From positions 124,001-188,000 of the forward strand of contig CACLBJ010000001.1 in NCBI GenBank assembly GCA_902605165.1: a DNA stretch of 64,000 nt. Reading direction: 5' to 3'. The notes under the pieces were generated by a model. That model was not told the DNA's origin and searched no databases. It saw only the letters and a program-made list of their open reading frames with translations. The stretch's first letter is position 1. Every line of letters begins with the position of its first letter. This document shows positions 1 through 64,000 of the stretch, piece by piece. The DNA comes from an uncultured SAR86 cluster bacterium (GTDB lineage: Bacteria > Pseudomonadota > Gammaproteobacteria > Magnimaribacterales > D2472). Made by a program: the position numbers and the translations under genes.

Positions 1-444
1 AGGAACTATATTTGATCCATTTTGTTCACACGCATGAATAATGATTGATAAAGCTTTTTCATTAATTTTTGATAAGTCTTTCTTTTTGATGCTTTGATCA
101 ATGTTGTCTGGTCTAAATAAAGAGATATTGCTTACGCCGATTTCTGTTACTTTTTGGACTGCAAAAAAAAGGTTTTCTTTTTTTATATAAGGTAATAAAA
201 CTTTTAAATTGATCCTTTCTGGTTGCTGAAATTCAGTGTCGCCGATTGGCTCCAATACTATCTCTTTTTTCTCAAGCGATACTATTTTACAAATAGATGA
301 ATTTCCCTTTCCATCAAATACATCCACCTGAGATCCTTCAGAAAGCCTAAGGACCTTTTTTAGATGATTAATTTTAGATTTATTATCAATAGAAATTTTA
401 TCTGTTTGATTAAATTCTTTGTAATATACTCTATGGAACTTCAT
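1..444 (-). CDS. rsmE: 16S rRNA m3U1498 methyltransferase RsmE (partial)
   Basis: The reverse strand reads open from ATG at 444 to the window edge, giving the first 148 residues; the C-terminal SPOUT half lies outside. The visible part starts MKFHRVYYKEF and has a PUA-like N-terminal region with INHLKKVLRLSEGSQVDVFD, the H-x3-VLR-x3-G-x3-DG pattern typical of RsmE. It continues with FFAVQKVTEIGVSNI and an ACEQNGSNIVP-like segment, matching the conserved K-x-TELGV and EQS-x-R stretches of the family. RsmE N3-methylates U1498 of 16S rRNA in assembled 30S subunits. The start is only 30 nt from the divergent phosphatase gene. Family assignment is from motifs I recognise; the SAM-binding knot cannot be seen here. 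Confidence 0.85.
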   Translation of the reverse strand, partial: MKFHRVYYKEFNQTDKISIDNKSKINHLKKVLRLSEGSQVDVFDGKGNSSICKIVSLEKKEIVLEPIGDTEFQQPERINLKVLLPYIKKENLFFAVQKVTEIGVSNISLFRPDNIDQSIKKKDLSKINEKALSIIIHACEQNGSNIVP

Positions 445-474
445 TAAATAATTATAAATTGTTCTCAAACATTA

Positions 475-1041
475 ATGCATAAGAAAAAAGTAATCCTTAT
501 CCGTCATGGGGAAGCTGCTTCAACATGGGATGGAGATGACAGAGATCCTGGCTTGAGCAAAAAAGGCGTTGAACAAGCTAAATCAATTAATGATTTTACA
601 AAAAGCATTTTTTCAAAAAGGTATGATTTCATCTCAAGTCCAAAAAAAAGAGCCATAGAAACTCTTAATTATGCCTCTGAGGATATTGATGTTAATTTTG
701 ACATAAATGAAGGCTTTGTTGAGATACCTGCAGAGGATATTGATTCAAATATCAGATTTGAGTGGCTTAAGGATATTAGTACAAGGAAAATAGAAACACT
801 TCCCGATGATATTAAAAACTGGAGGGAAAGAATTATTACAGAGACTCTTAGTCTTAAAAATAATTCCATAATCTTTTGTCACTTCATGGTCATAAATGTT
901 CTAGTTGGTTATGCAATTAAAAAAGATAGGTTGTTACATTTTTATCCGGACAACGCATCAATAACTGAAATTGAAGTAGAAAATGAGAAAATCTCAGTGA
1001 TCTCAATGAAGGATGTTGAAAAAACTATCATAAATGTATGA
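475..1041 (+). CDS. histidine phosphatase family protein (SixA-like)
   Basis: A 188-residue protein that opens with VILIRHGEAAS, the RHG phosphohistidine motif of the branch-1 histidine phosphatase superfamily. The following DPGLSKKGVEQAKSI segment is typical of SixA-type and phosphoglycerate-mutase-like proteins. The second catalytic histidine is probably in IIFCHFMVINVLVGYA (about residues 133-148), where the usual SHG reads CHF. The substrate cannot be told from sequence; SixA removes phosphate from phosphohistidine proteins, but this small family also holds sugar and nucleotide phosphatases. It stands alone between divergent rsmE and fis. ATG at 475 is the first possible start after the short intergenic gap. 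Confidence 0.75.
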   Translation: MHKKKVILIRHGEAASTWDGDDRDPGLSKKGVEQAKSINDFTKSIFSKRYDFISSPKKRAIETLNYASEDIDVNFDINEGFVEIPAEDIDSNIRFEWLKDISTRKIETLPDDIKNWRERIITETLSLKNNSIIFCHFMVINVLVGYAIKKDRLLHFYPDNASITEIEVENEKISVISMKDVEKTIINV

Positions 1042-1104
1042 AGTGGTATTGATCATTTTTTAATCAATTGTAAACTACAAGATCAATCAATAATTTTTTT
1101 ACAT

Positions 1105-1368
1105 TTGAAAGAAAATAAGAAAGTTTTAGTAAGCAAAAACAAAAGTCTTAATGAGGATGTAAAAAAAGCCCTAAAACTATATTTTAAAAGTTTAGACTCG
1201 CAGGAGCCTAGAGATGTTTATGACTTAGTTATGCGCGAAGTTGAAACTCCATTATTTAATTTTATTCTGCAGCATACAAACAATAATCAATCCAAAGCAG
1301 CAAAGATTCTTGGTATTAATAGGGGTACTTTTAGAACAAAACTAAAAAAATATGGGATTATAAAGTGA
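1105..1368 (+). CDS. fis: Fis family nucleoid-associated DNA-binding protein
   Basis: An 87-residue protein whose C-terminal third, NNQSKAAKILGINRGTFR followed by TKLKKYGIIK, is the helix-turn-helix of Fis (factor for inversion stimulation). Fis dimers bend DNA, organise the nucleoid and activate stable RNA promoters. The family is usually about 98 residues, so this one is slightly short at the N-terminus. The only plausible start is TTG at 1105. Its stop overlaps the GTG start of purH (GTGA at 1365-1368), the fis-purH-purD order known from pseudomonads, so the genes are probably co-transcribed and translationally coupled. No strong Shine-Dalgarno is visible before the TTG. Confidence 0.88.
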   Translation: MKENKKVLVSKNKSLNEDVKKALKLYFKSLDSQEPRDVYDLVMREVETPLFNFILQHTNNNQSKAAKILGINRGTFRTKLKKYGIIK

Positions 1369-2900
1369 AAAATATTTTGCCAAAGTCGGCATTGATAAGC
1401 CTTTCTGATAAAACTAATTTAGATCTTTTGGTTTCATTTCTTTTAGAAAGAAACGTAGATATTATTTCTACTGGGGGAACATATAAAGCAATCAAAAAAA
1501 TTACCAATAATGTAATGGAGGTTTCAGAATACACAGGACATAAAGAAATGATGGGTGGAAGAGTTAAAACACTCCATCCAAAAATACATGCTGGTATATT
1601 GGCTCGTCGTGGAGAAGATACAGACATATTAAAATCAATGGATTATAAAGAAATTGATATCGTGGTCGTTAACTTATATCCCTTCGAGGAAACAATAAAT
1701 TCAGGATGTTCATTTGAAGAAGCAATTGAGCAAATTGATATCGGTGGTCCAACAATGATCAGGGCGGCTGCAAAAAACTTCAAAGATGTTTTAGTTTTAT
1801 CTGATCCTAGCGACTATGAAGAAATGATAAGTGAGTGGGACTCAAAGAATGGTATTAGTTACGAATTCAGAAAAAAACAGGCAACAAAAGTTTTTAAAAA
1901 AATGAGCCGATACAACAGAGCAATTTATCAATATATGGACTCAGAAAATGATGAAAATGTAGTTATAGATTTATCCAATCCAAGAGTTTTAAGATATGGA
2001 GAAAATCCCCATCAAAATGCAAAACTGTATTTAAACGAATCTTCTCGAAAAAAGAATATAGCCAATGCGGAGGTAATTCAGGGAAAAGAGCTCTCATACA
2101 ATAATATTGCGGATTCAGATGCTGCGTGGGAATGTCTAAAACAGTTTCAGAAGCCTGCATGCGTGATTGTAAAGCATGCTAATCCATGTGGAGTTAGTGA
2201 GTCTGAAGATATTAAAACAGCCTATAGAAAAGCTTTTGAAACTGATCCAACTTCAGCTTTTGGTGGAATAATTGCAATTAATAGAAAGCTTGAATCAAGC
2301 TTGGCAGAAGAAATACTAGAAAATCAATTCGTTGAAGTAATAATTGCACCCAAATTTGATATGGATGCCCTCAATGTATTAATGAAAAAAGAAAATATAA
2401 GAGTTCTAAGGTGTGATCTTGATGGAGACGCAGTTGGTAGCCAGTTTAAGGTTGTCTCAGGTGGTGTCCTTGTGCAAGACGAAGACACAAAAATTATTTC
2501 TATAGATGATCTAAAAGTGGTTTCTGATCTAAAGCCTTCGCAGGAGCAATTAGATGATTTTATGTTTGCTTGGAAGGTAGCTAAATTTGTAAAGTCAAAC
2601 GCTATTGTATTTGCAAAAGATGGGCAAACGATTGGTATTGGAGCAGGTCAAATGAGCAGAGTTGTTAGTGCTGAAATTGCAAGCTTAAAAGCTGAAGAAG
2701 AAGGCTTGAAAGTTGAAGGATCATGCATGGCATCAGATGCATTTTTTCCTTTCAGGGATGGCATTGATAAAGCAGCGAGTAGTGGGATCAAATCAATAAT
2801 TCAACCCGGAGGGTCTGTAAGAGATCAAGAAGTTATAGATGCTGCAAACGAGCATAAAATGGTCATGGTATTTACTGGCGTAAGACATTTTAGACATTAA
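1365..2900 (+). CDS. purH: bifunctional AICAR transformylase / IMP cyclohydrolase PurH
   Basis: At 511 residues this is a normal-length PurH. The N-terminal MGS-like IMP cyclohydrolase domain (about 1-140) shows ISTGGTYKAI, GGRVKTLHPKIHAGIL and VVNLYPFE. The C-terminal AICAR transformylase domain shows LRYGENPHQNA and VKHANPCGV, with the catalytic Lys-His pair at about 269-270, and ends SVRDQEVIDAANEHKMVMV. It carries out the last two steps of de novo purine synthesis, AICAR to FAICAR to IMP, in the cytoplasm. The GTG start overlaps the fis stop by 4 nt and purD begins 3 nt after its stop, so the three genes form one operon. Confidence 0.98.
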   Translation: MKNILPKSALISLSDKTNLDLLVSFLLERNVDIISTGGTYKAIKKITNNVMEVSEYTGHKEMMGGRVKTLHPKIHAGILARRGEDTDILKSMDYKEIDIVVVNLYPFEETINSGCSFEEAIEQIDIGGPTMIRAAAKNFKDVLVLSDPSDYEEMISEWDSKNGISYEFRKKQATKVFKKMSRYNRAIYQYMDSENDENVVIDLSNPRVLRYGENPHQNAKLYLNESSRKKNIANAEVIQGKELSYNNIADSDAAWECLKQFQKPACVIVKHANPCGVSESEDIKTAYRKAFETDPTSAFGGIIAINRKLESSLAEEILENQFVEVIIAPKFDMDALNVLMKKENIRVLRCDLDGDAVGSQFKVVSGGVLVQDEDTKIISIDDLKVVSDLKPSQEQLDDFMFAWKVAKFVKSNAIVFAKDGQTIGIGAGQMSRVVSAEIASLKAEEEGLKVEGSCMASDAFFPFRDGIDKAASSGIKSIIQPGGSVRDQEVIDAANEHKMVMVFTGVRHFRH

Positions 2901-2903
2901 CAA

Positions 2904-4178
2904 ATGAAAATCTTGGTAATTGGTTCAGGAGGAAGAGAGCATGCTTTAGCATGGAAGTGCTCTACTGATTCGTTTGTTGAAAAAGTCTATGTAGCTCCGG
3001 GAAATGCGGGAACTTTTCTTGAAGAAAAAATAGAGAATGTTTCTTTAGATATAACTAACAATGAGGATGTCTCTGACTTTTGTATTTCAAATAATATTGA
3101 ACTAGTAATTATCGGTCCTGAAGATCCTTTAGTTAACGGTTTGGTTGACTTTCTTGAGTCTAAAAATATAAAAGTGTTTGGGCCAAGAGAAGGAGCTGCT
3201 CAGCTCGAGGGATCAAAAACCTTCGCGAAGGACTTTTTTATAAAATATGGCATACCAACAGCAAATTATAAGTCATTTAATAATCATCATGATGCCCTAA
3301 AGCATCTCGATAAGATTGATTTCCCTTCGGTTGTAAAAGCTGATGGCCTTGCTGCTGGAAAGGGAGTTATTATTTGTGAAAATCGAGAGGCTGCAGAAAA
3401 AGCTCTTGAAGATATATTTGAATCGAATGCTTTTGGTAATGCTGGAAATAGAGTAGTAATCGAAGACTTTTTAAGTGGAGAGGAAGCAAGCTTTATTGCT
3501 GTTGTAAGTGATGATCAAATTATTCCTCTTGCAACAAGCCAAGATCATAAAGCTGTAGGAGATGGCGATGTTGGATTAAACACTGGAGGTATGGGTGCAT
3601 ACTCCCCTGCTCCAATTGTTACAGATGAGATTCACAAAAGAGTTATCGATGAGGTTATGCTGCCAACAATGTATGGATTAAAGACTGAAGGATTTCCATA
3701 TCTTGGTTTTTTATATGCTGGCCTGATGATTGAAGGTAATGAAATAAAAGTTTTAGAATTTAATTGTAGGTTTGGTGATCCAGAAACACAGCCAATTATG
3801 CTTAGGTTAGAGTCTAGCCTTACGAATTTATGTCTTGATGCAATTAATAAAAAACTTGATACCCACCAGATTGAATGGTCATCAATGCACTCTTGCGGTG
3901 TAGTTTTAGCGTCATCAGGTTACCCAGAAAGTTATGAAACAAATATGGAAATAGATATAAAAAACGACTTCAGTGAAAATGAGAAATTATTCCATGCGGG
4001 TACAAAGTTTATTGATAATAAGATTCTCTCATCGGGTGGAAGAGTTTTTTGCATGACGGCTTTAGGTGAAACCTTAGAAATTGCTATAGATAATGCGTAT
4101 AATGCAATCCCTAAAATTAACTTTGAAGGCATGTTCTTCAGAAGTGATATTGGGAAAAAAGGATTGAAGGATGATTAA
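2904..4178 (+). CDS. purD: phosphoribosylamine-glycine ligase (GAR synthetase) PurD
   Basis: A 424-residue ATP-grasp ligase of the usual PurD length. It begins with the Rossmann-like KILVIGSGGREHALAWK, has GPEDPLV near residue 72, the ATP-binding VKADGLAAGKGV near 147, and EFNCRFGDPETQ near 284, which carries metal and phosphate ligands. It joins 5-phosphoribosylamine to glycine using ATP, the second step of purine synthesis. It lies 3 nt behind purH, and its end overlaps the coq7 start by 8 nt, so coq7 is probably read from the same transcript. Glycine links it loosely to the gcv genes near 56-60 kb. Confidence 0.98.
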   Translation: MKILVIGSGGREHALAWKCSTDSFVEKVYVAPGNAGTFLEEKIENVSLDITNNEDVSDFCISNNIELVIIGPEDPLVNGLVDFLESKNIKVFGPREGAAQLEGSKTFAKDFFIKYGIPTANYKSFNNHHDALKHLDKIDFPSVVKADGLAAGKGVIICENREAAEKALEDIFESNAFGNAGNRVVIEDFLSGEEASFIAVVSDDQIIPLATSQDHKAVGDGDVGLNTGGMGAYSPAPIVTDEIHKRVIDEVMLPTMYGLKTEGFPYLGFLYAGLMIEGNEIKVLEFNCRFGDPETQPIMLRLESSLTNLCLDAINKKLDTHQIEWSSMHSCGVVLASSGYPESYETNMEIDIKNDFSENEKLFHAGTKFIDNKILSSGGRVFCMTALGETLEIAIDNAYNAIPKINFEGMFFRSDIGKKGLKDD

Positions 4179-4797
4179 TAAATTTGTAAATGAACTAGAC
4201 ATAGCTCTGAAGACTCTTTCTTATAAAAAAAGTGGAACTGATAGGGACTATCCCGCAGATAAAGAATCAAATGATGTAAATCTATCAGAATCTGAAAAAA
4301 AACTTTCAGAAGCTCTAATGAGAGTTAATTTAGCAGGCGAAGTTGCTGCTCAAGCACTTTATAGAGGACAGGCAATGGTGTGCAAAGATCCAGAAATAAA
4401 AGAACACTTAATACATGCTGGAGATGAAGAGACTGATCATTTGATTTGGTGTAAGAAAAGATTAGATGAGCTTGATGGAAAACCTTCGGTTTTAAATCCT
4501 ATTTGGTATGCAGGCTCATTTGCAATTGGGGCAATTTTTGGATCTTTAGGGGAAAAAACTAGTTTAGGTTTTGTTGAAGAAACTGAGAAACAGGTTGTGA
4601 AACACCTCCAAAGACATTTAGATAAGATCTCAGAGAATGATAAAGAGACAATTGAAATATTAAAAACTATGCAAGAAGACGAAGATTTGCATGCTGGTCA
4701 AGCAAATGAATCTGGAGCTGAAGAGTTACAAACTCCTACTAAGAAAGTGATGGAGTTCACAGCTAAAGTAATGACTTCTACAAGTCATTATATTTAA
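4171..4797 (+). CDS. coq7: demethoxyubiquinol hydroxylase Coq7
   Basis: A 208-residue ferritin-like di-iron hydroxylase. The helix pair carrying iron ligands is visible as NLAGEVAAQALYRGQ followed by DEETDHLIW, with a second set in GFVEETEKQVVKHLQRHL and QEDEDLHAGQA. Coq7 hydroxylates 2-octaprenyl-3-methyl-6-methoxy-1,4-benzoquinol at the inner membrane, the late ubiquinone step done by the flavoprotein UbiF in E. coli. The middle segment PIWYAGSFAIGAIFGSLG is hydrophobic, fitting an interfacial membrane protein. Its stop (TAA 4795-4797) directly abuts the stop of the convergent helicase gene. Other ubiquinone genes, ubiC and ubiA, lie at about 38 kb. Confidence 0.92.
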   Translation: MINKFVNELDIALKTLSYKKSGTDRDYPADKESNDVNLSESEKKLSEALMRVNLAGEVAAQALYRGQAMVCKDPEIKEHLIHAGDEETDHLIWCKKRLDELDGKPSVLNPIWYAGSFAIGAIFGSLGEKTSLGFVEETEKQVVKHLQRHLDKISENDKETIEILKTMQEDEDLHAGQANESGAEELQTPTKKVMEFTAKVMTSTSHYI

Positions 4798-5967
4798 CTA
4801 TCTATCTTGCCTTTTCCAGGAAACTGGCACTCCCTCTTTATGATATCTCTTTGCTTCTTCCATTAGTTTATCAAATTCGGTCTTTGATGAATAAACTGTG
4901 ACAATCAGAGCATTTGGTTTATTTTCAGTGATTCTTAAAACTCTACCCATTCTTTGAACTCTTTGCCTTTTACTTGATGAGGCACTCAATATAAGTGCTC
5001 CATCTGCCTCTGGCATATCAAAACCTTCATCTAGAGCAGTACAAGTAACCAATACATTAAGGTCAGCTTTTTTAAACTTATTTAAGTTTTCTAATCGTTC
5101 TGCACTATCCAGATCGGTATTATAGAGAGCAGACTTAAACCCTTTTGTGTTTATAATTTTGTTAAATTCCTTGGCCTGTTTTTTATTTTCAGTAAAAACA
5201 ATCCAACTCTCTCTTTTATATTTTTGAATTAAATCAACACCATATGGAATTCTATTTTTTGAATTTTTAATAAGGCGTGCCCTATTAAAGACATGCATTT
5301 TAAGTGGGTAATCATCCATATTATGGCCACCAATTATGGCAGCCCTTCTTCTAATAGATTTACTATAGTTTTCATATTTCTTTTCTTCTTCCCTCAATAA
5401 AGGTGCGTAGGCGTAAAGAAGACTAAAATTTACTATTACCTCATCATCTCTCGCATCAATATAATCGTATTCAAATATTATGTCTCCAAGGATCTTTTTA
5501 ATAATTACATAAAAATTATCATCGTAATCTCTCTCTGGCGTTGCAGATAATCCAAGTGTTGCTGACCAGTTATTACTGAGCATATCTCCTCTCTTTTCGG
5601 TCCCAATCTTATGACATTCATCAACAATAAGGAGAGAGTTTTCTGCATTTACTAGATCTAGAATATTTTTTAAGGAATCAATGGTAGTTACGATAATTTT
5701 TGCTGACTTATCAACTTTCTCTCCACCACCATTGAGTACAATCTCCTGATTTATATTATTTTCTAAAAGAGCTTCGTTCCATTGATCAAGTAGTGCAATT
5801 GATGGAACAACGATCAATATATCTTTTTTAGGAGAAGTTTTTAGATATTCTTTAATACAGTGAATGGCAAAAAATGTTTTTCCTCCCCCGGTAACAACTT
5901 TAATAATGCCTTGTTGTTTGTCCCACCAAAGAGGAAATGCTTCAGCCTGCCATGATCTTAGCTTCAA
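4798..5967 (-). CDS. XPB/RAD25-like superfamily 2 DNA helicase
   Basis: A 389-residue helicase with all core SF2 motifs: LRSWQAEAF at the N-terminus, motif I VVTGGGKT, motif II DECH, motif III LSATPERD, motif V TALDEGFDMPEADGALIL and motif VI RVQRMGRVLR. The short spacing, DECH box and compact two-RecA core resemble XPB/ERCC3-like and phage UvsW-like enzymes more than DEAD RNA helicases; no accessory nuclease domain is seen. Its ATG overlaps the trpC stop by 4 nt, so it is the last cistron of the rpe-trp run, an unexpected place for a repair-type helicase. Its cellular role cannot be deduced from the sequence. Confidence 0.82.
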   Translation of the reverse strand: MKLRSWQAEAFPLWWDKQQGIIKVVTGGGKTFFAIHCIKEYLKTSPKKDILIVVPSIALLDQWNEALLENNINQEIVLNGGGEKVDKSAKIIVTTIDSLKNILDLVNAENSLLIVDECHKIGTEKRGDMLSNNWSATLGLSATPERDYDDNFYVIIKKILGDIIFEYDYIDARDDEVIVNFSLLYAYAPLLREEEKKYENYSKSIRRRAAIIGGHNMDDYPLKMHVFNRARLIKNSKNRIPYGVDLIQKYKRESWIVFTENKKQAKEFNKIINTKGFKSALYNTDLDSAERLENLNKFKKADLNVLVTCTALDEGFDMPEADGALILSASSSKRQRVQRMGRVLRITENKPNALIVTVYSSKTEFDKLMEEAKRYHKEGVPVSWKRQDR

Positions 5968-6713
5968 AAAAAATTACCCCTCATCAAGCTTTCACCAATT
6001 AAAAAAACATTTATATCATTGGATACTAAATACTCTATATCTGTATTAGATTTTATTCCTGACTCTGCAATAAAAATCTGATTTCCGTTATAATTTTTTC
6101 TTAACCTGACAGCATTCATAAGATCTACTTCAAAAGTTTTAAGATTCCTATTGTTTACTCCTATCAAAGCATTTTTAAATCTTGAAATCCTTACGAGCTC
6201 TTCCTCATCATGCACTTCAATAAGAACATCTAAATTTATATCTTCAGCTTTAGAAACATAATCTTCAATTTGTGAGTCTGAGAGTATGCTTGTAATCAAT
6301 AAAATACAATCGGCACCTATGAGCTTAGATTCATATATTTGGTAATCATCAATAATAAAATCTTTTCTTAGGATTGGGAGATTAGTGATTTTCTTAACCT
6401 CTTGAAGAACTTTATTACTGCCTTGAAAAAAATCCTCCTCGGTTAATATAGATAATGCTCTGGCGCCCATTTTTTCATATTCTTTTGCTTTTAAAATTGG
6501 ATTAAAATCTTCAGCAATAATTCCAGCACTTGGGGATGCCTTTTTAATCTCAGCAATTATTGATTGTTTTTGATTTTCTAAGTTTTTTTTAAAATTACTC
6601 TCTAAAGAAGGGATTTTAGCTAATTGATTTTGGATATCTTCAATAGATACTTGAGATTTTACTTCATCAACTCTTTTTCTTTTTTTTGAAACTATTTCAT
6701 CAAGGATATTCAT
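5964..6713 (-). CDS. trpC: indole-3-glycerol phosphate synthase TrpC
   Basis: A 249-residue (beta-alpha)8 barrel of typical monofunctional TrpC size. Visible motifs are IAEIKKASPSAG (catalytic Lys and SPS), ILTEEDFFQGS, PILRKDFIID, IEVHDEEEL, GVNNRNLKTFEVD and FIAESGI, all family hallmarks. It cyclises carboxyphenylamino-deoxyribulose phosphate to indole-3-glycerol phosphate in tryptophan synthesis. There is no TrpF fusion, and trpF, trpB and trpA are not in this window. It overlaps trpD upstream and the helicase gene downstream by 4 nt each, showing translational coupling in the order trpE-G-D-C. Confidence 0.97.
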   Translation of the reverse strand: MNILDEIVSKKRKRVDEVKSQVSIEDIQNQLAKIPSLESNFKKNLENQKQSIIAEIKKASPSAGIIAEDFNPILKAKEYEKMGARALSILTEEDFFQGSNKVLQEVKKITNLPILRKDFIIDDYQIYESKLIGADCILLITSILSDSQIEDYVSKAEDINLDVLIEVHDEEELVRISRFKNALIGVNNRNLKTFEVDLMNAVRLRKNYNGNQIFIAESGIKSNTDIEYLVSNDINVFLIGESLMRGNFF

Positions 6714-7723
6714 AAGTTATTAGACATTTTCACATAACTTTCGAGTTTTGATTGAGCCAGTCCCTCGTTCATTGCTGATTTAGAAAGCTCAACACCGTCT
6801 TTCAAAGACTTAACAATGCCTGAAAGTTTTAATGCAGCAGCTGAATTGATAGCAATCATATCTTGTACAGAGCCCTCTCTGCCTGCAAATGCTAAAGATA
6901 CTTTTTCAAAGCTTTCCTGTGGAGATGAAGCCTTAATGGATTCAAAGTTTCCATAACTAAGGCCAAAATCTTTAGGTGATACATGGTAGTTTTTTATTTT
7001 TCCTTCCTTAAGTTCGCTTATAAAAGAATTATCAGTAATTGAGATCTCATCTAATCCATCATTTCCATGGACAACAATTACATGTTCCATATCAAGTTCT
7101 TTGGCTACACTTGAGAAAGTTTCAACTAGCGATCTCTTATAAACTCCGATTAGCTGTTTTCTCGCAGAGCAAGGATTAGTGTGTGGTCCTAAAAGATTAA
7201 ATATAGTTTTCTTTCCAATTTTCTGTCTCGCTGGCATTACATATCGCATTGATGAATGATGCAATGGGGCAAAAAGGAATATAAAGCCAGTTTGTTCAAA
7301 AATACTCTCTAGCAAACTTCTGTCATGAGCAATATCTGCTCCTGCTTCTAAAAGAAAGTCGGCACTGCCAGTCTTACTAGAAATACTTTTATTGCCATGT
7401 TTTGTTACCTTCGCTCCACATGCAGTAGCAACAAAAGCCGATGCTGTGGAGCAGTTGAAAATATGAAGTCCAGTTCCTCCTGTTCCACATGTATCAATAT
7501 GAGTTCCATCTCCAATATTGAATTTAAGAGACTTATCTCTCATCACTGAAGCAGCAGAAGATATTTCATTAATGGATGCACCCTTTTCATTCATAGCTAT
7601 AAGAAATTCTTCTATTTCATTGTCTTGCAAGCTACCAGACATGATTAAATTCATCACATCAAGCATTTCTTGGCTGCTTAAATCAATTTTTCCTTGAAGT
7701 TTTTGTAATTCCTTATCAATCAT
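6710..7723 (-). CDS. trpD: anthranilate phosphoribosyltransferase TrpD
   Basis: A 337-residue enzyme of normal length. The PRPP-binding signature DTCGTGGTGLHIFN sits at about residues 80-93, followed by KHGNKSISSKTGSADFLE-like sequence (here ...ADFLLEAG), MRYVMPARQKIGKKTIFNLLGP and VVHGNDGLDEIS. It transfers phosphoribose from PRPP to anthranilate, the second committed step of tryptophan synthesis. It is not fused to TrpG, which is the separate upstream gene. The ATG overlaps the trpG stop and its own stop overlaps the trpC start, each by 4 nt, so expression is coupled along the operon. Confidence 0.97.
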   Translation of the reverse strand: MIDKELQKLQGKIDLSSQEMLDVMNLIMSGSLQDNEIEEFLIAMNEKGASINEISSAASVMRDKSLKFNIGDGTHIDTCGTGGTGLHIFNCSTASAFVATACGAKVTKHGNKSISSKTGSADFLLEAGADIAHDRSLLESIFEQTGFIFLFAPLHHSSMRYVMPARQKIGKKTIFNLLGPHTNPCSARKQLIGVYKRSLVETFSSVAKELDMEHVIVVHGNDGLDEISITDNSFISELKEGKIKNYHVSPKDFGLSYGNFESIKASSPQESFEKVSLAFAGREGSVQDMIAINSAAALKLSGIVKSLKDGVELSKSAMNEGLAQSKLESYVKMSNNL

Positions 7724-8283
7724 GATTTAAGAAAATTATTAATAAGTTTTTTTCCAAATTTTGTATCAATAGACTCTGGGTGAAATTGCACACCAACTAT
7801 AGGTTTTGTTTTATGAGATAGGCCCATGATCATATTTTCATCTTCAACTAAAGTTGCTGTTATCTCAAGCTCATCAGATAGATTTTCTGGATTAACAATT
7901 AGGCTATGATATCTAACAACATTGTAAGGATTTTCAATATCTTTGAAAACTCCGCTCTCACTATGATTAATTAATGATAGCTTGCCGTGAATTGGTTCAT
8001 TTGCCTTAATTACTTCACCACCAAAAGCTACTCCAATAGCCTGGTGACCTAAACAAACTCCAAAAATAGGTTTTTCAATTGTTTTAATAATTTCTACTGA
8101 TATGCCTGCTTCCAAAGGCGTACATGGTCCTGGCGAAATAACTATTTTTTCTGGGTTTAGTTTTTTTACTTCTTCACAAGTTATTTCATCATTTCTTTTA
8201 ACTACTACTTCATACCCGAGCTCTCCAATATATTGGACTAAGTTATAAGTAAAGCTGTCATAGTTATCTATTACTAAAATCAT
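7720..8283 (-). CDS. trpG: anthranilate synthase glutamine amidotransferase subunit TrpG
   Basis: A 187-residue class I glutamine amidotransferase. It starts MILVIDNYDSFTYNLVQYIG, has ISPGPCTP, the nucleophile motif GVCLGHQAIG (Cys near residue 76), and the His-Glu pair in VGVQFHPESI (near 166-172). It makes ammonia from glutamine for TrpE; in many bacteria the same subunit also serves PabB for folate, and no separate pabA is seen here. Folate genes folK and folB lie near 24 kb. It overlaps trpE and trpD by 4 nt on either side. Confidence 0.96.
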   Translation of the reverse strand: MILVIDNYDSFTYNLVQYIGELGYEVVVKRNDEITCEEVKKLNPEKIVISPGPCTPLEAGISVEIIKTIEKPIFGVCLGHQAIGVAFGGEVIKANEPIHGKLSLINHSESGVFKDIENPYNVVRYHSLIVNPENLSDELEITATLVEDENMIMGLSHKTKPIVGVQFHPESIDTKFGKKLINNFLKS

Positions 8284-9746
8284 TTAATCATCTCAATGGC
8301 ATCTAAGAAAACATGAGCCTTTTGAAGACACTCATACCATTCATTCTCAGGTATTGAGTCAGCTACAATCCCTGCTCCAGCTCCAACATGAATTTTATTA
8401 TTTTTAATGACTGCAGTCCTGATAGCTATTGCTGTATCAATGTCTCCATCCCAAGATATGTGACCAATTGCTCCTCCATATATTCCTCTTGAGCTAGGCT
8501 CTAATTCATTAATAATTTCCATGGCTCTTATTTTTGGCGCTCCAGATAAAGTTCCAGCTGGTAGAGCAGATTTTAAAACATCAATGAAGCTTAGATCTTC
8601 TTTTTTACTACCTTCTACATTAGAAACAATATGCATAACATGGGAATATTTTTCTATAACCATTTTTTCAGTTACTTTTACTGTTCCCATTTTGGAAATC
8701 TTTCCAACATCGTTTCTTCCTAAGTCAATTAACATAAGATGCTCAGCTAATTCCTTGGGGTCCGCAAGAAGATCTTTTGCATTTTTTTCATCTTCAATCT
8801 CATTTGAACCTCTTTTTCTTGTTCCTGCTATTGGTCTAAGGGTAATTTGATCACCTTGTAACCTTACTAAGATCTCTGGAGATGCTCCTACTACTTGGCA
8901 AATTTCAAAGTTCATAAAATACATATAGGGTGATGGGTTTAAAAATCTTAGTGCCTGATATAAATCAAATGGCTCTTTAGTGAATTCCTTTGAAAAGTCT
9001 TGAGCTAAAACAGCTTGCATTACATCACCATCAACAATGTAGTCTTTTGCTCTAGATACAGCTTTTAAGAAATCTGTTTTAGAGAAATTTGAATCAAAAA
9101 CTTCGGCTGATGACTTAAATGAGAAATCTTTTGGTTCAAAATTAATTTCTTTTTTGAGCTCATCCTCAATGTTGGCAATCTCTTTAATTGATTGATTGTA
9201 TGATCCAGTTTCTAAAAAAGTATTAACTATTATTTTTATTTTGTTGTTAAAGTTATCAAAAACAACTAATTTTTCTGCCTTCACAAGGAAAATATCTGGC
9301 ATATTCTCGTCAAATTTTGATGACTTTTCTTTCAGGCTTTCAATCCTTTTCTCTGCATATTTAGAACTTTCGTATGCAAAGAAGCCGACATAGCCACCAA
9401 AGAATCTAGGCAGATTATCAAATTTTGCACAGTTATAACCTCCGATTTTATCTTTTATCAGATCTAATGGGTTTTCAGAGCGAAAAGAGGTTTGCTGATT
9501 ATTTTCAAAGCAAATAACTTCATTTCCAGAAATCTTATAGAAATCATGACAGTCGAGCCCAATAATTGAGTATTGAGCCCACTTGTTTCCTCCCTCGACT
9601 GATTCTAGAAGAAAAGAGTTTTTTGTACCCTGAAAAGTATTAAAAACAGACAGTGGAGATGAATTTGTGAGAGATATTTCTTTGACAATTGGTATTACGT
9701 TAAAGCCTCTATCTTGTAGAGTATTGAATTCTTCCTTTGTAATCAT
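8280..9746 (-). CDS. trpE: anthranilate synthase component I TrpE
   Basis: A 488-residue chorismate-utilising enzyme. The C-terminal catalytic half is clear: LRFLNPSPYMYFMNF, GASPEILVRL, LRPIAGTRKRGSNE, EHLMLIDLGRNDVG, ALPAGTLSGAPKIRAMEI and GGAIGHISWDGD. The N-terminal half carries LLESVEGGNKWAQYSIIG with the LLES element of the tryptophan feedback site. It converts chorismate plus ammonia (from TrpG) to anthranilate. The gene follows the DUF192 gene with a 4-nt overlap and starts the trpE-G-D-C block. No leader peptide with Trp codons or attenuator hairpin lies ahead of it, because the upstream gene overlaps. Confidence 0.97.
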   Translation of the reverse strand: MITKEEFNTLQDRGFNVIPIVKEISLTNSSPLSVFNTFQGTKNSFLLESVEGGNKWAQYSIIGLDCHDFYKISGNEVICFENNQQTSFRSENPLDLIKDKIGGYNCAKFDNLPRFFGGYVGFFAYESSKYAEKRIESLKEKSSKFDENMPDIFLVKAEKLVVFDNFNNKIKIIVNTFLETGSYNQSIKEIANIEDELKKEINFEPKDFSFKSSAEVFDSNFSKTDFLKAVSRAKDYIVDGDVMQAVLAQDFSKEFTKEPFDLYQALRFLNPSPYMYFMNFEICQVVGASPEILVRLQGDQITLRPIAGTRKRGSNEIEDEKNAKDLLADPKELAEHLMLIDLGRNDVGKISKMGTVKVTEKMVIEKYSHVMHIVSNVEGSKKEDLSFIDVLKSALPAGTLSGAPKIRAMEIINELEPSSRGIYGGAIGHISWDGDIDTAIAIRTAVIKNNKIHVGAGAGIVADSIPENEWYECLQKAHVFLDAIEMIK

Positions 9747-10180
9747 TTTATTTCTGAGCTTAAAAGAGTGTCACCACGATCAATTTCTTTTTCTTTAAAC
9801 CAACCCCTGTTGACCTCTAAAGCATATTTAACTTTATCAGTTGAACATACTGATAATGTAGAAAATGGATAAAGGTCATAAATGTCTGAAATAACTCCCT
9901 CTTCTTTAATAAAAGCAATGCTTAGGGGTATAGAAGTATTTTTCATCCACATGCATTGTATTTCTTCTTTATCCCAGATGAATAACATACCAAAATCTTC
10001 CTCAATATTTTCTCTATACATCAAGCCTTTCTTACGTTTTAAATAATTATCAGCAATCTCCATATGGGATAAAAGCTTTTCTATATTTACTTCTTTTGAA
10101 GCTAGTGCTTCAGTATTGAAAAAAATCAGTATTACAATGCTAAGAAGCCAGCTTTCTAAATAAGGAGATTGTTTCTTCAT
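9743..10180 (-). CDS. secreted or periplasmic DUF192 family protein
   Basis: A 145-residue protein with a hydrophobic N-terminus (residues about 11-27, ending NTEALAS) that looks like a signal peptide. The mature part has [36 protein letters not shown] and [12 protein letters not shown], the DUF192 hallmarks. The biochemical role of DUF192 proteins is not established. ATG at 10180 lies inside the end of rpe, giving an unusual 41-nt overlap with no obvious Shine-Dalgarno; a later start would remove the signal peptide. In pseudomonads the gene between rpe and trpE is gph, so this gene occupies that slot instead. Confidence 0.78.
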
Positions 10181-10802
10181 AATTATTGCTGTTAAAAATA
10201 GCTGAGCCAGCTACAAATGTATCTGCTCCTGCGCTATATGCTGATGCAATAGTATCCTTATTAATGCCACCATCAATTTCTAATTTAATGTCTTTACCGG
10301 ATGAATCAATCATTTTCCTTACTTTTTCAACCTTTTTAAGTGATGACTCAATAAAAGACTGTCCCCCAAATCCAGGATTAACACTCATGATTAAGACTAG
10401 ATCTAAATCTTCTAATACATCTTCTAATACGTTTACTTGAGTTGCAGGGTTAAGCACTAGCCCAGCCTTGCAATCTCTATCTTTTATTGCTGATACTGAC
10501 CTATGAACATGTTTTGAAGCCTCGGGATGAAAGCTTACAAGTGAAGCACCTGCATCAATAAAATCGTGAGCAAGCCTATCTACGGGATCAATCATTAGAT
10601 GAACATCTATAAAAGCATCAATACCGAAGTCGCGCAAACTTTTGCAGACCATTGGGCCAATGGTTAGATTTGGCACGTAATGATTATCCATAACATCAAA
10701 ATGCACCCAGTCAGCACCTGCATTTAGTACCTCTTCAACCTCTTCACCCAGCCTTGCAAAATCTGCAGACAAGATTGATGGCGCAATAATTATTTCACTC
10801 AT
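10140..10802 (-). CDS. rpe: ribulose-phosphate 3-epimerase
   Basis: A 220-residue TIM-barrel enzyme of usual length with [16 protein letters not shown], the metal and acid motif [29 protein letters not shown] and [11 protein letters not shown]. It interconverts ribulose 5-phosphate and xylulose 5-phosphate in the pentose phosphate pathway, which feeds erythrose 4-phosphate and PRPP to aromatic and tryptophan synthesis. It lies 3 nt behind murU and overlaps the DUF192 gene by 41 nt. Linkage of rpe to trp genes is known in pseudomonads, so the context is conventional apart from the missing gph. Confidence 0.97.
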
Positions 10803-10805
10803 TTG

Positions 10806-11477
10806 TCAATTTTCTTCCCTTATTATTTTGTTAGCAAGCTCTAGTCTATCTTTTGTTCCAACATCTAACCAGATATCTGAGTAAATTTCCCCAGTTACTT
10901 TCCCCTCCTTGATTTGAGGCAAAACAATACTTGACCAACTATCAAATGGAAAATTATTCTTATTAACCTTTGACAAGACATCCGTATTCAATAGAGAGAT
11001 GCCCGACCATGTAAGTTTATTCATATCGTCACAAAATACTTTCCCATCTGGCCCGATATTAAAGTCACCGTCTTTATTATGATCAGGATTCTCTATACCC
11101 ACCAAATGAATACATTCAGTTTCTCTATTAAGTTTAGATAAATCAAAAACATGAAAAATATCTGCGTTGATGATTAATATAGTTCCATCTCCCAATTGAT
11201 CTTTGGCATTGACAAGAGCGCCGCCAGTTCCATATGGATGAGGTTCTTCAACTAAAGTGATTTTATGATCTATATAATTTTTTATTAAATGTTCCTTGAT
11301 CTTGTCTCCGTGATGCGAGACATTGATTATGATTTCATCAAAATCATTTAATAGAACATTTTTAATATTTCTATCAAGCAGGGTCTCATTTCCAATTTTT
11401 AAAAGTGGTTTAGGGGTTTCCTTAGTTAATGGCATCATCCTCTTGCCATAACCTGCTGCAAGAATCATGCATTTCAT
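10806..11477 (-). CDS. murU: N-acetylmuramate-1-phosphate uridylyltransferase MurU-like
   Basis: A 223-residue sugar nucleotidyltransferase. It begins MKCMILAAGYGKRMMPLT with the G-x-G-x-R nucleotide motif and ETPKPLLKIG, has NVSHHGDKI, EEPHPYGTGGALVNA and the metal-binding IINADIF, and ends with IWLDVGTKDRLELANKII. MurU makes UDP-MurNAc from MurNAc-1-phosphate and UTP in the cell-wall recycling route that bypasses fosfomycin-sensitive MurA. The assignment rests on pairing with an amgK-like kinase (4-nt overlap) and on closeness to lptD-surA, as in Pseudomonas. A general glucose- or mannose-1-phosphate transferase remains possible. Confidence 0.8.
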   Translation of the reverse strand: MKCMILAAGYGKRMMPLTKETPKPLLKIGNETLLDRNIKNVLLNDFDEIIINVSHHGDKIKEHLIKNYIDHKITLVEEPHPYGTGGALVNAKDQLGDGTILIINADIFHVFDLSKLNRETECIHLVGIENPDHNKDGDFNIGPDGKVFCDDMNKLTWSGISLLNTDVLSKVNKNNFPFDSWSSIVLPQIKEGKVTGEIYSDIWLDVGTKDRLELANKIIREEN

Positions 11478-12427
11478 AATACCGCTAACCTTTCAGTTAA
11501 TTTATTTTTAACTTTGTCTTCAAAGAAAGATTTTGAATTATGATTATCTGGTATCAAGATTGTAAGATTTGAAAGGATATTCGGTAAATCTTTTAATCTG
11601 AAGTCTCGTCCTTCATCACAATAAAGATTTGCTAATGTTCCTAAGATTCTCATATTTCTCTGAATTCCAGACCATCTAAAAAACTCAAAAAGATCATCTT
11701 CTGATAAGGAAATATCTGACTGATTAAGAAAATATTTAAGATTTTTTTCAATGACCGATCTATCAAAATTCATATAGTGGTCTAATAAGATACCAGCGAT
11801 ATCAATTCCGATTGGTGCAATGCACATATCTTGAAAATCTATGACATTTACTTCTTTGTGCTTATCTAGAATAAGGTTCCTTCGCTCAAAATCAAAATGA
11901 CAGTTATTTTTTGGGCATTCTTGTAAACTATCCAATGAATTCATTATTAGATCATTTACAGATTCATCAACAGAAATATCTAAAAATCTTTCACAAAATA
12001 TATATTTAAATTTATGCATTTGATCTTTCAGTTCGCTCGCACTTAGATGCACAAGTCCTTTAATGTCTGCCTTATGCATGTTCACTAATAGATCAATACT
12101 TTTATTTGTAAGAAGTTCCCTGTTTTGGTCATTCATCACTGAAATTAGGTCATCTTCTCCAAGATCATCTTGTATTGTTACGCCTATTAATGGGTGATGA
12201 GAAATTATTTTAGGGGCATTGATATCATGCGCATCCAATTGTTCAGCCACTGAAATGAAACTTTCGTGATCACCAAGATTTGGATTTAAATAGCATAAAA
12301 CAAAGGACTCTTTGTCACGAGAAACTCTCCAATAAGATCTTCCACTCGCTTCGTCTTTGAGGGGAGTTAAAGAATCAAAACTTAAATCACACTTTTTGGC
12401 TATTTCTCGTATTTGTGTTTCTTTCAA
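11474..12427 (-). CDS. amgK: N-acetylmuramate/N-acetylglucosamine anomeric kinase AmgK-like
   Basis: A 317-residue aminoglycoside-phosphotransferase-fold kinase. The N-lobe has DEASGRSYWRVSRDKESFVL; the catalytic loop reads NCHFDFERRNLIL (H-x-D-x4-N) and the metal-binding Asp is in VNVIDFQDM. AmgK phosphorylates the anomeric carbon of MurNAc and GlcNAc, and the product goes to MurU. The 4-nt overlap with murU and the nearby lptD cluster support this over a generic phosphotransferase. Its ATG directly abuts the stop of the upstream dehydrogenase gene (12427/12428), so it is part of the long minus-strand run. Confidence 0.82.
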   Translation of the reverse strand: MKETQIREIAKKCDLSFDSLTPLKDEASGRSYWRVSRDKESFVLCYLNPNLGDHESFISVAEQLDAHDINAPKIISHHPLIGVTIQDDLGEDDLISVMNDQNRELLTNKSIDLLVNMHKADIKGLVHLSASELKDQMHKFKYIFCERFLDISVDESVNDLIMNSLDSLQECPKNNCHFDFERRNLILDKHKEVNVIDFQDMCIAPIGIDIAGILLDHYMNFDRSVIEKNLKYFLNQSDISLSEDDLFEFFRWSGIQRNMRILGTLANLYCDEGRDFRLKDLPNILSNLTILIPDNHNSKSFFEDKVKNKLTERLAVL

Positions 12428-13285
12428 TTAACTATTCTTTACGTCTTCCGGAAGTGGAGTATCATCAGGTACAAAAAAATCTGGCATAAGCTCATTAAAA
12501 GGAACAGATGCATATTTAGAGAAATCTTTAACTCCTGCTTCATGAAGAACAACATCATCAATGCAGAAGTTTCCAGTAAACTCTTTTGAATCTTTAATTA
12601 AGATTTCGTAAGCTGCATCAGCCATAATTTCAGGAGTTCTTGAAAGGCGCATTATTTCATCGCCTCCAAGATGATTTTGAACCGCTGCTGTTGCAATAGC
12701 TGTTCTTGGCCATATAGCATTAACCGCAACTCCTCTATCTTTAAACTCTTCAGCCATACCTAGAACACACATGCTCATATTATATTTCGCCATAGTGTAT
12801 GCAGTATGACCAGCAAACCATTTTGCTGACATATCAAGTGGTGGTGATAAATTCAATATATGTGGATTTTCTGCTTTTAAAAGATGTGGAAGACAGTATC
12901 GACTAACCATATAAGTTCCTCTGCCATTAATTTGATGCATTAAGTCATATCGCTTCATTTCTGTATCCATCGTGTTTGTAAGCTGGATTGCTGATGCATT
13001 GTTGATGCATATATCGATACCACCAAAGTGCTCAACTGTTTGATTCACAACTTCTCTGACATTGTCTTCGTCTCTAATATCACAAATTAGAGGTAAGGCT
13101 TCTCCTCCAGCTTTTGCAATTTCTTCCGCAGCAGTATAAATAGTTCCTGGAAGTTTTGGATGTGGGTCCGCAGTTTTTGCTGCAAGAGCAAGTTTTGCTC
13201 CATCTTGAGCGGCTTTTTTTGCTATCGCCAGCCCAATTCCTCGGCTCCCACCAGATACAAATATTACTTTATCTTTTAGGCTCAT
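12428..13285 (-). CDS. HSDL2-type short-chain dehydrogenase/reductase
   Basis: A 285-residue classical SDR, taking ATG at 13285 because GGAG lies just upstream and the Rossmann start MSLKDKVIFVSGGSRGIG follows; a longer in-frame start at 13372 would overlap the preceding gene. It has the nucleotide motif GGSRGIG, INNASAI, an NLSPP segment at the catalytic Ser position and YTMAKYNMS with the Y-x3-K pair. The insert ADPHPKLPGTIYTAAEEI is typical of hydroxysteroid dehydrogenase-like protein 2 relatives. Such enzymes are linked to fatty-acid or steroid-like hydroxyacyl substrates, but the substrate here is unknown. It lies 11 nt behind another SDR gene and directly ahead of amgK. Confidence 0.85.
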   Translation of the reverse strand: MSLKDKVIFVSGGSRGIGLAIAKKAAQDGAKLALAAKTADPHPKLPGTIYTAAEEIAKAGGEALPLICDIRDEDNVREVVNQTVEHFGGIDICINNASAIQLTNTMDTEMKRYDLMHQINGRGTYMVSRYCLPHLLKAENPHILNLSPPLDMSAKWFAGHTAYTMAKYNMSMCVLGMAEEFKDRGVAVNAIWPRTAIATAAVQNHLGGDEIMRLSRTPEIMADAAYEILIKDSKEFTGNFCIDDVVLHEAGVKDFSKYASVPFNELMPDFFVPDDTPLPEDVKNS

Positions 13286-13296
13286 AATTTCTCCTA

Positions 13297-14037
13297 TTAA
13301 AATTTTTCCATATATGGTCTTAGATCCATTTCTTGAGTCCAAGCTGAAGGATGCTGCACATGAATATTCCAATATGCTTCAGCAATTTCCTTAGGTTGTA
13401 AGATACCATCTTTTTCTTTCAAGGCGTAAGTATCTGGGAAATTTTCCTTTATAAATGGAGTATCTATAGCACCATCAATAATAAAATGGGCAACATGAAT
13501 ACCTTGCGGGCCAAGTTCTCTTGCCATACTTTGAGAAAGAGACCTTAATGCAAACTTTGCTCCAGAAAATGCAGAAAATCCTGCACCACCTCTTATAGAT
13601 GCAGTGGCACCAGTGAAGAATATGGACCCATGCCCTCTTTTTTTCATATATTTTGCAGCCTCTCTTCCAGTTAAGAATCCTGCAAATGCTGCCATCTCCC
13701 AAACTTTTTTGTAAACTCGTGCAGTAGTATCTTCAATTGGAAAAAAAACATTTGCGCCAGGATTAAATACTACGACATCAATTGGAGCAATATTCTCTTC
13801 AACCTCTTGAAATAGTTTCGCTATTGCATCCTCGTCTCTGGCATCAACACCAAACGGGGTTGCTTGATTACCATCTTGTTTAATGCCATTAGCTAATTCT
13901 TCTAATTCAGAAAAATTTCTTTCTCTTCTAACAGGGCATGCGTGGTATCCCATTTCAGCAAACTTTCGAGTAATTGCCGACCCGGTAGATACTCCCGCAC
14001 CAATTATGATGGCAGAAAATTTTGAATAATCTCTCAT
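13297..14037 (-). CDS. short-chain dehydrogenase-like protein with Tyr-to-Phe change
   Basis: A 246-residue SDR-fold protein. The nucleotide-binding turn IGAGVSTGSAITRKFAE is at residues 11-27 and VVFNPGAN stands where NNAG is usual. At the active site FFTGATASIRGG is followed by FSAFSGAKFALR, where the Lys of Y-x3-K is kept but the catalytic Tyr is Phe. The same F-x3-K arrangement occurs in a recognisable SDR subgroup, so it is probably not a sequencing error. It may work by altered chemistry or be non-catalytic. It is the first gene of the eleven-gene minus-strand run and faces the palindromic site at 14052-14099. Confidence 0.8.
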   Translation of the reverse strand: MRDYSKFSAIIIGAGVSTGSAITRKFAEMGYHACPVRRERNFSELEELANGIKQDGNQATPFGVDARDEDAIAKLFQEVEENIAPIDVVVFNPGANVFFPIEDTTARVYKKVWEMAAFAGFLTGREAAKYMKKRGHGSIFFTGATASIRGGAGFSAFSGAKFALRSLSQSMARELGPQGIHVAHFIIDGAIDTPFIKENFPDTYALKEKDGILQPKEIAEAYWNIHVQHPSAWTQEMDLRPYMEKF

Positions 14038-14051
14038 TTAAAACTAATATT

Positions 14052-14099
14052 CACTATGTAAAGTTTATAACTTAGTAACTTTACCAAATATATATAGTG
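14052..14099. promoter_or_regulatory. nested inverted repeat, candidate operator between divergent genes
   Basis: GTAAAGTT at 14058-14065 and AACTTTAC at 14077-14084 are perfect inverted repeats with an 11-nt spacer. Outside them CACTAT (14052-14057) and ATAGTG (14094-14099) form a second complementary pair. The site fills most of the 64-nt gap between the SDR gene (start 14037, minus) and the DsbA-like gene (start 14102, plus). The geometry suits a dimeric repressor acting on both promoters. No regulator gene is adjacent, so the binding protein is unknown. Confidence 0.5.
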
Positions 14100-14101
14100 T
14101 T

Positions 14102-14704
14102 ATGAAAGTAGATTTTATTTTTGATTTTGCAAGTCCAAATGCTTACTGTTGCCATAAGGTCATTCCTGAAATAGAGAATAGAACTGATATTAAATTTAAT
14201 TATATTCACTGTCTTCTTGGTGGTATTTTTAAGCTAACCAATAATCAAGCACCGATGATCCAATTCTCCGAAATTAAAAATAAGCTTGATTATGAAGGAA
14301 TTGAGATGGAAAGGTTTATGCAAAAACATAGCCTAGATAAGTTCAAAATGAACTCAAATTTCCCAATTACAACTGTAAGCCTTCAAAGAGGCGCTTTGGT
14401 TGCAGAGAAAATGGATTTTGTCGAAGAATATAGAGATAAGGTTTTGCAAGCAATGTGGGAAGACGACATTAACTTGGGTGATCAAGAGATTCTAATGAAC
14501 TTTATACAAGAGTTTGATATTGATCATGATCATTTTTTTAATGAGATTACCTCAGAAGATATAAAGCAACAATTATTTGATAATACCAACATGGCTGTTG
14601 AAAGAGGTTCTTTTGGAGTTCCAACTTTTTTTGTTAATGATCAAATTTTCTTTGGAAAAGATAAGCTTGTTGAGATTGAGGAATATTTATCAACTTTAAA
14701 ATAA
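14102..14704 (+). CDS. DsbA-family 2-hydroxychromene-2-carboxylate isomerase-like protein
   Basis: A 200-residue thioredoxin-fold protein of the HCCA isomerase / kappa-class GST type. It starts MKVDFIFDFASPNAYCCHKV, where DF-x-SPNAY is the family signature with the catalytic Ser, and ends with FGVPTFFVNDQIFFGKDKL, containing the cis-Pro loop GVPTF. Family members use glutathione to isomerise aromatic-ring cleavage products, but many close relatives have no proven substrate. It lacks a signal peptide, so it is cytoplasmic. It is divergent from the SDR operon across a shared palindromic site and is followed 31 nt later by lptD. Confidence 0.82.
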   Translation: MKVDFIFDFASPNAYCCHKVIPEIENRTDIKFNYIHCLLGGIFKLTNNQAPMIQFSEIKNKLDYEGIEMERFMQKHSLDKFKMNSNFPITTVSLQRGALVAEKMDFVEEYRDKVLQAMWEDDINLGDQEILMNFIQEFDIDHDHFFNEITSEDIKQQLFDNTNMAVERGSFGVPTFFVNDQIFFGKDKLVEIEEYLSTLK

Positions 14705-14735
14705 ACTTTTTTATCAAAATCTTTTCAATATAAGT

Positions 14736-17054
14736 ATGCCCCTTCAAAGATTAGTTCTTGTTTCATTTATTCTTTCTAGTTTTATAGAAGCTAATGAAGA
14801 AATACGGAAAAGTTTTTTTGAAGAAAGTGAGCATCTTTCTCAATGTACTTTTTACTATCCAATTCTCTCGGATCAAGAAAAAATGGATATTGAATCAGAA
14901 AGAACTTTTATTTCAAAAGAATCAATATTTTTAGAAAAGGATGTTGTACTTAAGTTTGATGGAGGCCTCTTCACTTCATCTTCAGCTGACCTAAAAGAAA
15001 ATAGTAATTTAATTAATTTTAATAACAATGCAGATATTTTTCTTAATGACCTGTACCTACGAGCACAAAGAGGTGAATTTGATAGAAGTAATAATACTTT
15101 TGAGCTTTATGCCGGAAACTCTTATTGGAAAAAACCTAATATATTTATCAGCTTTGAAACGGCGAAAGGAGCCAATGATTCCGTAACTTTCACGAATGCG
15201 TCTCTATCATCATGTGCGGACACCTCTTCAGGTTGGGCATTAAAGGCAGAGCAAATAGAGATTAATGATGATATTGGAAAAGGTTTTGCAAAAAAAATAA
15301 GATTAGAAGTTTTTGATAAAACTGTTTTCAGATTTCCATATCTACCTGTCTATTTATCTGAAGATTTAGAGAATAATCCAAAAAGGCACTCAAGATTCCT
15401 TGATCCATCTATATCGTATTCCTCTGATGGTTTTGATTTTACATTGCCATATAAAAAAATATTATCTGATAACTCTGACCTTATTTTTGGTCCTAGAACA
15501 ATTGCAAAACGCGGAAATGGATTTGAGTTCCAGCTAAACTCAGCTAAAGATCAGAATATTTTTAGGGCTAACCTTATTTATTTGAATAGTGATAAAGAGT
15601 TTGATAAAAGATACCCGAGCCATAAAAATATTGGAGACCAAAGATGGGGATATGAAATAAAAAGTTCTTCAGATCTTCAATTTGGGATATTAAACGTTAA
15701 TTGGTCCGATTTTTCAGATGTTCATTTTTTTAGAGATGTCCCAGGTGAATCAGTAAATTTAAATTTTCAAAGGGAAGAATATTTTGAACAATCTATATCT
15801 TTTCAAGGAAATCTTAAAAAACTATCTTATGAGATAGGATCGATGGGATTTGAGTCATCAAATCCAATACTTACAAATGGTTATGTTAAAAAGCCTTTTA
15901 TTAATCTTGAATATGAAAATAATCTCAGGAATCTTAAATTTGAATCATCTCTTAATTTTGCAGAGTTTTCTGCTGGAACTCTTCATGACTATGTTGGGTA
16001 CCAAGTTCATGAAGGAAAATACTTGTTGCTTATTGAAAACCCGCCTGAAGGCTCAAGACTTTTTATGAATAACTCATTAAAAACAGAAAGTAGATATAAA
16101 AACTTTGATATAGAGGCTTCGATTGGAATAAAGTCAATTAGCTATGATCTTAAAAATACCGAAAATACCACTAACGATATAAATGTTCCAAATATTCGTA
16201 TAAGAATCTCTAAAGATCTCTTCAAAACTTCTGACGACGTAGTTTCATTCTTAACTCCAATATATACATTTGGATACGCTAAAACAGAAGATCAGTCTGA
16301 TAATCCTATTTTTGATTCAGCTTTGATCCCTCGGGGTGTTAATACTTTTATGAATAAGCAGTTCTCTGGTTATGATCGGATAGCAGATGAGAAGTTTCAT
16401 GCTATTGGGTTTAAGTACACAAGGTTTGAGGATAGTCTCGAGAAAATTAACTTTACAGTAAAAAAGAAGTTCTACTTCAAAGATAGAGAAGTTTATCTAA
16501 ATAATCCTTTTGAAAACAAAAATGATACTGGGCCAATTGCATCATCTTTTTCATGGAATCCCTTGAAAGAAATAAAATTTAATTCATATCTGAATTACTC
16601 TGATGAACAATCAAAAATAAATAACCTTGGATTAGAAGTGCTTTATACAAATGAAAAAATCAATATTGGGATAGGCCAGAAATTTAGGAGAATAAATTCA
16701 TCTCTGCAAGATAATCTGGACTTAACCGAATTCTTTTTTGATGTTCCATTAGAAAGCGGTTATTCAATATTTGCATTAGGTCAAAGAGACAATGAAACTG
16801 ATAAGTTTATTGAAGCAAGGTTGGGTCTAGGCTATGAAAACTGCTGTTTTGCTGCATCTTTAACAGCATCAAAGAGAACGTTAATTCGATTCAATGATAT
16901 TAATATTTCAAATAATATGTTTTTAAATGAGCTATGGGACAATATAATAGAAACAGAAAATAAAAGTCGTATTAATATCTCTTTTCAGTTAAAGGGATTT
17001 AATAGCACAAAAAGAGGTTTTAAGAGATATATACAAAACTCAATTCTTAACTAA
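14736..17054 (+). CDS. lptD: LPS-assembly outer-membrane protein LptD
   Basis: A 772-residue protein with a signal peptide (residues about 1-19, PLQRLVLVSFILSSFIEA), an N-terminal OstA-like jellyroll and a long C-terminal beta-barrel rich in alternating hydrophobic strands. The cysteines expected for the two LptD disulfides are present: C37 in LSQCTFYYP, one near 160 in SLSSCADTS, and the adjacent pair near 702-703 in YENCCFAAS. LptD with LptE inserts lipopolysaccharide into the outer leaflet. surA, which chaperones barrel proteins such as LptD, starts immediately after the stop. The gene confirms a Gram-negative, LPS-bearing cell. Confidence 0.95.
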   Translation: MPLQRLVLVSFILSSFIEANEEIRKSFFEESEHLSQCTFYYPILSDQEKMDIESERTFISKESIFLEKDVVLKFDGGLFTSSSADLKENSNLINFNNNADIFLNDLYLRAQRGEFDRSNNTFELYAGNSYWKKPNIFISFETAKGANDSVTFTNASLSSCADTSSGWALKAEQIEINDDIGKGFAKKIRLEVFDKTVFRFPYLPVYLSEDLENNPKRHSRFLDPSISYSSDGFDFTLPYKKILSDNSDLIFGPRTIAKRGNGFEFQLNSAKDQNIFRANLIYLNSDKEFDKRYPSHKNIGDQRWGYEIKSSSDLQFGILNVNWSDFSDVHFFRDVPGESVNLNFQREEYFEQSISFQGNLKKLSYEIGSMGFESSNPILTNGYVKKPFINLEYENNLRNLKFESSLNFAEFSAGTLHDYVGYQVHEGKYLLLIENPPEGSRLFMNNSLKTESRYKNFDIEASIGIKSISYDLKNTENTTNDINVPNIRIRISKDLFKTSDDVVSFLTPIYTFGYAKTEDQSDNPIFDSALIPRGVNTFMNKQFSGYDRIADEKFHAIGFKYTRFEDSLEKINFTVKKKFYFKDREVYLNNPFENKNDTGPIASSFSWNPLKEIKFNSYLNYSDEQSKINNLGLEVLYTNEKINIGIGQKFRRINSSLQDNLDLTEFFFDVPLESGYSIFALGQRDNETDKFIEARLGLGYENCCFAASLTASKRTLIRFNDINISNNMFLNELWDNIIETENKSRINISFQLKGFNSTKRGFKRYIQNSILN

Positions 17055-18299
17055 ATGAAAAAACTATTACTTATACAAATCACAATCCTTATGTCCGCTT
17101 TTTCGTTTGCAAAGATTGAGGTGCTTGATCGAGTTGCAATTATTGTTGATGAAGGTGTTGTAATGGAGTCTCAAATTAGAGACCTAGTTCAAACCACAAA
17201 ATTGAGATCCATAGAACAAGGTATGCAGCTTCCTCCAACTGAGGCCCTGCTTGATGAAGTTCAAGAACAACTTATTATTCAAGAGCTTCAACTTCAAAGA
17301 GGAGAAGAGTTTGGAATAAGAATAAGTGATGGCGAACTAAATCAAACATTCATCACAATCGCTGCAAATAATGGTGTAAATATTGAACAATTTATAAGCG
17401 ATTATGAAGCTTCCGGCCAAAGCTATGAAAAATTAAGAGAAGAAATAAGAAGAGACATGATAATACAAAGAGTGCAAAGAGGAATTGTTAGTGGTTCTAT
17501 AAATATTACTGCACAGGAAATTGAGGGCTTTTTAGCTACAGAGGAAGCTATTGCTCAATTGACACCTGAATTACTTGTAAGACAAATACAAGTAAACTCT
17601 CTAGAAGCAGCTGAGACTATCCTATTAAGGCTCGAAGAGGGAGTAGATTTTGAAACTCTTGTTGAAGAAAACTCAATAAATCAAAATAAATCACAGGGTG
17701 GCTTCATGCCTTGGAGGAAAATTAATGAAATGCCTTCAGTTTTCGCTGATGCAATAAGGAATCAGTCACTTGGATTCGTTTCAAAGCCCATAAAGACAGG
17801 ATCAGGATTCCACCTTCTTAAGCTTGAAGAAAAAAGAGGTCCGCTTGTAAAGTTTGAAGAGCAATGGGAGACAAGACATGTTTTATTGATACCCTCAGCT
17901 ATAAGAGATGTAGATGCCACAAAGGCAGAAGCAGAAGTTTTACGAGAACGTGTTCTTGCAGGCGAAGACTTCGCATTGATTGCTGAAGAATTTTCTGAAG
18001 ATCCTGGCTCCGGCTCAAATGGTGGAAATCTTGAATGGCTCCCAAAGGGTGCCACAGTAGGTGAATTTGAGAATGTTATGTTGAACTCTGAAATCAATGA
18101 AGTATCAGAGGTTTTTGAGTCTCAATATGGATTTCATTTTCTTGAGGTTACAGGCAAAAGAGTTGAAGATGTAACAGACTATCAAATTGAAGAACGTGCA
18201 TATTCAGTTCTGTTTTCAAGAAAATATGATGAAGAGCTTGAAAACACTCTCAGGTCAATGAGAGCAGAGGCTTTTGTTGAGTTTAAAGATCTAGATTGA
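17055..18299 (+). CDS. surA: periplasmic chaperone and peptidyl-prolyl isomerase SurA
   Basis: A 414-residue protein with signal peptide MKKLLLIQITILMSAFSFA. The SurA N-terminal chaperone domain contains LDRVAIIVDEGVVMESQI. Two parvulin domains follow, the first around residues 170-260 (QGGFMPWRKINEMP, GSGFHLLKLEEKRG) and the second around 270-375 (RHVLLIP, FSEDPGSGSNGGNLEWL, GFHFLEVTGKR). It escorts unfolded outer-membrane proteins, including LptD, through the periplasm. It begins at the base after the lptD stop, and its TGA overlaps the TTG start of pdxA. Confidence 0.95.
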   Translation: MKKLLLIQITILMSAFSFAKIEVLDRVAIIVDEGVVMESQIRDLVQTTKLRSIEQGMQLPPTEALLDEVQEQLIIQELQLQRGEEFGIRISDGELNQTFITIAANNGVNIEQFISDYEASGQSYEKLREEIRRDMIIQRVQRGIVSGSINITAQEIEGFLATEEAIAQLTPELLVRQIQVNSLEAAETILLRLEEGVDFETLVEENSINQNKSQGGFMPWRKINEMPSVFADAIRNQSLGFVSKPIKTGSGFHLLKLEEKRGPLVKFEEQWETRHVLLIPSAIRDVDATKAEAEVLRERVLAGEDFALIAEEFSEDPGSGSNGGNLEWLPKGATVGEFENVMLNSEINEVSEVFESQYGFHFLEVTGKRVEDVTDYQIEERAYSVLFSRKYDEELENTLRSMRAEAFVEFKDLD

Positions 18300-19264
18300 A
18301 AACTATTATTTATTCTCCCGGTGACCCAGCAGGCATTGGACCAGACCTATTTTTAAGCCTTTTGAATGAAGATTTCTTTAGATTTATAAAAGCAAATGTG
18401 GTCTGTATAGGCGATCAAAAACTTTTTGCTTCCAGAGCAAAAGAATTAGGATACAGCTTCGAAATAAATACATTTTCTGATATCAATGATATAAATGAAA
18501 AAGTTGGATATCTTGAAATTATTGAGTGTCCTGACATTTCAAGCGGTAACCTAAATCCAATCAACTCTGAGTATGTAATAAAGAATCTTGATTTTGGAAT
18601 TGATGCGTGTTCGAAAAGTAAATATACAGGATTGGTAACTGGGCCAATAAGTAAAGAGAATATTGTTGAAGGAGGATATTCCTTCTCTGGTCATACTGAG
18701 AGAATAATGGAAAGGACTGGTAGTGATGATGTGCTAATGTTGCTTGCTTCAGAAAGATTAAAGGTCGCTTTGGCAACAACACATATGCCATTAAATAAGG
18801 TTTCAGAATCGATTACGACAGAACTTATAATTAATAAAGTAAAGATCTTAAATCAAGAGCTAAAATCAAAGTTCAATATTGAAAAACCTAAGATTTCTCT
18901 TCTAGGACTTAATCCGCATGCGGGTGAAGGCGGAAAACTGGGGAAGGAAGAAATTGAAATAATAATTCCTGCCGTAAAAGAGTTGAAAGCTTCTAATATT
19001 GATGTCTCTATGCCACTCTCTGCAGACACAGCATTCAATAAAAACCTTCTTGATGAAACAGATGCATATTTTGCTATGTACCATGATCAAGGACTTCCAG
19101 TGCTAAAAGCTTTAAGTTTTGGAGATTCAATTAATATAACTTTAGGTGTACCAATTATAAGAACTTCAGTTGATCATGGGGTTGCCTTAGATATTGCAGG
19201 AAAAGGTATTGCAAATAACTCCTCTTTGAAGAATGCCTTCTTTGCAGCTGATAACTTAATCTAA
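18296..19264 (+). CDS. pdxA: 4-hydroxythreonine-4-phosphate dehydrogenase PdxA
   Basis: A 322-residue enzyme of normal length. It begins KTIIYSPGDPAGIGPDLFL, then TGPISKENI, FSGHTERIMERTG, ATTHMPLNKV, LGLNPHAGEGG and MYHDQGLPVLKAL, which hold the zinc-binding histidines. It oxidises 4-phosphohydroxy-L-threonine in the DXP-dependent pyridoxal 5'-phosphate pathway. The start is TTG at 18296, overlapping the surA stop as TTGA. Its own stop overlaps the ATG of rsmA by one base. The PLP made here is needed by GcvP and the aminotransferase elsewhere in the window. Confidence 0.95.
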   Translation: MKTIIYSPGDPAGIGPDLFLSLLNEDFFRFIKANVVCIGDQKLFASRAKELGYSFEINTFSDINDINEKVGYLEIIECPDISSGNLNPINSEYVIKNLDFGIDACSKSKYTGLVTGPISKENIVEGGYSFSGHTERIMERTGSDDVLMLLASERLKVALATTHMPLNKVSESITTELIINKVKILNQELKSKFNIEKPKISLLGLNPHAGEGGKLGKEEIEIIIPAVKELKASNIDVSMPLSADTAFNKNLLDETDAYFAMYHDQGLPVLKALSFGDSINITLGVPIIRTSVDHGVALDIAGKGIANNSSLKNAFFAADNLI

Positions 19265-20010
19265 TGATTGATAGGTCATCTCGAAGGCGTTTTGGGCAAA
19301 ATTATCTAATAGATAAGTCTGTTATTTTTCAAATAGTGGATAAAATTAATCCCGGAATAGAAGATGACTTCATTGAGATTGGTCCTGGCCAAGGAGCAAT
19401 TACAAAAAGCATTAAAAATAATTCTAGAAATCTTACTCTTATAGAGATTGATAGCGAGAATGTTGCTTATTTAAAGAGCTCTCTTGGTAATGAAATTAAA
19501 ATATTTGAAGAGGATATTCTAAAAATTGATCTTAATTTTATAAAGAATAATGATAGAGTTATCGGCAACCTCCCCTACAACATTGCATCTCAAATAATAA
19601 TTAGATTTTTAGAATTGAATAAGAAAATTTTTGATATGCACTTTATGGTCCAAAAAGAAATGGCCGAAGTGATTACCTCAAGTCCAGGTAATAAAAGCTG
19701 GAATAAATTTGCTGTAAAAGTAGCTTTTTTTTATGAAACTGAAATATTGATGGACATATCCCCTGATGCATTTGATATAAAGCCTAAAGTTGATTCTTGT
19801 CTGGTAAGGTTCAAGCCAAAAAATAGTCAGGCTTTTGAAATAAAGAAACTATTTCAAGTTATTGATTTGTCTTTCCAGTCTAAAAGAAAAACTATATTCA
19901 ATAATTTAAAAAAACATAATATAAATTGGGAAAAGTTGAAGTTTGATAAAAATTTACGAGCTGAGCAGCTTAGCCTTGAAGACTTTTTAGAGATTTATAA
20001 AAATGCCTAG
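19264..20010 (+). CDS. rsmA: 16S rRNA dimethyladenosine transferase RsmA (KsgA)
   Basis: A 248-residue Rossmann methyltransferase. Signature motifs are RRRFGQNYLID at the N-terminus, the SAM loop FIEIGPGQGAIT, IGNLPYNIASQI (the NLPY catalytic motif) and MVQKEMAEVI. It dimethylates A1518 and A1519 in helix 45 of 16S rRNA, a late 30S quality check. At 248 residues it is somewhat shorter than the roughly 270 of E. coli. It sits in the classic surA-pdxA-ksgA order and its end overlaps apaH by 8 nt; the apaG gene usually between them is absent. Confidence 0.96.
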   Translation: MIDRSSRRRFGQNYLIDKSVIFQIVDKINPGIEDDFIEIGPGQGAITKSIKNNSRNLTLIEIDSENVAYLKSSLGNEIKIFEEDILKIDLNFIKNNDRVIGNLPYNIASQIIIRFLELNKKIFDMHFMVQKEMAEVITSSPGNKSWNKFAVKVAFFYETEILMDISPDAFDIKPKVDSCLVRFKPKNSQAFEIKKLFQVIDLSFQSKRKTIFNNLKKHNINWEKLKFDKNLRAEQLSLEDFLEIYKNA

Positions 20011-20800
20011 CTATGTCATTGGTGATGTCCAAGGATGTTTCGATGAGTTAATGCTCCTACTGGATAAAATAAATTTTGATTCAAATAATGATGAATTAAT
20101 TTTTGCAGGCGATCTTATAAATAGAGGTCCTAAATCTCTGGAGGTTCTTGAATTCTGCCTTGATAATAAGAAGTCAATTGAGGTTGTGCTTGGAAATCAT
20201 GATATTTATCTTCTTTACCTTATTCATCAAAATAAAAAAAACTATCAGCTCGCTCCTATTCTTGAATCTAAAAATAGAAAGAAGTTTTTTAGGTGGCTAA
20301 TTGAAAAACCCTTAATGCTTGAAAGAAAAAATAATAAAAATGAAAAATTTATTATTTCACATGCTGGGATTCCTCATATTTGGGATTTAGAGGATGCTCG
20401 AAAACTCAATGAGGAGTACTTAAAAGCTATAAAAAAGAATCCCGGTGGTGTCTTTAGGAATATGTGGGGAGATCATCCTGATCTATGGTCTGAAAGTTTG
20501 AGAGGTTTTAGCAGAATAAGAGTAATAATAAATTACTTTACAAGAATGCGGCTAATCACTCAAAAAGGTGAGCTTGACCTCAAAACTAAGGTCTCTTCTA
20601 AAAATAGTAAATATAAACCTTGGTTTAAATTTATAAAAAATGAAAAGGATAACTATCAGCTATTTGGTCATTGGGCGGCTCTGAAAGGTAAAACAAATAA
20701 AAGAAATGTTGTCGGTCTTGATGCGGGGTGTGTCTGGGGCGGACATTTGAAAGCGATAAGGATTAATGACCGAAAAATCTTTAAAATAAAGTCATTATGA
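20003..20800 (+). CDS. apaH: bis(5'-nucleosyl)-tetraphosphatase, symmetrical (ApaH)
   Basis: A 265-residue metallophosphatase. The PPP-family metal motifs are visible as YVIGDVQGCFDELMLLLD, GDLINRGP, VLGNHDIYLL and IISHAGIPH, with FGHWAALKGK and GLDAGCVWGG near the end. ApaH hydrolyses Ap4A to two ADP and in bacteria also removes Np4-type caps from RNA 5' ends, overlapping in role with RppH at 60.9 kb. It overlaps rsmA by 8 nt and cca by 4 nt, so it belongs to the lptD-cca operon. The length is close to the usual 275-280. Confidence 0.95.
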   Translation: MPSYVIGDVQGCFDELMLLLDKINFDSNNDELIFAGDLINRGPKSLEVLEFCLDNKKSIEVVLGNHDIYLLYLIHQNKKNYQLAPILESKNRKKFFRWLIEKPLMLERKNNKNEKFIISHAGIPHIWDLEDARKLNEEYLKAIKKNPGGVFRNMWGDHPDLWSESLRGFSRIRVIINYFTRMRLITQKGELDLKTKVSSKNSKYKPWFKFIKNEKDNYQLFGHWAALKGKTNKRNVVGLDAGCVWGGHLKAIRINDRKIFKIKSL

Positions 20801-21816
20801 AAATATTTCAGGTTGGTGGATCCGTTAGGGACGAGATTCTAGGCGTAGAAGCAAATGATAAGGATTGGATTGTAGTTGGTTCATCACCAGAGAAAATGAT
20901 TGCCAAGGGTTTCAAACCTATCGGTAAAGATTTTCCTGTCTTCCTGCATCCTAATTCTAATGAAGAATATGCTCTTGCAAGAACTGAAAGAAAGTCGGGA
21001 AAGGGTTATAAAGGTTTTACATTTTACTATGATGAGACAGTGACTCTTGAAGAAGACCTTAAGAGACGCGACTTCACTATTAATTCTATAGCAAAGGATG
21101 AAAATGGAAGTCTACTAGACCCACATGGTGGTCTTGAAGATTTAAAAAATAGAATTTTCAGACAAACCTCGGAATCTTTTTCTGAGGATCCCCTGCGATC
21201 AATAAGATATGCAAAGTTTAAAACATATCCTCATTTGGCTGATTTTGCTCTGGACAAGATCACTGAGGAAAGTATTAAAAATATCGGTAAATCGAATGAA
21301 TTAAATCATTTATCTGCTGACAGAATTTGGATGGAACTAAGAACTGCATTATCTTCACCAAAATCTGCGAACTTTTTTTCATCTCTTGTTTCATTAGGCT
21401 TAACTGATCCATGGTTTTCTAAAATAAGCTCATTTGATATAGATGAGAGTAATTCACCCCAATTAAAATGGATCGAACTAGAACTTCAAAATAATTTTTC
21501 GCTGCACAAATCTCTAGAGCTTCCCAAAGAATTTATAGATCTTACAAATTTATCTTTTCAGCTTGCTGCTGTTGATATTGAAGAAAATCAGGAAAATCTT
21601 ATCGATAAGTTAGAAAAAATAAATTTTCATAGAAATCAAAAAGAAGTTGAAGAAATAACAAAACTCAAATTTTTTGAGAACAAAAGAGATTATTTAATAA
21701 AATTGAAAGATAATATCCTATCTAAAGATTTTTCTATTTTAGGTGAAGCTCCTAAAAAAGATATGATAAAAATGAAAAAAGATCTCTATATAGAATCAAT
21801 AAAGGAATCTAAATGA
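20797..21816 (+). CDS. cca: CCA-adding tRNA nucleotidyltransferase
   Basis: A 339-residue class II nucleotidyltransferase. It opens MKIFQVGGSVRDEILG, then ANDKDWIVVG with the catalytic acidic pair, ALARTERKSGKGYKGF, RRDFTINSIA and DPLRSIRYAKF. It builds or repairs the 3' CCA of tRNAs. The E. coli enzyme has about 412 residues with a C-terminal HD phosphohydrolase domain; no HD domain is visible here, so this is the shorter form. The tRNA-Phe gene at 43.7 kb encodes its own CCA. The ATG overlaps the apaH stop and its stop overlaps the following gene, each by 4 nt. Confidence 0.93.
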   Translation: MKIFQVGGSVRDEILGVEANDKDWIVVGSSPEKMIAKGFKPIGKDFPVFLHPNSNEEYALARTERKSGKGYKGFTFYYDETVTLEEDLKRRDFTINSIAKDENGSLLDPHGGLEDLKNRIFRQTSESFSEDPLRSIRYAKFKTYPHLADFALDKITEESIKNIGKSNELNHLSADRIWMELRTALSSPKSANFFSSLVSLGLTDPWFSKISSFDIDESNSPQLKWIELELQNNFSLHKSLELPKEFIDLTNLSFQLAAVDIEENQENLIDKLEKINFHRNQKEVEEITKLKFFENKRDYLIKLKDNILSKDFSILGEAPKKDMIKMKKDLYIESIKESK

Positions 21817-22541
21817 AAAAAACAATCTTAGTAACGGGTGCAGCAGTTAGAATTGGTAGAGAAATTGCGTTAACTTTTGCTAAAGATGGCTGGAACATAA
21901 TAATTCATTGCAATAGTTCAACTGAAAAAGCAGAAGCTTTAGCAAAAGAAATTGAGGAAAACTTTGATTCATCTGCAAAGGTTGTTCAAGCTAATCTTGA
22001 TAAAGACGATCATGTTGAAAGAATGATTGATGATGTAAAAAGTTGTTTTGGATCATTGGATGCAATCGTAAATAATGCTTCCTCTTTCTATCCAACTCCT
22101 ATTGGAGATTTAACTCTCAAAGACTGGGATCAACTCATTGGTAGTAATCTAAAAGGTCCCCTCTTCCTAATTAATGGATTAATTGATCTATTGAAAGAAT
22201 CAAAAGGTGTAATTATAAATATGACTGATATGAATGTTGGCAGAGGTTTAGCAAAGTTTTCAATCTATACAGCTGCAAAAGGAGGTCTTTTGGCGGCGAC
22301 TAAGGTCTTAGCAAGAGAGCTCGCACCTGATATAAGAGTTAATGCTGTTGCTCCGGGAGCAATCTTAGAACCACCTGGATCTTCTTGGAGTGAAGAAGTA
22401 AGAAATAAAATCCTTTCTGCCATTCCTCTTGGGAGATTGGGAACTGAAAAAGATATCGCCGGAACGGTAAAGTTTTTAGTGGATTCTGAATATATAACCG
22501 GTCAAGCTATTAATGTAGACGGCGGCAGATCGTTGTCATGA
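21813..22541 (+). CDS. pteridine reductase / FolM-like short-chain dehydrogenase
   Basis: A 242-residue SDR with LVTGAAVRIGREIALTF (a TGxxxRIG cofactor loop favouring NADPH), AIVNNASSFYPTPIGD, MTDMNVGRGL and IYTAAKGGLLAATKVL containing the Y-x3-K pair. The sequence NNASSFYPTP, and the Asp in place of catalytic Ser near MTDM, are characteristic of pteridine reductases and dihydromonapterin reductase FolM. It would reduce dihydrobiopterin- or folate-like compounds. It sits between cca and the downstream folate genes folK-folB, where such reductases often lie. Start and end each overlap a neighbour by 4 nt. Confidence 0.85.
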   Translation: MKKTILVTGAAVRIGREIALTFAKDGWNIIIHCNSSTEKAEALAKEIEENFDSSAKVVQANLDKDDHVERMIDDVKSCFGSLDAIVNNASSFYPTPIGDLTLKDWDQLIGSNLKGPLFLINGLIDLLKESKGVIINMTDMNVGRGLAKFSIYTAAKGGLLAATKVLARELAPDIRVNAVAPGAILEPPGSSWSEEVRNKILSAIPLGRLGTEKDIAGTVKFLVDSEYITGQAINVDGGRSLS

Positions 22542-23596
22542 CAGAAGAGTTTCAGCTTAATGATGATATTTATACTGGAACAAAGGAAGTTTCTGAAAAC
22601 CTAAAATTTGAGTCTAAACTTCTGCAAGAGTGGATTAATGACAACGTTAAAGACTCTGGCAATATAGAAAAAATTGAGCAATTTAAGGGTGGTCAGTCAA
22701 ATCCAACATATAAGATTTCGACTGAAAATAATGCTTATGTTTTAAGAAGAAAGCCACCTGGTAAGCTTTTACCAAAAGCCCATGCAGTTGATAGAGAGTA
22801 TAAAGTTATAACTGCATTATATGAAACTGATGTACCTGTTCCTAAAACTTATGGCCTTTGTGAAGATGATTCAGTTGTAGGAACTCCATTTTTTTTAATG
22901 GAGTGCGTTGATGGAACGGTTTATTGGGATCATATGCTACCAAAATGCTCTCCCGAGGAAAGAGAACTAATTTATAAAAATAAAAATAAGGTTATAGCCA
23001 GCCTTCACAGTGTTGATTACAAAGAAGTTGGTCTTGAGGATTATGGAAAGTCAGGTAACTATGTTGCTCGACAAGTTAATACTTGGACAAAACAATATCT
23101 TGCCTCTGAAACTGAAAATATAGATGAGATGAATAAACTCATAGAGTGGTTACCTAAAAATATTCCGGAAGATGATGAAACATCAGTCGTTCATGGTGAC
23201 TTTAGATTGGATAATATGATTTATTCTAATTTTGATGTAGTTGGTGTTCTTGATTGGGAACTCTCAACATTGGGACACCCTATTGCAGACTTTTGCTATC
23301 ACTGTCTTACATGGAGAACCCTCCCGAATTTCCATGATCATGCAAAGTTGAAAGATTTAGGTATACCAAATGAGATGCAGTACAGAGACATGTATTCAGA
23401 ACAAACCGGTAAAGATTTATCTCAAGATTGGGAATTTTATATGGTTTATAGTCTATTTAAAGTTGCTGCCATTTGTCAGGGTATTCTTGGAAGAGTGAGA
23501 GATGGGACTGCAGCAAGCAAACATGCTGAAGAGAGAGGTATGAATGTTTTCCCTCTTTCAAAGGGTGCTTGGTCTATTGTCGAATCAAATTTTTAA
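22538..23596 (+). CDS. ACAD10/11-type phosphotransferase family protein
   Basis: A 352-residue kinase-fold protein of the aminoglycoside phosphotransferase group. The N-lobe shows FKGGQSNPTYKI and YVLRRKPPGKLLPKAHAVDR; the catalytic loop is VVHGDFRLDNMIY (H-G-D-x-R-x-D-N) and VLDWELSTLGHPIADF carries the metal Asp. The RRKPPGKLL and WELSTLGHP strings match the kinase part of ACAD10/ACAD11, which act on 4-hydroxyacyl-CoA in fatty-acid breakdown. No acyl-CoA dehydrogenase gene is next to it. It overlaps the reductase gene by 4 nt, and its stop abuts the convergent DUF6356 stop with no gap. Confidence 0.83.
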   Translation: MTEEFQLNDDIYTGTKEVSENLKFESKLLQEWINDNVKDSGNIEKIEQFKGGQSNPTYKISTENNAYVLRRKPPGKLLPKAHAVDREYKVITALYETDVPVPKTYGLCEDDSVVGTPFFLMECVDGTVYWDHMLPKCSPEERELIYKNKNKVIASLHSVDYKEVGLEDYGKSGNYVARQVNTWTKQYLASETENIDEMNKLIEWLPKNIPEDDETSVVHGDFRLDNMIYSNFDVVGVLDWELSTLGHPIADFCYHCLTWRTLPNFHDHAKLKDLGIPNEMQYRDMYSEQTGKDLSQDWEFYMVYSLFKVAAICQGILGRVRDGTAASKHAEERGMNVFPLSKGAWSIVESNF

Positions 23597-23815
23597 TTAA
23601 TCATCTGAATTCAATCTATTAACGTTCATCTTGTGAAGGTCATTAATAGTATCACTGGCTATTGTGGTAAGAATAAATGGAAAGATTGCATGCAATATTG
23701 CACCTATACCACCAATTAAAAGCCTGAATCCATAATAAAGGGCATCTTTTAAATGTTGAAAATACGATTTATTAATTGAACGAAGATGCTCAGTCAGAAA
23801 ACTCCCCTTTTTCAT
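23597..23815 (-). CDS. small membrane protein, DUF6356-like
   Basis: A 72-residue protein whose middle, YYGFRLLIGGIGAILHAIFP followed by FILTTIASDTI, forms one or two hydrophobic segments. The preceding SYFQHLKDALYYG and the FPF-x-TT-x-S pattern resemble the DUF6356 family of short alphaproteobacterial and gammaproteobacterial proteins, for which I know no function. It is a single gene convergent with the phosphotransferase gene (stops adjacent at 23596/23597), separated by 36 nt from folK downstream. It may be co-transcribed with folK-folB-tsaD only if transcription is antiparallel to gene order, so more likely it is independent. Confidence 0.65.
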   Translation of the reverse strand: MKKGSFLTEHLRSINKSYFQHLKDALYYGFRLLIGGIGAILHAIFPFILTTIASDTINDLHKMNVNRLNSDD

Positions 23816-23851
23816 AATATAAGTATAACAAGAAGTCTAGTTAACAAGTAT

Positions 23852-24226
23852 TCAGATTAATTCTTTTAGTGGCTCTGATACAAATAGATATTTTTTTATT
23901 TCATCACTCTCAAAAACTATTTCGTCTTTATCTATTTGCAGGACAATATCTATATCGAGCGTTCTTGCTGAAAACTTTGGGACATCCCTTTTTCTTCCAG
24001 AGGCATTTTCGATAGTCTTGAGTTCTTTATTAAGTGAGTCAAAATCAAGTTTTGAATCGCCAGCCAGAACAAGATTTAAAAAGTCATCCCCTTCAAAACC
24101 CTCTGCTTTAGTTGTATGAGTTGACGAAATAATTACATTCGAAAAAATCTTGCTAAGCTCTTTTATAGCAAAAGCTATATTCTTTTCTGCATTGATATTG
24201 CTTCCAAGCGAAAGGTAGTATTTCAT
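23852..24226 (-). CDS. folK: 6-hydroxymethyl-7,8-dihydropterin pyrophosphokinase FolK
   Basis: A 124-residue HPPK. It starts KYYLSLGSNINAEKNI, has DFLNLVLAGDSK and the key signature GRKRDVPKFSARTLDIDIVL, with the two Asp of DIDIV binding magnesium. It transfers pyrophosphate from ATP to 6-hydroxymethyl-dihydropterin in folate synthesis. It is shorter than the usual 155-165 residues: the C-terminal H-P-R-x-FVL-x-PL region is compressed to KKYLFVSEPLKELI, so the substrate-capping loop looks reduced. It overlaps folB by 4 nt in the order tsaD, folB, folK on the minus strand. Confidence 0.9.
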   Translation of the reverse strand: MKYYLSLGSNINAEKNIAFAIKELSKIFSNVIISSTHTTKAEGFEGDDFLNLVLAGDSKLDFDSLNKELKTIENASGRKRDVPKFSARTLDIDIVLQIDKDEIVFESDEIKKYLFVSEPLKELI

Positions 24227-24570
24227 CTATGAATAATAAGGCCGACATCTTTGGCGCCACGAAGTGCGCCTGGCTTAGAAACTCTAAGTTTAATTGATTT
24301 AACACCAAAGTCTCTTTTGACAAGTTCTGCAATATTTTCAGCGAGCGTTTCCTGGAGTTGGAATGATGAATCTTCAACAAATTTAATAACAGCTTTAGTA
24401 ATTGCTTTGTAGTCTGTCGTATCTTCAATGGCATCTGTCTCTGCAGCTTTTTTGCAATCGAATGGAAACTCCATATCAATAGAAACTTCTTGTTTGACTT
24501 TTCGCTCCCAATCAAAAATACCAATTATGGTTTTTATCCTTAGATCTTTTATGTAAATAATATCTTCCAT
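24223..24570 (-). CDS. folB: dihydroneopterin aldolase FolB
   Basis: A 115-residue T-fold protein of typical FolB size. It begins MEDIIYIKDLRIKTIIGIFD followed by WERKVKQEVSIDMEF, has TTDYKAITKAVIKFVE and ETLAENIAELV with the conserved Glu of the pterin pocket, and ends with the VRVSKPGALRGAK-like KLRVSKPGALRGAKDVGL. It cleaves dihydroneopterin to 6-hydroxymethyl-dihydropterin, the substrate of FolK encoded by the overlapping next gene. It directly follows tsaD (24571/24570), as in pseudomonads except that plsY is missing. Confidence 0.95.
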   Translation of the reverse strand: MEDIIYIKDLRIKTIIGIFDWERKVKQEVSIDMEFPFDCKKAAETDAIEDTTDYKAITKAVIKFVEDSSFQLQETLAENIAELVKRDFGVKSIKLRVSKPGALRGAKDVGLIIHR

Positions 24571-25560
24571 TTAAATCTCGCTTACCGGCCATCTGGCTCG
24601 AACATTAGAATTATAAATGTTTTTGCTTTCTGTTTTGAGTGAACCAAGATATGCAATCATTGCTGCGTTATCAGTGCAATGCTTAATTGAAGGATAAAAA
24701 ACTTTAAATCCTTCCTTCTCTTCTAGAATATCTAAAGCTGCTCTAATTTTTTTGTTTGCAGCTACACCACCAGCCATTATGAGGGATTTATTACCTGTTT
24801 GTTTCATTGCCTTCTTTATTTTTGTTGAAAGAACATCAATAACTGCTTCTTGGAAAGAGGCTGATATATTTGATCTCTCTCCATTTATATCTAAGTCTTT
24901 AGTTGCATATAAAACTGCTGTCTTTAGCCCGCTAAAACTTAAATTTAGATCATCTGAATGTTTCATAGGCCGCGGAAAATCATACTTCATTGGATCGCCA
25001 TTTTTTGCTGCCTCTTCTATATGGGGGCCTCCAGGATATGGCAACTGAAGTAGCTTTCCAACTTTATCAAATGCTTCTCCGACTGCATCATCTAAGGACT
25101 GACCAATAATCTTGTAATCCTCAAAATCTTTTACATCCACTATCAAGGAGTGACCTCCAGAGACAAGCAAAGAAGTAAATGGATACTGAATCTCAGGAAA
25201 GTCTAAAAAAGGTGACAAAAAGTGTGCCTCCAGATGATTCACAGGAATTAAAGGTTTATTTAAAGCAAATGCTAGGCCTTGCGCAAATGATTCTCCAACT
25301 ATTAGAGCACCTAATAATCCTGGTCCAGCAGTATATGCAATTCTATCTATGTCTTGAAAATCAGCTTCACCTATCCCATCATTAAAAACATCAATAATTT
25401 TTTCACAATGATCTCTTGAAGCTAGCTCAGGCACCACGCCACCATACTTTTTGTGCAAATCGATCTGGCTATAAACAGTCTCAGCAATAATTCCAGATGT
25501 TGAATCATACAGCGCTACTGCTGTCTCATCGCATGATGTTTCTATTCCTAATGTTTTCAT
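24571..25560 (-). CDS. tsaD: tRNA N6-threonylcarbamoyladenosine transferase TsaD
   Basis: A 329-residue ASKHA-fold protein of normal length. Motifs are LGIETSCDETAVALYD at the N-terminus, GPGLLGALIVG, the metal-binding NHLEAHFLSPF, LVSGGHSLIVDV, GPHIEEAAKNGDP, LIMAGGVAANKKIR and YPSIKHCTDNAAMIAYLG. It transfers the threonylcarbamoyl group from TC-AMP to A37 of ANN-decoding tRNAs, with TsaB and TsaE encoded elsewhere. It is divergent from rpsU across 52 nt, a conserved arrangement in gammaproteobacteria, and is followed without a gap by folB. Confidence 0.97.
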   Translation of the reverse strand: MKTLGIETSCDETAVALYDSTSGIIAETVYSQIDLHKKYGGVVPELASRDHCEKIIDVFNDGIGEADFQDIDRIAYTAGPGLLGALIVGESFAQGLAFALNKPLIPVNHLEAHFLSPFLDFPEIQYPFTSLLVSGGHSLIVDVKDFEDYKIIGQSLDDAVGEAFDKVGKLLQLPYPGGPHIEEAAKNGDPMKYDFPRPMKHSDDLNLSFSGLKTAVLYATKDLDINGERSNISASFQEAVIDVLSTKIKKAMKQTGNKSLIMAGGVAANKKIRAALDILEEKEGFKVFYPSIKHCTDNAAMIAYLGSLKTESKNIYNSNVRARWPVSEI

Positions 25561-25570
25561 AAAAAATTGT

Positions 25571-25599
25571 TTTGCAAATATCTACAGAAAAGCATAAAC
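25571..25599 (+). promoter_or_regulatory. candidate sigma70 promoter for rpsU-yqeY
   Basis: TTGCAA at 25571-25576 and TAAACT at 25594-25599 are separated by 17 nt and each match four of six consensus bases. They lie in the 52-nt gap between divergent tsaD and rpsU, placing a transcription start a few bases before the rpsU ATG at 25613. In such AT-rich DNA this could be chance. Confidence 0.35.
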
Positions 25600-25612
25600 T
25601 ACGTTTCAAATT

Positions 25613-25831
25613 ATGCCTTCAATAATAATAAAAGACACGGAACATTTCGATATTGGCCTTCGAAAATTCAAGCGTGCCTGCGAAAAAGCAGCAATTATTC
25701 CTGATATCAGAAAGAAAGAGTTTTACGAAAAACCTACTGAGATGAAAAAAAGGAAGATGGCGGCTGCTAAGAAAAGAGCAAGAAAGACCAATAGAATTAA
25801 TAACTTTGCTAGGCAAAGATCCTACAGATAA
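25613..25831 (+). CDS. rpsU: 30S ribosomal protein bS21
   Basis: A 72-residue, highly basic protein matching S21 (71 residues in E. coli). It has DIGLRKFKRACEKA, KKEFYEKPTEMKKRKMAAAK and a C-terminal arginine-rich tail ending FARQRSYR. S21 binds near the anti-Shine-Dalgarno region of 16S rRNA and helps initiation on SD-containing messages. yqeY follows after 3 nt. In most gammaproteobacteria rpsU heads a macromolecular synthesis operon with dnaG and rpoD; here those two are not downstream. Confidence 0.96.
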   Translation: MPSIIIKDTEHFDIGLRKFKRACEKAAIIPDIRKKEFYEKPTEMKKRKMAAAKKRARKTNRINNFARQRSYR

Positions 25832-25834
25832 AGC

Positions 25835-26278
25835 TTGTCGACCCTAAACCAAATAAATACAGATCTTAAAGCTGCGATGCTTTCTAAAGACAATACAACG
25901 AGGGATACGCTTCGCATGTTGATATCTGAAATTAAGAGATATGAAATTGATAATAGAGTTGAGGCTGACGACTCAGTGGTTCTTGCAACTCTAAAGAAAA
26001 TGATCAAGCAAAGAAAAGATTCGATTGAGCAATTCGACAAAGGTGGTCGAGCTGATTTATCGGAGATTGAAAAAAATGAGCTTCTTGTTCTTGATAAATA
26101 TATGCCTGAGATGATGTCAGAAGATGCTATCAATGAACTTGTTACTAAAACTATTTCGGAACTTGATGCTGCAGGCCCACAGGATATGGGTAAAGTAATG
26201 GGCCATTTAAAGGGGTCTATTGGCGATTCAGCAGATATGGGCCTTGTAAGTAAGATTGTTAAAGAAAAATTAATTTAA
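25835..26278 (+). CDS. yqeY: GatB/YqeY domain-containing protein
   Basis: A 147-residue helical protein of the YqeY family. It has TLRMLISEIKRYEID, TLKKMIKQRKDSIEQFDKGG, LVLDKYMPEMMSE and the closing QDMGKVMGHLKG pattern shared with the C-terminal domain of GatB and GatE. The GatB domain binds tRNA, and free-standing YqeY is thought to act around tRNA or amidation, but its role is not settled. The start appears to be TTG at 25835, three bases after the rpsU stop. The rpsU-yqeY pairing is common and supports co-transcription. Confidence 0.88.
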   Translation: MSTLNQINTDLKAAMLSKDNTTRDTLRMLISEIKRYEIDNRVEADDSVVLATLKKMIKQRKDSIEQFDKGGRADLSEIEKNELLVLDKYMPEMMSEDAINELVTKTISELDAAGPQDMGKVMGHLKGSIGDSADMGLVSKIVKEKLI

Positions 26279-26311
26279 TTCTTTTTTAATTCATAAAGAT
26301 ATAATTACTGA

Positions 26312-27016
26312 ATGTCTAGAGATAATAGAAAATCAACTGAAGCTAGAAAAATTTCCATTGAGACAAATGTAAATCTTCATGCTGAAGGTTCGGTGCTGGT
26401 CAAGTTCGGCAATACTCATGTTATTTGTACTGCAAGTATTGATAACAGTGTCCCAAGATGGATGAAGGGATCAAATAAGGGCTGGGTCACAGCTGAATAT
26501 GGAATGCTTCCAAGATCAACTAATGAAAGAATGGGCAGAGAAGCAGCAAGAGGAAAACAATCAGGGAGAACTCAGGAAATCCAAAGACTTATTGGAAGAT
26601 CCCTAAGACAATCTGTAAATCTCAAGTATTTAAAAGATAAAACTATTCAAGTTGATTGCGATGTTATTCAAGCAGATGGAGGTACAAGGACTGCTTCAAT
26701 TACTGGTGGTTGTGTTGCACTTTTCCTTGCAATAAAGAATCATCATGATGATCAAAGAGCGATTGAGCAATATGTGGCTGCAATCTCTCTAGGCGTTAAA
26801 GACGACGAAATCCTAGTTGATCTTGATTACCAAGAAGATAGCACTGCTGATACAGATATTAATATTGTAATGACTCATAATCTTGATTTAATTGAGATTC
26901 AGGGTACAGCTGAAGAGCGCCCTTTTTCGCAAGAACAGCTCACTGAAATTGTGAATAAAGCTAGTTCATCTATAAAAGACATAATTAATATCCAAAAACA
27001 GGCTGTAGAAGGATAG
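26312..27016 (+). CDS. rph: ribonuclease PH
   Basis: A 234-residue phosphorolytic exoribonuclease of normal length. It shows VLVKFGNTHVICTASID, GWVTAEYGMLPRST, ARGKQSGRTQEIQRLIGRSL, IQVDCDVIQADGGTRTASIT and DLDYQEDSTADTD. RNase PH trims the 3' end of tRNA precursors using phosphate. A TATAAT at 26300-26305 ends six bases before the ATG at 26312, so the message may be leaderless. It is followed by pyrE, whose GTG overlaps the rph TAG by one base; the rph-pyrE pairing is familiar from enterobacteria. Confidence 0.97.
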   Translation: MSRDNRKSTEARKISIETNVNLHAEGSVLVKFGNTHVICTASIDNSVPRWMKGSNKGWVTAEYGMLPRSTNERMGREAARGKQSGRTQEIQRLIGRSLRQSVNLKYLKDKTIQVDCDVIQADGGTRTASITGGCVALFLAIKNHHDDQRAIEQYVAAISLGVKDDEILVDLDYQEDSTADTDINIVMTHNLDLIEIQGTAEERPFSQEQLTEIVNKASSSIKDIINIQKQAVEG

Positions 27017-27654
27017 TGAAAGATTATCAAGATAAATTTATTAGGATTGCTTTAAAATCTGAGGCATTAGTTTTTGGTGATTTCACTCTCAAGTCAGGCC
27101 GAAATAGTCCTTATTTCTTCAATGCAGCAAAAATGTTAAATACTAAGTTCCTAGCTGACCTTTCTGAATGCTACACAAAAACGCTTCAAGAATTAGATGT
27201 TTCTTTTGACAGTATTTATGGTCCTGCATATAAAGGTATTTTTTTAGCGTCAATTATTGGAACAAGTTTAGGAGAATCTGATCTAGATATTCCTATATCT
27301 TTCAACAGGAAAGAAGAGAAAGATCATGGTGAGGGTGGTGATATTGTAGGCCAGCTTCCATCAGGTAATGTGCTTATAGTAGATGATGTTATTTCTGCAG
27401 GAACAGCAGCTAGAGAATCAATTGAGAAAATAAAGTCGATAGGAGCAAATCCAAAAGTTATGCTGGTGGGTCTAGACCGACAAGAAAAAGGATCATCAGA
27501 AATCTCTGCAAAAGCTGAGCTAGAGAATGATTTTGGGCTTACTGTTTCTTCAATAGTAAACCTAGATCTTTTAATAAGCTTTGTAAGCGATGCCCCGAAC
27601 TTCAAAGAATTCAAAAGTGATCTTGAAGAATATAGAAGTAATTGGGGTGCATAA
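27016..27654 (+). CDS. pyrE: orotate phosphoribosyltransferase PyrE
   Basis: A 212-residue type I phosphoribosyltransferase. It begins with FIRIALKSEALVFGDFTLKS, GRNSPYFFNA, has YGPAYKGIFLA, ISFNRKEEKDHGEGG and the PRPP motif VLIVDDVISAGTA. It makes orotidine 5'-phosphate from orotate and PRPP in pyrimidine synthesis. The start is GTG at 27016, overlapping the rph stop; the stop TAA at 27652-27654 overlaps the ATG of ribE by one base. pyrB lies 1 kb downstream on the other strand. Confidence 0.97.
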   Translation: MKDYQDKFIRIALKSEALVFGDFTLKSGRNSPYFFNAAKMLNTKFLADLSECYTKTLQELDVSFDSIYGPAYKGIFLASIIGTSLGESDLDIPISFNRKEEKDHGEGGDIVGQLPSGNVLIVDDVISAGTAARESIEKIKSIGANPKVMLVGLDRQEKGSSEISAKAELENDFGLTVSSIVNLDLLISFVSDAPNFKEFKSDLEEYRSNWGA

Positions 27655-28262
27655 TGTTTTCAGGTATTGTTCAAGAGGCTGGGAAAGTAATTGGGTTTGT
27701 AAAGGAAAAGGATATCTTCAATCTTTCTATTGAATGTTCATCTAAATTTATTTCTGATCTTAAAAAAGGTGCAAGTATTTCTGTAGACGGTGTATGTTTG
27801 ACTGTCAAAGACGAAAATCCAGAGATATTGAGATTTGATCTTGTTGAAGAAACTATAAAGAGAACAAACTTTCAAAACATAAAGAGTGGCGATAATGTAA
27901 ATCTTGAAAGATCATTGAAGATGGGAGATGAAATTGGCGGTCACCCTGTATCAGGACATATACATGGGATTTCAAAGGTTATTTCCATAGATAAGAGAGA
28001 TCAAAGCTGGGATGTAAAATTCTCAGTTGAACCTTTCATGCATGACTATATGCTTCACAAAGGGTATGTCGCTATTAATGGTTGTAGTCTTACTGTAGGG
28101 GAAGTTTCTAATGAATCTTTTATGATTCATTTAATTCCGGAAACTCTTTCAATAACAAATCTTTTTCAGCTCGAACAAGATAGTGTTGTTAATATTGAAC
28201 TTGATCAAAATACAATAATAATTGCCGACACGGTAAAAAAATATCTAGATGGTAAAAGTTAA
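27654..28262 (+). CDS. ribE: riboflavin synthase alpha subunit
   Basis: A 202-residue protein starting MFSGIVQEAGKVIGF; this ATG at 27654 is preferred over one 12 bases earlier because MF(S/T)GIVQ is the invariant N-terminus of the family. It consists of two repeated lumazine-binding domains: the first has GASISVDGVCLTV and GGHPVSGHIHG, the second MLHKGYVAINGCSLTVGE. It joins two molecules of dimethylribityllumazine to give riboflavin (called ribC in E. coli). It overlaps pyrE by one base and the DUF2244 gene by 14 nt. No FMN riboswitch is seen ahead of it. Confidence 0.95.
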   Translation: MFSGIVQEAGKVIGFVKEKDIFNLSIECSSKFISDLKKGASISVDGVCLTVKDENPEILRFDLVEETIKRTNFQNIKSGDNVNLERSLKMGDEIGGHPVSGHIHGISKVISIDKRDQSWDVKFSVEPFMHDYMLHKGYVAINGCSLTVGEVSNESFMIHLIPETLSITNLFQLEQDSVVNIELDQNTIIIADTVKKYLDGKS

Positions 28263-28740
28263 AGAATTAGAAGCAACGAAGTTTGAAATCCTTTTAAAAC
28301 CTAATAGTTCTCTTACGGGGGCAACAAGGATTCTCTTTCTTGGAAGTATTTTCTTTATTTGCAGTGTAATTGGTATCGGCTTCTTTATTGCTGGAGGGGT
28401 AATGATTTTACCTTTTGCAGGATTAGAAATTATTTTGGTGTATTTAGCTTTTAGGCTTAGCTTCAATTGGAGTAACCAAAAACAAATAATTATCTTATGC
28501 AAAGATCATGTGGAAGTCAGAGTCGATGGTTTGAAAGAATTTTTTACGTGGAAAGAGTTTAGATCTTTTGCAACCTTTAACGTGATAAAGAATGATACGA
28601 AAGATGATGATTTAAGCTTTCGATCAAAAGGTAAAGAAATAATAATTGGAAGTTTTTTAAATGAAGAAGATAAAGCTATTTTAAAAGATGAAATCTCTAG
28701 AATTATTCAAAAACTCAATGCTGTCGGGTTTGCAAACTAA
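28249..28740 (+). CDS. DUF2244 family membrane protein
   Basis: A 163-residue protein with two adjacent transmembrane helices (about residues 28-49 and 52-70, with the family-like FAGLEIILVYLAFRL between them) followed by a soluble domain. The pattern near the N-terminus, LKPNSSLTGATRILFLG, and the GVMILPFAGLE segment are characteristic of DUF2244, a family with no assigned function. The soluble part has FFTWKEFRSFATF and a run of charged residues. It overlaps ribE by 14 nt, and its stop directly abuts the convergent pyrB stop at 28741. Confidence 0.75.
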   Translation: MVKVKELEATKFEILLKPNSSLTGATRILFLGSIFFICSVIGIGFFIAGGVMILPFAGLEIILVYLAFRLSFNWSNQKQIIILCKDHVEVRVDGLKEFFTWKEFRSFATFNVIKNDTKDDDLSFRSKGKEIIIGSFLNEEDKAILKDEISRIIQKLNAVGFAN

Positions 28741-29640
28741 CTATTGAGATAAATACTTTATCAAGATAGCCATTCTCATGGCGACACCATTTGCTACTTG
28801 ATCTAATATTACAGAATTCGCAGAATTATAAACATCCTCTGAAATCTCAATACCTTGATTCACCGGGCCAGGATGCATGACTATACAATCATCATTAGCA
28901 ATCTCTAATTTTTCATTATTAATTTGATAATTATTAAGATAGCTTTCCTTATCAAGACCTTTCTTATCTTCAAACCTTTCATGCTGGATCCTGAGAGCCA
29001 TTACAACATCCTGATTTTTTAAGGCTTTATTAAGGTCTGCCTCGTAATTAAGATTAGAAGAATCTATAACATCCTTACAAAGTTCCTTCGGTCCACATAA
29101 AGTTATTTTAGAATTAAAGTTAGTCATCCCATCAATGAAAGACTGGAATACTCTTGAATGATCTAAGTCTCCAACGATCAAAATATTTGAATTATCTAAA
29201 TCCTTCCTATGCCTTAAAGTCATAATATCTAAAAGTCCTTGAGATGGATGCGAAATAGCACCCTCTCCTCCACTGACAAAAACCATAGAGTCTGTTTGAT
29301 CTATCAATTCATGAATAACTGAATCTTTGTGTCTTAAAATACAAAGATTGATGTTCATCATTGCTAAATTATCTATAGTATCTTTGAGGGACTCGCCTTT
29401 TTCTAAAGATGAAGAGCTCACATCAAAATCTATTATTTGGCACCCTAAATTAGATGCAGCTATCTCAAATGAGATTTTAGTTCGTGTGCTTGGCTCACAA
29501 AAAATATTAACAACCTTCTTGTCTGGAAAAAGTGGATCTCTTCTAATAAAGCCTTCTGAATCAATAAAATTATCTGCTAAGTCTAGAAATTCAAGGATTT
29601 CATCTTTTGATAGTTCTTTAAGTGATGTTAAGTGTCTCAT
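28741..29640 (-). CDS. pyrB: aspartate carbamoyltransferase catalytic subunit
   Basis: A 299-residue transcarbamylase with the carbamoyl phosphate loop FCEPSTRTKISFEIAASNLG (residues about 49-68), SSLEKGESLKDT with the mobile 80s-loop Lys, SGGEGAISHPSQGLLD, LIVGDLDHSRVFQS and HPGPVNQGIEI. It makes N-carbamoyl-aspartate, the first committed step of pyrimidine synthesis. There is no pyrI or pyrC-like pseudo-dihydroorotase next to it, so the quaternary type cannot be told. Its start is only 4 nt inside the ridA stop, so the two genes are coupled. Confidence 0.96.
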   Translation of the reverse strand: MRHLTSLKELSKDEILEFLDLADNFIDSEGFIRRDPLFPDKKVVNIFCEPSTRTKISFEIAASNLGCQIIDFDVSSSSLEKGESLKDTIDNLAMMNINLCILRHKDSVIHELIDQTDSMVFVSGGEGAISHPSQGLLDIMTLRHRKDLDNSNILIVGDLDHSRVFQSFIDGMTNFNSKITLCGPKELCKDVIDSSNLNYEADLNKALKNQDVVMALRIQHERFEDKKGLDKESYLNNYQINNEKLEIANDDCIVMHPGPVNQGIEISEDVYNSANSVILDQVANGVAMRMAILIKYLSQ

Positions 29641-30023
29641 TTCTTAAGGCTAACTATTGCATCCATTTCAATCATTACATCCTTTGGCAATCCAGCAACC
29701 TCTACTGTCGCTCTTGCAGGAAATGGTTTAGAAAATTTTTCTTCCATAATTTTGTTCAAGGAAGCAAAGTTTCCAAGATCTAAAAGATAAATATTTAACT
29801 TAACAATATCATCGAGATTTGCACCTGCCTCTTTGCATATGTTTTCTAAATTAGATATTACTCTATAAGCAGACTCCTCAAATGATGAATCCTCAACTTC
29901 CATAGTTTCTGGATTTAAAGGAATCTGACCAGATATAAATAATAAGTCACCTGATTTAATTGCTTGAGAATAAGCTCCAATTGCTTCTGGTGCTTTATTA
30001 GTTTGAATAGGCTCTTTTGACAT
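29637..30023 (-). CDS. ridA: RidA family enamine/imine deaminase
   Basis: Taking ATG at 30023, which is preceded by GGAG at suitable spacing, gives a 128-residue protein of standard RidA length. It has APEAIGAYSQAIKSGDLLFI, SGQIPLNPETME, the deaminase-site segment FPARATVEVAGLPKDVM and a final EMDAIVSL. RidA hydrolyses reactive 2-aminoacrylate and related enamines released by PLP enzymes. An upstream in-frame ATG at 30110 would add a hydrophobic, signal-like stretch but lacks the SD and overlaps spoT. The spoT-ridA neighbourhood is classic for gammaproteobacteria. Confidence 0.93.
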   Translation of the reverse strand: MSKEPIQTNKAPEAIGAYSQAIKSGDLLFISGQIPLNPETMEVEDSSFEESAYRVISNLENICKEAGANLDDIVKLNIYLLDLGNFASLNKIMEEKFSKPFPARATVEVAGLPKDVMIEMDAIVSLKK

Positions 30024-30090
30024 AATCGACTCCAAAGAATTTAAGCATTGTAAAGGAAATATAAAACATATAAAAAAATAAATTTTTAAC

Positions 30091-32280
30091 TTATTTTTTC
30101 TTAGCTTCATTTATATCCCGAATACAGCTTGAAACAATTTTCATTGATCTAACTTTTCGCATTATTTTTTTAAGCTCTTCTAAGTCATATATTTCAATAT
30201 CAAAACTAAATTCTGTGAGTTTGCTTCCTGCTGACTTGGAGACAACTGAGATTATGTTGATATCAGATTTTGTAAAAGTTGATGCAATGTCTGCTAGAAC
30301 TCCCGGTCCACTCTCACTGAGCACCTTGATATGACAAGGCCTCAGTTGCTTCTTGTTGTTTTTTGACCAAAAGGAAGGTATGTATCTTTCTTCATCTTGT
30401 TTATAAGGAGTAACTTCATTGCATCTTGAATGATGAATAACAATTCCTCTTTCTGTATCAGAGTGGGCGACTATCGAGTCGCCTTCTATTGGCATACAGC
30501 ATTTGCCATAAGTCACACTCAAGCCATCGATCTTATTGTTTTTTAATTCAAAAGATTTAACTATTTTCTTATTATCTTTTCTGATTTGAAGACCGTCATA
30601 AAATCTTTCTGCAACGATAGTACTTGTTTTCTTTCCAAGTCCAATATCTGTTAGCAACTGATTCAATGACCTAACACCCGCTCGCTTTAATATGCTCTTA
30701 AGAATGCTACCCTTGTATTCTTTTAATTCTTTACCCGATCTTTTTAACTCACTTTCTAACAGTAATTTTCCTGCTTTTCGTGCTGAAGATGTTTTTTGGT
30801 GCCTCAATTGTGCTCTTATTGCAGTCCTAGCTTTACTCATTACAACAAAATTAAGCCAGCCTGGATCAACAATCGCTTTTTTATCTGTTTCTATTTCTAC
30901 AGTCTGTCCACTTTCTAGCTGAACATTTAAAGGCGCATACTTTCTATTTATCTTACAGCCAACAAGACTATTGCCAATGTCAGTATGGACTTCATATGCA
31001 AAATCAACAGGAGTTGATCCAGTCTTAAGATTGAAAATCTGTCCTTTAGGAGAAAAAACATAAACCTCATCAGAAAAAAGATCTGTTTTAATTGACTCTA
31101 CAAAATCCTCAGTGCTAGGAGATTTTTCATGAAGATCTTGCAAACTTTCCATCCAATTTCTAATGTGAAAAGAGCTGTCATTTATGTCTTCATTCTTATA
31201 ATTTGCATGCGCACAAATTCCATTTTCTGCAATAAGCTCCATATTTTTAGTTTGTATTTGTATTTCAATGGGTATCGAGTCAAGTGCTAATAATGTTGTG
31301 TGTAGTGCTTGATATCCATTTGATTTAGGGATAGCTATGTAATCTTTAAATCTTTGTTCGATCGGTTTGTAATAATTATGAATTAAGCCAAGAGACCTGT
31401 AACAATCTTCAACAGAATTTACAATAATCCTAAATCCATAAACATCTAAAACTTCTGAGAATGGCTTGTGTTTAGTTTTGATTTTTCTATAAATACTAAA
31501 TAGATTCTTTTCTCTACCCTTCACTGTTGACATAATTTGATTAGCTTTAAGATGGCTCTTAATCTCTTTTCTAATCTTGTAAACAATCTTTTTTCTTCCG
31601 CCACTAGATTTTTTTATTGCCGATTTGAGCATTTCTGCTCTGAGTGGATGAAGGCAATCAAATGCTAAATCTTCTAGCTCAGCACGAACTTTCTGCATCC
31701 CAATTCGAAGTGCAATTGGTCCATATATTTCGAGCGTTTCCTTTGCAACTCTTATTTGTTTATTTCTCGGAAGAAAGTCAATTGTTCGCATGTTATGCAA
31801 TCTGTCAGCAAGCTTTACTACGATAACTCGCACATCTTTCGCCATGGCTAGAGCCATTTTCTGGAAGCTGTTAATATCTCTCTCAGCTCTAGACTGGAAA
31901 TCTAGTTTTCCAATTTTGCTAACGCCATCAACTATTTCAGATACATCTTTACCAAAGGTTTTATCAATATTTGTTTTTTCAATATTGCAATCTTCGAGAA
32001 CATCATGCATTAGACCTGCACAAATTGAATCTACATCCATATTCATCTCGACCAATATTCGTGCGACTTCTAAGGGATGACTAATATATGGTTTACCATC
32101 CATTCTTTCTTGACCATCATGTGCTTTAGAGGCAAAAGTATAGGCTTGCCTCATAAGATTTACTTGTTTGCGAGAAAAGTCTTTTTTTAATTGGTTATAT
32201 AGATCAGCAGGGAAACGGAGAAGCTCCTCAGATTTAAAATTTGTTTCTAAATTATGGCCTTGGAGAACTCTTTCACTCAA
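30091..32280 (-). CDS. spoT: bifunctional (p)ppGpp synthetase/hydrolase SpoT
   Basis: A 729-residue Rel-Spo homologue with full domain order. The hydrolase HD domain contains GKPYISHPLEVARIL, GLMHDVLEDC and VKLADRLHNMRT; the synthetase domain contains DVYGFRIIVNSVEDCY and SNGYQALHTTLL; the TGS domain contains VYVFSPKGQIFNLKTGSTPV; a C-terminal ACT domain contains VLADIASTFTKSDINII. The intact HD motif argues that it can degrade ppGpp. It controls the stringent response to carbon, fatty-acid and other starvation. It is in the conserved run gmk-rpoZ-spoT-ridA, 18 nt after rpoZ. Confidence 0.97.
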   Translation of the reverse strand: MSERVLQGHNLETNFKSEELLRFPADLYNQLKKDFSRKQVNLMRQAYTFASKAHDGQERMDGKPYISHPLEVARILVEMNMDVDSICAGLMHDVLEDCNIEKTNIDKTFGKDVSEIVDGVSKIGKLDFQSRAERDINSFQKMALAMAKDVRVIVVKLADRLHNMRTIDFLPRNKQIRVAKETLEIYGPIALRIGMQKVRAELEDLAFDCLHPLRAEMLKSAIKKSSGGRKKIVYKIRKEIKSHLKANQIMSTVKGREKNLFSIYRKIKTKHKPFSEVLDVYGFRIIVNSVEDCYRSLGLIHNYYKPIEQRFKDYIAIPKSNGYQALHTTLLALDSIPIEIQIQTKNMELIAENGICAHANYKNEDINDSSFHIRNWMESLQDLHEKSPSTEDFVESIKTDLFSDEVYVFSPKGQIFNLKTGSTPVDFAYEVHTDIGNSLVGCKINRKYAPLNVQLESGQTVEIETDKKAIVDPGWLNFVVMSKARTAIRAQLRHQKTSSARKAGKLLLESELKRSGKELKEYKGSILKSILKRAGVRSLNQLLTDIGLGKKTSTIVAERFYDGLQIRKDNKKIVKSFELKNNKIDGLSVTYGKCCMPIEGDSIVAHSDTERGIVIHHSRCNEVTPYKQDEERYIPSFWSKNNKKQLRPCHIKVLSESGPGVLADIASTFTKSDINIISVVSKSAGSKLTEFSFDIEIYDLEELKKIMRKVRSMKIVSSCIRDINEAKKK

Positions 32281-32298
32281 AATAGCTCTCCAAAAAGT

Positions 32299-32568
32299 TT
32301 ATCCAATTATATCTGACTCTTTAGGTTTTGATGTGGAGAACTGATCTAGCAGTACATCTTCTTCAAGTGTCTTCTCTAGAGTTTCGGCATCTATTAAGCC
32401 CTCTTCAATTTCTCTAAGAGCTATCAATGTATTTTTATCCTTATTTGCTTCAACCATTGGCTCTCTACTAGTAGTTGAAAGCTGTCTAGCTCTTCCGGAT
32501 GCTAAAAGTATTAAATCAAATCTACTTGGTACATGTTCCAAGCACTTTTCTACTGTTATTCTTGCCAT
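32299..32568 (-). CDS. rpoZ: RNA polymerase omega subunit
   Basis: An 89-residue protein starting [20 protein letters not shown], then [10 protein letters not shown] and [16 protein letters not shown], all hallmarks of omega. ATG at 32568 is chosen because AGGAG lies just upstream; an earlier in-frame ATG at 32601 would add 11 residues absent from the family. Omega helps fold the beta' subunit and forms part of a ppGpp-binding site, which fits its place directly ahead of spoT. Confidence 0.96.
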
Positions 32569-32609
32569 ATATTTTCTCCTAAGTGTGTATTCTAATTGCA
32601 AATAGCCTT

Positions 32610-33239
32610 TTAAGACAACAAATCTTGCAATATCTTTAGTTTTTTATCATAGGTATGGTCTTTAAAACCTTTGTTTATGACCATTTCTAGTAATTCTTCA
32701 ATAGCGTGTTCAAAAATATCATTTATTACTAAATAATCATATTCTTCTGCCTCACCCAACTCTTTTAATGCATTCTTCATTCTTTTTTCAATAACGTCCT
32801 TCGAGTCAAGACCTCTTTTTTGGATCCTTGTTCTTAGCTCTCCTATTGAGGGAGGTAATATAAAAACTGATCTAAATTCTACATTTTTAGATCTTAATTT
32901 TTGAAACCCTTGAACATCTATCTCGAGAAAGACATTTATTCCTTGATTAATATTCTTATCAATAAAGTCTTTTGATGTTCCATATCTATTATCGTGAACC
33001 TCAGCAGTCTCTATAAAGTTTCCAGCTTCATAAAGCTCAGCAAATCTTTCATTTGATACAAAGAAATAATCATTGCCATCTATATCGCCTTCTCTAGGCA
33101 ACCTTGTTGTATGAGAAACAGAAAACTTTGATTCTTTGTTTTCATTATTTAGTTTTTTTATAACATTCTTAATAATAGATGTTTTTCCAGCTCCTGAAGG
33201 AGCTGAAATAACTATGAGTTGGCCTTTATCATTCGACAT
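32610..33239 (-). CDS. gmk: guanylate kinase
   Basis: A 209-residue P-loop kinase. The Walker A loop is [15 protein letters not shown] at the N-terminus; [20 protein letters not shown] and YGTSKDFID bind GMP, and [12 protein letters not shown] is the Walker B-like region. It converts GMP to GDP, which supplies GTP for ppGpp synthesis by the adjacent spoT product. It overlaps yicC by 11 nt at its 5' end and is followed by rpoZ after about 40 nt. Confidence 0.97.
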
Positions 33240-34077
33240 TACTTACCTGCTCTCTCATTTCTTCAATATATATCTTGATATCCAAAGCATACTTTTTCTC
33301 TTTACTGAATGTAACCTTAGCAAGAATTGTATTCACTTCTCGTAACATTTCCAAAAGTATAAAATCTATTTTCTTTCCCTTTGCTCTTTTTGATACTAGC
33401 TCCTCCGACAAAGAGGATTTATGAAAATCTAATCTATCTATCTCTTCTGATATATCAGATTTGATTATTTGATTGACCGCTTCATCAGAAGCAGAGTCAT
33501 CCGATACTTCAAGACTGACAGAATTTAGTTTATTTAAAATATTTTTTTTTCTTTTAAGTTTATTCTTGTCTACCTCATTAGCGAGAGATGTTAGATTCTT
33601 ATGAATCTTTTTTACTCTGTCGATGAATGTTTTTTTAATTTTTTCACCCTCAATCTCCTTATTTTCAATAAAAGCTTTGAATGTCTCTTTAAAAAATTTC
33701 TTAACAATATTTTCTGGAAAAGCTGACTTCTTTGGATCTATAAAGATATTTGGGATATCTTTTATATCTGAGAAACTCAAATTCTTTATATCTAAATCAG
33801 ATTTATTTAATTCTTCTTTAATTTCTTTAATTAGTTTCTTGTTAAGTACAAAAGAAGGTTGTGCAATTGTTTCAGCATTGAGGTTAATTTCTATATTGCC
33901 TCTATGAACTTTTTTAGAAATTAACTCTCTTATTGCCAGCTCTGCTTTTGGCAGAATAAAATTTGATTTGAAATTTATATCCAAAGATTTGCCGTTAACT
34001 GACTTTATGTCACATGATACTGAACATCCTTTATGGATATGGCTAATAGAAACATATGCAGTCATACTTTTAAGCAT
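33229..34077 (-). CDS. yicC: YicC family endoribonuclease-like protein
   Basis: A 282-residue protein of normal YicC length. The N-terminus LKSMTAYVSISHIHKGCSVS, DIKSVNGKSLDINFK and ELISKKVHRGNIEINL, and the C-terminus [42 protein letters not shown] are diagnostic. YicC has been linked to RNA turnover in E. coli and Bacillus homologues. The region in between is strongly charged and helical. It is the first gene of the yicC-gmk-rpoZ-spoT-ridA run and lies 26 nt downstream of the pyrophosphatase gene hppA, also on the minus strand. Confidence 0.93.
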   Translation of the reverse strand: MLKSMTAYVSISHIHKGCSVSCDIKSVNGKSLDINFKSNFILPKAELAIRELISKKVHRGNIEINLNAETIAQPSFVLNKKLIKEIKEELNKSDLDIKNLSFSDIKDIPNIFIDPKKSAFPENIVKKFFKETFKAFIENKEIEGEKIKKTFIDRVKKIHKNLTSLANEVDKNKLKRKKNILNKLNSVSLEVSDDSASDEAVNQIIKSDISEEIDRLDFHKSSLSEELVSKRAKGKKIDFILLEMLREVNTILAKVTFSKEKKYALDIKIYIEEMREQVSNVE

Positions 34078-34103
34078 ACGTATATTGTATTTGTTTAGTT
34101 AGC

Positions 34104-36104
34104 TTAATTAAATAAGGTAACTATCAGGCCATCAACTGGTAGAAGGCCAGCAATAACTAAACTTACAATTGCCATCACATTAATTAGGATATTCATCGCA
34201 GGTCCAGAAGTATCTTTAAACGGATCTCCAACTGTATCACCTACAACTGCAGCAGCATGAGTATCTGAACCTTTTCCACCTAGATTACCTTTCTCAATAT
34301 ATTTCTTAGCATTATCCCAAGCGCCACCAGCATTAGCCATCATTAAAGCAAGAAGAACACAGCCAAGTAATCCACCAGCTAACATTCCACCAAGAGCCTT
34401 TGCTCCGAGAAGGAAACCGACTAGTGGAGGCATTGAAACTGCAATTACGCCAGGTAACAGCATTTTCTGAAGTGCTGCTCTTGTGGCAATCTCAACACAT
34501 TTATCAGTATCTGGCTCTCCTGTACCCTCTAAAATTCCTGGTATCTCTCTAAACTGTCTTCTTATCTCATTGATCATCTCAAATGCTGCATCGCCAACAG
34601 CAGTCATTGTTATTGAAGAGACTAAAAATGGAATCGACCCACCAATAAACATTCCTACTAGAACAATTGGATCAGATAGGACTAATTGAAAACCATCATT
34701 ATTTACACCAACTACTTGAACAAAAGCAGCAATTATAGCCAATGCAGCCAAGGCAGCTGCACCAATCGCAAATCCTTTACCAATAGCTGCAGTTGTATTT
34801 CCAAGCTCGTCTAAAGAATCAGTAATTTCTCTAACATCTTCTCCCATTCCTGCCATCTCAGCGATTCCACCTGCGTTATCAGCAACTGGGCCATATGCGT
34901 CAATTGCCATTGTTATGCCAACCGTAGCAAGCATCCCAACTGCTGCTATACCTACGCCATATAAATCAAATAATGTTGTGGAAATAAAAATAATTGTTGC
35001 CAAAATTAAGATAGGAATTACAACTGACTGCATCCCCACAGAAAGACCAGATATCATCACAGTTGCAGATCCTGTTTCACCAGATTTTGCAATCTTCTTA
35101 ACAGGCGTGCTGCCAGTATAGTATTCAGTTATGAGTCCAATTAATACACCGCCCACAGCTCCTGTGAGAACACAAAACCAAACATTTAGTGAAATATCTA
35201 AATATGTAATTAACCCAAACGCTAGAGCTATAAAAATAACTGGGGAACCTATTGTTCCTGTCCTTAATGCTGCACCAGGAGCTTTTGCAGATTGAGCTCT
35301 AACAATTAAGATGCCTAAAATTGATGATATTAAGCCAATAGAAGCTAGTGCTAGAGGTAAACTCATTAAAGGACCATTATTTGCTTCTGTCATAGTGTAA
35401 GCAATTGCTATGGTCGCGATCATTGAACCACAATATGATTCAAAAATATCTGATCCCATTCCTGCAACATCACCAACGTTATCACCAACATTATCAGCAA
35501 TTACGCCTGGATTTCGTGGATCATCTTCTGGTATTCCTGCTTCAACTTTTCCAACAAGGTCAGCTCCGACGTCAGCACTTTTGGTAAAGATGCCCCCACC
35601 AACCCTTGAGAACAGTGCTACTACTGAAGCTCCCATTCCAAACCCTTCAAGGTAATGACCCTCTCCTAGGAAATAAAATAATCCTCCTAACCCAAGAAGG
35701 CCAAGAGAAGCTACACAAAGACCCATTATCGATCCACCATAAAACGAAATAGATAAAGCTGCTGCTGCTCCACTGTCTTGAGCTGCTGTAGCTGTTCTTG
35801 TATTAGCTTTGGTAGCAGCAAACATTCCAATGAATCCAGCTAGAGCTGAACTTGAAGCACCTACTAGGACTGCAGTAGCTGTTTCCCAACCTAGAGCAAA
35901 AAATACCAAAAAAGCCAAAATAAGCACAAAAACAACCAGATACATATACTCTGTTTTCATAAAACTCATTGCACCTGAATGAATCATGTCACCGATTTTC
36001 TTTACTTCAGGATTTCCTTCTGGATAGCTAAGAACAACTCTAAATATTCCCAAGGCAATAAGTAATCCTACTAGACCCAAAAGTGGTGGTATGTATGCTG
36101 GCAT
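34104..36104 (-). CDS. hppA: membrane-bound ion-pumping pyrophosphatase, K+-dependent type
   Basis: A 666-residue integral membrane pyrophosphatase with about 16 transmembrane helices. The substrate site is visible as [38 protein letters not shown] and, near the C-terminus, [10 protein letters not shown] and [19 protein letters not shown]. It hydrolyses pyrophosphate to pump H+ or Na+ across the membrane. [14 protein letters not shown] carries Ala where K+-independent enzymes have Lys, pointing to K+ dependence. DIFESYCGS places the ion-gate Glu as in Na+-pumping and some bacterial H+-pumping members. GGAG precedes the ATG at 36104. The gene is 37 nt downstream of the symporter gene. Confidence 0.95.
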
Positions 36105-36141
36105 AATTTACTCCGAAAAATTTAAACGAATTTTATCAAAT

Positions 36142-37398
36142 TTACGTTTTATTAAACACCATTTCATCAAAAGAATTCTCTGACTTAGCAACTACGCAAG
36201 CAACCGTTGCATCACCTGTGACGTTCACAGATGTTCTAATCATATCTAGAATCCTATCTACAGCTAATATTATTCCAATTGCCTCCAGAGGAAGGCCAAA
36301 CTGTTGAAGGATTATTACAAGAGTAATAGTTCCTGCAGAAGGAACTGCTGCTGTTCCTATTGATGTGACAACTGCCAATAAGACTATTTGAACATACTGT
36401 ATTAAAGTTAAATCAATTCCCGAAATCTGAGCGATAAAAACAGTTGCCATGCCTTGCATAATTGCAGTCCCATCCATATTAATTGTTGCACCAACAGGGA
36501 CAACGAATGAAGCTATATCTTTTTTAACACCCATATCTTGGTTCACCGTCTTTAATGTCACTGGAATTGTTGCTGCACTTGAAGAGGTAGAAAATGCGAA
36601 TATTGCAGCATCTTTCATTTTATAAAAGAAATGTAATGGATTTATGGAAGCAAAAAATCTTAGAATCAGCGAATAAGTTACAAAGGCATGAAAAAGAAGA
36701 ACTGATATTAATAAGATTACATACATGAATACATCTTGGAAAATATTAAAACCATCTGTGATAACAAACTTTCCGATCAAACAGAAGACGCCAACTGGAG
36801 CAAATTTCATAATCATTAAAACCAATTGAAGAAAAACTGTATTAAGTTTTTCAAATGACTCTGACAAGTTTCCCGTTAAGTGATTTGTTTTATTTAAAGC
36901 TAAGCCAAAGAGAATGCTGAAAAATACAATTGCTAACATCTGATTTTTAGCCATTGCATCTATTATGTTTGCGGGAACTATATTAACAATCGTTTGATAT
37001 ATTCCCTGTCCTTCTGGTAAATCTTTAAGCGCAACAGCCTCCGCCATTAAATAACCAGAACCAGGCTGAAAAATTGATCCAACTATTAGAGAAATTGATA
37101 CTGCTATTGCTGTAGTAAGTAGATATAAAGCAATGGTTTTAGAAGCAATATTTCCAAAGCTTTTTAAGCTTGATAGAGAAGCAATACCTGATACTAGAGA
37201 GAAAAATACTAATGGGACTACCATTAGTTTTAAAAGATTTATAAAAATTTCACCGCCAAGTTTAAAAACATATTCAAAAATAAAATCTTTAAACCCATCT
37301 GAAAAAGAACTCGAATAATATAAGATAGCGCCTATTAAAGCACCTAAACACATAGCAATTAATACATTTCTAGTAAGGTTCTTGGGAGCATCAAGCAT
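36142..37398 (-). CDS. dicarboxylate/amino acid:cation symporter (DAACS family)
   Basis: A 418-residue membrane transporter of the GltP/DctA/SdcS fold. It has eight predicted helices plus re-entrant loops: FSTSSSAATIPVTLKTV is the serine-rich HP1 loop, VVPVGATINMDGTAIMQG is the NMDGT motif of helix 7, and GTAAVPSAGTITLVIILQQF plus DRILDMIRTSVNVTGD form HP2 and helix 8. The family moves glutamate, aspartate or C4-dicarboxylates with Na+ or H+. The exact substrate cannot be decided. Its ATG overlaps the rubredoxin stop (TAATG), and the next gene encodes a possible Na+ pump. Confidence 0.93.
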   Translation of the reverse strand: MLDAPKNLTRNVLIAMCLGALIGAILYYSSSFSDGFKDFIFEYVFKLGGEIFINLLKLMVVPLVFFSLVSGIASLSSLKSFGNIASKTIALYLLTTAIAVSISLIVGSIFQPGSGYLMAEAVALKDLPEGQGIYQTIVNIVPANIIDAMAKNQMLAIVFFSILFGLALNKTNHLTGNLSESFEKLNTVFLQLVLMIMKFAPVGVFCLIGKFVITDGFNIFQDVFMYVILLISVLLFHAFVTYSLILRFFASINPLHFFYKMKDAAIFAFSTSSSAATIPVTLKTVNQDMGVKKDIASFVVPVGATINMDGTAIMQGMATVFIAQISGIDLTLIQYVQIVLLAVVTSIGTAAVPSAGTITLVIILQQFGLPLEAIGIILAVDRILDMIRTSVNVTGDATVACVVAKSENSFDEMVFNKT

Positions 37399-37571
37399 TA
37401 TGATATCTCAACCATGTCAAAATCTTCTTTTCCAACACCACAATCAGGACATATCCAGTCTTCAGGGACATCTTCCCATTTAGTTCCGGGTTCAATATCA
37501 TCTTCAGGCCAGCCTTCAGCTTCATCATAAATTAACCCACAAACGATGCATTCCCATTTCTTATAGTCCAT
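37398..37571 (-). CDS. rubA: rubredoxin
   Basis: A 57-residue protein read from ATG at 37571. It contains two iron-binding knuckles, [20 protein letters not shown] and [18 protein letters not shown], giving the Cys-x2-Cys...Cys-x2-Cys rubredoxin site and the conserved aromatic and PGT-x-WED segment. It carries single electrons, commonly to alkane hydroxylases or oxidative-stress reductases; no partner is next to it. The stop overlaps the following symporter ATG as TAATG. In pseudomonads rubredoxin genes lie near ubiC-ubiA, and here ubiC is divergent 72 nt away. Confidence 0.93.
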
Positions 37572-37594
37572 ATTTCATTTATTAGTGTCTAAAA

Positions 37595-37619
37595 ATTATA
37601 AAAAAGATCAGCGTATAAT
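37595..37619. promoter_or_regulatory. candidate -10 elements of a divergent promoter pair (rubA / ubiC)
   Basis: Reading leftward, TATAAT occupies 37600-37595, 23 nt before the rubA ATG. Reading rightward, TATAAT occupies 37614-37619, 24 nt before the ubiC ATG at 37644. Both are perfect -10 hexamers in a 72-nt divergent gap, but neither has a good -35 at 17 nt, so this is only a likely assignment. Confidence 0.4.
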
Positions 37620-37643
37620 ACCAAAATTGAGATACTTAAATAT

Positions 37644-38135
37644 ATGCAATTCAATAAATTAACTTCATGGATGTCCGAGACTAAATCCCTTGAAGTCCAG
37701 AATAAAGAAATTCTTTCCTGGTTAAATGAGTCTGGATCAATAACATCTAGAATCAAATCATTTTCGGATTTCAAATTAAAGCTTCTAAGAGATAGTCCTG
37801 GAGAGGTAGATGCCGCCGTTGATGATCTTATTATTTCAAACTATAAGGAAAACAATATTAGAGAAGTGCTTCTATATTCTGATGAAGAGCCATTAATTTA
37901 TGCAAAAAGTATCATACCGCTTGAAACAATTAGACTTGGTCTAGGTGTTCTTGGGAACCTCAAAGAAAATCCATTAGGAGATATCCTTTTTTCAAATCCT
38001 GAAATTAAAAAAGAATATATGCTATTTTCTAAGTTTGAACTAAATAAAAAAATTTTCTATGGAAGAAAAGGCATATATACAGTTAAAGGTTTTCCTTTTA
38101 GTGTTTGTGAAATCTTTTTAATAAATGATAGCTGA
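37644..38135 (+). CDS. ubiC: chorismate-pyruvate lyase UbiC
   Basis: A 163-residue protein of normal UbiC length. Family features include the paired ILSWLNESGSITSRIKSF, FKLKLLRD, IREVLLYSDEEPLIYAKSII and GVLGNLKENPLGDILF, ending with REIY-like RKGIYTVKGFPFSVCEIFL. It removes pyruvate from chorismate to give 4-hydroxybenzoate, the ring precursor of ubiquinone. The next gene, ubiA, overlaps it by 11 nt and prenylates that product. TrpE in this window competes for the same chorismate. Confidence 0.92.
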   Translation: MQFNKLTSWMSETKSLEVQNKEILSWLNESGSITSRIKSFSDFKLKLLRDSPGEVDAAVDDLIISNYKENNIREVLLYSDEEPLIYAKSIIPLETIRLGLGVLGNLKENPLGDILFSNPEIKKEYMLFSKFELNKKIFYGRKGIYTVKGFPFSVCEIFLINDS

Positions 38136-38982
38136 AAAAATAAGTGGCTTTATTGGCATAACTCGGCTTGATAAACCTATTGGTATTTATCTCCTTTTGT
38201 GGCCTGCACTAATTGCTCTATTAATCTCAACTGAGGCATCTATTGATTACTCATTCGTAATCATTATTGTAGCTGGATCAATTTTAGTAAGATCAACTGG
38301 ATGCGTGATAAATGATATATTTGATATGGAATTTGATAAAAAAATTGAAAGAACTAAAGACAGGCCATTAGCATCAGGCCAACTTAGTAAGCGTGAGGCC
38401 TATTTTATATTTCTTCTACTTTCAGTGTTTTCTTTGTTACTTGTCTCCATTTTAGAAAGACAAGCACAGTTGGTTTGTTTATTTTTTGCAGTTTTCATAG
38501 TTTCCTACCCCCTAACAAAAAGATTCCTAAAGATCCCACAAATTTTCTTAGGAATAACTTTTGGTTCAAGTATTCCAATTGTTTTTTCAATGAACGAAAA
38601 GTTACTTGATACCTCAATGTGGGTCTTGTACTTAGCTAATTTTTTCTGGATAGTTGCTTATGACTCATTTTATGCAATGAGCGATTATGATGACGATAAA
38701 AAATTAGGCGTTAACTCTTCTATTACTTACTGGGGACAAAAATCTCAAAACTATATAACTCTATTTCAAAGCTTCTCTCTTATATTCTTCATTTTTCTTG
38801 GTTACTTAAATAATTTGAGTTTTATTTGGTATTTGACTATATTTTTTACTGTTTTTCTCTTTTATTATCAGCATTCAATATCAAGAAATAATGAGCACCT
38901 AAAAGCATTTAAAAATAATAATTTTATAGGTTTATTGTTTTTATTAGCTTTGTTGATTGAAAAATATAATATTTTTATTTAA
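38125..38982 (+). CDS. ubiA: 4-hydroxybenzoate polyprenyltransferase UbiA
   Basis: A 285-residue integral membrane prenyltransferase with about nine helices. The first aspartate-rich motif lies in GCVINDIFDMEFDKKIERTK (ND-x2-D-x3-D), followed by DRPLASGQLS; the second is YDSFYAMSDYDDDKKLGVNS. It attaches the polyprenyl tail to 4-hydroxybenzoate made by UbiC, at the inner membrane. It overlaps ubiC by 11 nt and is followed by a DUF1249 gene after 9 nt. Together with coq7 at 4.2 kb it shows a ubiquinone-based respiratory chain. Confidence 0.96.
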   Translation: MIAEKISGFIGITRLDKPIGIYLLLWPALIALLISTEASIDYSFVIIIVAGSILVRSTGCVINDIFDMEFDKKIERTKDRPLASGQLSKREAYFIFLLLSVFSLLLVSILERQAQLVCLFFAVFIVSYPLTKRFLKIPQIFLGITFGSSIPIVFSMNEKLLDTSMWVLYLANFFWIVAYDSFYAMSDYDDDKKLGVNSSITYWGQKSQNYITLFQSFSLIFFIFLGYLNNLSFIWYLTIFFTVFLFYYQHSISRNNEHLKAFKNNNFIGLLFLLALLIEKYNIFI

Positions 38983-38991
38983 TTTATAGAA

Positions 38992-39408
38992 ATGAGAACT
39001 CTTCCTAAAACTTCAATGCATTTAAATGTGTGTGGAAGTAATTTCTTTAAATTACGAAAATTACTTCAAGATTTTAAAGACCCAAGGAAAAGTTTTGAGA
39101 AGTCTGTCAGTAAAAATGAAACAGTTTTTATAAAGTTTAATTTATTATCAAAAACTAAGCACACCCTAACCTATGAGGTAAAGCATTTTCATACTGAAGA
39201 TAGTCTTAATGATTTTATAATCAGGTTCTGTGTTTTTAGTGATGCAAAAATGGTTGAGGTAATTTCCTTTCAGGGTGAGAAGCCTTTCCCTTTTTATATA
39301 AAAAATAAACCTGCTCTTCATTCATCTGATGAAAAGCATCAACAAAATACTTTCTTTTTTGACCTTCTTGAAAATTTACTTACTTTTGCAGAAGAAATAA
39401 TTGAATAA
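38992..39408 (+). CDS. DUF1249 family protein (YqiB-like)
   Basis: A 138-residue soluble protein. The N-terminus LNVCGSNFFKLRKLLQDF, the middle LTYEVKHFHTEDSLNDFIIRF and DAKMVEVISFQG, and the end HQQNTFFFDLLENLLTFAEE correspond to the DUF1249 layout known from E. coli YqiB, whose function is not established. In E. coli yqiB lies close to yqiA, and here it overlaps a yqiA-like esterase gene by 8 nt, supporting the assignment. It follows ubiA by 9 nt and is likely part of the same transcript. Confidence 0.75.
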   Translation: MRTLPKTSMHLNVCGSNFFKLRKLLQDFKDPRKSFEKSVSKNETVFIKFNLLSKTKHTLTYEVKHFHTEDSLNDFIIRFCVFSDAKMVEVISFQGEKPFPFYIKNKPALHSSDEKHQQNTFFFDLLENLLTFAEEIIE

Positions 39409-39973
39409 AAATATATTTTATTTTCATGGCTTTGCATCATCTGCTGATTCAACAAAGGCTAAAATCTTTGATGATTTTATAAAAGAAAAATTTCCAACTA
39501 TTTATCTGCATATCCCAAACATTGATAACTCTATAGAAAAATCTTTTACTCAATTAGAAAATTTAGTAGAAGAGAATGCAGGTGATAGATTATTTATTGG
39601 AAGCTCACTTGGTGGTTTTTATGCGTCTTATTTTGCAGAAAAGTTTAATTCGAAGGCTGTGTTGATCAATCCCGCATCAAATCCATATTTAGGCATGGAA
39701 ATGTACTTAGGAAAGAATACTAACTACTCAACAAATGAAGAATTTTTTCTAACTAAAAAAGATCTTGAAATCTTGAAGCAAAATAATGTCTCAAAAATAA
39801 ACTCTCCATCTAACTATTTAGTTCTTATGGAGACTGGTGATGATGTTATTCCATTTGAGTACACTCTTGATTTTTATAATGGTTGTAATTTTTGCATCAT
39901 TGATGGGGGAAGCCATTCTTTTGATTCTTTTAAAGAAAAGCTAGAAATAATCTCAGAATTTATGAAACTTTAG
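39401..39973 (+). CDS. yqiA: YqiA/YcfP-like alpha/beta-hydrolase
   Basis: A 190-residue esterase with FYFHGFASSADSTKAKIFDD at the N-terminus (HGF oxyanion motif), the nucleophile elbow FIGSSLGGFYASYFAE (G-S-S-L-G-G near residue 70), VLINPASNP, LVLMETGDDVIPF and IIDGGSHSFDSF with the catalytic His. The E. coli YqiA protein has esterase activity on short acyl esters; the natural substrate is unknown. The start appears to be TTG at 39401, overlapping the DUF1249 gene by 8 nt. It is the last gene before the glutamine synthetase leader. Confidence 0.85.
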   Translation: MNKNIFYFHGFASSADSTKAKIFDDFIKEKFPTIYLHIPNIDNSIEKSFTQLENLVEENAGDRLFIGSSLGGFYASYFAEKFNSKAVLINPASNPYLGMEMYLGKNTNYSTNEEFFLTKKDLEILKQNNVSKINSPSNYLVLMETGDDVIPFEYTLDFYNGCNFCIIDGGSHSFDSFKEKLEIISEFMKL

Positions 39974-40124
39974 AAATTCTTGTAACATTTCTGAAAATAT
40001 TGCCTTTAATATTAATATGTCTCTTGCTTAGTTATTTCATTAAAGTAAACTTTACTTAGCATTTTAATTTGCACCATTTCCATGGTTTAAAAGGAACTCA
40101 ATTTTTTGAGTGAAGAGTTAAAAT
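39974..40124 (+). other. upstream part of the glutamine synthetase leader
   Basis: No gene is found here. The stretch holds a perfect palindrome, AAGTAAA-C-TTTACTT, at 40043-40057 that could bind a dimeric regulator. A small hairpin follows at 40096-40111 (ACTCAA, four T, TTGAGT) just before the first riboswitch. AT-rich promoter-like bases abound, but I see no -35/-10 pair good enough to call. The transcript must start before 40125 for both aptamers to be included. Confidence 0.5.
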
Positions 40125-40172
40125 CGTTCAACTTCTTAGGAAGTCGGAAGTAGGTGAAAACCGAAGGAACGC
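40125..40172 (+). ncRNA. glutamine riboswitch (glnA RNA class), aptamer 1
   Basis: The sequence fits the glnA RNA aptamer known from cyanobacteria and marine metagenomes. The outer stem pairs CGTTC (40125-40129) with GAACG (40167-40171). Hairpin P2 pairs ACTTC with GAAGT around a TTAG loop. The conserved core CGGAAGTAGG and then CCGAAGGAACGC follow. This class binds L-glutamine. It is the first of two copies upstream of the glutamine synthetase gene. Confidence 0.92.
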
Positions 40173-40196
40173 ACCCGTTAACAGGATAACGTTAAT

Positions 40197-40243
40197 CGTT
40201 CAACTCTTTTAGAGTCGGAAGTAAGCGAAAGCTGAAGGAACGC
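40197..40243 (+). ncRNA. glutamine riboswitch (glnA RNA class), aptamer 2
   Basis: A second complete copy starts 72 nt after the first. The outer stem pairs CGTTC (40197-40201) with GAACG (40238-40242). P2 pairs ACTCT with AGAGT. The core reads CGGAAGTAAGC, GAAA, GCTGAAGGAACGC, with the third helix AGC/GCT closed by a GAAA tetraloop. Bases differ from copy 1 mainly where pairing is kept by compensatory changes. Two aptamers in series can give a steeper or two-input response to glutamine. Confidence 0.92.
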
Positions 40244-40286
40244 AACCGTTAAACCCGATCGAGTTTAACTTCAAAAATCCTGCAGA

Positions 40287-40316
40287 CTAAAAAATGCATG
40301 AAAATTTATTTTTTAG
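40287..40316 (+). promoter_or_regulatory. hairpin overlapping the glutamine synthetase ribosome binding site
   Basis: CTAAAAAAT at 40287-40295 is perfectly complementary to ATTTTTTAG at 40308-40316, a 9-bp stem with a 12-nt loop. Its 3' arm ends on the first two bases of the AGGAGA Shine-Dalgarno (40315-40320), six bases before the ATG at 40326. It is not followed by a T run, so a role in translation rather than termination is suggested. It lies downstream of both aptamers and could be their expression platform. Confidence 0.5.
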
Positions 40317-40325
40317 GAGATATTT

Positions 40326-41297
40326 ATGAATACTTTTGAATATATATGGCTTGATGGGTATCAGCCGGAACCAATGATGCGAAGCAAAGTTAAAGCTACT
40401 GAGGATGATACTCCTCCAGATTGGTCTTTTGATGGGTCTTCAACTCAACAAGCTGAAGGCGGAAGTTCAGACTGCTTACTTTTACCAGTGCAGACCTATG
40501 CAAATCCAAATGGTCATGATTTAGTTATGACTCAAGTTCAAGCTGCTGACCATTCCGTGCATCCATCTAATACTAGAGCTGCAGCGGCAGAAGTGACTAC
40601 TGATGAGTGGTGGTTTGGATTTGAACAAGAATTCTTTTTTACTGATCCGCAAACTGGAGAACCTTTAGGTTGGGAAGATGGCACACCAAGAGAGCAAGGA
40701 GAATATTATTGTGGAGTTGGAGCAGGCAATGTAGTTGGTAGAGAAATCTCAGATGCGCATTTAGAAGCTTGTTTAGATCTTGGCATAACCCTTACGGGTA
40801 CAAATGCAGAGGTTGCTCTTGGTCAATGGGAGTATCAGTGTTTTGGAAAAGGTATCAAAGCAGCTGATGATCTTTGGGTATCAAGATATCTTCTTTATAA
40901 GATTGCTGAAGAATATGGTGTTGGTGTAAATATACATCCAAAGCCAAAAACAGGTGACTGGAACGGATCTGGAATGCATTGTAATTTTTCAAATGAAGCA
41001 ATGAGAACTGCTGGTTCTGAAGAACTTTTCTCTTCAATGTGTGACAAATTAGGCGAAGTTCATGAAGAAGGTATTGCATCTTATGGTTCGGATAATGATA
41101 TGAGACTAACAGGTCTTCATGAGACACAAAGCATCGAAAAATTCTCTTATGGTGTCAGTGATCGTGGAGCAAGTATAAGAATCCCTGTCTATACTGTTGA
41201 ACATGACTGGAATGGATATCTTGAAGACAGAAGACCAGCATCTAATGCTGATCCTTACAAGATACTAGCTCATATAGTAGGAACTCTTTCTAAATAA
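40326..41297 (+). CDS. glnII: glutamine synthetase type II (eukaryote-like GSII)
   Basis: A 323-residue GSII, far shorter than the roughly 470-residue bacterial GSI. Signatures are YIWLDGYQPEPMMRSKV, PPDWSFDGSSTQQAEGGSSD, FGFEQEFFFTD with the metal Glu residues, EVALGQWEYQC, DWNGSGMHCNFS and FSYGVSDRGASIRIP. It makes glutamine from glutamate, ammonia and ATP. The adenylylation loop of GSI is absent, so GlnE control is not expected; control by the tandem glutamine riboswitches in its leader is. It has a clear SD (AGGAGA) and a strong terminator just after the stop, so it forms a single-gene unit. Confidence 0.96.
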   Translation: MNTFEYIWLDGYQPEPMMRSKVKATEDDTPPDWSFDGSSTQQAEGGSSDCLLLPVQTYANPNGHDLVMTQVQAADHSVHPSNTRAAAAEVTTDEWWFGFEQEFFFTDPQTGEPLGWEDGTPREQGEYYCGVGAGNVVGREISDAHLEACLDLGITLTGTNAEVALGQWEYQCFGKGIKAADDLWVSRYLLYKIAEEYGVGVNIHPKPKTGDWNGSGMHCNFSNEAMRTAGSEELFSSMCDKLGEVHEEGIASYGSDNDMRLTGLHETQSIEKFSYGVSDRGASIRIPVYTVEHDWNGYLEDRRPASNADPYKILAHIVGTLSK

Positions 41298-41310
41298 ATT
41301 TGTTTCTTTT

Positions 41311-41341
41311 AAAAATGCGGGGATTCTTTTCCCGCATTTTT
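41311..41341. terminator. bidirectional Rho-independent terminator
   Basis: AAAAATGCGGG (41311-41321) pairs perfectly with CCCGCATTTTT (41331-41341) around a 9-nt loop. The A/T tails make it work in both directions. It ends glutamine synthetase on the plus strand and overlaps the stop codon of the convergent rhodanese gene. It is the strongest terminator I see in the window. Confidence 0.88.
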
Positions 41342-41756
41342 ATTTTTGGACAACTGGAAGGTTCTCTTGTGTCCAAGTCATCATACCTCCATTTAACCTA
41401 AAGGTTTTCTCAAACTCAGCTTTTTTAAGTTTCTCACCAATATTTGCAGAATTTCTTCCCATATCACAGACCAAGATTATTGGACGATCTTTGAATTTTT
41501 CTAATTCATGCATCTGATTATCAAATTCTTGATGAGGATAATTCAATGCATTCATAATATGTCCATTTTCATAATCTTCTTTTTTTCTAAGATCGATAAG
41601 GATTGCACTTTCTTTGTTGATTAATCGTGTAAGTTCATTGGGCTCAATTTTCTTACCGCCTTTGTTCATTTCTGAATAAGCAAATAAGAATATGAAGAAA
41701 AATAGTGGTACTGAGAAATACCAATAATCAATTAAAAAAAGATTAAATTCCAACAT
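41340..41756 (-). CDS. membrane-anchored rhodanese-like protein
   Basis: A 138-residue protein with one N-terminal transmembrane helix (about residues 11-27, [17 protein letters not shown]) and a single rhodanese domain. The domain shows [34 protein letters not shown] and the active loop [14 protein letters not shown] with the catalytic Cys. It resembles E. coli YibN. Such proteins may handle sulfane sulfur at the membrane; no substrate is known. It is alone, convergent with the glutamine synthetase gene and divergent from gpmA across 44 nt. Confidence 0.88.
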
Positions 41757-41800
41757 ATGAAGACATATTATCTATTAAAATAAGATTTTATCTAATAAAA

Positions 41801-42415
41801 ATGAATCTAATTTTAATAAGACATGGTCAAAGCGAGTGGAATGCCTTGAATCAATTTACTGGATGGAAGGATCCGGGCCTGACATCAAAAGGAGTTGAAG
41901 AAGCTCGCAATGCAGGAAAGATAATAAATAACTTAAAAATTAATTTTGACTTGGTTTTCACATCTGCACTAATAAGAGCTCAGAATACAGCTGAAATTAT
42001 TCTCAAAGAAATAAATCAGCCTCTATCAACTATAAAAAATCAGGCTCTTAATGAAAGAAACTATGGAGACCTTGCAGGTCTCAATAAGGATGATGCAAGA
42101 AAAAGATGGGGCGATGAACAAGTTCATATTTGGAGAAGATCCTTTGATATCCCTCCTCCTGGTGGAGAAAGTCTCAAAGATACAGGTGAAAGAGTGCTCC
42201 CATTTTTTATGAAAGAGATACTTCCATATGTTTGCAAAGGTAAGAATGTTTTAGTTGCAGCTCATGGGAACTCTCTTAGGTCATTAATTAAGTTTCTTGA
42301 TAACATTTCGGATGAAGACATTGTTAAATTAGAAATCCCTACTGGGGCTCCAATACATTATGTAATTAATGAGGATGGTTCAGTTACGTCAAAAAAAGAT
42401 TTCTTCAATGAGTAG
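41801..42415 (+). CDS. gpmA: 2,3-bisphosphoglycerate-dependent phosphoglycerate mutase
   Basis: A 204-residue mutase. It begins [20 protein letters not shown] with the phosphohistidine motif RHG, then [61 protein letters not shown] and [14 protein letters not shown]. It interconverts 3- and 2-phosphoglycerate in glycolysis. It is shorter than the 250-residue E. coli enzyme but matches the compact form found in many other proteobacteria. mutY begins inside its last codons with an 8-nt overlap. Confidence 0.93.
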
Positions 42416-43400
42416 CTTTAGTAACAGAATTGTTAACTGGTACAAAAGTAATGGCAGGCATGATCTCCCATGGAGAAAAAATATATCTCCATACTCTATA
42501 TGGATATCGGAGATAATGCTTCAACAAACTCAAGTAAAAACTGTTGTCCCCTACTTTAATAAATTCATTAAAAAGTATCCTAATCTTGATGCTTTGCTTA
42601 AAGCTTCAGAGGATGAAATATTAGCTCAATGGTCAGGATTGGGTTTCTATAGAAGAGCAAAAAATATTTATAAAGCTTGCAGAGTAATCAGTGAGGATTT
42701 TAATAATAAGCTGCCAATAAATATAAATGATTTAGAGTCCTTACCTGGCATTGGAAGATCTACTGCAGGTGCAATTATGTCTATAGCTTTCAATAAAGGT
42801 CATCCAATACTTGATGCCAATGTCAAAAGAGTGCTTGGAAGATATAAAAAAATATCTTTTAAAACTGAAAATGAAAAACAGAAAAAGCTTTGGCTTATTT
42901 CTGAAAAACTTACTCCAAATAAAGAATCCTTTGAATATACTCAAGGAATTATGGATTTAGGAGCTACACATTGCTCAAAATCAAGACCTCGTTGTGATTT
43001 ATGTCCAGTCAGTAATGATTGCGATAGCGCCTTCAAAGAAGTTTCTAATAAAGTAAGTTTAAGAAAGGCTATTCAAAAACCTACTGTAAAGCTTAATTTT
43101 ATTTTGCCTCATACAAAAAATGAGATCCTTATGCATAAAAAACAGGCCTCCGAATACTGGGAAAGTTTATGGATTCCAATTGATGGAAATGAAGTAAAAA
43201 TCAAAGGTGATCAAAAGTATATAAAGATCGATATTAATCATCCGCTAAGTCACCTTAATTTAGATATGAAGATAAGGGCTTTTGAAATTGATAAAAAATA
43301 TGATCTTGAGTCTAATTTAGAGTATAAATGGATTAAGAAAAGCAAAGTACACGAATATGCAATGCCGACACCAATCAAAAAAGTTGTGAGTACATTATGA
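42408..43400 (+). CDS. mutY: A/G-specific adenine glycosylase MutY
   Basis: A 330-residue DNA glycosylase; ATG at 42408 is chosen because the family starts just before the [20 protein letters not shown] segment. It has [17 protein letters not shown], the helix-hairpin-helix [14 protein letters not shown] with [10 protein letters not shown] carrying the catalytic Asp, and a 4Fe-4S cluster spaced C-x6-C-x2-C-x5-C in [18 protein letters not shown]. The C-terminal NUDIX-like domain recognises 8-oxoG. It removes A mispaired with 8-oxoguanine. yggX overlaps its end by 4 nt, as in E. coli. Confidence 0.96.
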
Positions 43401-43666
43401 CAAAAACAGTTTTTTGCAAGAAGTATAAAGAAGAGCTTCCATCGTTAGAAATTCCGCCAATGCCAGGCGAGCTTGGGATTGAATTGCAAAAAACAGTCTC
43501 TGCTAAAGCTTGGGAAGAATGGAAATCTCATCAGGTAACACTTATCAATGAAAAAATGCTTGATATGTCTGATCAAAAGAATAGAAAATGGCTCATTGAG
43601 CAAATGCATCTATTTTTTAATAATGCTGATTATGCAAAAGCTGAAGGTTTTAAGTCATTAGACTGA
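43397..43666 (+). CDS. yggX: Fe(2+)-trafficking protein YggX
   Basis: An 89-residue protein of the family's exact size. It begins [20 protein letters not shown] with the conserved Cys near residue 7, then MPGELGIELQKTVSAKAWEE and LINEKMLDMSDQKNRKWL. YggX protects iron-sulfur clusters and iron supply under oxidative stress. Its coupling with mutY (4-nt overlap), whose product carries an iron-sulfur cluster, is conserved in gammaproteobacteria. The tRNA-Phe promoter begins four bases after its stop. Confidence 0.96.
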   Translation: MTKTVFCKKYKEELPSLEIPPMPGELGIELQKTVSAKAWEEWKSHQVTLINEKMLDMSDQKNRKWLIEQMHLFFNNADYAKAEGFKSLD

Positions 43667-43669
43667 TTA

Positions 43670-43698
43670 ATGACATTACCTTCATTCTTGCATATAAT
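43670..43698 (+). promoter_or_regulatory. sigma70 promoter of the tRNA-Phe gene
   Basis: ATGACA at 43670-43675 matches five of six -35 bases, and a perfect TATAAT lies at 43693-43698 after a 17-nt spacer. Transcription would begin around 43705, about nine bases before the mature tRNA 5' end. It is the best promoter match seen in the window. Confidence 0.75.
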
Positions 43699-43713
43699 CC
43701 TTTGATCTAATTT

Positions 43714-43789
43714 GCCCAGATAGCTCAGTTGGTAGAGCAAAGGACTGAAAATCCTTGTGTCGGTGGTTCGATCCCACCTCTGGGCACCA
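43714..43789 (+). tRNA. tRNA-Phe (anticodon GAA)
   Basis: A full cloverleaf is visible. The acceptor stem pairs GCCCAGA with TCTGGGC. The D arm holds AGCTCAGTTGGTAGAGC, the anticodon arm AAGGA-CTGAAAA-TCCTT has GAA at 43747-43749, and the T arm contains GGTTCGATCC. Discriminator A and encoded CCA (43787-43789) follow. The convergent monooxygenase gene ends only two bases later. Confidence 0.97.
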
Positions 43790-43791
43790 CC

Positions 43792-44898
43792 TTACAACTC
43801 AAATCTATAAATTCTATCCATTTGTTTATCTATGATAGGTGTTTTTGACATAAGGAAGTTTCTTGTCTTTCTTAGCAATGGATTAGATATATGATTGTGA
43901 AGAGCTTGTTCCTTAGACAGCCTAGTGATCATCTTAACTCTTGGCTTTCTTATACACTCATAACTATTTTGGGCATCCTCTAAATTGCCACTATCATTTA
44001 AAAGCTTAGCAAAAGAATAACCATCTTCAACAGCAAGACAACCGCCCTGTCCTAAAAATGGCACTATGGGATGTGCAGCATCTCCAAACAAAGTAACATT
44101 TTTGGTAAAATATTTCTTTAGCAAAGGCCTTGTATAAATCCCCCATCTATAGAATCTCTTTGAAGCATAAACCGTCTCTTTATGATTATCAGACATAAAG
44201 CCGATATCCTTAATAAGTTCATCTTTACTGCCCTCAGCTATCCAAGACTCATTATTTTGTTTTTTTGTTTTAATACATCCTACAAAACTTGATAAAGAGT
44301 TTGTTATTGGATAAAGAACTAAGTGCTTGTTTGAAGAAAGTTGAAGATAAGCGTCTCTATGTGGATTCTGACCAATACATCTCCATGCAGAATAGCCGCT
44401 ATAAGTTGGCTTACCTGTATCAAAAAAATCATCTCGTATTTTTGATTTTATGCCATCACATGCTGCTAAGTGAAGGACTTCATATGATTGATTATTTTTG
44501 AAGTTTAAGATCTTATTATCTGAATCAAACGAAACATATTCGTGATCAAAAATAATCTTTCCTCCGAGCTCAATAAATCTCTTATATAGAATACTTACGA
44601 GTTTTTCCCTAGAAATACAACAAACTCTAGAGTCGATAGAAGTTATAGGATTATCATCATCTAAAAAATTAATTTTTTCTGGGAAAAAGCCTTCATTTGA
44701 AAGACTCTCTTTTAGATTAATCTTTTCTAGCAGATTTATTGCATTTGGAGATATGGATATTCCTGATCCACCTTCTCTGATATGAGATGACCGCTCAAAG
44801 ATGATGCATTTGATTTTTTTTCTAGATAAAAAACATCCAAGAGAAAGTCCAGCTATGCCTCCACCAATAATGGCAATGTTTTCAGAATAGTCATTCAT
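43792..44898 (-). CDS. FAD-dependent aromatic-type monooxygenase
   Basis: A 368-residue group A flavin monooxygenase. FAD binding is shown by IAIIGGGIAGLSLGCFL with IIFERSSH near the N-terminus and by VTLFGDAAHPIVPFLGQGGC, plus GYSFAKLL, near residue 280; the DG motif appears as ACDGIKSKIRDDF. Relatives include salicylate and 6-hydroxynicotinate hydroxylases and the UbiH/Coq6 group. It might act in ubiquinone or aromatic metabolism, but the substrate is not evident. Its stop lies two bases from the 3' end of tRNA-Phe and it is divergent from the SGNH-like gene by 27 nt. Confidence 0.85.
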   Translation of the reverse strand: MNDYSENIAIIGGGIAGLSLGCFLSRKKIKCIIFERSSHIREGGSGISISPNAINLLEKINLKESLSNEGFFPEKINFLDDDNPITSIDSRVCCISREKLVSILYKRFIELGGKIIFDHEYVSFDSDNKILNFKNNQSYEVLHLAACDGIKSKIRDDFFDTGKPTYSGYSAWRCIGQNPHRDAYLQLSSNKHLVLYPITNSLSSFVGCIKTKKQNNESWIAEGSKDELIKDIGFMSDNHKETVYASKRFYRWGIYTRPLLKKYFTKNVTLFGDAAHPIVPFLGQGGCLAVEDGYSFAKLLNDSGNLEDAQNSYECIRKPRVKMITRLSKEQALHNHISNPLLRKTRNFLMSKTPIIDKQMDRIYRFEL

Positions 44899-44925
44899 AA
44901 ATTATTTTCATTATATAATCTTTGG

Positions 44926-45714
44926 ATGCTTAAAATCTTTGTAGTATTTATTTCTCTTATATTTACCATTTTTTCTTATTCAGAAGACACGAAAAATGTA
45001 AATTCAATAATGCTCGTCGGGAATAGCTTTTTTTATTACAACAATAGTTTGCATAATCACCTTGGTGATCTATACGATGCTGATGCTGATCTTAATACTC
45101 CAAAAAGACGCTCAATAACTATTAATGGATCTTCGCTATCATGGCATGATATGGAAAGTTATCTGTCTAATAATGAGATTGGTAGCTTCAAAATAGACTC
45201 CAGAACAAATACTTATGAGCCCTATGAAGATAATGATATTGATGTTGTAATAATGATGGATTGTAGCCTTTGTCCGATAAACGACAGCAGGAGAGATAGT
45301 TTCTATAAATATGTAAAAGAACACTCAGAAACTATCAGATCTGTTGGTGTAGAACCAATTTTATTTATGACTTGGCCCTATAAGAATAAGCCCAAGATGC
45401 AAATGGCTTTAGAAAAGGAATTCTTTAAAGCTGCAAAAATAAATAACATAAGATTGATTCCTGCTGGAAGAGCATTTTTAAAGATAAATAAAGATTTCCC
45501 AAATATAAATCTCTATACCGAGGATCTAAGGCATCCAAGTAAAGAAGGAACATATCTAGCAGCTTTAATGGTTTTTACAACTCTTAGCAACAAATCTCCT
45601 ATTGGCAATAAGTACATTATGGGATTAGATCCTGAGGTTGCTTCTAAATTGCAAGAAGTTGCATGGGAAACTCACATAGAATTTAAGAAAATATTTTTGT
45701 ATTCTAGTCTATAA
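44926..45714 (+). CDS. secreted SGNH/GDSL-like hydrolase
   Basis: A 262-residue protein with a signal peptide (about MLKIFVVFISLIFTIFSYS). The mature part has IMLVGNSFFYYNNSLHNHL, with the GNS version of the block I serine motif, and DLRHPSKEGTYLAALMVF near residue 215, supplying a D-x2-H pair; the oxyanion Gly/Asn blocks are less clear. Similar layouts occur in DUF4886-like SGNH hydrolases. The substrate is unknown. TATAAT at 44914-44919 ends six bases before the ATG, so the message may be leaderless. A lipoprotein-like gene follows 7 nt later. Confidence 0.7.
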   Translation: MLKIFVVFISLIFTIFSYSEDTKNVNSIMLVGNSFFYYNNSLHNHLGDLYDADADLNTPKRRSITINGSSLSWHDMESYLSNNEIGSFKIDSRTNTYEPYEDNDIDVVIMMDCSLCPINDSRRDSFYKYVKEHSETIRSVGVEPILFMTWPYKNKPKMQMALEKEFFKAAKINNIRLIPAGRAFLKINKDFPNINLYTEDLRHPSKEGTYLAALMVFTTLSNKSPIGNKYIMGLDPEVASKLQEVAWETHIEFKKIFLYSSL

Positions 45715-45721
45715 TTGCAAT

Positions 45722-46180
45722 ATGAGAATATCGATTCTAACTTGTTTAACAGCCTTGCTCTTATCAAGCAGTTGCGCAATCTTTGTTGATGAGTTTCAAG
45801 TTAATCAAAAAGAAATCATAGATTTCTTATTATCTGACCTTCCAATACCAGAAGATTCAAAGATTAAAAAAGATTCAACAATATTGCTAGGAAATGGTGA
45901 TAATGTTTCCGGAAGGATTTTGCTTGATAGTTCCTCTAGTCCTGCTGAAAATCTTATTTTTTATACCGAACAAACAGCTGCATCCGGATGGGAGCTTATG
46001 TCTTCAAAGGTTGGGCAAGAGATAACCTTAATATATTTTAAGAATGGAAGATATGCTACGTTGGAAATGAGTCCGCAAAGATCTTTTACAAGCTTCATGG
46101 CTGGCAAAATAAATAGCATCATAAATATCTCAATTACTTTTGATAGCCCTTTTCAAGGTCTTACAGACAACATAAATTAA
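45722..46180 (+). CDS. putative secreted or lipid-anchored protein of unknown function
   Basis: A 152-residue protein I do not recognise. The N-terminus MRISILTCLTALLLSSSCAI looks like a signal peptide, and Cys18 is placed like a lipobox cysteine, although SSSC is not the best consensus. The mature part has LPIPEDSKIKKDSTILLGNG, WELMSSKVGQEITLIYF and YATLEMSP, predicted as mixed alpha/beta, somewhat like small periplasmic domains with a repeated strand pattern. It lies 7 nt behind the SGNH-like gene and 3 nt before the NAD(P)-binding gene, so all three are probably one operon. Confidence 0.55.
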   Translation: MRISILTCLTALLLSSSCAIFVDEFQVNQKEIIDFLLSDLPIPEDSKIKKDSTILLGNGDNVSGRILLDSSSSPAENLIFYTEQTAASGWELMSSKVGQEITLIYFKNGRYATLEMSPQRSFTSFMAGKINSIINISITFDSPFQGLTDNIN

Positions 46181-46183
46181 AAG

Positions 46184-46855
46184 ATGGTCCAAAAACCTGT
46201 CTCTCTTATAGCAGGCTCAACAGGACTTGTTGGGAGTCATATACTTGAAAATTTATCTAGTTTGCCAGGATCAGTAATATCACTAACTAGAAAAAGTAAT
46301 GGTCTACCAGAAAATGTTATAGAGAAAATAATCGATTTCGATGATTTGTTAAAAAATTTAATCGCTATAGATGACCCAATTGATCATGTATATTTATCTT
46401 TAGGAAAAAAGCTTTCTACTTATGAGTTGGCTTATATGCCTGAAGCTAACAGAGAAAGTTTTAAGAAAATAGACTTTAATTACTCGCTTGCAATTGCTGA
46501 GCTAGGATTAAAGAAAGGGGCCAAGTCCATAGCTTTAGTATCAGCAATAGGTGCAGAGGAAAGTTCAATAAACTACTATTTCCATATTAAAGGAAAGCTC
46601 GAAAATTCATTGAAAAGAATTGGGTATGATAATATTTGTATCGCTCAACCTGGTCATCTTTTGGGGAAAAGAAAAGATTTCAGAGGTCATGAGATTCCTA
46701 TTCTTGAAAGTGCTTTGCATCTTGCCTCACCTCTCATGCAGGGTCCTCTGAAGGACTTCAGGCAAGTTCAAGCTTCAAAAGTTGCAAATCAGATAGTAAA
46801 AGTTACGAGAGAGAATAAAGGCTTATCGATTTTGACATATGATGATTTTGCTTAA
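46184..46855 (+). CDS. NAD(P)-binding atypical SDR-like protein
   Basis: A 223-residue Rossmann protein. The cofactor loop is SLIAGSTGLVGSHILENLSS (G-x2-G-x2-G), and the middle has HVYLSLGKKLSTYEL, ALVSAIGAEESSINYYFHIK, with a Y-x3-K pattern, and IAQPGHLLGKRKDF. This is the layout of HTATIP2/YwnB-type atypical SDRs, which bind NAD(P)H but often lack a known substrate. It is the last gene of a three-gene run starting with the SGNH-like hydrolase; the next gene is convergent after 18 nt. Confidence 0.75.
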   Translation: MVQKPVSLIAGSTGLVGSHILENLSSLPGSVISLTRKSNGLPENVIEKIIDFDDLLKNLIAIDDPIDHVYLSLGKKLSTYELAYMPEANRESFKKIDFNYSLAIAELGLKKGAKSIALVSAIGAEESSINYYFHIKGKLENSLKRIGYDNICIAQPGHLLGKRKDFRGHEIPILESALHLASPLMQGPLKDFRQVQASKVANQIVKVTRENKGLSILTYDDFA

Positions 46856-46873
46856 TTAGATTCTTTCAAAAGA

Positions 46874-47308
46874 TTATCCAAAATCTTTCAACATTTTCCT
46901 TAACTCTAAAGAGTGTTGCTCTTCTTCTCCGATCATACCTCTTGCATATTCCTCAAGATATATAGATTTTTCTTCAACATGACTTAAAAGGTCTTTATAA
47001 AGTTCCACTGCATGCATTTCGTGCTGAAGGCTTTCATCAAGTATGTCTTTAATGGTATGTCTGTTTGTCTCTTCTATCTTGGCAATATTTTGCGTTGGAT
47101 GACCATCTAACCCTGTCAGAATTTCTCCAGCTTGTTGAGCATGGAGCAAAGATTCAGTTGCTTGCTCTTTAAGAAAGTCAACTATTGGTATTCTGTGAGG
47201 CCCACTTACCATCATCGAGGAATGTGTATACCTGACAACACCAGCGAGCTCACATTCCATTATCTCATTCAAAACTTCACAAACTTTATTCGAATCAATG
47301 TCTTTCAT
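46874..47308 (-). CDS. bacterioferritin-like ferritin-superfamily protein
   Basis: A 144-residue four-helix protein. Di-iron type residues appear as LNEIMECELAGVVRYTHSSM, EQATESLLHAQQAGEIL, ESLQHEMHAVELYKDL and MIGEEEQHSLELRKML. The second helix reads E-S-L-L-H rather than the usual E-x2-H, and the heme-ligand Met of E. coli Bfr is not seen, so it may be a non-heme relative. It would store or detoxify iron. A Fur-box-like sequence lies about 70 nt upstream of its ATG, at 47377-47395. Confidence 0.78.
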   Translation of the reverse strand: MKDIDSNKVCEVLNEIMECELAGVVRYTHSSMMVSGPHRIPIVDFLKEQATESLLHAQQAGEILTGLDGHPTQNIAKIEETNRHTIKDILDESLQHEMHAVELYKDLLSHVEEKSIYLEEYARGMIGEEEQHSLELRKMLKDFG

Positions 47309-47376
47309 CTTATCTCCAGTAAATAAGATGAATTTTACATGAAATAATTTCGTAATCGCTTATTGCGAAATGAAGT

Positions 47377-47395
47377 AATAATGATTCGCATTAAG
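47377..47395. promoter_or_regulatory. Fur-box-like sequence near the bacterioferritin-like gene
   Basis: AATAATGATTCGCATTAAG matches 13 of 19 bases of the classic Fur consensus, with the ATGAT and CAT cores kept. It lies upstream of the bacterioferritin-like gene (ATG at 47308) and touches the stop codon of the methyltransferase gene. The adjacent ATTTCG...CGAAAT inverted repeat (47347-47371) may end the upstream operon. AT-rich DNA gives such partial matches easily. Confidence 0.35.
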
Positions 47396-48404
47396 AATTA
47401 GTTTTTTCAAAAAGGTAGTGAGAGACAAAGTATTCATTACCCTTGTTCATTGCAAAGAAAACTTCACAAGTAAGAAAAAAAATCCTCCAACGATTAAACC
47501 AAACCACAGGATCATCGTAATGATCTTTAAAGATATTTATTATTTCACTTTTATTTTTGTATTGATTTTCAAGCCACCCTTTTGAGGTTTTAGAATAATG
47601 AACACCATTAACATCCCACTGTTTTGTGACAATTAAATCTTCTTCGAAATAACTAAAGATATCCTTGCTAGGCATAATCCCTCCTAAGAAGAAATATTTT
47701 GTCATCCAGTCCAGATCATGTCTTACCTCGTAAAGATAGGTAATTTCTTTGTTACAAAAGATATGAATGAAAAGCTTTCCATCATCCATAAGCAAGTTAC
47801 TTAATGAAGATAATATTGATTTATAGTTTCGAAGATGTTCAAACATTTCAATAGAAATAACACGATCAAACTTCTTATCTAAATTAAGACTATTTACATC
47901 CATTTTGATTGCCTTAATATTTTTTAGATTCCTTTTTTTTGCTTCTTCATTAATAAAATTGATTTGATCAAACGAATTACTTACTGAGGTGATATTAGAT
48001 TCAGGGAATCTTGCTGCAGCATAGAGCGAAAAACTACCCCACCCACATCCCAGATCTAGAATTTCCTGACCATTCATAATGCTTGCTCTCTCTATATACA
48101 AATCTAGCATCTTATCTTCAGCTTCATCTAAGCTGATTTGATCTTCAAATAATGAGCAAGAATACTTTAGCCTCTGGCCAAGAACTTTTTTAAAAAATTC
48201 TGGAGGAACTTCATAGTGTTGGTCATTAGCATCAACTGTTTTTTCTGCAACAACTCCATCTGATAATAAGTTAATAACTTTTTCTTTATTCTTTTCAATA
48301 TCAGATTCTGCAAGTCTTCTATTAGATAAAAAAAGCGCTGCTCTTTTTATTAAAAAATCTGGGATATAGCCTCTTTCTGTTAGATGTAGTAAAAATCTTG
48401 TCAT
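47391..48404 (-). CDS. cyclopropane-fatty-acid-synthase-family methyltransferase, copy 2
   Basis: A 337-residue SAM methyltransferase. HYEVPPEFFKKVLG and LKYSCSLFEDQISLDEAEDKML precede the SAM loop ILDLGCGWGSFSLYAA, then VISIEMFEHLRNY and FIHIFCNKEI. It belongs to the CFAS-like group close to coclaurine N-methyltransferases rather than classical CFAS. Cys in YSCS and His in FIHIF occupy the bicarbonate-site positions of E. coli CFAS (C139, H266). Its substrate could be an unsaturated acyl chain or a small amine. It overlaps the first copy by 4 nt and is the last gene of the five-gene run. Confidence 0.85.
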   Translation of the reverse strand: MTRFLLHLTERGYIPDFLIKRAALFLSNRRLAESDIEKNKEKVINLLSDGVVAEKTVDANDQHYEVPPEFFKKVLGQRLKYSCSLFEDQISLDEAEDKMLDLYIERASIMNGQEILDLGCGWGSFSLYAAARFPESNITSVSNSFDQINFINEEAKKRNLKNIKAIKMDVNSLNLDKKFDRVISIEMFEHLRNYKSILSSLSNLLMDDGKLFIHIFCNKEITYLYEVRHDLDWMTKYFFLGGIMPSKDIFSYFEEDLIVTKQWDVNGVHYSKTSKGWLENQYKNKSEIINIFKDHYDDPVVWFNRWRIFFLTCEVFFAMNKGNEYFVSHYLFEKTNS

Positions 48405-49564
48405 TTATTCTCCAGTAAATATTGTGAAACAGAAATCCTTTTATTTAAAAATCCACCACGACAATATGCAAGATACATATCCCAAGTATTTTTAAATCTT
48501 TTATCAAAGCCTAATGCTTCGATATGATCCCAGCAATCTTGAAAATTGAGAAACCAAGCTTCTAAAGTCTTTGCATATGATTCTGGAAAATTCTTTTGCG
48601 AGACAGATTTAAGCTCATTATTTTCAGCAAGCTGATGGATTATTTTGTTGCTAGCAAGCATCCCACCAGGGAAAATATATGTTTGTATAAAATCAGGGTT
48701 TTTTTGGTAACTTTCAAAGAACTCGTCTCCAATAGTGATTGTCTGAATAGCAGCTTTGCCATTCTCTTTAAGTAAACTCTTTATTTTTGAGAAAAAGATC
48801 TCCCAATATTCTGATCCAACTGCTTCAAACATTTCAATTGAGACAATGGCATCAAATTTTCCTGATATCTTTCTATAATCAATAAGCTCAATCTCAGTGA
48901 CCTTTTCCATTTGCTCAAGCCTTGTTTTAGCAAACTGGAATTGGCTTGGTGATATTGTGATTCCCTTAACCTCAAAACCTCTTCTGGAAGCATATTCTAG
49001 GAACCCTCCCCAGCCACATCCTATTTCAAGTATTCTTGCTCCCTCTTTTAGATTTAGCATATCTAATATTGACTGATATTTATTTTCTTGTGCATCAGTT
49101 AGGTTATTTGTTTCTTCATAAAATATGCCGGAAGAATATGTCATGGAGTTGTCCAACCACAAATTATAAAAATCATTTCCTAAATCATAGTGTGCTTCAA
49201 TATTCTTTTTACTTCCCTTAAGTGTATTTTTATTAAAAAAATGATTAATTTTTGCGAAGATTTTTAGGGAGAGCATGCCATTTGAAATCTTTGAAAAAGC
49301 CTGTAAATTCTTTGGAAGATATTCCATTAATTCAATCAAGTCTTCTGTTTGCCAATAGTTATTGATATAGCCTTCTGTAAGTCCAAGGGCTCCGCGTCTA
49401 AAAATAATCCAAATCCCAAGCCAAGAATTAAAAGTAATTTCTAAAGAAGAGTGATGGTTTCCTAGTTCAATTCTTTTCTTGTTTGGAAGAGTTATTAAGA
49501 TATTCTTGTCTTCAAGTTCACCAATATTCTTGTTCAAGAAATTTTGAATAAGATCAGTCAGCAT
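48401..49564 (-). CDS. cyclopropane-fatty-acyl-phospholipid synthase family protein, copy 1
   Basis: A protein of about 387 residues closer to true CFAS than copy 2. It has EAHYDLGNDFYNLWLDNSMT, TYSSGIFYEETNNLTDAQ, the SAM loop ILEIGCGWGGFLEYA, VSIEMFEAVGSEYW, TYIFPGGMLAS and YAKTLEAWFLNFQDCWD. It should methylenate or methylate double bonds in membrane lipid acyl chains. Compared with E. coli CFAS, Cys139 is Ser and His266 is Gln, while Tyr317 is kept. ATG at 49564 has GGAG upstream; an in-frame ATG at 49579 is the alternative. It overlaps DUF1365 by 11 nt. Confidence 0.88.
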   Translation of the reverse strand: MLTDLIQNFLNKNIGELEDKNILITLPNKKRIELGNHHSSLEITFNSWLGIWIIFRRGALGLTEGYINNYWQTEDLIELMEYLPKNLQAFSKISNGMLSLKIFAKINHFFNKNTLKGSKKNIEAHYDLGNDFYNLWLDNSMTYSSGIFYEETNNLTDAQENKYQSILDMLNLKEGARILEIGCGWGGFLEYASRRGFEVKGITISPSQFQFAKTRLEQMEKVTEIELIDYRKISGKFDAIVSIEMFEAVGSEYWEIFFSKIKSLLKENGKAAIQTITIGDEFFESYQKNPDFIQTYIFPGGMLASNKIIHQLAENNELKSVSQKNFPESYAKTLEAWFLNFQDCWDHIEALGFDKRFKNTWDMYLAYCRGGFLNKRISVSQYLLENK

Positions 49565-50294
49565 ATCCGCTGTCTCCATGAGGAAAAATTTTAAATTTCT
49601 TCATCCAAAGAAAGAATGCCTGAATATGAATCCTAGCAACAACAAGAAGAGAGCTTAAAGCTAAACTAAAATAAAATATAAGTTTCTTCATCCCTGTCGT
49701 TTTGATAATTGCGCCTCGTATATTTGTAACAATCTCTGCTTTCTTTTCTTTATTAAACTGATTTATCTTTATTTTAAATGGGTTTCTGGATAAATTAAAT
49801 TTATAGAAGCCAGATTTCTCTGCAAAAGGAGAAACATACATATTCTTCTCAACTTCTAGCCAAATATTTTCTGAGATAGTGTCTCCATTATTTTCAATGA
49901 TATAAATTTGATCTTCATGAAATGTATTTTTTACTTCGGCTACAAAAAATTTACAGCCCTCTTGTGTTTCTAAAAACCAAAAACATACGGGGTTAAAAGA
50001 TTTTATAAATCCAATGTTTGGAGTTCTAAGAAGATTCACTTTGCATTGATTGGCTTCAATACTTTTATCTTTAATAAAGGACTTCATTGAATCAATAACT
50101 TTTCCTGACATATCAGAATAATTATTTCCAAAACTTAAGATCTTAGATTTAATGCTTTTAAACTTTTCTAAGTTGAAATCAAATACATCCTCAACAATAA
50201 CCGATTTATATTTATATTCAAACTGATGCTTTTTATGGCCTACTCTTCTGTGAGACACAGCTCCATCAAATAAATTTAACCTTGCTTTATCCAT
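49554..50294 (-). CDS. DUF1365 family protein
   Basis: A 246-residue protein with the DUF1365 features LFDGAVSHRRVGHKKHQFEY (G-x-V-x-H-x-R), FIKSFNPVCFWFLETQEGC (FNPV-x-FW), AEVKNTFHED and YVSPFAEKSGFYKF. A hydrophobic helix near residues 207-225 suggests membrane contact. DUF1365 genes sit beside CFAS and amine-oxidase-like genes in many bacteria, often under stress-sigma control. The biochemical role is unproven. It overlaps the amine oxidase gene by 8 nt and the first CFAS gene at its end. Confidence 0.9.
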   Translation of the reverse strand: MDKARLNLFDGAVSHRRVGHKKHQFEYKYKSVIVEDVFDFNLEKFKSIKSKILSFGNNYSDMSGKVIDSMKSFIKDKSIEANQCKVNLLRTPNIGFIKSFNPVCFWFLETQEGCKFFVAEVKNTFHEDQIYIIENNGDTISENIWLEVEKNMYVSPFAEKSGFYKFNLSRNPFKIKINQFNKEKKAEIVTNIRGAIIKTTGMKKLIFYFSLALSSLLVVARIHIQAFFLWMKKFKIFPHGDSGYAD

Positions 50295-51480
50295 TGATAA
50301 TTTTAATTACTTCTGCTGAAGATTTAATGCCATCTTCATGAAACCCATAACCAAGATGAGCACCTGTAAAGTATGTTCTATTTTTGCCCTGAATTGATCG
50401 TATCAACTTTTGCCCCTCGATTGTTTTTTCACTATAAAGAGGGTGTTCATATTTAATTTTCTTAAACACTTTTTCTTCATCGACATCTGGATAATTCCCT
50501 AGCGTTACGAAGATATCTGTTTTTGAATCTAATTTTTGTAAATTATTCATCCAATAAGAAACATAATCATATTTATTCTTCTTGAAAGAGTTCCAGGAAG
50601 ACCATAGAGATTTTTCATTTGGCATCAGGCTTGAGTCATGATGAAGCAGAACACTATTAGTTGTATATTCGAACAAAGATAGTATTTCTTCTTCCTCAGA
50701 GGACCAATCATTAAGCAGTTCTACAACCTGATTAGCATGACAGGCAAAAACTATTGCATCATATTGATATGCTTTGTCATTGCTTAGAACAAAAACTTTT
50801 TCTTTTTCTCTTTTTATAGATACGTTTGCGTTTTCGATAACATTATTTATTTTTGAGCGATTAATTAGTTTTTCTATGTAGGTATTGCTTCCTCCCAAGA
50901 CTGAGAACCACTGGGGTCTTTTAATTAAATCCAATAATCCATGATTATTAAAAAATCTCGAAAATGATTTCATTGGGAATCTACTGATTGATTCCTGCGA
51001 TGAAGACCAAATTGATGCGGACATTGGATATACATAATTTTTCTTAAAAAATTCTGAGAATTTTCTCTCTTTTAACCAATCTTCAATTGTTCCATTTGAA
51101 TCAATATTAGATGCAATATTATTAAATCTAATCATTTCAAGAAAAATCCTTATTTTTTTTAGGCTATTAAAGAATCTAAATTTTTTAAAGTCTTCTGAGC
51201 ACCATGAAATATTTTCTGCATCCACACTAAAAGACATAGAGGTTGGATGAAGTTCAATTTCTAGTTCAAGGAATAATTTTGTCAACAAAGGATAATTTCT
51301 ATCATTCATTACTATAAAACCTGAGTCGACTCTTACTTCTTTTTCAAGCTCTAAAGTGTGTGTATGAGTATGCCCACCAAGTCTGGAGTCTTTTTCAAAT
51401 AAATCTACTTCGTGCTGATCAGATAGATAATAAGCTGCAGAAAGACCAGATATTCCTGACCCAATAATCGCTATTTTCAG
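50287..51480 (-). CDS. FAD-dependent amine oxidase-like protein, apparent CTG start
   Basis: A protein of 397 residues if read from CTG at 51480. That start is needed to include the FAD loop IAIIGSGISGLSAAYYLSDQ and LFEKDSRLGGHTHT; the first ATG in frame, at 51309, lies after it. CTG overlaps the upstream TGA as CTGA, and AGGGGA stands 5 nt before it. Further family features are VFACHANQVVELL and the C-terminal TYFTGAHLGYGFHEDGIKSS with the second FAD contact. Such proteins are paired with CFAS and DUF1365 and probably oxidise or desaturate lipid acyl chains. Confidence 0.85.
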   Translation of the reverse strand: MKIAIIGSGISGLSAAYYLSDQHEVDLFEKDSRLGGHTHTHTLELEKEVRVDSGFIVMNDRNYPLLTKLFLELEIELHPTSMSFSVDAENISWCSEDFKKFRFFNSLKKIRIFLEMIRFNNIASNIDSNGTIEDWLKERKFSEFFKKNYVYPMSASIWSSSQESISRFPMKSFSRFFNNHGLLDLIKRPQWFSVLGGSNTYIEKLINRSKINNVIENANVSIKREKEKVFVLSNDKAYQYDAIVFACHANQVVELLNDWSSEEEEILSLFEYTTNSVLLHHDSSLMPNEKSLWSSWNSFKKNKYDYVSYWMNNLQKLDSKTDIFVTLGNYPDVDEEKVFKKIKYEHPLYSEKTIEGQKLIRSIQGKNRTYFTGAHLGYGFHEDGIKSSAEVIKIING

Positions 51481-51701
51481 AATCTTCCCCTTGTAAACCT
51501 CATTCTTATCGTATAAATCCTAATCAAAGCCACAAAGGTGATTACGCATTGTGTAAAAATTGAAATTGATAGTGGGTCGGACCAATGCCACCTATCTATC
51601 GTGATCCAAAGTAAAAAAGTTTGAAGTGGGAAATTAATACATAGCCCTATAAATACAATTATTATACTTTCACGAAATGCAGTCTTTTCTGTTTGATTCA
51701 T
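51477..51701 (-). CDS. small two-helix membrane protein (DUF7220-like)
   Basis: A 74-residue protein with hydrophobic segments near residues 12-31 (SIIIVFIGLCINFPLQTFLL) and 44-63 (ISIFTQCVITFVALIRIYTI), then a basic tail RMRFTRGRF. The pattern E-S-x-N/V...G, a central P-L, and S/F-T-x5-R-x-Y-x2-R-x-F resembles small DUF7220-type proteins, a guess from memory. Its stop TGA overlaps the CTG start of the amine oxidase-like gene, so it is the first gene of the lipid operon. Function unknown. Confidence 0.6.
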   Translation of the reverse strand: MNQTEKTAFRESIIIVFIGLCINFPLQTFLLWITIDRWHWSDPLSISIFTQCVITFVALIRIYTIRMRFTRGRF

Positions 51702-51726
51702 AACTTTCCTCTAAATTTGAAATGGC

Positions 51727-52056
51727 TTATGAAATTCTTACAGCTGTCCCATAGGCCATCACCTCTGAGGCACCTTGAACAATTTGAGATGTCTGGAACC
51801 TGAAATTTATAATTCCATTCGCTCCTTTTTGTTTAGCTTCCTTAATCATTCTTTCATAAGCCTGATCTCTAGCTCTTTCTAGAAGCTTTGAGTAACTAAC
51901 AACCTCTCCACCCACAAGATTTTTCAGAGTTGCAAAGAAATCACTTCCAACATTTCTTGCTCTCACGGTGCTTCCAACAACTATGCCTAAGTATTCTTCA
52001 ATGTTTTTATTCTCGATTGAATTGGTGGAAACAACTAAAAAATTATCACTGTCCAT
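51727..52056 (-). CDS. YbjQ/DUF74 heavy-metal-binding family protein
   Basis: A 109-residue protein of the YbjQ family. It has VVSTNSIENKNIEEYLGIVV, GSTVRARNVGSDFFATLKNL, VGGEVVSYSKLLERARDQAY, AKQKGANGIINFRFQTS and a final EVMAYGTAVRI. These proteins form pentamers related to dodecin-like beta barrels; a metal role has been suggested, but no firm function exists. A TATAAT on the minus strand (52073-52068) lies 11 nt before its ATG, so the leader is very short. It lies 25 nt upstream of the small membrane protein gene and might be co-transcribed with it. Confidence 0.9.
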   Translation of the reverse strand: MDSDNFLVVSTNSIENKNIEEYLGIVVGSTVRARNVGSDFFATLKNLVGGEVVSYSKLLERARDQAYERMIKEAKQKGANGIINFRFQTSQIVQGASEVMAYGTAVRIS

Positions 52057-52098
52057 TAATAAAGAATATTATAAAAATTAATATTTATCTATATGGTT

Positions 52099-53307
52099 TT
52101 AGGTTTCAGAGTGAGCAATTTGTGCTGATAATACAAAAATGTCCATTGCAACATCAAGCTCATCCATATCTATATAGGTTGGAGCAATTCTCAAGACTGA
52201 ATCATTTGGATCATTTCCATATGGATAAGTCGATCCTGCGGGTGTTAGCATCAGTCCAGCCTCTGCACATAGTGACACAATTCTTCTAGCAATAGGTTTT
52301 TTTGAATAGAAGGTTACGAAATAGCCACCAGTTGGGTTTGTGTATTTACCAATTTCGCTGGATAAGCTAGATAGTTTTTTATTAACAAGTTCGAACTTTG
52401 GTCTTATAAGATTTGCATGTTTCCTCATATGTTCAAGAACATTCAATTTGTTTTTAAAGAAATTAACATGTCTTCTTTGATTTATTTTATCTGGACAAAT
52501 TACCATCATATTCCTAACTCTTTCAATTAATTTAAAATTCTTTTCTCCAGTTGTTAAAAAAGCCATGCCGCCACCGCCAAAAGTAACTTTTGAGAAAGAA
52601 GTAAATACAGCTACATTTTCCAAAGCACCCAAATCATCTGCTAAAACAGGGATTGGTGTCTGGGGCTTTGTTTCATCAAAATCATGAATTAAGTAAGCAT
52701 GATCAAATAAGTTAATAAAGCTTGGGTTATATTCTTTAGTAATCTTTAATAGGTTAGTGATATTTTCATCAGAAAATACTTCGCCTGAAGGATTAGAATG
52801 CCTTGGAACACAGATCAATCCCTTAATATTTTGATATTTGGAAAGTTTCTTATTTAGATCATCAAGATCGATTCCAGATGAGCAAAGGTTTACAGTATGC
52901 ATTTTTAGTCCTAGGCCTTCTAGAGTGGCAAAATGTCGATCAAATCCAGGCACAGCACATATAAATGCCGGCTCTTTATCATCTTTCCACGGATCATCAT
53001 CTATACCAAAGAGAAATCTTCCTAAAAGAAGTTGAGTCATTAGAAGATAGCTGGATTGCTCTCCGGCAATTGTTAAGTCTATTTTGCTATCAAGAATGTC
53101 TGCACCAAGTTTTCTAGCCTCAATGATCCCAATTGGCTCTCCATAATTCCTTAAGTCAACACCATTTTCTCCAATGGGATCAACAGCCTGAGTAATTAAA
53201 TCATTTGATAAGTCTAGTTGGCTGGAATGTGGTTTTCCTCTAGTTAGATCAATTGATAAGTTTTTTTGCTTTAGCGCTTCAAAAGTTTCAAGTAATTTTT
53301 TCATCAC
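52099..53307 (-). CDS. PLP-dependent aminotransferase (Asp_aminotransf / class Ic type)
   Basis: A 402-residue fold-type I aminotransferase. It opens with NLSIDLTRGKPHSSQLDLSN, the DLTRGKP signature of the subgroup Ic aspartate aminotransferases, then NYGEPIGIIEARKLGADIL, PRHSNPSGEVFSDE, NLFDHAYLIHDFD and FTSFSKVTFGGGGMAF with the PLP-binding Lys. It most likely moves amino groups between aspartate and 2-oxoglutarate, or handles related substrates. It is divergent from rmuC across about 32 nt and is followed after 42 nt by the YbjQ gene. Confidence 0.88.
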   Translation of the reverse strand: MMKKLLETFEALKQKNLSIDLTRGKPHSSQLDLSNDLITQAVDPIGENGVDLRNYGEPIGIIEARKLGADILDSKIDLTIAGEQSSYLLMTQLLLGRFLFGIDDDPWKDDKEPAFICAVPGFDRHFATLEGLGLKMHTVNLCSSGIDLDDLNKKLSKYQNIKGLICVPRHSNPSGEVFSDENITNLLKITKEYNPSFINLFDHAYLIHDFDETKPQTPIPVLADDLGALENVAVFTSFSKVTFGGGGMAFLTTGEKNFKLIERVRNMMVICPDKINQRRHVNFFKNKLNVLEHMRKHANLIRPKFELVNKKLSSLSSEIGKYTNPTGGYFVTFYSKKPIARRIVSLCAEAGLMLTPAGSTYPYGNDPNDSVLRIAPTYIDMDELDVAMDIFVLSAQIAHSET

Positions 53308-53339
53308 ATTATGAGTGTTATCAATTTAATGAAATAATA

Positions 53340-54437
53340 ATGCATATGGATGAAAATATAAATTTAATTTTCTTAGAGCTTCTATTGGCAATCCCTCTAG
53401 TTGGTATTGTGCTTTGGTTTGTTTATAGAATGAGCAAAAATCATAACTCAAATATTGAGGAAATAGTTTCCAAGATAGTTCAGGAAAAGAATGAAAGCTC
53501 TTCAAAGCATAATTTAGAGAAAATTGATTTAACGCTTAAGCCCTTTAAAGAACAACTACGAAATCTAAATGAAGAAATTGTTGGCTTAAAAGAAGAACAA
53601 GCTGCATCAAAGGAAAGTTTTAAAGATCACGTATCAAAAATAATTGAGCAAACTGATAATATTGGAAAGGAAGCAAGAGACCTAGCTTTAGCTTTAAGTG
53701 GAAATGTCCAAACTCAAGGTGCCTGGGGAGAGCAAGTTTTAGAAAAAACACTTGAAGAATCTGGGCTGAGAAAGGATAAAGATTATGTGCTCCAAAAAAA
53801 ATTTACTGCTAGCGATGGATCTACTGTTCAGCCAGATGCTGTTGTCTTTATGCCAGATAATAGAAGTATCATTATCGACTCTAAAGCCTCTCTTACATCA
53901 TACTTGAGATATGTTGATACTGAAGATGAGTCTGAAAAAGAAAAACATCTAAAAGAACATCTAAGCTCCTTAAAGACTCATATAAAACAACTGTCATCTA
54001 AGTCTTACAAAAGTATTGAAGAGCTTGGCTCGGCTGACTACATTTTAATGTTCATCCCAATTGAATCAGCTTTGTCTCTTGCTCTTATGAATGATTGGGA
54101 CCTTCAGAAAACCGCTATGCAGAGTAAAATGGGATTTGTGACGCCAACTAACCTGATAGCAATTCTAAGAGTTGCGGAAAGCTTATGGCGACAGGATAGA
54201 TTAAGTAAAGATGCTGAAAAAATAGCTTTGAGAGCTGGCCTAATGATTGACAAGCTTGTTGGTCTTAAAACAGATTTTGAGAAAGTAAAAACCAGCTTTA
54301 ATGCCACTCAGGATGCAATAAATGAAGCAGAAAAAAAGCTAAATACTGGTAAGGGAAATCTTACAAATCAGGCAAAAGAGTTACAAGAGATGGGAGCTAG
54401 ATCAAAAAAAGTTCTTACAGACTCAGATAATAAATAA
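53340..54437 (+). CDS. rmuC: DNA recombination protein RmuC homologue
   Basis: A protein of about 365 residues. A single transmembrane helix (LELLLAIPLVGIVLWFVY, residues about 11-28) is followed by a coiled coil and the RmuC nuclease-like domain: GNVQTQGAWGEQVLEKTLEE, PDAVVFMPDNRSIIIDSKAS, LSSKSYKSIEELGSADYILM, FIPIESAL and FVTPTNLIAILRVAESLWRQ. RmuC limits chromosomal inversions at short repeats in E. coli; the mechanism is not clear. ATG at 53340 or 53346 is the likely start; earlier ATGs would overlap the divergent aminotransferase gene. It is shorter than the 475-residue E. coli protein. Confidence 0.9.
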   Translation: MHMDENINLIFLELLLAIPLVGIVLWFVYRMSKNHNSNIEEIVSKIVQEKNESSSKHNLEKIDLTLKPFKEQLRNLNEEIVGLKEEQAASKESFKDHVSKIIEQTDNIGKEARDLALALSGNVQTQGAWGEQVLEKTLEESGLRKDKDYVLQKKFTASDGSTVQPDAVVFMPDNRSIIIDSKASLTSYLRYVDTEDESEKEKHLKEHLSSLKTHIKQLSSKSYKSIEELGSADYILMFIPIESALSLALMNDWDLQKTAMQSKMGFVTPTNLIAILRVAESLWRQDRLSKDAEKIALRAGLMIDKLVGLKTDFEKVKTSFNATQDAINEAEKKLNTGKGNLTNQAKELQEMGARSKKVLTDSDNK

Positions 54438-54442
54438 ATATA

Positions 54443-55945
54443 GTGCAACATTTAAGATTATTTAAAATACTTTCATATCCTTGGCTAATATTTATCTCAA
54501 TAATATTTATTACTTTTATTTCTTTAGGCTTCTCTCAACCACTCAATGAATATGTAACATCATCTTTGATAATAAAGATGACATCTAATACTTTATTATT
54601 GTGCATTCTGGTTGCAATATTCACTATATTAATAGCTGTTCCTTGCTCAATCTTTGTAACAATGTTTGATTTTTATGGAAGAAAGTTTTTTTCTTGGGCT
54701 TTATGTTTGTCCCTAGCATTTCCTATCTATGTATATGCTTTTATTTTTGTTGGCGCTGCTGAAGAGGTTAGTTTCATTTCTGGTTCTATTAGAGAAAATA
54801 TAGTTTTGTCTAGTCTGGTAATGTCTCTAGGCTTATATCCATATACATTCCTTTTATGTAAGGCACAATTAAGAAAAACTGGAGTATCTATATTCAAAGC
54901 TTCGAAGTCTCTAGGAAAAAATAACTTCCAAACAATTTATCTTATTCTTCTTCCGTCTCTGAAGCCTGCAATAATTGCTGGAACAGTTTTATGCGTCTTT
55001 GAAACCATCTCTGATTTTGGGGGCGTTGCAACACTTGGTGTTAATACTCTAACTGTTGGTATCTTTAATATTTGGTTTGGTTATCAAGACTTGATATCTG
55101 GAGCAAAAATATCTCTTATGCTTTTCTTCTTAGCAATGATCATCTTATATATTAGTAAACTAAACTCTGATACCAGAAAGTCATCAGGTGCTGGTAAAGC
55201 AAATCATAGTTTAATTAAGCCTAATAAAATATTTAACTTTTTAATTACCCTGTTTTGCTCACTCGTTTTTGTAATAACCTTCGTTATTCCACTAATGCAA
55301 CTTATAGCTTGGTCTTCAGAAAATATCAAAAACAATATTCCGCTGGAGCTAATCTTAAATTCTTTCTTAATAGGTTTTATTGTTGCGTTGGCTGCTTCAG
55401 TTATTGCAATAATTCTTTCACTGGGAAGTTTCAAAAGCTCAAATAGGCTTATTTTCGATTTATCGACAATAGGCTATGCAATTCCAGGTTCTGTTCTTGC
55501 AGTTTCTCTGTTATTAGTCTTTAGCTTTTACTTTGGTTTATCTATAACCGTATTCGGTATTTGGGGATTATTTTTATGTTTATTAATAAGGTTTATAACG
55601 CCTTTAATACGTTATTTGGATGCAGCCCTTTCGAGTATGTCTGAAGAGACCCTTTCAGCAACAAGGATCTACTCGAAAAGTTTATTGAAAACTTTTAGAA
55701 GTATATATTTTCCAGCTTTATATCCGTCTGTGTTATTAGGCTTTTTGGTTGTTTTTATAGAAGTTATTAAAGAGCAGCCTGCAACATTACTGCTAAGGCC
55801 GGTAGGTTTCGATACCTTGTCATCAAAGATTTATAATTTTACCTCAGAGGGTCAATGGGAATTAGCTGCAACTCCCAGCATTGCAATAATTCTTTTAAGT
55901 TTAATTCTTGTATTGATATTAAATAATAGAGTTGATAATGAATAG
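54443..55945 (+). CDS. Fbp-type (iron) ABC transporter permease, fused double form
   Basis: A 500-residue membrane protein with about 12 helices, a duplicated binding-protein-dependent permease like FbpB/SfuB. Each half carries an EAA-like loop: KASKSLGKNNFQTIYLILLP (about residues 152-171) and SATRIYSKSLLKTFRSIYFP in the C-terminal half; EVIKEQPATLLLRPVGFDTL near the end is typical of Fe3+ permeases. It would move ferric iron or another oxyanion-bound substrate. No ATPase or binding protein lies nearby, so partners must be elsewhere. The start is GTG at 54443, and its end overlaps gcvT by 8 nt. Confidence 0.85.
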   Translation: MQHLRLFKILSYPWLIFISIIFITFISLGFSQPLNEYVTSSLIIKMTSNTLLLCILVAIFTILIAVPCSIFVTMFDFYGRKFFSWALCLSLAFPIYVYAFIFVGAAEEVSFISGSIRENIVLSSLVMSLGLYPYTFLLCKAQLRKTGVSIFKASKSLGKNNFQTIYLILLPSLKPAIIAGTVLCVFETISDFGGVATLGVNTLTVGIFNIWFGYQDLISGAKISLMLFFLAMIILYISKLNSDTRKSSGAGKANHSLIKPNKIFNFLITLFCSLVFVITFVIPLMQLIAWSSENIKNNIPLELILNSFLIGFIVALAASVIAIILSLGSFKSSNRLIFDLSTIGYAIPGSVLAVSLLLVFSFYFGLSITVFGIWGLFLCLLIRFITPLIRYLDAALSSMSEETLSATRIYSKSLLKTFRSIYFPALYPSVLLGFLVVFIEVIKEQPATLLLRPVGFDTLSSKIYNFTSEGQWELAATPSIAIILLSLILVLILNNRVDNE

Positions 55946-56999
55946 AACCTTTCTATACGAATCTCATCTGGGCTTGGGATCAAAATTTGTTAATTTCTCA
56001 GGATGGGAAATGCCCATACATTATGGCTCTCAGATTAATGAACATAATTGTGTAAGAAATAGTGCTGGTATTTTCGATGTTTCTCATATGAATATCTTTG
56101 ATTTCTTCGGTGTTGAGGCAAAAGAATTTATGAGATATGTGTTAACAAATGATGTGAACAAAATAGACGATGGTTCTGCACTTTATAGTGTCATAACGAA
56201 TAATGAAGGTGGGATAATAGATGATCTAATTGTTTATAAGTTTAATAATGAAAAATTCAGAGTTGTATCAAATTGTTCTACTTTTGATGATGTAAATAAC
56301 TTCTTTGAATCAAATATTATCAAATTTGATTGTAAGTTCATTCATAACCCAAGTTTAGGCATCCTAGCTATCCAAGGACCAGAATCTAAGATTGCTCTTG
56401 AAAATATCCTTGAAATAGAGCTTTCAAATTATAAAAGCTTTTCATTTACTGAAAGAAATAAACTTTTCATTTCAAGAACAGGTTATACAGGGGAAGATGG
56501 TTTTGAAGTTATTGGTGAGCCTGAAGAATTACAAAACATTTGGGATTTATGTATTTCTAAGAGTATTCCTCCAATTGGTTTAGGTGCAAGAGACACTTTA
56601 AGAGTTGAAGCTGGGATGAACCTCAATGGTACAGACATGACCATAAAGAATAATCCCTTTGAGTCTAATTTAGGTTGGGTTGTAGATTTTAGTGATGACA
56701 AAAGAGACTTCATTGCTAAAGAAAACCTCACTGAAATTAAAAACACTAATAAGGTTAAGCTTGTTGGTGTTTTACTTAATGAAAAAGGAGTTCTGAGAAG
56801 TGGTCAAAAGATCATCAAAGATGATTTTGAAGGTGAAGTTACAAGCGGTACTTTTTCGCCATATATGAAGAAAAGTATTGGCTTAGCCAGGATACCGATG
56901 GATATGAATAGAAATGCCAATGTACTGATAAGAAATAAGCTTCTAAATGTAAAAATATTATCGATACCTTTTATAAGAAAAGGTAAAATTATGATATGA
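55938..56999 (+). CDS. gcvT: glycine cleavage system T protein (aminomethyltransferase)
   Basis: A 353-residue folate-dependent aminomethyltransferase. It begins MNRTFLYESHLGLGSKFVNF, then SGWEMPIHYGSQINEHNCVR, GIFDVSHMNIFDF, ALYSVITNNEGGIIDDLIVY, FISRTGYTGEDGFEV, IPPIGLGARDTLRVEAGM and GEVTSGTFSPYMKKSIGLAR. It takes the aminomethyl group from GcvH-lipoamide to tetrahydrofolate, releasing ammonia. ATG at 55938 is preferred over TTG six bases upstream. It overlaps the permease and gcvH genes. No glycine riboswitch is seen ahead of it. Confidence 0.96.
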   Translation: MNRTFLYESHLGLGSKFVNFSGWEMPIHYGSQINEHNCVRNSAGIFDVSHMNIFDFFGVEAKEFMRYVLTNDVNKIDDGSALYSVITNNEGGIIDDLIVYKFNNEKFRVVSNCSTFDDVNNFFESNIIKFDCKFIHNPSLGILAIQGPESKIALENILEIELSNYKSFSFTERNKLFISRTGYTGEDGFEVIGEPEELQNIWDLCISKSIPPIGLGARDTLRVEAGMNLNGTDMTIKNNPFESNLGWVVDFSDDKRDFIAKENLTEIKNTNKVKLVGVLLNEKGVLRSGQKIIKDDFEGEVTSGTFSPYMKKSIGLARIPMDMNRNANVLIRNKLLNVKILSIPFIRKGKIMI

Positions 57000-57391
57000 A
57001 TGAAACGCCAAGCGATCTTAAATTTCTGGATTCGCATGAATGGATAAAAGTAGATGATAATACCGTTATAGTTGGTATTAGTGATCATGCTCAGAATGAG
57101 CTTGGAGAGGTTGTTTTTGTGGAATTACCAGCAATTGGAGATGAGTTCATCTCGGGCGATGAAGCAGCAGTGGTGGAATCTGTAAAAGCTGCATCTGAAG
57201 TGTATACTCCCATATCTGGTGAAGTTATAGAAGTGAATGACACTCTTGAAGAAAACCCTGAGCTTGTTAATACCTCTCCTTATGAAGAAGGTTGGTTCTT
57301 CAAATTAGAAGTTAGTGATGAAAATCTCGGAAGCATAGATAGTCTTATGACAGCTGAAGAATATTCATCCATGCTTGATGGTAATAGTTAA
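56996..57391 (+). CDS. gcvH: glycine cleavage system H protein (lipoyl carrier)
   Basis: A 131-residue lipoyl-domain protein. Signatures are KFLDSHEWIKVDDNTVIVGI, SDHAQNELGEVVFVELPAIG and AAVVESVKAASEVYTPISGE, with lipoylated Lys in ESVKA near residue 64, and ELVNTSPYEEGWFFKLEV. It shuttles the aminomethyl and then dihydrolipoyl group among P, T and L proteins. ATG overlaps the gcvT stop by 4 nt; gcvP starts 11 nt downstream. The dihydrolipoamide dehydrogenase gene is not here. Confidence 0.97.
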   Translation: MNETPSDLKFLDSHEWIKVDDNTVIVGISDHAQNELGEVVFVELPAIGDEFISGDEAAVVESVKAASEVYTPISGEVIEVNDTLEENPELVNTSPYEEGWFFKLEVSDENLGSIDSLMTAEEYSSMLDGNS

Positions 57392-57402
57392 TTAAATCAT
57401 AA

Positions 57403-60222
57403 ATGAATAAGATTAAATCTTTCGTTGATAGGCATATTGGTATTGGTGCTGATGACCAAAAAGATATGCTAAATTTTCTTGGTTATAAAGATATGTATAC
57501 ATTTATTAAGGATGTTGTACCTGAAAGTATATTAGAAGATGATTATTTAGATCTTGGAGAGGGGTTATCAGAGATGGCAGCTCTGAAAAAACTTGATAAG
57601 GTTGCTAAGCAAAATAGAGTCTTTAGATCTTATATTGGGCAGGGTTACTATGGAACAGTTACCCCTAAGGTCATTAAAAGAAATGTGTTTGAAAATCCTG
57701 GATGGTATACCTCATATACTCCTTATCAAGCTGAGATTTCTCAAGGAAGGTTAGAGGCGCTAATAAATTTCCAGACAACTATCTGCGAGTTAACCTCAAT
57801 GGAAATAGCTAATGCATCTCTTCTTGATGAAGCTACAGCCGCAGCTGAAGCTATGATGCTTGCAAAAAGAGTATCAAAAAATAAATCTAATTATTTCTTT
57901 GTCGATAAAAACTGTTTCAAGCAAACTATTTCTGTTCTTAAAACTAGGGCTAAGCCATTTGGTATTGAGCTTGAGATTGGAGATCCTCAAGATTTTAATG
58001 AAAAAGATTTTTTTGGAGTGTTAATACAATATCCAAATAAATATGGAGAGATAGAGGATTTCTCAAAACTATCAGATTATTGTAAAAAAAATAAGTCCTT
58101 GCTAGTTTGTGCTACCGATCTTCTTGCCTTGGCTCTTTTGAGGCCTCCAGGAGAAATTGGTGCTGATATTGTTATAGGTTCATCCCAAAGGTTTGGTGTT
58201 CCAATGGGATTTGGAGGGCCACATGCTGCATTTATGGCTACACATGAGACTTTTCAAAGGTCGATGCCTGGAAGAATTATTGGGGCATCTAAAGATGCTA
58301 GCGGAAATCTATCCTATAGGCTTGCACTACAAACAAGAGAGCAGCACATAAGGCGAGAAAAAGCCACTAGTAATATTTGCACCTCTCAAGCACTACTAGC
58401 TGTAATGGCTGGTTTTTTTGCAATTTATCATGGCCCTAATGGGTTGATAGGAATTGCTAATGATGTCTATAAAAAAACTCACAAACTTTTTAGAGCTATT
58501 AAATATAGTGATCATGAAATTCTTAATAATAACTTTTTTGATACTATTTCTATTCGCTTAAAAGGAAATATTCCGGAAATAAAAACTCGTCTACTCGATG
58601 CAAAAATTAATATTAATTGGTTTGATAATAATTTGGTTAGTATCTCAATAGATGAAGCCACAACCTCTGATGACATTGCTGATCTAGTCTTTGCGCTCTC
58701 AGGTAAGTCTATATCAAATGATTCCGAAGATGGTGAAGCTATTTTTAATAATGAGATAGTCAGATCCTCTGATTTTATGAAACAAGAACGTTTTAATAAA
58801 TATCATTCCGAAACAGAGATGATGAGATACATTAAAAGACTATCTGACAAGGATATCGCACTCGATAGATCAATGATTCCACTTGGTTCTTGCACTATGA
58901 AATTAAATGCAGCCTCGGAAATGGCACCGGTAAGCTGGCCAGAATTTGCAAATATGCATCCATATTGTCCGATCGATCAAACAGAAGGTTATCAAGTTCT
59001 TATTAGAGACTTAAGAAAAATGTTATCAGGTATTACAGGATATTATGATATTTCACTTCAACCAAATGCTGGTTCTCAAGGAGAGTATGCAGGTCTCCTA
59101 GCAATTGATGCATATCATAAAAATAATGGTGATGATAATAGGTCAATCTGTCTTATTCCAAGATCAGCACATGGTACTAATCCTGCCTCAGCAATGATGG
59201 TTGGAATGAAAGTTGTCCCTGTTGAATGTGATTCGGAAGGGAATATTGATCTTAAAGATTTAAAAGAAAAGTCATCTCTTCATAAAAGTAATTTATCAGC
59301 AATTATGATCACATATCCTTCAACTCATGGAGTCTTTGAAAGTAATGTCAGAGAAGTTTGTAAAATTGTTCATGATCATGGAGGTTTAGTTTACATTGAT
59401 GGAGCGAACTTGAATGCTCTTGTTGGCATTGCAAAACCTGGAGAGTTTGGAGGTGATGTCTCTCATCTCAATCTCCATAAAACATTTTGCATTCCTCATG
59501 GCGGAGGTGGGCCTGGAGTCGGCCCGATAGGAGTTGTAGAAAAACTCAGAGATTTTATGCCCTCACACCATGAAAATATTCAAAATGTAGGTCCTGTATC
59601 CTCAACAGACTTTGGAAGTGCAAGCATTCTACCAATTAGTTGGATGTATATTGCAATGATGGGATCAAAGGGTTTAAAGCAAGCTACAATGACTGCTATT
59701 TTGAGCGCGAATTATGTTGCAAAGCGCCTAAGCGATCACTATCAAATACTTTATAGAGGTGAAAATAATTTAATTGCTCACGAGTGCATAATAGATGTGC
59801 GTCCGTTTAAAGAGTCCTCAAATATTGATGTTGATGATATAGCTAAAAGGCTCATGGATTATGGCTTCCATGCTCCTACTATGTCTTGGCCAGTCGCAGG
59901 CACTCTTATGATTGAGCCCACGGAAAGTGAGTCAAGAGAAGAATTGGATATATTCTGTGATGCTATGATTTCTATTAGGAAAGAAATTGAAGAAATTGAA
60001 AAAGGCAATGAAGACTCTGATAACAATGTTTTAAAGAATTCACCTCATACTGTAGAGGAACTTAGCAGCGATGATTGGGAATATAACTATTCTAGAGAAA
60101 AAGCTGCATACCCACTTAGTTACTTAAAATTAAGAAAATATTGGCCTCCGGTTAAGAGAATAGATAACGTCTATGGAGATAAAAATCTTCTTTGTACCTG
60201 TCCAAATATGGATGAATTTTAA
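57403..60222 (+). CDS. gcvP: glycine dehydrogenase (decarboxylating), P protein
   Basis: A 939-residue single-chain P protein, the length typical of gammaproteobacteria. The two tandem PLP-fold halves are visible. The N-terminal one has DRHIGIGADDQKDMLNFLGY, YIGQGYYGTVTPKVI, TPYQAEISQGRLEALINFQT. The C-terminal one has IPLGSCTMKLNAASEMAPVS, SARGTNPASA-like SAHGTNPASAMMVGM, and SHLNLHKTFCIPHGGGGPGV with the PLP Lys near 704. It decarboxylates glycine and loads GcvH. Its stop overlaps the convergent HAD gene stop by 4 nt. Confidence 0.98.
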   Translation: MNKIKSFVDRHIGIGADDQKDMLNFLGYKDMYTFIKDVVPESILEDDYLDLGEGLSEMAALKKLDKVAKQNRVFRSYIGQGYYGTVTPKVIKRNVFENPGWYTSYTPYQAEISQGRLEALINFQTTICELTSMEIANASLLDEATAAAEAMMLAKRVSKNKSNYFFVDKNCFKQTISVLKTRAKPFGIELEIGDPQDFNEKDFFGVLIQYPNKYGEIEDFSKLSDYCKKNKSLLVCATDLLALALLRPPGEIGADIVIGSSQRFGVPMGFGGPHAAFMATHETFQRSMPGRIIGASKDASGNLSYRLALQTREQHIRREKATSNICTSQALLAVMAGFFAIYHGPNGLIGIANDVYKKTHKLFRAIKYSDHEILNNNFFDTISIRLKGNIPEIKTRLLDAKININWFDNNLVSISIDEATTSDDIADLVFALSGKSISNDSEDGEAIFNNEIVRSSDFMKQERFNKYHSETEMMRYIKRLSDKDIALDRSMIPLGSCTMKLNAASEMAPVSWPEFANMHPYCPIDQTEGYQVLIRDLRKMLSGITGYYDISLQPNAGSQGEYAGLLAIDAYHKNNGDDNRSICLIPRSAHGTNPASAMMVGMKVVPVECDSEGNIDLKDLKEKSSLHKSNLSAIMITYPSTHGVFESNVREVCKIVHDHGGLVYIDGANLNALVGIAKPGEFGGDVSHLNLHKTFCIPHGGGGPGVGPIGVVEKLRDFMPSHHENIQNVGPVSSTDFGSASILPISWMYIAMMGSKGLKQATMTAILSANYVAKRLSDHYQILYRGENNLIAHECIIDVRPFKESSNIDVDDIAKRLMDYGFHAPTMSWPVAGTLMIEPTESESREELDIFCDAMISIRKEIEEIEKGNEDSDNNVLKNSPHTVEELSSDDWEYNYSREKAAYPLSYLKLRKYWPPVKRIDNVYGDKNLLCTCPNMDEF

Positions 60223-60890
60223 ATAGGTAAATCTATTATTTCCCAGCCAAGATCTTTAGACGCTCTAAATAATTCATTATCTGGATTAACCGCTACTGGT
60301 TTATCTACTTTTTGCAAGAGAGGCATGTCCAAAATTGAGTCAGAATAAAAGGTTGTTCCATTAAAATCTAGAAATCCATTATTTTTCATCCAACCCTGTA
60401 CATTTTTTAACTTCCCTTCTCCTAGCGATGGAGGATCTTCTATTCTTCCAGTATAAATATTGTTTTCTTTTTGACACGTTGTGCATACAACGTTCTTAAA
60501 TTCTAATCTTTTGGCAATTGGGTCAGCAATTATGGAAGTTGTTCCTGAGGCAAGAAGTAGCTCTTCATCTTTTTCGTAATGCTTATGAATTAATCTTAAG
60601 GCATAAATGTTAATAGAAGGTTCAATAATTTCTTTCATGAAATCTGATCTTATCTCGGAAATATAGTCATCACTCTTATCTTTAAGGTATTGAATTGTAA
60701 ATTCATAATAATCTTTGTAATTAACGCTACCTTCTCTAAATTTCTTCTGAAATTCAGCATTTTGTTCAAAATATTCTTCTCTTTTTATAAATTCTTTTTT
60801 TATAAGATAATCAAGCCAGGAATGATCCGAGTTGCATTTAAGAATGGTATGATCTAAATCAAAAATTGCTAATTTTTTATTAACTGCCAT
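60219..60890 (-). CDS. HAD-IB family phosphatase (SerB-like)
   Basis: A 223-residue haloacid-dehalogenase phosphatase. Motif I is KLAIFDLDHTILKCNSD, motif II ELLLASGTTSIIADPIAKRL, and the Mg-binding motif III lies in FYSDSILDMPLLQKVDKPVA, with VNPDNELF after it. The subfamily IB includes phosphoserine phosphatase and YfbT-like phospholipid-derived phosphatases, so the substrate is open. Its ATG (60888-60890) overlaps the ATG of the divergent rppH gene on the other strand, and its stop overlaps gcvP. No Shine-Dalgarno is visible before the ATG. Confidence 0.83.
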   Translation of the reverse strand: MAVNKKLAIFDLDHTILKCNSDHSWLDYLIKKEFIKREEYFEQNAEFQKKFREGSVNYKDYYEFTIQYLKDKSDDYISEIRSDFMKEIIEPSINIYALRLIHKHYEKDEELLLASGTTSIIADPIAKRLEFKNVVCTTCQKENNIYTGRIEDPPSLGEGKLKNVQGWMKNNGFLDFNGTTFYSDSILDMPLLQKVDKPVAVNPDNELFRASKDLGWEIIDLPI

Positions 60891-61377
60891 GGATATTAAA
60901 GAAAAAGGTTATCGTTTAAATGTTGGTATTATTGTAGCCAATTCAGATGGTAAATTGTTGTACTGCAAAAGAAAAAATTCCACAAACTGGCAATTTCCTC
61001 AGGGCGGTATAGATAAAAATGAGGATATATTTGATGCTGCGCTAAGAGAATTATATGAAGAAGTTGGTATTGAAGAAAAAAAAATAAAATTAATTAAAGA
61101 ATCTGATAATTGGTATAAATATGATCTTCCTAAAAAATATAAAAGAAATAGTTTTCTATGGGAAAGTTTTAAAGGCCAAAAGCAAAAATGGTTTTTGTTT
61201 AAGTTGATTGAAGAAACAAGGATTGATTTGAATAATGAGAATAATCCTGAGTTTGATGAATTTAATTGGGTTGATTATTGGAAACCTCTTGATGAAATAG
61301 TTGAATTCAAAAGGGAGATTTATGAAAAAGTCTTAACCGAACTCGAGCCAGCATATAAGTTGGAGTTTAGTAAATAA
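60889..61377 (+). CDS. rppH: RNA pyrophosphohydrolase RppH
   Basis: A 162-residue Nudix hydrolase. The N-terminus KGYRLNVGIIVANSDGKLLY and WQFPQGGIDKNEDIFDAALR lead to RELYEEVGIE, completing the Nudix box (G-x5-E-x7-REL-x-EEVG), followed by WFLFKLIEE. RppH removes pyrophosphate from mRNA 5' ends and so starts RNase E-dependent decay. The ATG at 60889 overlaps that of the divergent HAD phosphatase gene (CATG at 60888-60891). Neither gene has an SD. The TSUP permease gene begins at its stop codon (TAATG). Confidence 0.92.
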   Translation: MDIKEKGYRLNVGIIVANSDGKLLYCKRKNSTNWQFPQGGIDKNEDIFDAALRELYEEVGIEEKKIKLIKESDNWYKYDLPKKYKRNSFLWESFKGQKQKWFLFKLIEETRIDLNNENNPEFDEFNWVDYWKPLDEIVEFKREIYEKVLTELEPAYKLEFSK

Positions 61378-62159
61378 TGGAAATACTTATTTATATTATT
61401 CTCGGTTTATTTGTGGGTATCCTTGGTGGATTATTTGGCATTGGTGGTGGTGTAATTATTGTTCCAGCATTGCTATTTGTTCTTACCTATCTCGGTTATG
61501 AGTCTGATCTTCTAATACATATTTGTGTTGCAACATCGCTTGGAACTATATTCTTTACTGCATTTGCATCTGCATTTGCCCATAATAAAAAAGGTAGTGT
61601 TGCTTGGAGTTTTTGGCGCAAACTTTCCGTTGGTATTGCTATTGGATCTTACATAGGCTCAGTGTTATCAATATCCATAGAAGCCTCGACTTTAAAAACA
61701 ATTATCGGAATATCATACCTTCTTATTGCTCTTCAAATACTTCTTAATGCTGACATGCCAGCAAAAAATCTTAAGCCTTCTTTTAGCACTATCCTTTATG
61801 GCGCAGGCACTGGAGCTGCATCATCAATACTAGGAATTGGTGGTGGGAGTTTCACTGTTCCATACTTAAATTATGCTGGTTTAAAAATGGTTAATAGTAT
61901 AGGTACAGCATCAGCTTGCGGAGTGATAATTTCTTTTTTTGCGTCTCTTGGTTTTATTTTAACTGGACTTGGGGAAGATCAAGCATTAGAAAAATCTATT
62001 GGTTTAATTTACTGGCCTGCTTTACTAGGGATTTCTTTAGGTAGTCTATTTAGCGCTCAAACTGGTGTTCATCTGGCTCACAAAATAAGTGAGAAACTAT
62101 TAAAAGCTCTTTTTAGTATTTTTATCCTTTCAGTAAGCTACTATATGCTTTTTATATGA
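61377..62159 (+). CDS. sulfite/organosulfonate exporter TauE/SafE family permease
   Basis: A 260-residue TSUP-family membrane protein with about eight helices. The duplicated family signatures are LFVGILGGLFGIGGGVIIVP near the N-terminus and GAGTGAASSILGIGGGSFTV in the second half (the GxxGxxxGIGGG-x2-x2-P pattern). Family members move sulfite, sulfolactate or other anions; the substrate is not known here. The ATG overlaps the rppH stop by one base and lgt overlaps its stop by 4 nt. The rppH-TSUP-lgt-thyA order recalls the rppH-lgt-thyA cluster of gammaproteobacteria. Confidence 0.92.
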   Translation: MEILIYIILGLFVGILGGLFGIGGGVIIVPALLFVLTYLGYESDLLIHICVATSLGTIFFTAFASAFAHNKKGSVAWSFWRKLSVGIAIGSYIGSVLSISIEASTLKTIIGISYLLIALQILLNADMPAKNLKPSFSTILYGAGTGAASSILGIGGGSFTVPYLNYAGLKMVNSIGTASACGVIISFFASLGFILTGLGEDQALEKSIGLIYWPALLGISLGSLFSAQTGVHLAHKISEKLLKALFSIFILSVSYYMLFI

Positions 62160-62965
62160 TTATTGAATTATCAGACTTCTTTAACAACCCAAGCCTCATA
62201 GCTGTTGGAAATATATCTATTCAATACTATGCAGTTACATGGATACTTTCAGCGATATTTATTTATCTTTATCTTGCTAACAATTCAATCACAAAAGAAA
62301 TTGGTATATCTAAAGAAAAGGCAAATGATCTTGTCTTTTTGTATGGATTAATATTTGGAGCAATGATTGGTGGAAGGGTTGGATACATGCTTTTTTATGG
62401 ATTTGATCAGCTTATAAATAACCCTCTTAAGCTTTTCTATATTTGGGAGGGCGGCCTTTCATTCCATGGAGGGCTAATTGGCGTAATCATCTCGATGTTT
62501 GTTTTTTCAAAACAAAATAATATTAACTTTATAAGGCTTTTAGACTCTGCAGCTCTTAGCATGCCAATAGGCTTATGCTTAGTTAGGATTGGTAACTTTT
62601 TAAATGGTGAACTGTATGGAAGAGCAACAGATGGAAGTTGGGGCTTCATTTTTCCAACTGATCCCTTTGGTCTTACAAGACATCCTTCACAACTCTATGA
62701 ATCATTTGGTGAAGGTCCTTTGCTGTTCATTCTCTTGCTGATTGTAAATAAATACACAAAAAAAAGAGGTTTAGTTGCTGGATCTTTTCTGTTTTTTTAC
62801 GGAACTATAAGATTTGTTATAGAAAACTTTAGGCAACCAGATTCACATCTTGGTTTTATTTTTTCTGATTTTCTTACAATGGGTCAACTTTTATGTATTC
62901 CTATGATCCTTATTGGTTTAATATTTATAATTACTTTTAAAAATAAGAATGAAATCATATCTTAA
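62156..62965 (+). CDS. lgt: prolipoprotein diacylglyceryl transferase Lgt
   Basis: A 269-residue integral inner-membrane enzyme with about seven helices. Motifs are YGLIFGAMIGGRVGYMLFY, GGLSFHGGLIGVIISMFVF with the catalytic His, LVRIGNFLNGELYGRATDGS with the signature R-x2-NF-x-N-x-E-x2-G, HPSQLYESFGEG and GTIRFVIENFRQPD. It transfers diacylglyceryl from phosphatidylglycerol to the lipobox Cys of prolipoproteins. It overlaps the TSUP gene by 4 nt and thyA by 17 nt. Its presence supports lipid modification of the lipoprotein candidate at 45.7 kb. Confidence 0.97.
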   Translation: MIIELSDFFNNPSLIAVGNISIQYYAVTWILSAIFIYLYLANNSITKEIGISKEKANDLVFLYGLIFGAMIGGRVGYMLFYGFDQLINNPLKLFYIWEGGLSFHGGLIGVIISMFVFSKQNNINFIRLLDSAALSMPIGLCLVRIGNFLNGELYGRATDGSWGFIFPTDPFGLTRHPSQLYESFGEGPLLFILLLIVNKYTKKRGLVAGSFLFFYGTIRFVIENFRQPDSHLGFIFSDFLTMGQLLCIPMILIGLIFIITFKNKNEIIS

Positions 62966-63815
62966 TCTACTTTCTCACATCTTAGAAAATGGTGAAAAGC
63001 GTGAAGACAGAACTAATGTTGGAACTCTTTCTTCATTTGGGCATCAACTGAAATTTGATTTAAGAGATGGATTCCCAGCAGTAACTACTAAGAGACTTGC
63101 CTGGAAAGGAGTTGTTTCTGAACTTATTTGGTTTTTGGAAGGCTCAGATGATGAGAGAAGGTTAGCAGAGATAAGATATAACAAAAGTAGAGATGAGTTA
63201 ACTGATATAGATAAATATCCCACCATTTGGACAGATAATGCAGATAACCAGGGAAAAAATCTGGGATATGAGAATTCATCATCGGTAAAAAAGCTTGGTC
63301 CAGTATATGGAGTTCAATGGAGAAATTGGGATGGTAAAGATCAAATTGAAGAGCTCTTGGGCTCTCTTCGAAATAATCCTACCAGCAGAAGGCATATTTT
63401 AAGTGCATGGAACGTGGCGATGATAGATAAAATGGCTCTTCCCCCATGCCATCTATTAGCACAATTCTATATCTCTAGTGACCAAAGCTTAGATTGCCAT
63501 ATGTACCAAAGAAGTGCTGATATGTTCCTTGGAGTTCCCTTCAATATAGCAAGCTACTCCTTGCTTATGCATATATTAGGAAAAGTATTAAATTTAGCTC
63601 CAAGATATTTTATCCACTCTTTTGGCGATGCCCATATTTATTTGAACTCAGTTGATCAAGTTAAGGAACAAGTTAAAAGGACTCCGCGAGCGCTTCCTCA
63701 ATTAAAATTTCCAGATATAAATAATTTAGAAGATCTTAAAGATCTTAGCTTGGATGATTTTACACTTGAGGGATATGACCCTCACCCAGCTATAAAAGCC
63801 AAGATGGCAATTTAG
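62949..63815 (+). CDS. thyA: thymidylate synthase ThyA
   Basis: A 288-residue ThyA. It has EKREDRTNVGTLSSFGHQLK, GFPAVTTKRLAWKGVVSELI, WFLEGSDDERRL, LGPVYGVQWRNW, NPTSRRHILSAWNV, and the catalytic Cys in ALPPCHLLAQFYIS, then CHMYQRSADMFLGVPFNIAS and HIYLNSVDQVKEQ. It makes dTMP from dUMP with methylene-tetrahydrofolate, linking to the one-carbon units from the gcv genes. It contains an insertion around residues 70-100 relative to the 264-residue E. coli form. It overlaps lgt by 17 nt, as in many gammaproteobacteria. Confidence 0.97.
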   Translation: MKSYLNLLSHILENGEKREDRTNVGTLSSFGHQLKFDLRDGFPAVTTKRLAWKGVVSELIWFLEGSDDERRLAEIRYNKSRDELTDIDKYPTIWTDNADNQGKNLGYENSSSVKKLGPVYGVQWRNWDGKDQIEELLGSLRNNPTSRRHILSAWNVAMIDKMALPPCHLLAQFYISSDQSLDCHMYQRSADMFLGVPFNIASYSLLMHILGKVLNLAPRYFIHSFGDAHIYLNSVDQVKEQVKRTPRALPQLKFPDINNLEDLKDLSLDDFTLEGYDPHPAIKAKMAI

Positions 63816-63818
63816 AGG

Positions 63819-64000
63819 TTAGCCTTGATTTTGGATATAGTCTCTTCTTAGAGCTAAATTCTTAACACGAATCTCTTCGTTTTCTGTGTATTTGATCCAG
63901 CTATTTGCTGTCTTTTTTATCTTCTTATCATCGTCGCGGGCAGCAATCCTAAATTCTTTTTTTGCTTGCTCGAAATTCTGAAGTTCAAAGTATGCTTGAC
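63819..64000 (-). CDS. C-terminal end of a tetratricopeptide-repeat-like protein (partial)
   Basis: On the minus strand the last 60 codons are open from the window edge to TAA at 63819-63821. The visible part starts QAYFELQNFEQAKKEFRIAA, one TPR-like helix pair (A-Y-F-x-L-x-x-F-x-x-A), then RDDDKKIKKTANSWIKYTEN and ALRRDYIQNQG. This tail resembles the ends of gammaproteobacterial TPR proteins with an A-x-x-W-L/I-x-Y motif. The rest is outside, so function cannot be judged. It converges on thyA with three bases between the stops. Confidence 0.6.
   Translation of the reverse strand, partial: QAYFELQNFEQAKKEFRIAARDDDKKIKKTANSWIKYTENEEIRVKNLALRRDYIQNQG

Follow-up and report, generated by a model that had tools for sequence, protein, structure and literature searches.

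How is glutamine synthetase (GS) controlled in a SAR86 bacterium that lacks the GlnD-PII-NtrBC-sigma54 cascade? The question arises at a locus where two RNAs stand in series ahead of a GS gene. The first-pass annotation, made from the letters of the DNA, took them for glnA-class aptamers upstream of a 323-residue GSII gene. We ran cmscan on the window, meaning the whole 64-kb stretch of DNA analysed here, and the features on which the question turns are as follows.

40123–40175, + strand: glutamine-I riboswitch aptamer 1 (RF01739; cmscan 71.4 bits, E 6.9e-14, model positions 1–53 of 53)
40195–40246, + strand: glutamine-I riboswitch aptamer 2 (RF01739; cmscan 68.4 bits, E 4.6e-13, model positions 1–53 of 53)
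40326–41297, + strand: GSII glutamine synthetase, 323 aa (PDB and NCBIfam matches)

Both copies thus match the Rfam glnA RNA model over its whole length, far above its gathering score of 35, and the glnA-class identity claimed for them holds. So does their spacing of 72 nt, as the start-to-start distance. The originally proposed span, 40125–40243, misses the aptamer boundaries by no more than 3 nt; conservation in the leader extends further, over about 40059–40297. Besides these two aptamers, no riboswitch reached its gathering score anywhere in the 64 kb, and a relaxed covariance scan of the leader returned the same two, with everything else far below the cut-offs; the glutamine-II model RF01704 scored 14.6 and 14.2 bits against a gathering cut-off of 33. 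Stems P1, P2 and P3 and the conserved core (CGGAAGUA, GAAGGAACGC) are present in both aptamers in the RF01739 alignment, and all capital-letter core positions of the Rfam consensus are retained. The compensated differences between the copies, already pointed out in the first reading, are seen in P2 (ACUUC/GAAGU vs ACUCU/AGAGU) and P3 (GGU/ACC vs AGC/GCU). The best PDB match of the 323-codon ORF is 4bax (296 bits), GSII chains scoring 250–296 bits and GSI chains about 38, which bears out the GSII assignment; the NCBIfam GlnII match (NF041605) reaches 358 bits, under the model's equivalog cut-off of 500. By GSII identity the DNA belongs to the SAR86 cluster (the AG-893-L08 protein is identical), in agreement with the earlier guess of a likely marine gammaproteobacterium. 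The riboswitch pair is a sound feature of an already known kind, and we infer that its aptamers bind L-glutamine and control the GSII gene, which starts 80 nt from the end of the pair.

Tandem glnA RNAs linked to GS, PII, GOGAT and Amt were described from marine sequences in 2010 (PMC2864571), and a 2022 count gave 157 doublets and four triplets of glutamine riboswitches (PMC9481103). A 2018 review restricted the class to cyanobacteria and its GS/Amt links to environmental samples (PMC6316151), a 2025 paper restricted glutamine riboswitches to Pseudomonadota (PMC12452182), and a marine methylophage has a predicted one (PMC9004378). With tandems and triplets already known, the pair itself is not new; its SAR86 setting is. 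The window's aptamers share the full-length match, the tandem form and the GS/Amt association with known glutamine-I riboswitches (RF01739), but they differ in occurring in SAR86, in a leader that combines them with a pseudoknot and a closing helix, and in belonging to a regulon of three units whose presence coincides with the loss of a protein cascade. As far as we checked, this regulon, its coincidence with cascade loss in two lineages (RpoN only in the second SAR86 family, f2) and the composite leader are undescribed. We found no paper in the open-access literature tying SAR86 to glutamine riboswitches or to sigma54/PII loss, which is not proof of novelty.

The transcription unit has the following elements.

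40024–40051, + strand: putative sigma70-type promoter (−35-like TTGCTT 40024–40029, −10-like TAAACT 40046–40051; weak, found by eye)
40315–40319, + strand: Shine-Dalgarno AGGAG of the GSII gene, read from the sequence
41310–41342, + strand: intrinsic terminator 3′ of the GSII gene, 14-bp stem and T tail

Since the terminator directly follows the GSII gene, this is a single-gene unit; it is also the sole one found, a search for an intrinsic terminator inside the window leader having returned none. A consensus promoter scan did not list the putative promoter; TTGTTA/TTGCTT elements akin to it occur at the other aptamer arrays. A putative transcript start near 40058 would place GCAUUUU at the extreme 5′ end of the RNA.

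The tandem pair ahead of GSII was correctly recognised in the first-pass annotation, but it is one of three arrays, and further conserved leader parts had been missed. The genome holds seven glutamine-I aptamers: two ahead of GSII, three in series (L008:5103-5278) ahead of porin-Amt (a porin of the TorF family plus an ammonium transporter of marine type), and two (L009:6346-6448, minus strand) ahead of a TonB-dependent receptor, whose substrate may be a nitrogen source. The same leader type precedes all three. Every genome of the genus (g1, 10/10) carries two to seven aptamers, in the same contexts wherever these were readable. The aptamer model also matches in 40 genomes of other genera of the family (f1), where the contexts read were 54-aa basic peptides, DUF4278-like and DUF4177-like proteins and an ATP-grasp operon, at an aptamer-to-start-codon spacing of mostly 17–47 nt (B-type). 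Among the contexts checked in RpoN-bearing genera, no aptamer preceded GS or Amt, and their short-platform loci look like the cyanobacterial arrangement. At L018, L019, L148, L149, L152 and other loci of these genera the aptamer leads the ATP-grasp operon or the 54-aa basic peptides; by analogy with IF17, the peptides are possible GS inhibitors.

What sets the genus apart is not its enzyme. We rejected GSII as a peculiarity in itself, because it was the sole GS type found across the SAR86 family search, every GS match being GSII-like by score and length; the unusual part is therefore the missing GlnD-PII-NtrBC-sigma54 system, not GSII with a riboswitch. Gene absence rests on family-wide searches of 106 genomes in ten genera (10 genomes of g1, 96 of the others). 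RpoN and GlnD were each found in 0/10 genomes of the genus against 86/96 of the others (Fisher p 6e-9 each), PII in 1/10 (G008) against 93/96 (p 7e-10), and NtrC over the cut-off in 0/10 against 77/96 (p 6e-7). The genome of the window had neither PII nor RpoN in these searches, and its NtrC match was far below the cut-off. The g1 genomes are 78–93% complete; as three of them are at least 90% complete and equally small genera keep the genes, neither incompleteness nor size alone explains the absence. At the 48 aptamer-less SAR86 GSII loci, an NtrC-type activator gene lies within 2 kb downstream in 40, and a near-consensus sigma54 promoter, in a scan of the 150 nt upstream of GSII, lies 41–78 nt upstream in 21 (vs 12/4000 shuffles); in 19 the downstream NtrC gene comes without a strong sigma54 site, and eight lack both. 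The seven aptamer-led GSII loci carried neither a downstream NtrC-type gene nor a near-consensus sigma54 promoter. With the promoter missing at the genus's GSII loci, and PII, RpoN and an NtrC match over the cut-off lacking in this genome, the GSII gene of the window does not fit an NtrC/sigma54-controlled glnA.

A class-level survey placed the aptamer in 4/369 gammaproteobacterial genomes, one of them from f2. Within f2, 20/21 genomes carry the aptamer and 0/21 carry RpoN, the one cascade component compared there. In the loci we examined, GS and porin-Amt carried aptamers in these two RpoN-less lineages only.

The RNA leaders and the protein cascade share their target genes (glnA/amt) and their signal (glutamine); the cascade is absent in g1, and in sister genera it is accompanied by an NtrC-type gene downstream of GSII. 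We consider it probable, on this genomic pattern, that RNA leaders which shut genes off in response to glutamine took the place of the GlnD-PII-NtrBC-sigma54 cascade, and that this SAR86 genus has an RNA-based nitrogen regulon of which the pair in the window is the GSII arm. The aptamers would then do the job that the cascade does in other SAR86. Streamlining could instead have removed the sigma54/PII cascade with no functional replacement, the riboswitch being an added or older, unrelated layer: all of the genomes are small (about 1 Mb), and streamlined marine bacteria commonly carry riboswitches (PMC9004378). That other SAR86 genera of 0.8–1.3 Mb keep RpoN, GlnD and PII, and that the GS and porin-Amt aptamers track the two RpoN-less lineages, makes this account unlikely. 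If replacement is the correct reading, an abundant group of ocean bacteria runs its central nitrogen decision by RNA, on each single mRNA, having lost a signalling cascade that is among the best known in bacteria. Replacement would also help to explain GS/Amt riboswitch associations known only from environmental DNA, with the sister genera serving as natural with/without pairs for studying the replacement of a protein network by riboswitches.

SAR11 offers a comparison. It reportedly has a PII-independent nitrogen response, in work ascribed to Smith and dated 2013. SAR11 and the genus studied here are both streamlined marine bacteria without PII control, but the SAR11 GSII loci examined had no glutamine aptamer upstream. 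SAR11 (loci L057-L117) and SAR86 GSII proteins are 88–91% identical, which suggests that these two groups, both abundant in the sea, have exchanged genes. We also considered and rejected a riboswitch that travels with a GSII type: close SAR11 and other SAR86 GSII genes lack the aptamer, and the riboswitched GSII genes do not form one clade.

In which direction does the leader act? In bacteria, GS and ammonium uptake genes are raised when glutamine is scarce (NtrC-type logic). Given target genes of this kind and no protein system to raise them, the simplest reading is a leader that glutamine turns off; both the off direction and the regulatory output of the leader are inferred, from this, from terminator-like ends in f2 porin-Amt leaders and from the few leader folds in which the ribosome-binding site becomes less accessible. 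With glutamine plentiful, the aptamers would bind it and the leader would turn down GSII and the uptake genes; as glutamine falls, these genes would be expressed. Tandem copies would be expected to make the response steeper. The leader might conversely be an on-switch, in which expression of GSII, Amt and the TonB receptor rises with glutamine in the manner of cyanobacterial gifB. The tested type 1 and type 2 glutamine riboswitches activate expression, those of cyanobacteria turning genes on with glutamine (PMC6316151), and SAR86 itself has DUF4278-like genes under the same aptamer. We judge this rather improbable: it is normally at low glutamine that a cell needs GS and ammonium uptake, the A-type 3′ platform differs (about 70–150 nt vs the short B-type spacer of 17–47 nt), and the f2 porin-Amt leaders have terminator-like ends (GGUUUGACCCUUUUUUUU). 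The gifB riboswitch has the same aptamer class sensing nitrogen status but activates a GS inhibitor (IF17), whereas the SAR86 leader stands on GS itself, with another expression platform and, as we read it, an off output.

How a glutamine-off leader might work depends on parts outside the RF01739 model. Three of these are conserved, namely a pseudoknot unit, a closing helix (Pc) and a hairpin (T); they are given here with the neighbouring elements.

40059–40073, + strand: 5′ strand of Pc (GCAUUUU 40059–40065, UUUGCA 40068–40073; several leader folds, co-varies with the 3′ strand)
40073–40096, + strand: H-type pseudoknot unit ACCAU-UUCC-AUGGU-UUAAAA-GGAA (covariation over 22 distinct units)
40097–40110, + strand: hairpin CUCAA-UUUU-UUGAG adjoining the pseudoknot (paired in unit-bearing g1 leaders; CCCAU/AUGGG in a relative)
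40115–40122, + strand: 5′ strand of candidate helix P0, GAGUUAAA (7–8 of 8 pairs in all leaders compared)
40177–40196, + strand: linker hairpin GUUAAC-AGGAUAAC-GUUAAU between the aptamers (read from the sequence; kept in the genus's GS leaders)
40248–40269, + strand: hairpin T, GUUAAAC 40248–40254 / GUUUAAC 40263–40269 (7/7 pairs in every A-type leader compared)
40281–40297, + strand: 3′ strand of Pc (UGCAGA 40281–40286, AAAAUGC 40291–40297; leader folds, covariation)

The pseudoknot has the general form NCCAU-(N)-CUCC-AUGGN-A-rich-GGAG. Over the 22 distinct units 94.9% of cells are paired, with compensatory changes at three of the four stem 2 pairs, and covariation is 0.266 against 0.111 ± 0.022 when shuffled (0/500) and at most 0.071 when slid; since the search pattern held CCAU/AUGG fixed, these values inform on stem 2 and, within stem 1, on the outer pair alone. 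In g1 genomes the unit core occurs exclusively at glutamine aptamers (16/16 sites), and the f2 porin-Amt leaders carry up to three units in series. We rejected a known RNA class for the pseudoknot, as no Rfam family matched the unit near a cut-off and viral contigs had no exact match to the pattern. The same 5′ ACCAU...AUGGU element could be read as a DNA operator for a repressor, with its palindromic CCATGG just downstream of the putative promoter. Stem 2 lies outside the palindrome arms, however, and co-varies (CUCC/GGAG, UUCC/GGAA, UAAC/GUUA, GUC/GAC), the A-rich loop has the right length for a pseudoknot, and units come in series of up to three, so that an operator seems very unlikely. Three pseudoknot units lie upstream of the aptamer at L187, L189, L193, L195 and L197, the middle one with stem 2 changed from CUCC/GGAG to UAAC/GUUA. 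At L129, the TonB-receptor leader of G006, the module is cleanly missing with both aptamers kept, a natural deletion.

Pc is a long-range helix that closes the 5′ end of the RNA onto the stretch ahead of the ribosome-binding site. Its own strands score 8–11 in most leaders, against 5.2–6.1 when strands are swapped between leader groups or shuffled; the low scorers are three TonB-receptor leaders with a score of only 6 and one f2 GS leader with 7. The sequence GCATTTTAATTTGCAC was considered as a sigma54 promoter and rejected because the spacing does not fit; a role as one strand of Pc explains it better. As far as could be checked in sequence comparisons, the pseudoknot and the closing helix appear undescribed, and as putative new RNA structures they are open to testing.

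P0 lies 5′ of the first aptamer and T lies 3′ of the last, and the two compete for the strand 40264–40271. Both are retained in nearly all leaders, but through one-sided changes only, those in T preserving pairing via G-U, so covariation cannot separate P0 from T, nor say which forms when. In the least certain step of the proposed mechanism, the strand GAGUUUAACUUC would pair with GAGUUAAA (P0) in the glutamine-free state or with GUUAAAC (T) in the glutamine-bound state. P0 would support Pc; with Pc weakened, its A-rich 3′ strand could pair with the ribosome-binding region, and translation would drop. In folds with P1 forced, accessibility of the ribosome-binding site was lower in a few leaders and unchanged in most; no A-type leader gained accessibility, and Pc persisted in several bound folds. 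Thermodynamic folding was set aside as a means of settling the switch, as it mostly gave no difference in accessibility, and we accordingly put forward the coupling of aptamer state to the ribosome-binding region as a hypothesis. A broader proposal, that two SAR86 lineages moved nitrogen control to a cis-acting RNA regulon in which the ~25-nt pseudoknot is a new element, perhaps a second sensor (e.g. of 2-oxoglutarate) integrated with glutamine sensing, strikes us as a long shot.

In f2 the leader precedes porin-Amt and GS, the latter being GSI in two genomes (L180:3667-5070, minus strand, TIGR00653 638 bits; and L188) and GSII in the rest of those seen. The GSII tree groups one g1 gene with f2 genes and one f2 gene with aptamer-less genes; this splitting of the riboswitched genes indicates that leader and enzyme were reshuffled, the leader having outlived enzyme exchange. 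The 5′ sequence GCAUUUUUAU of the f2 GSI leader is repeated at its ribosome-binding site, and this second copy could compete for the A-rich Pc strand. Another small gammaproteobacterium (G392) has single aptamers ahead of gltB and gltD (L182, L183). Each is followed by a CCAAACU/AGUUUGG hairpin, the 3′ arm of which could also pair downstream with CAUCAAACU.
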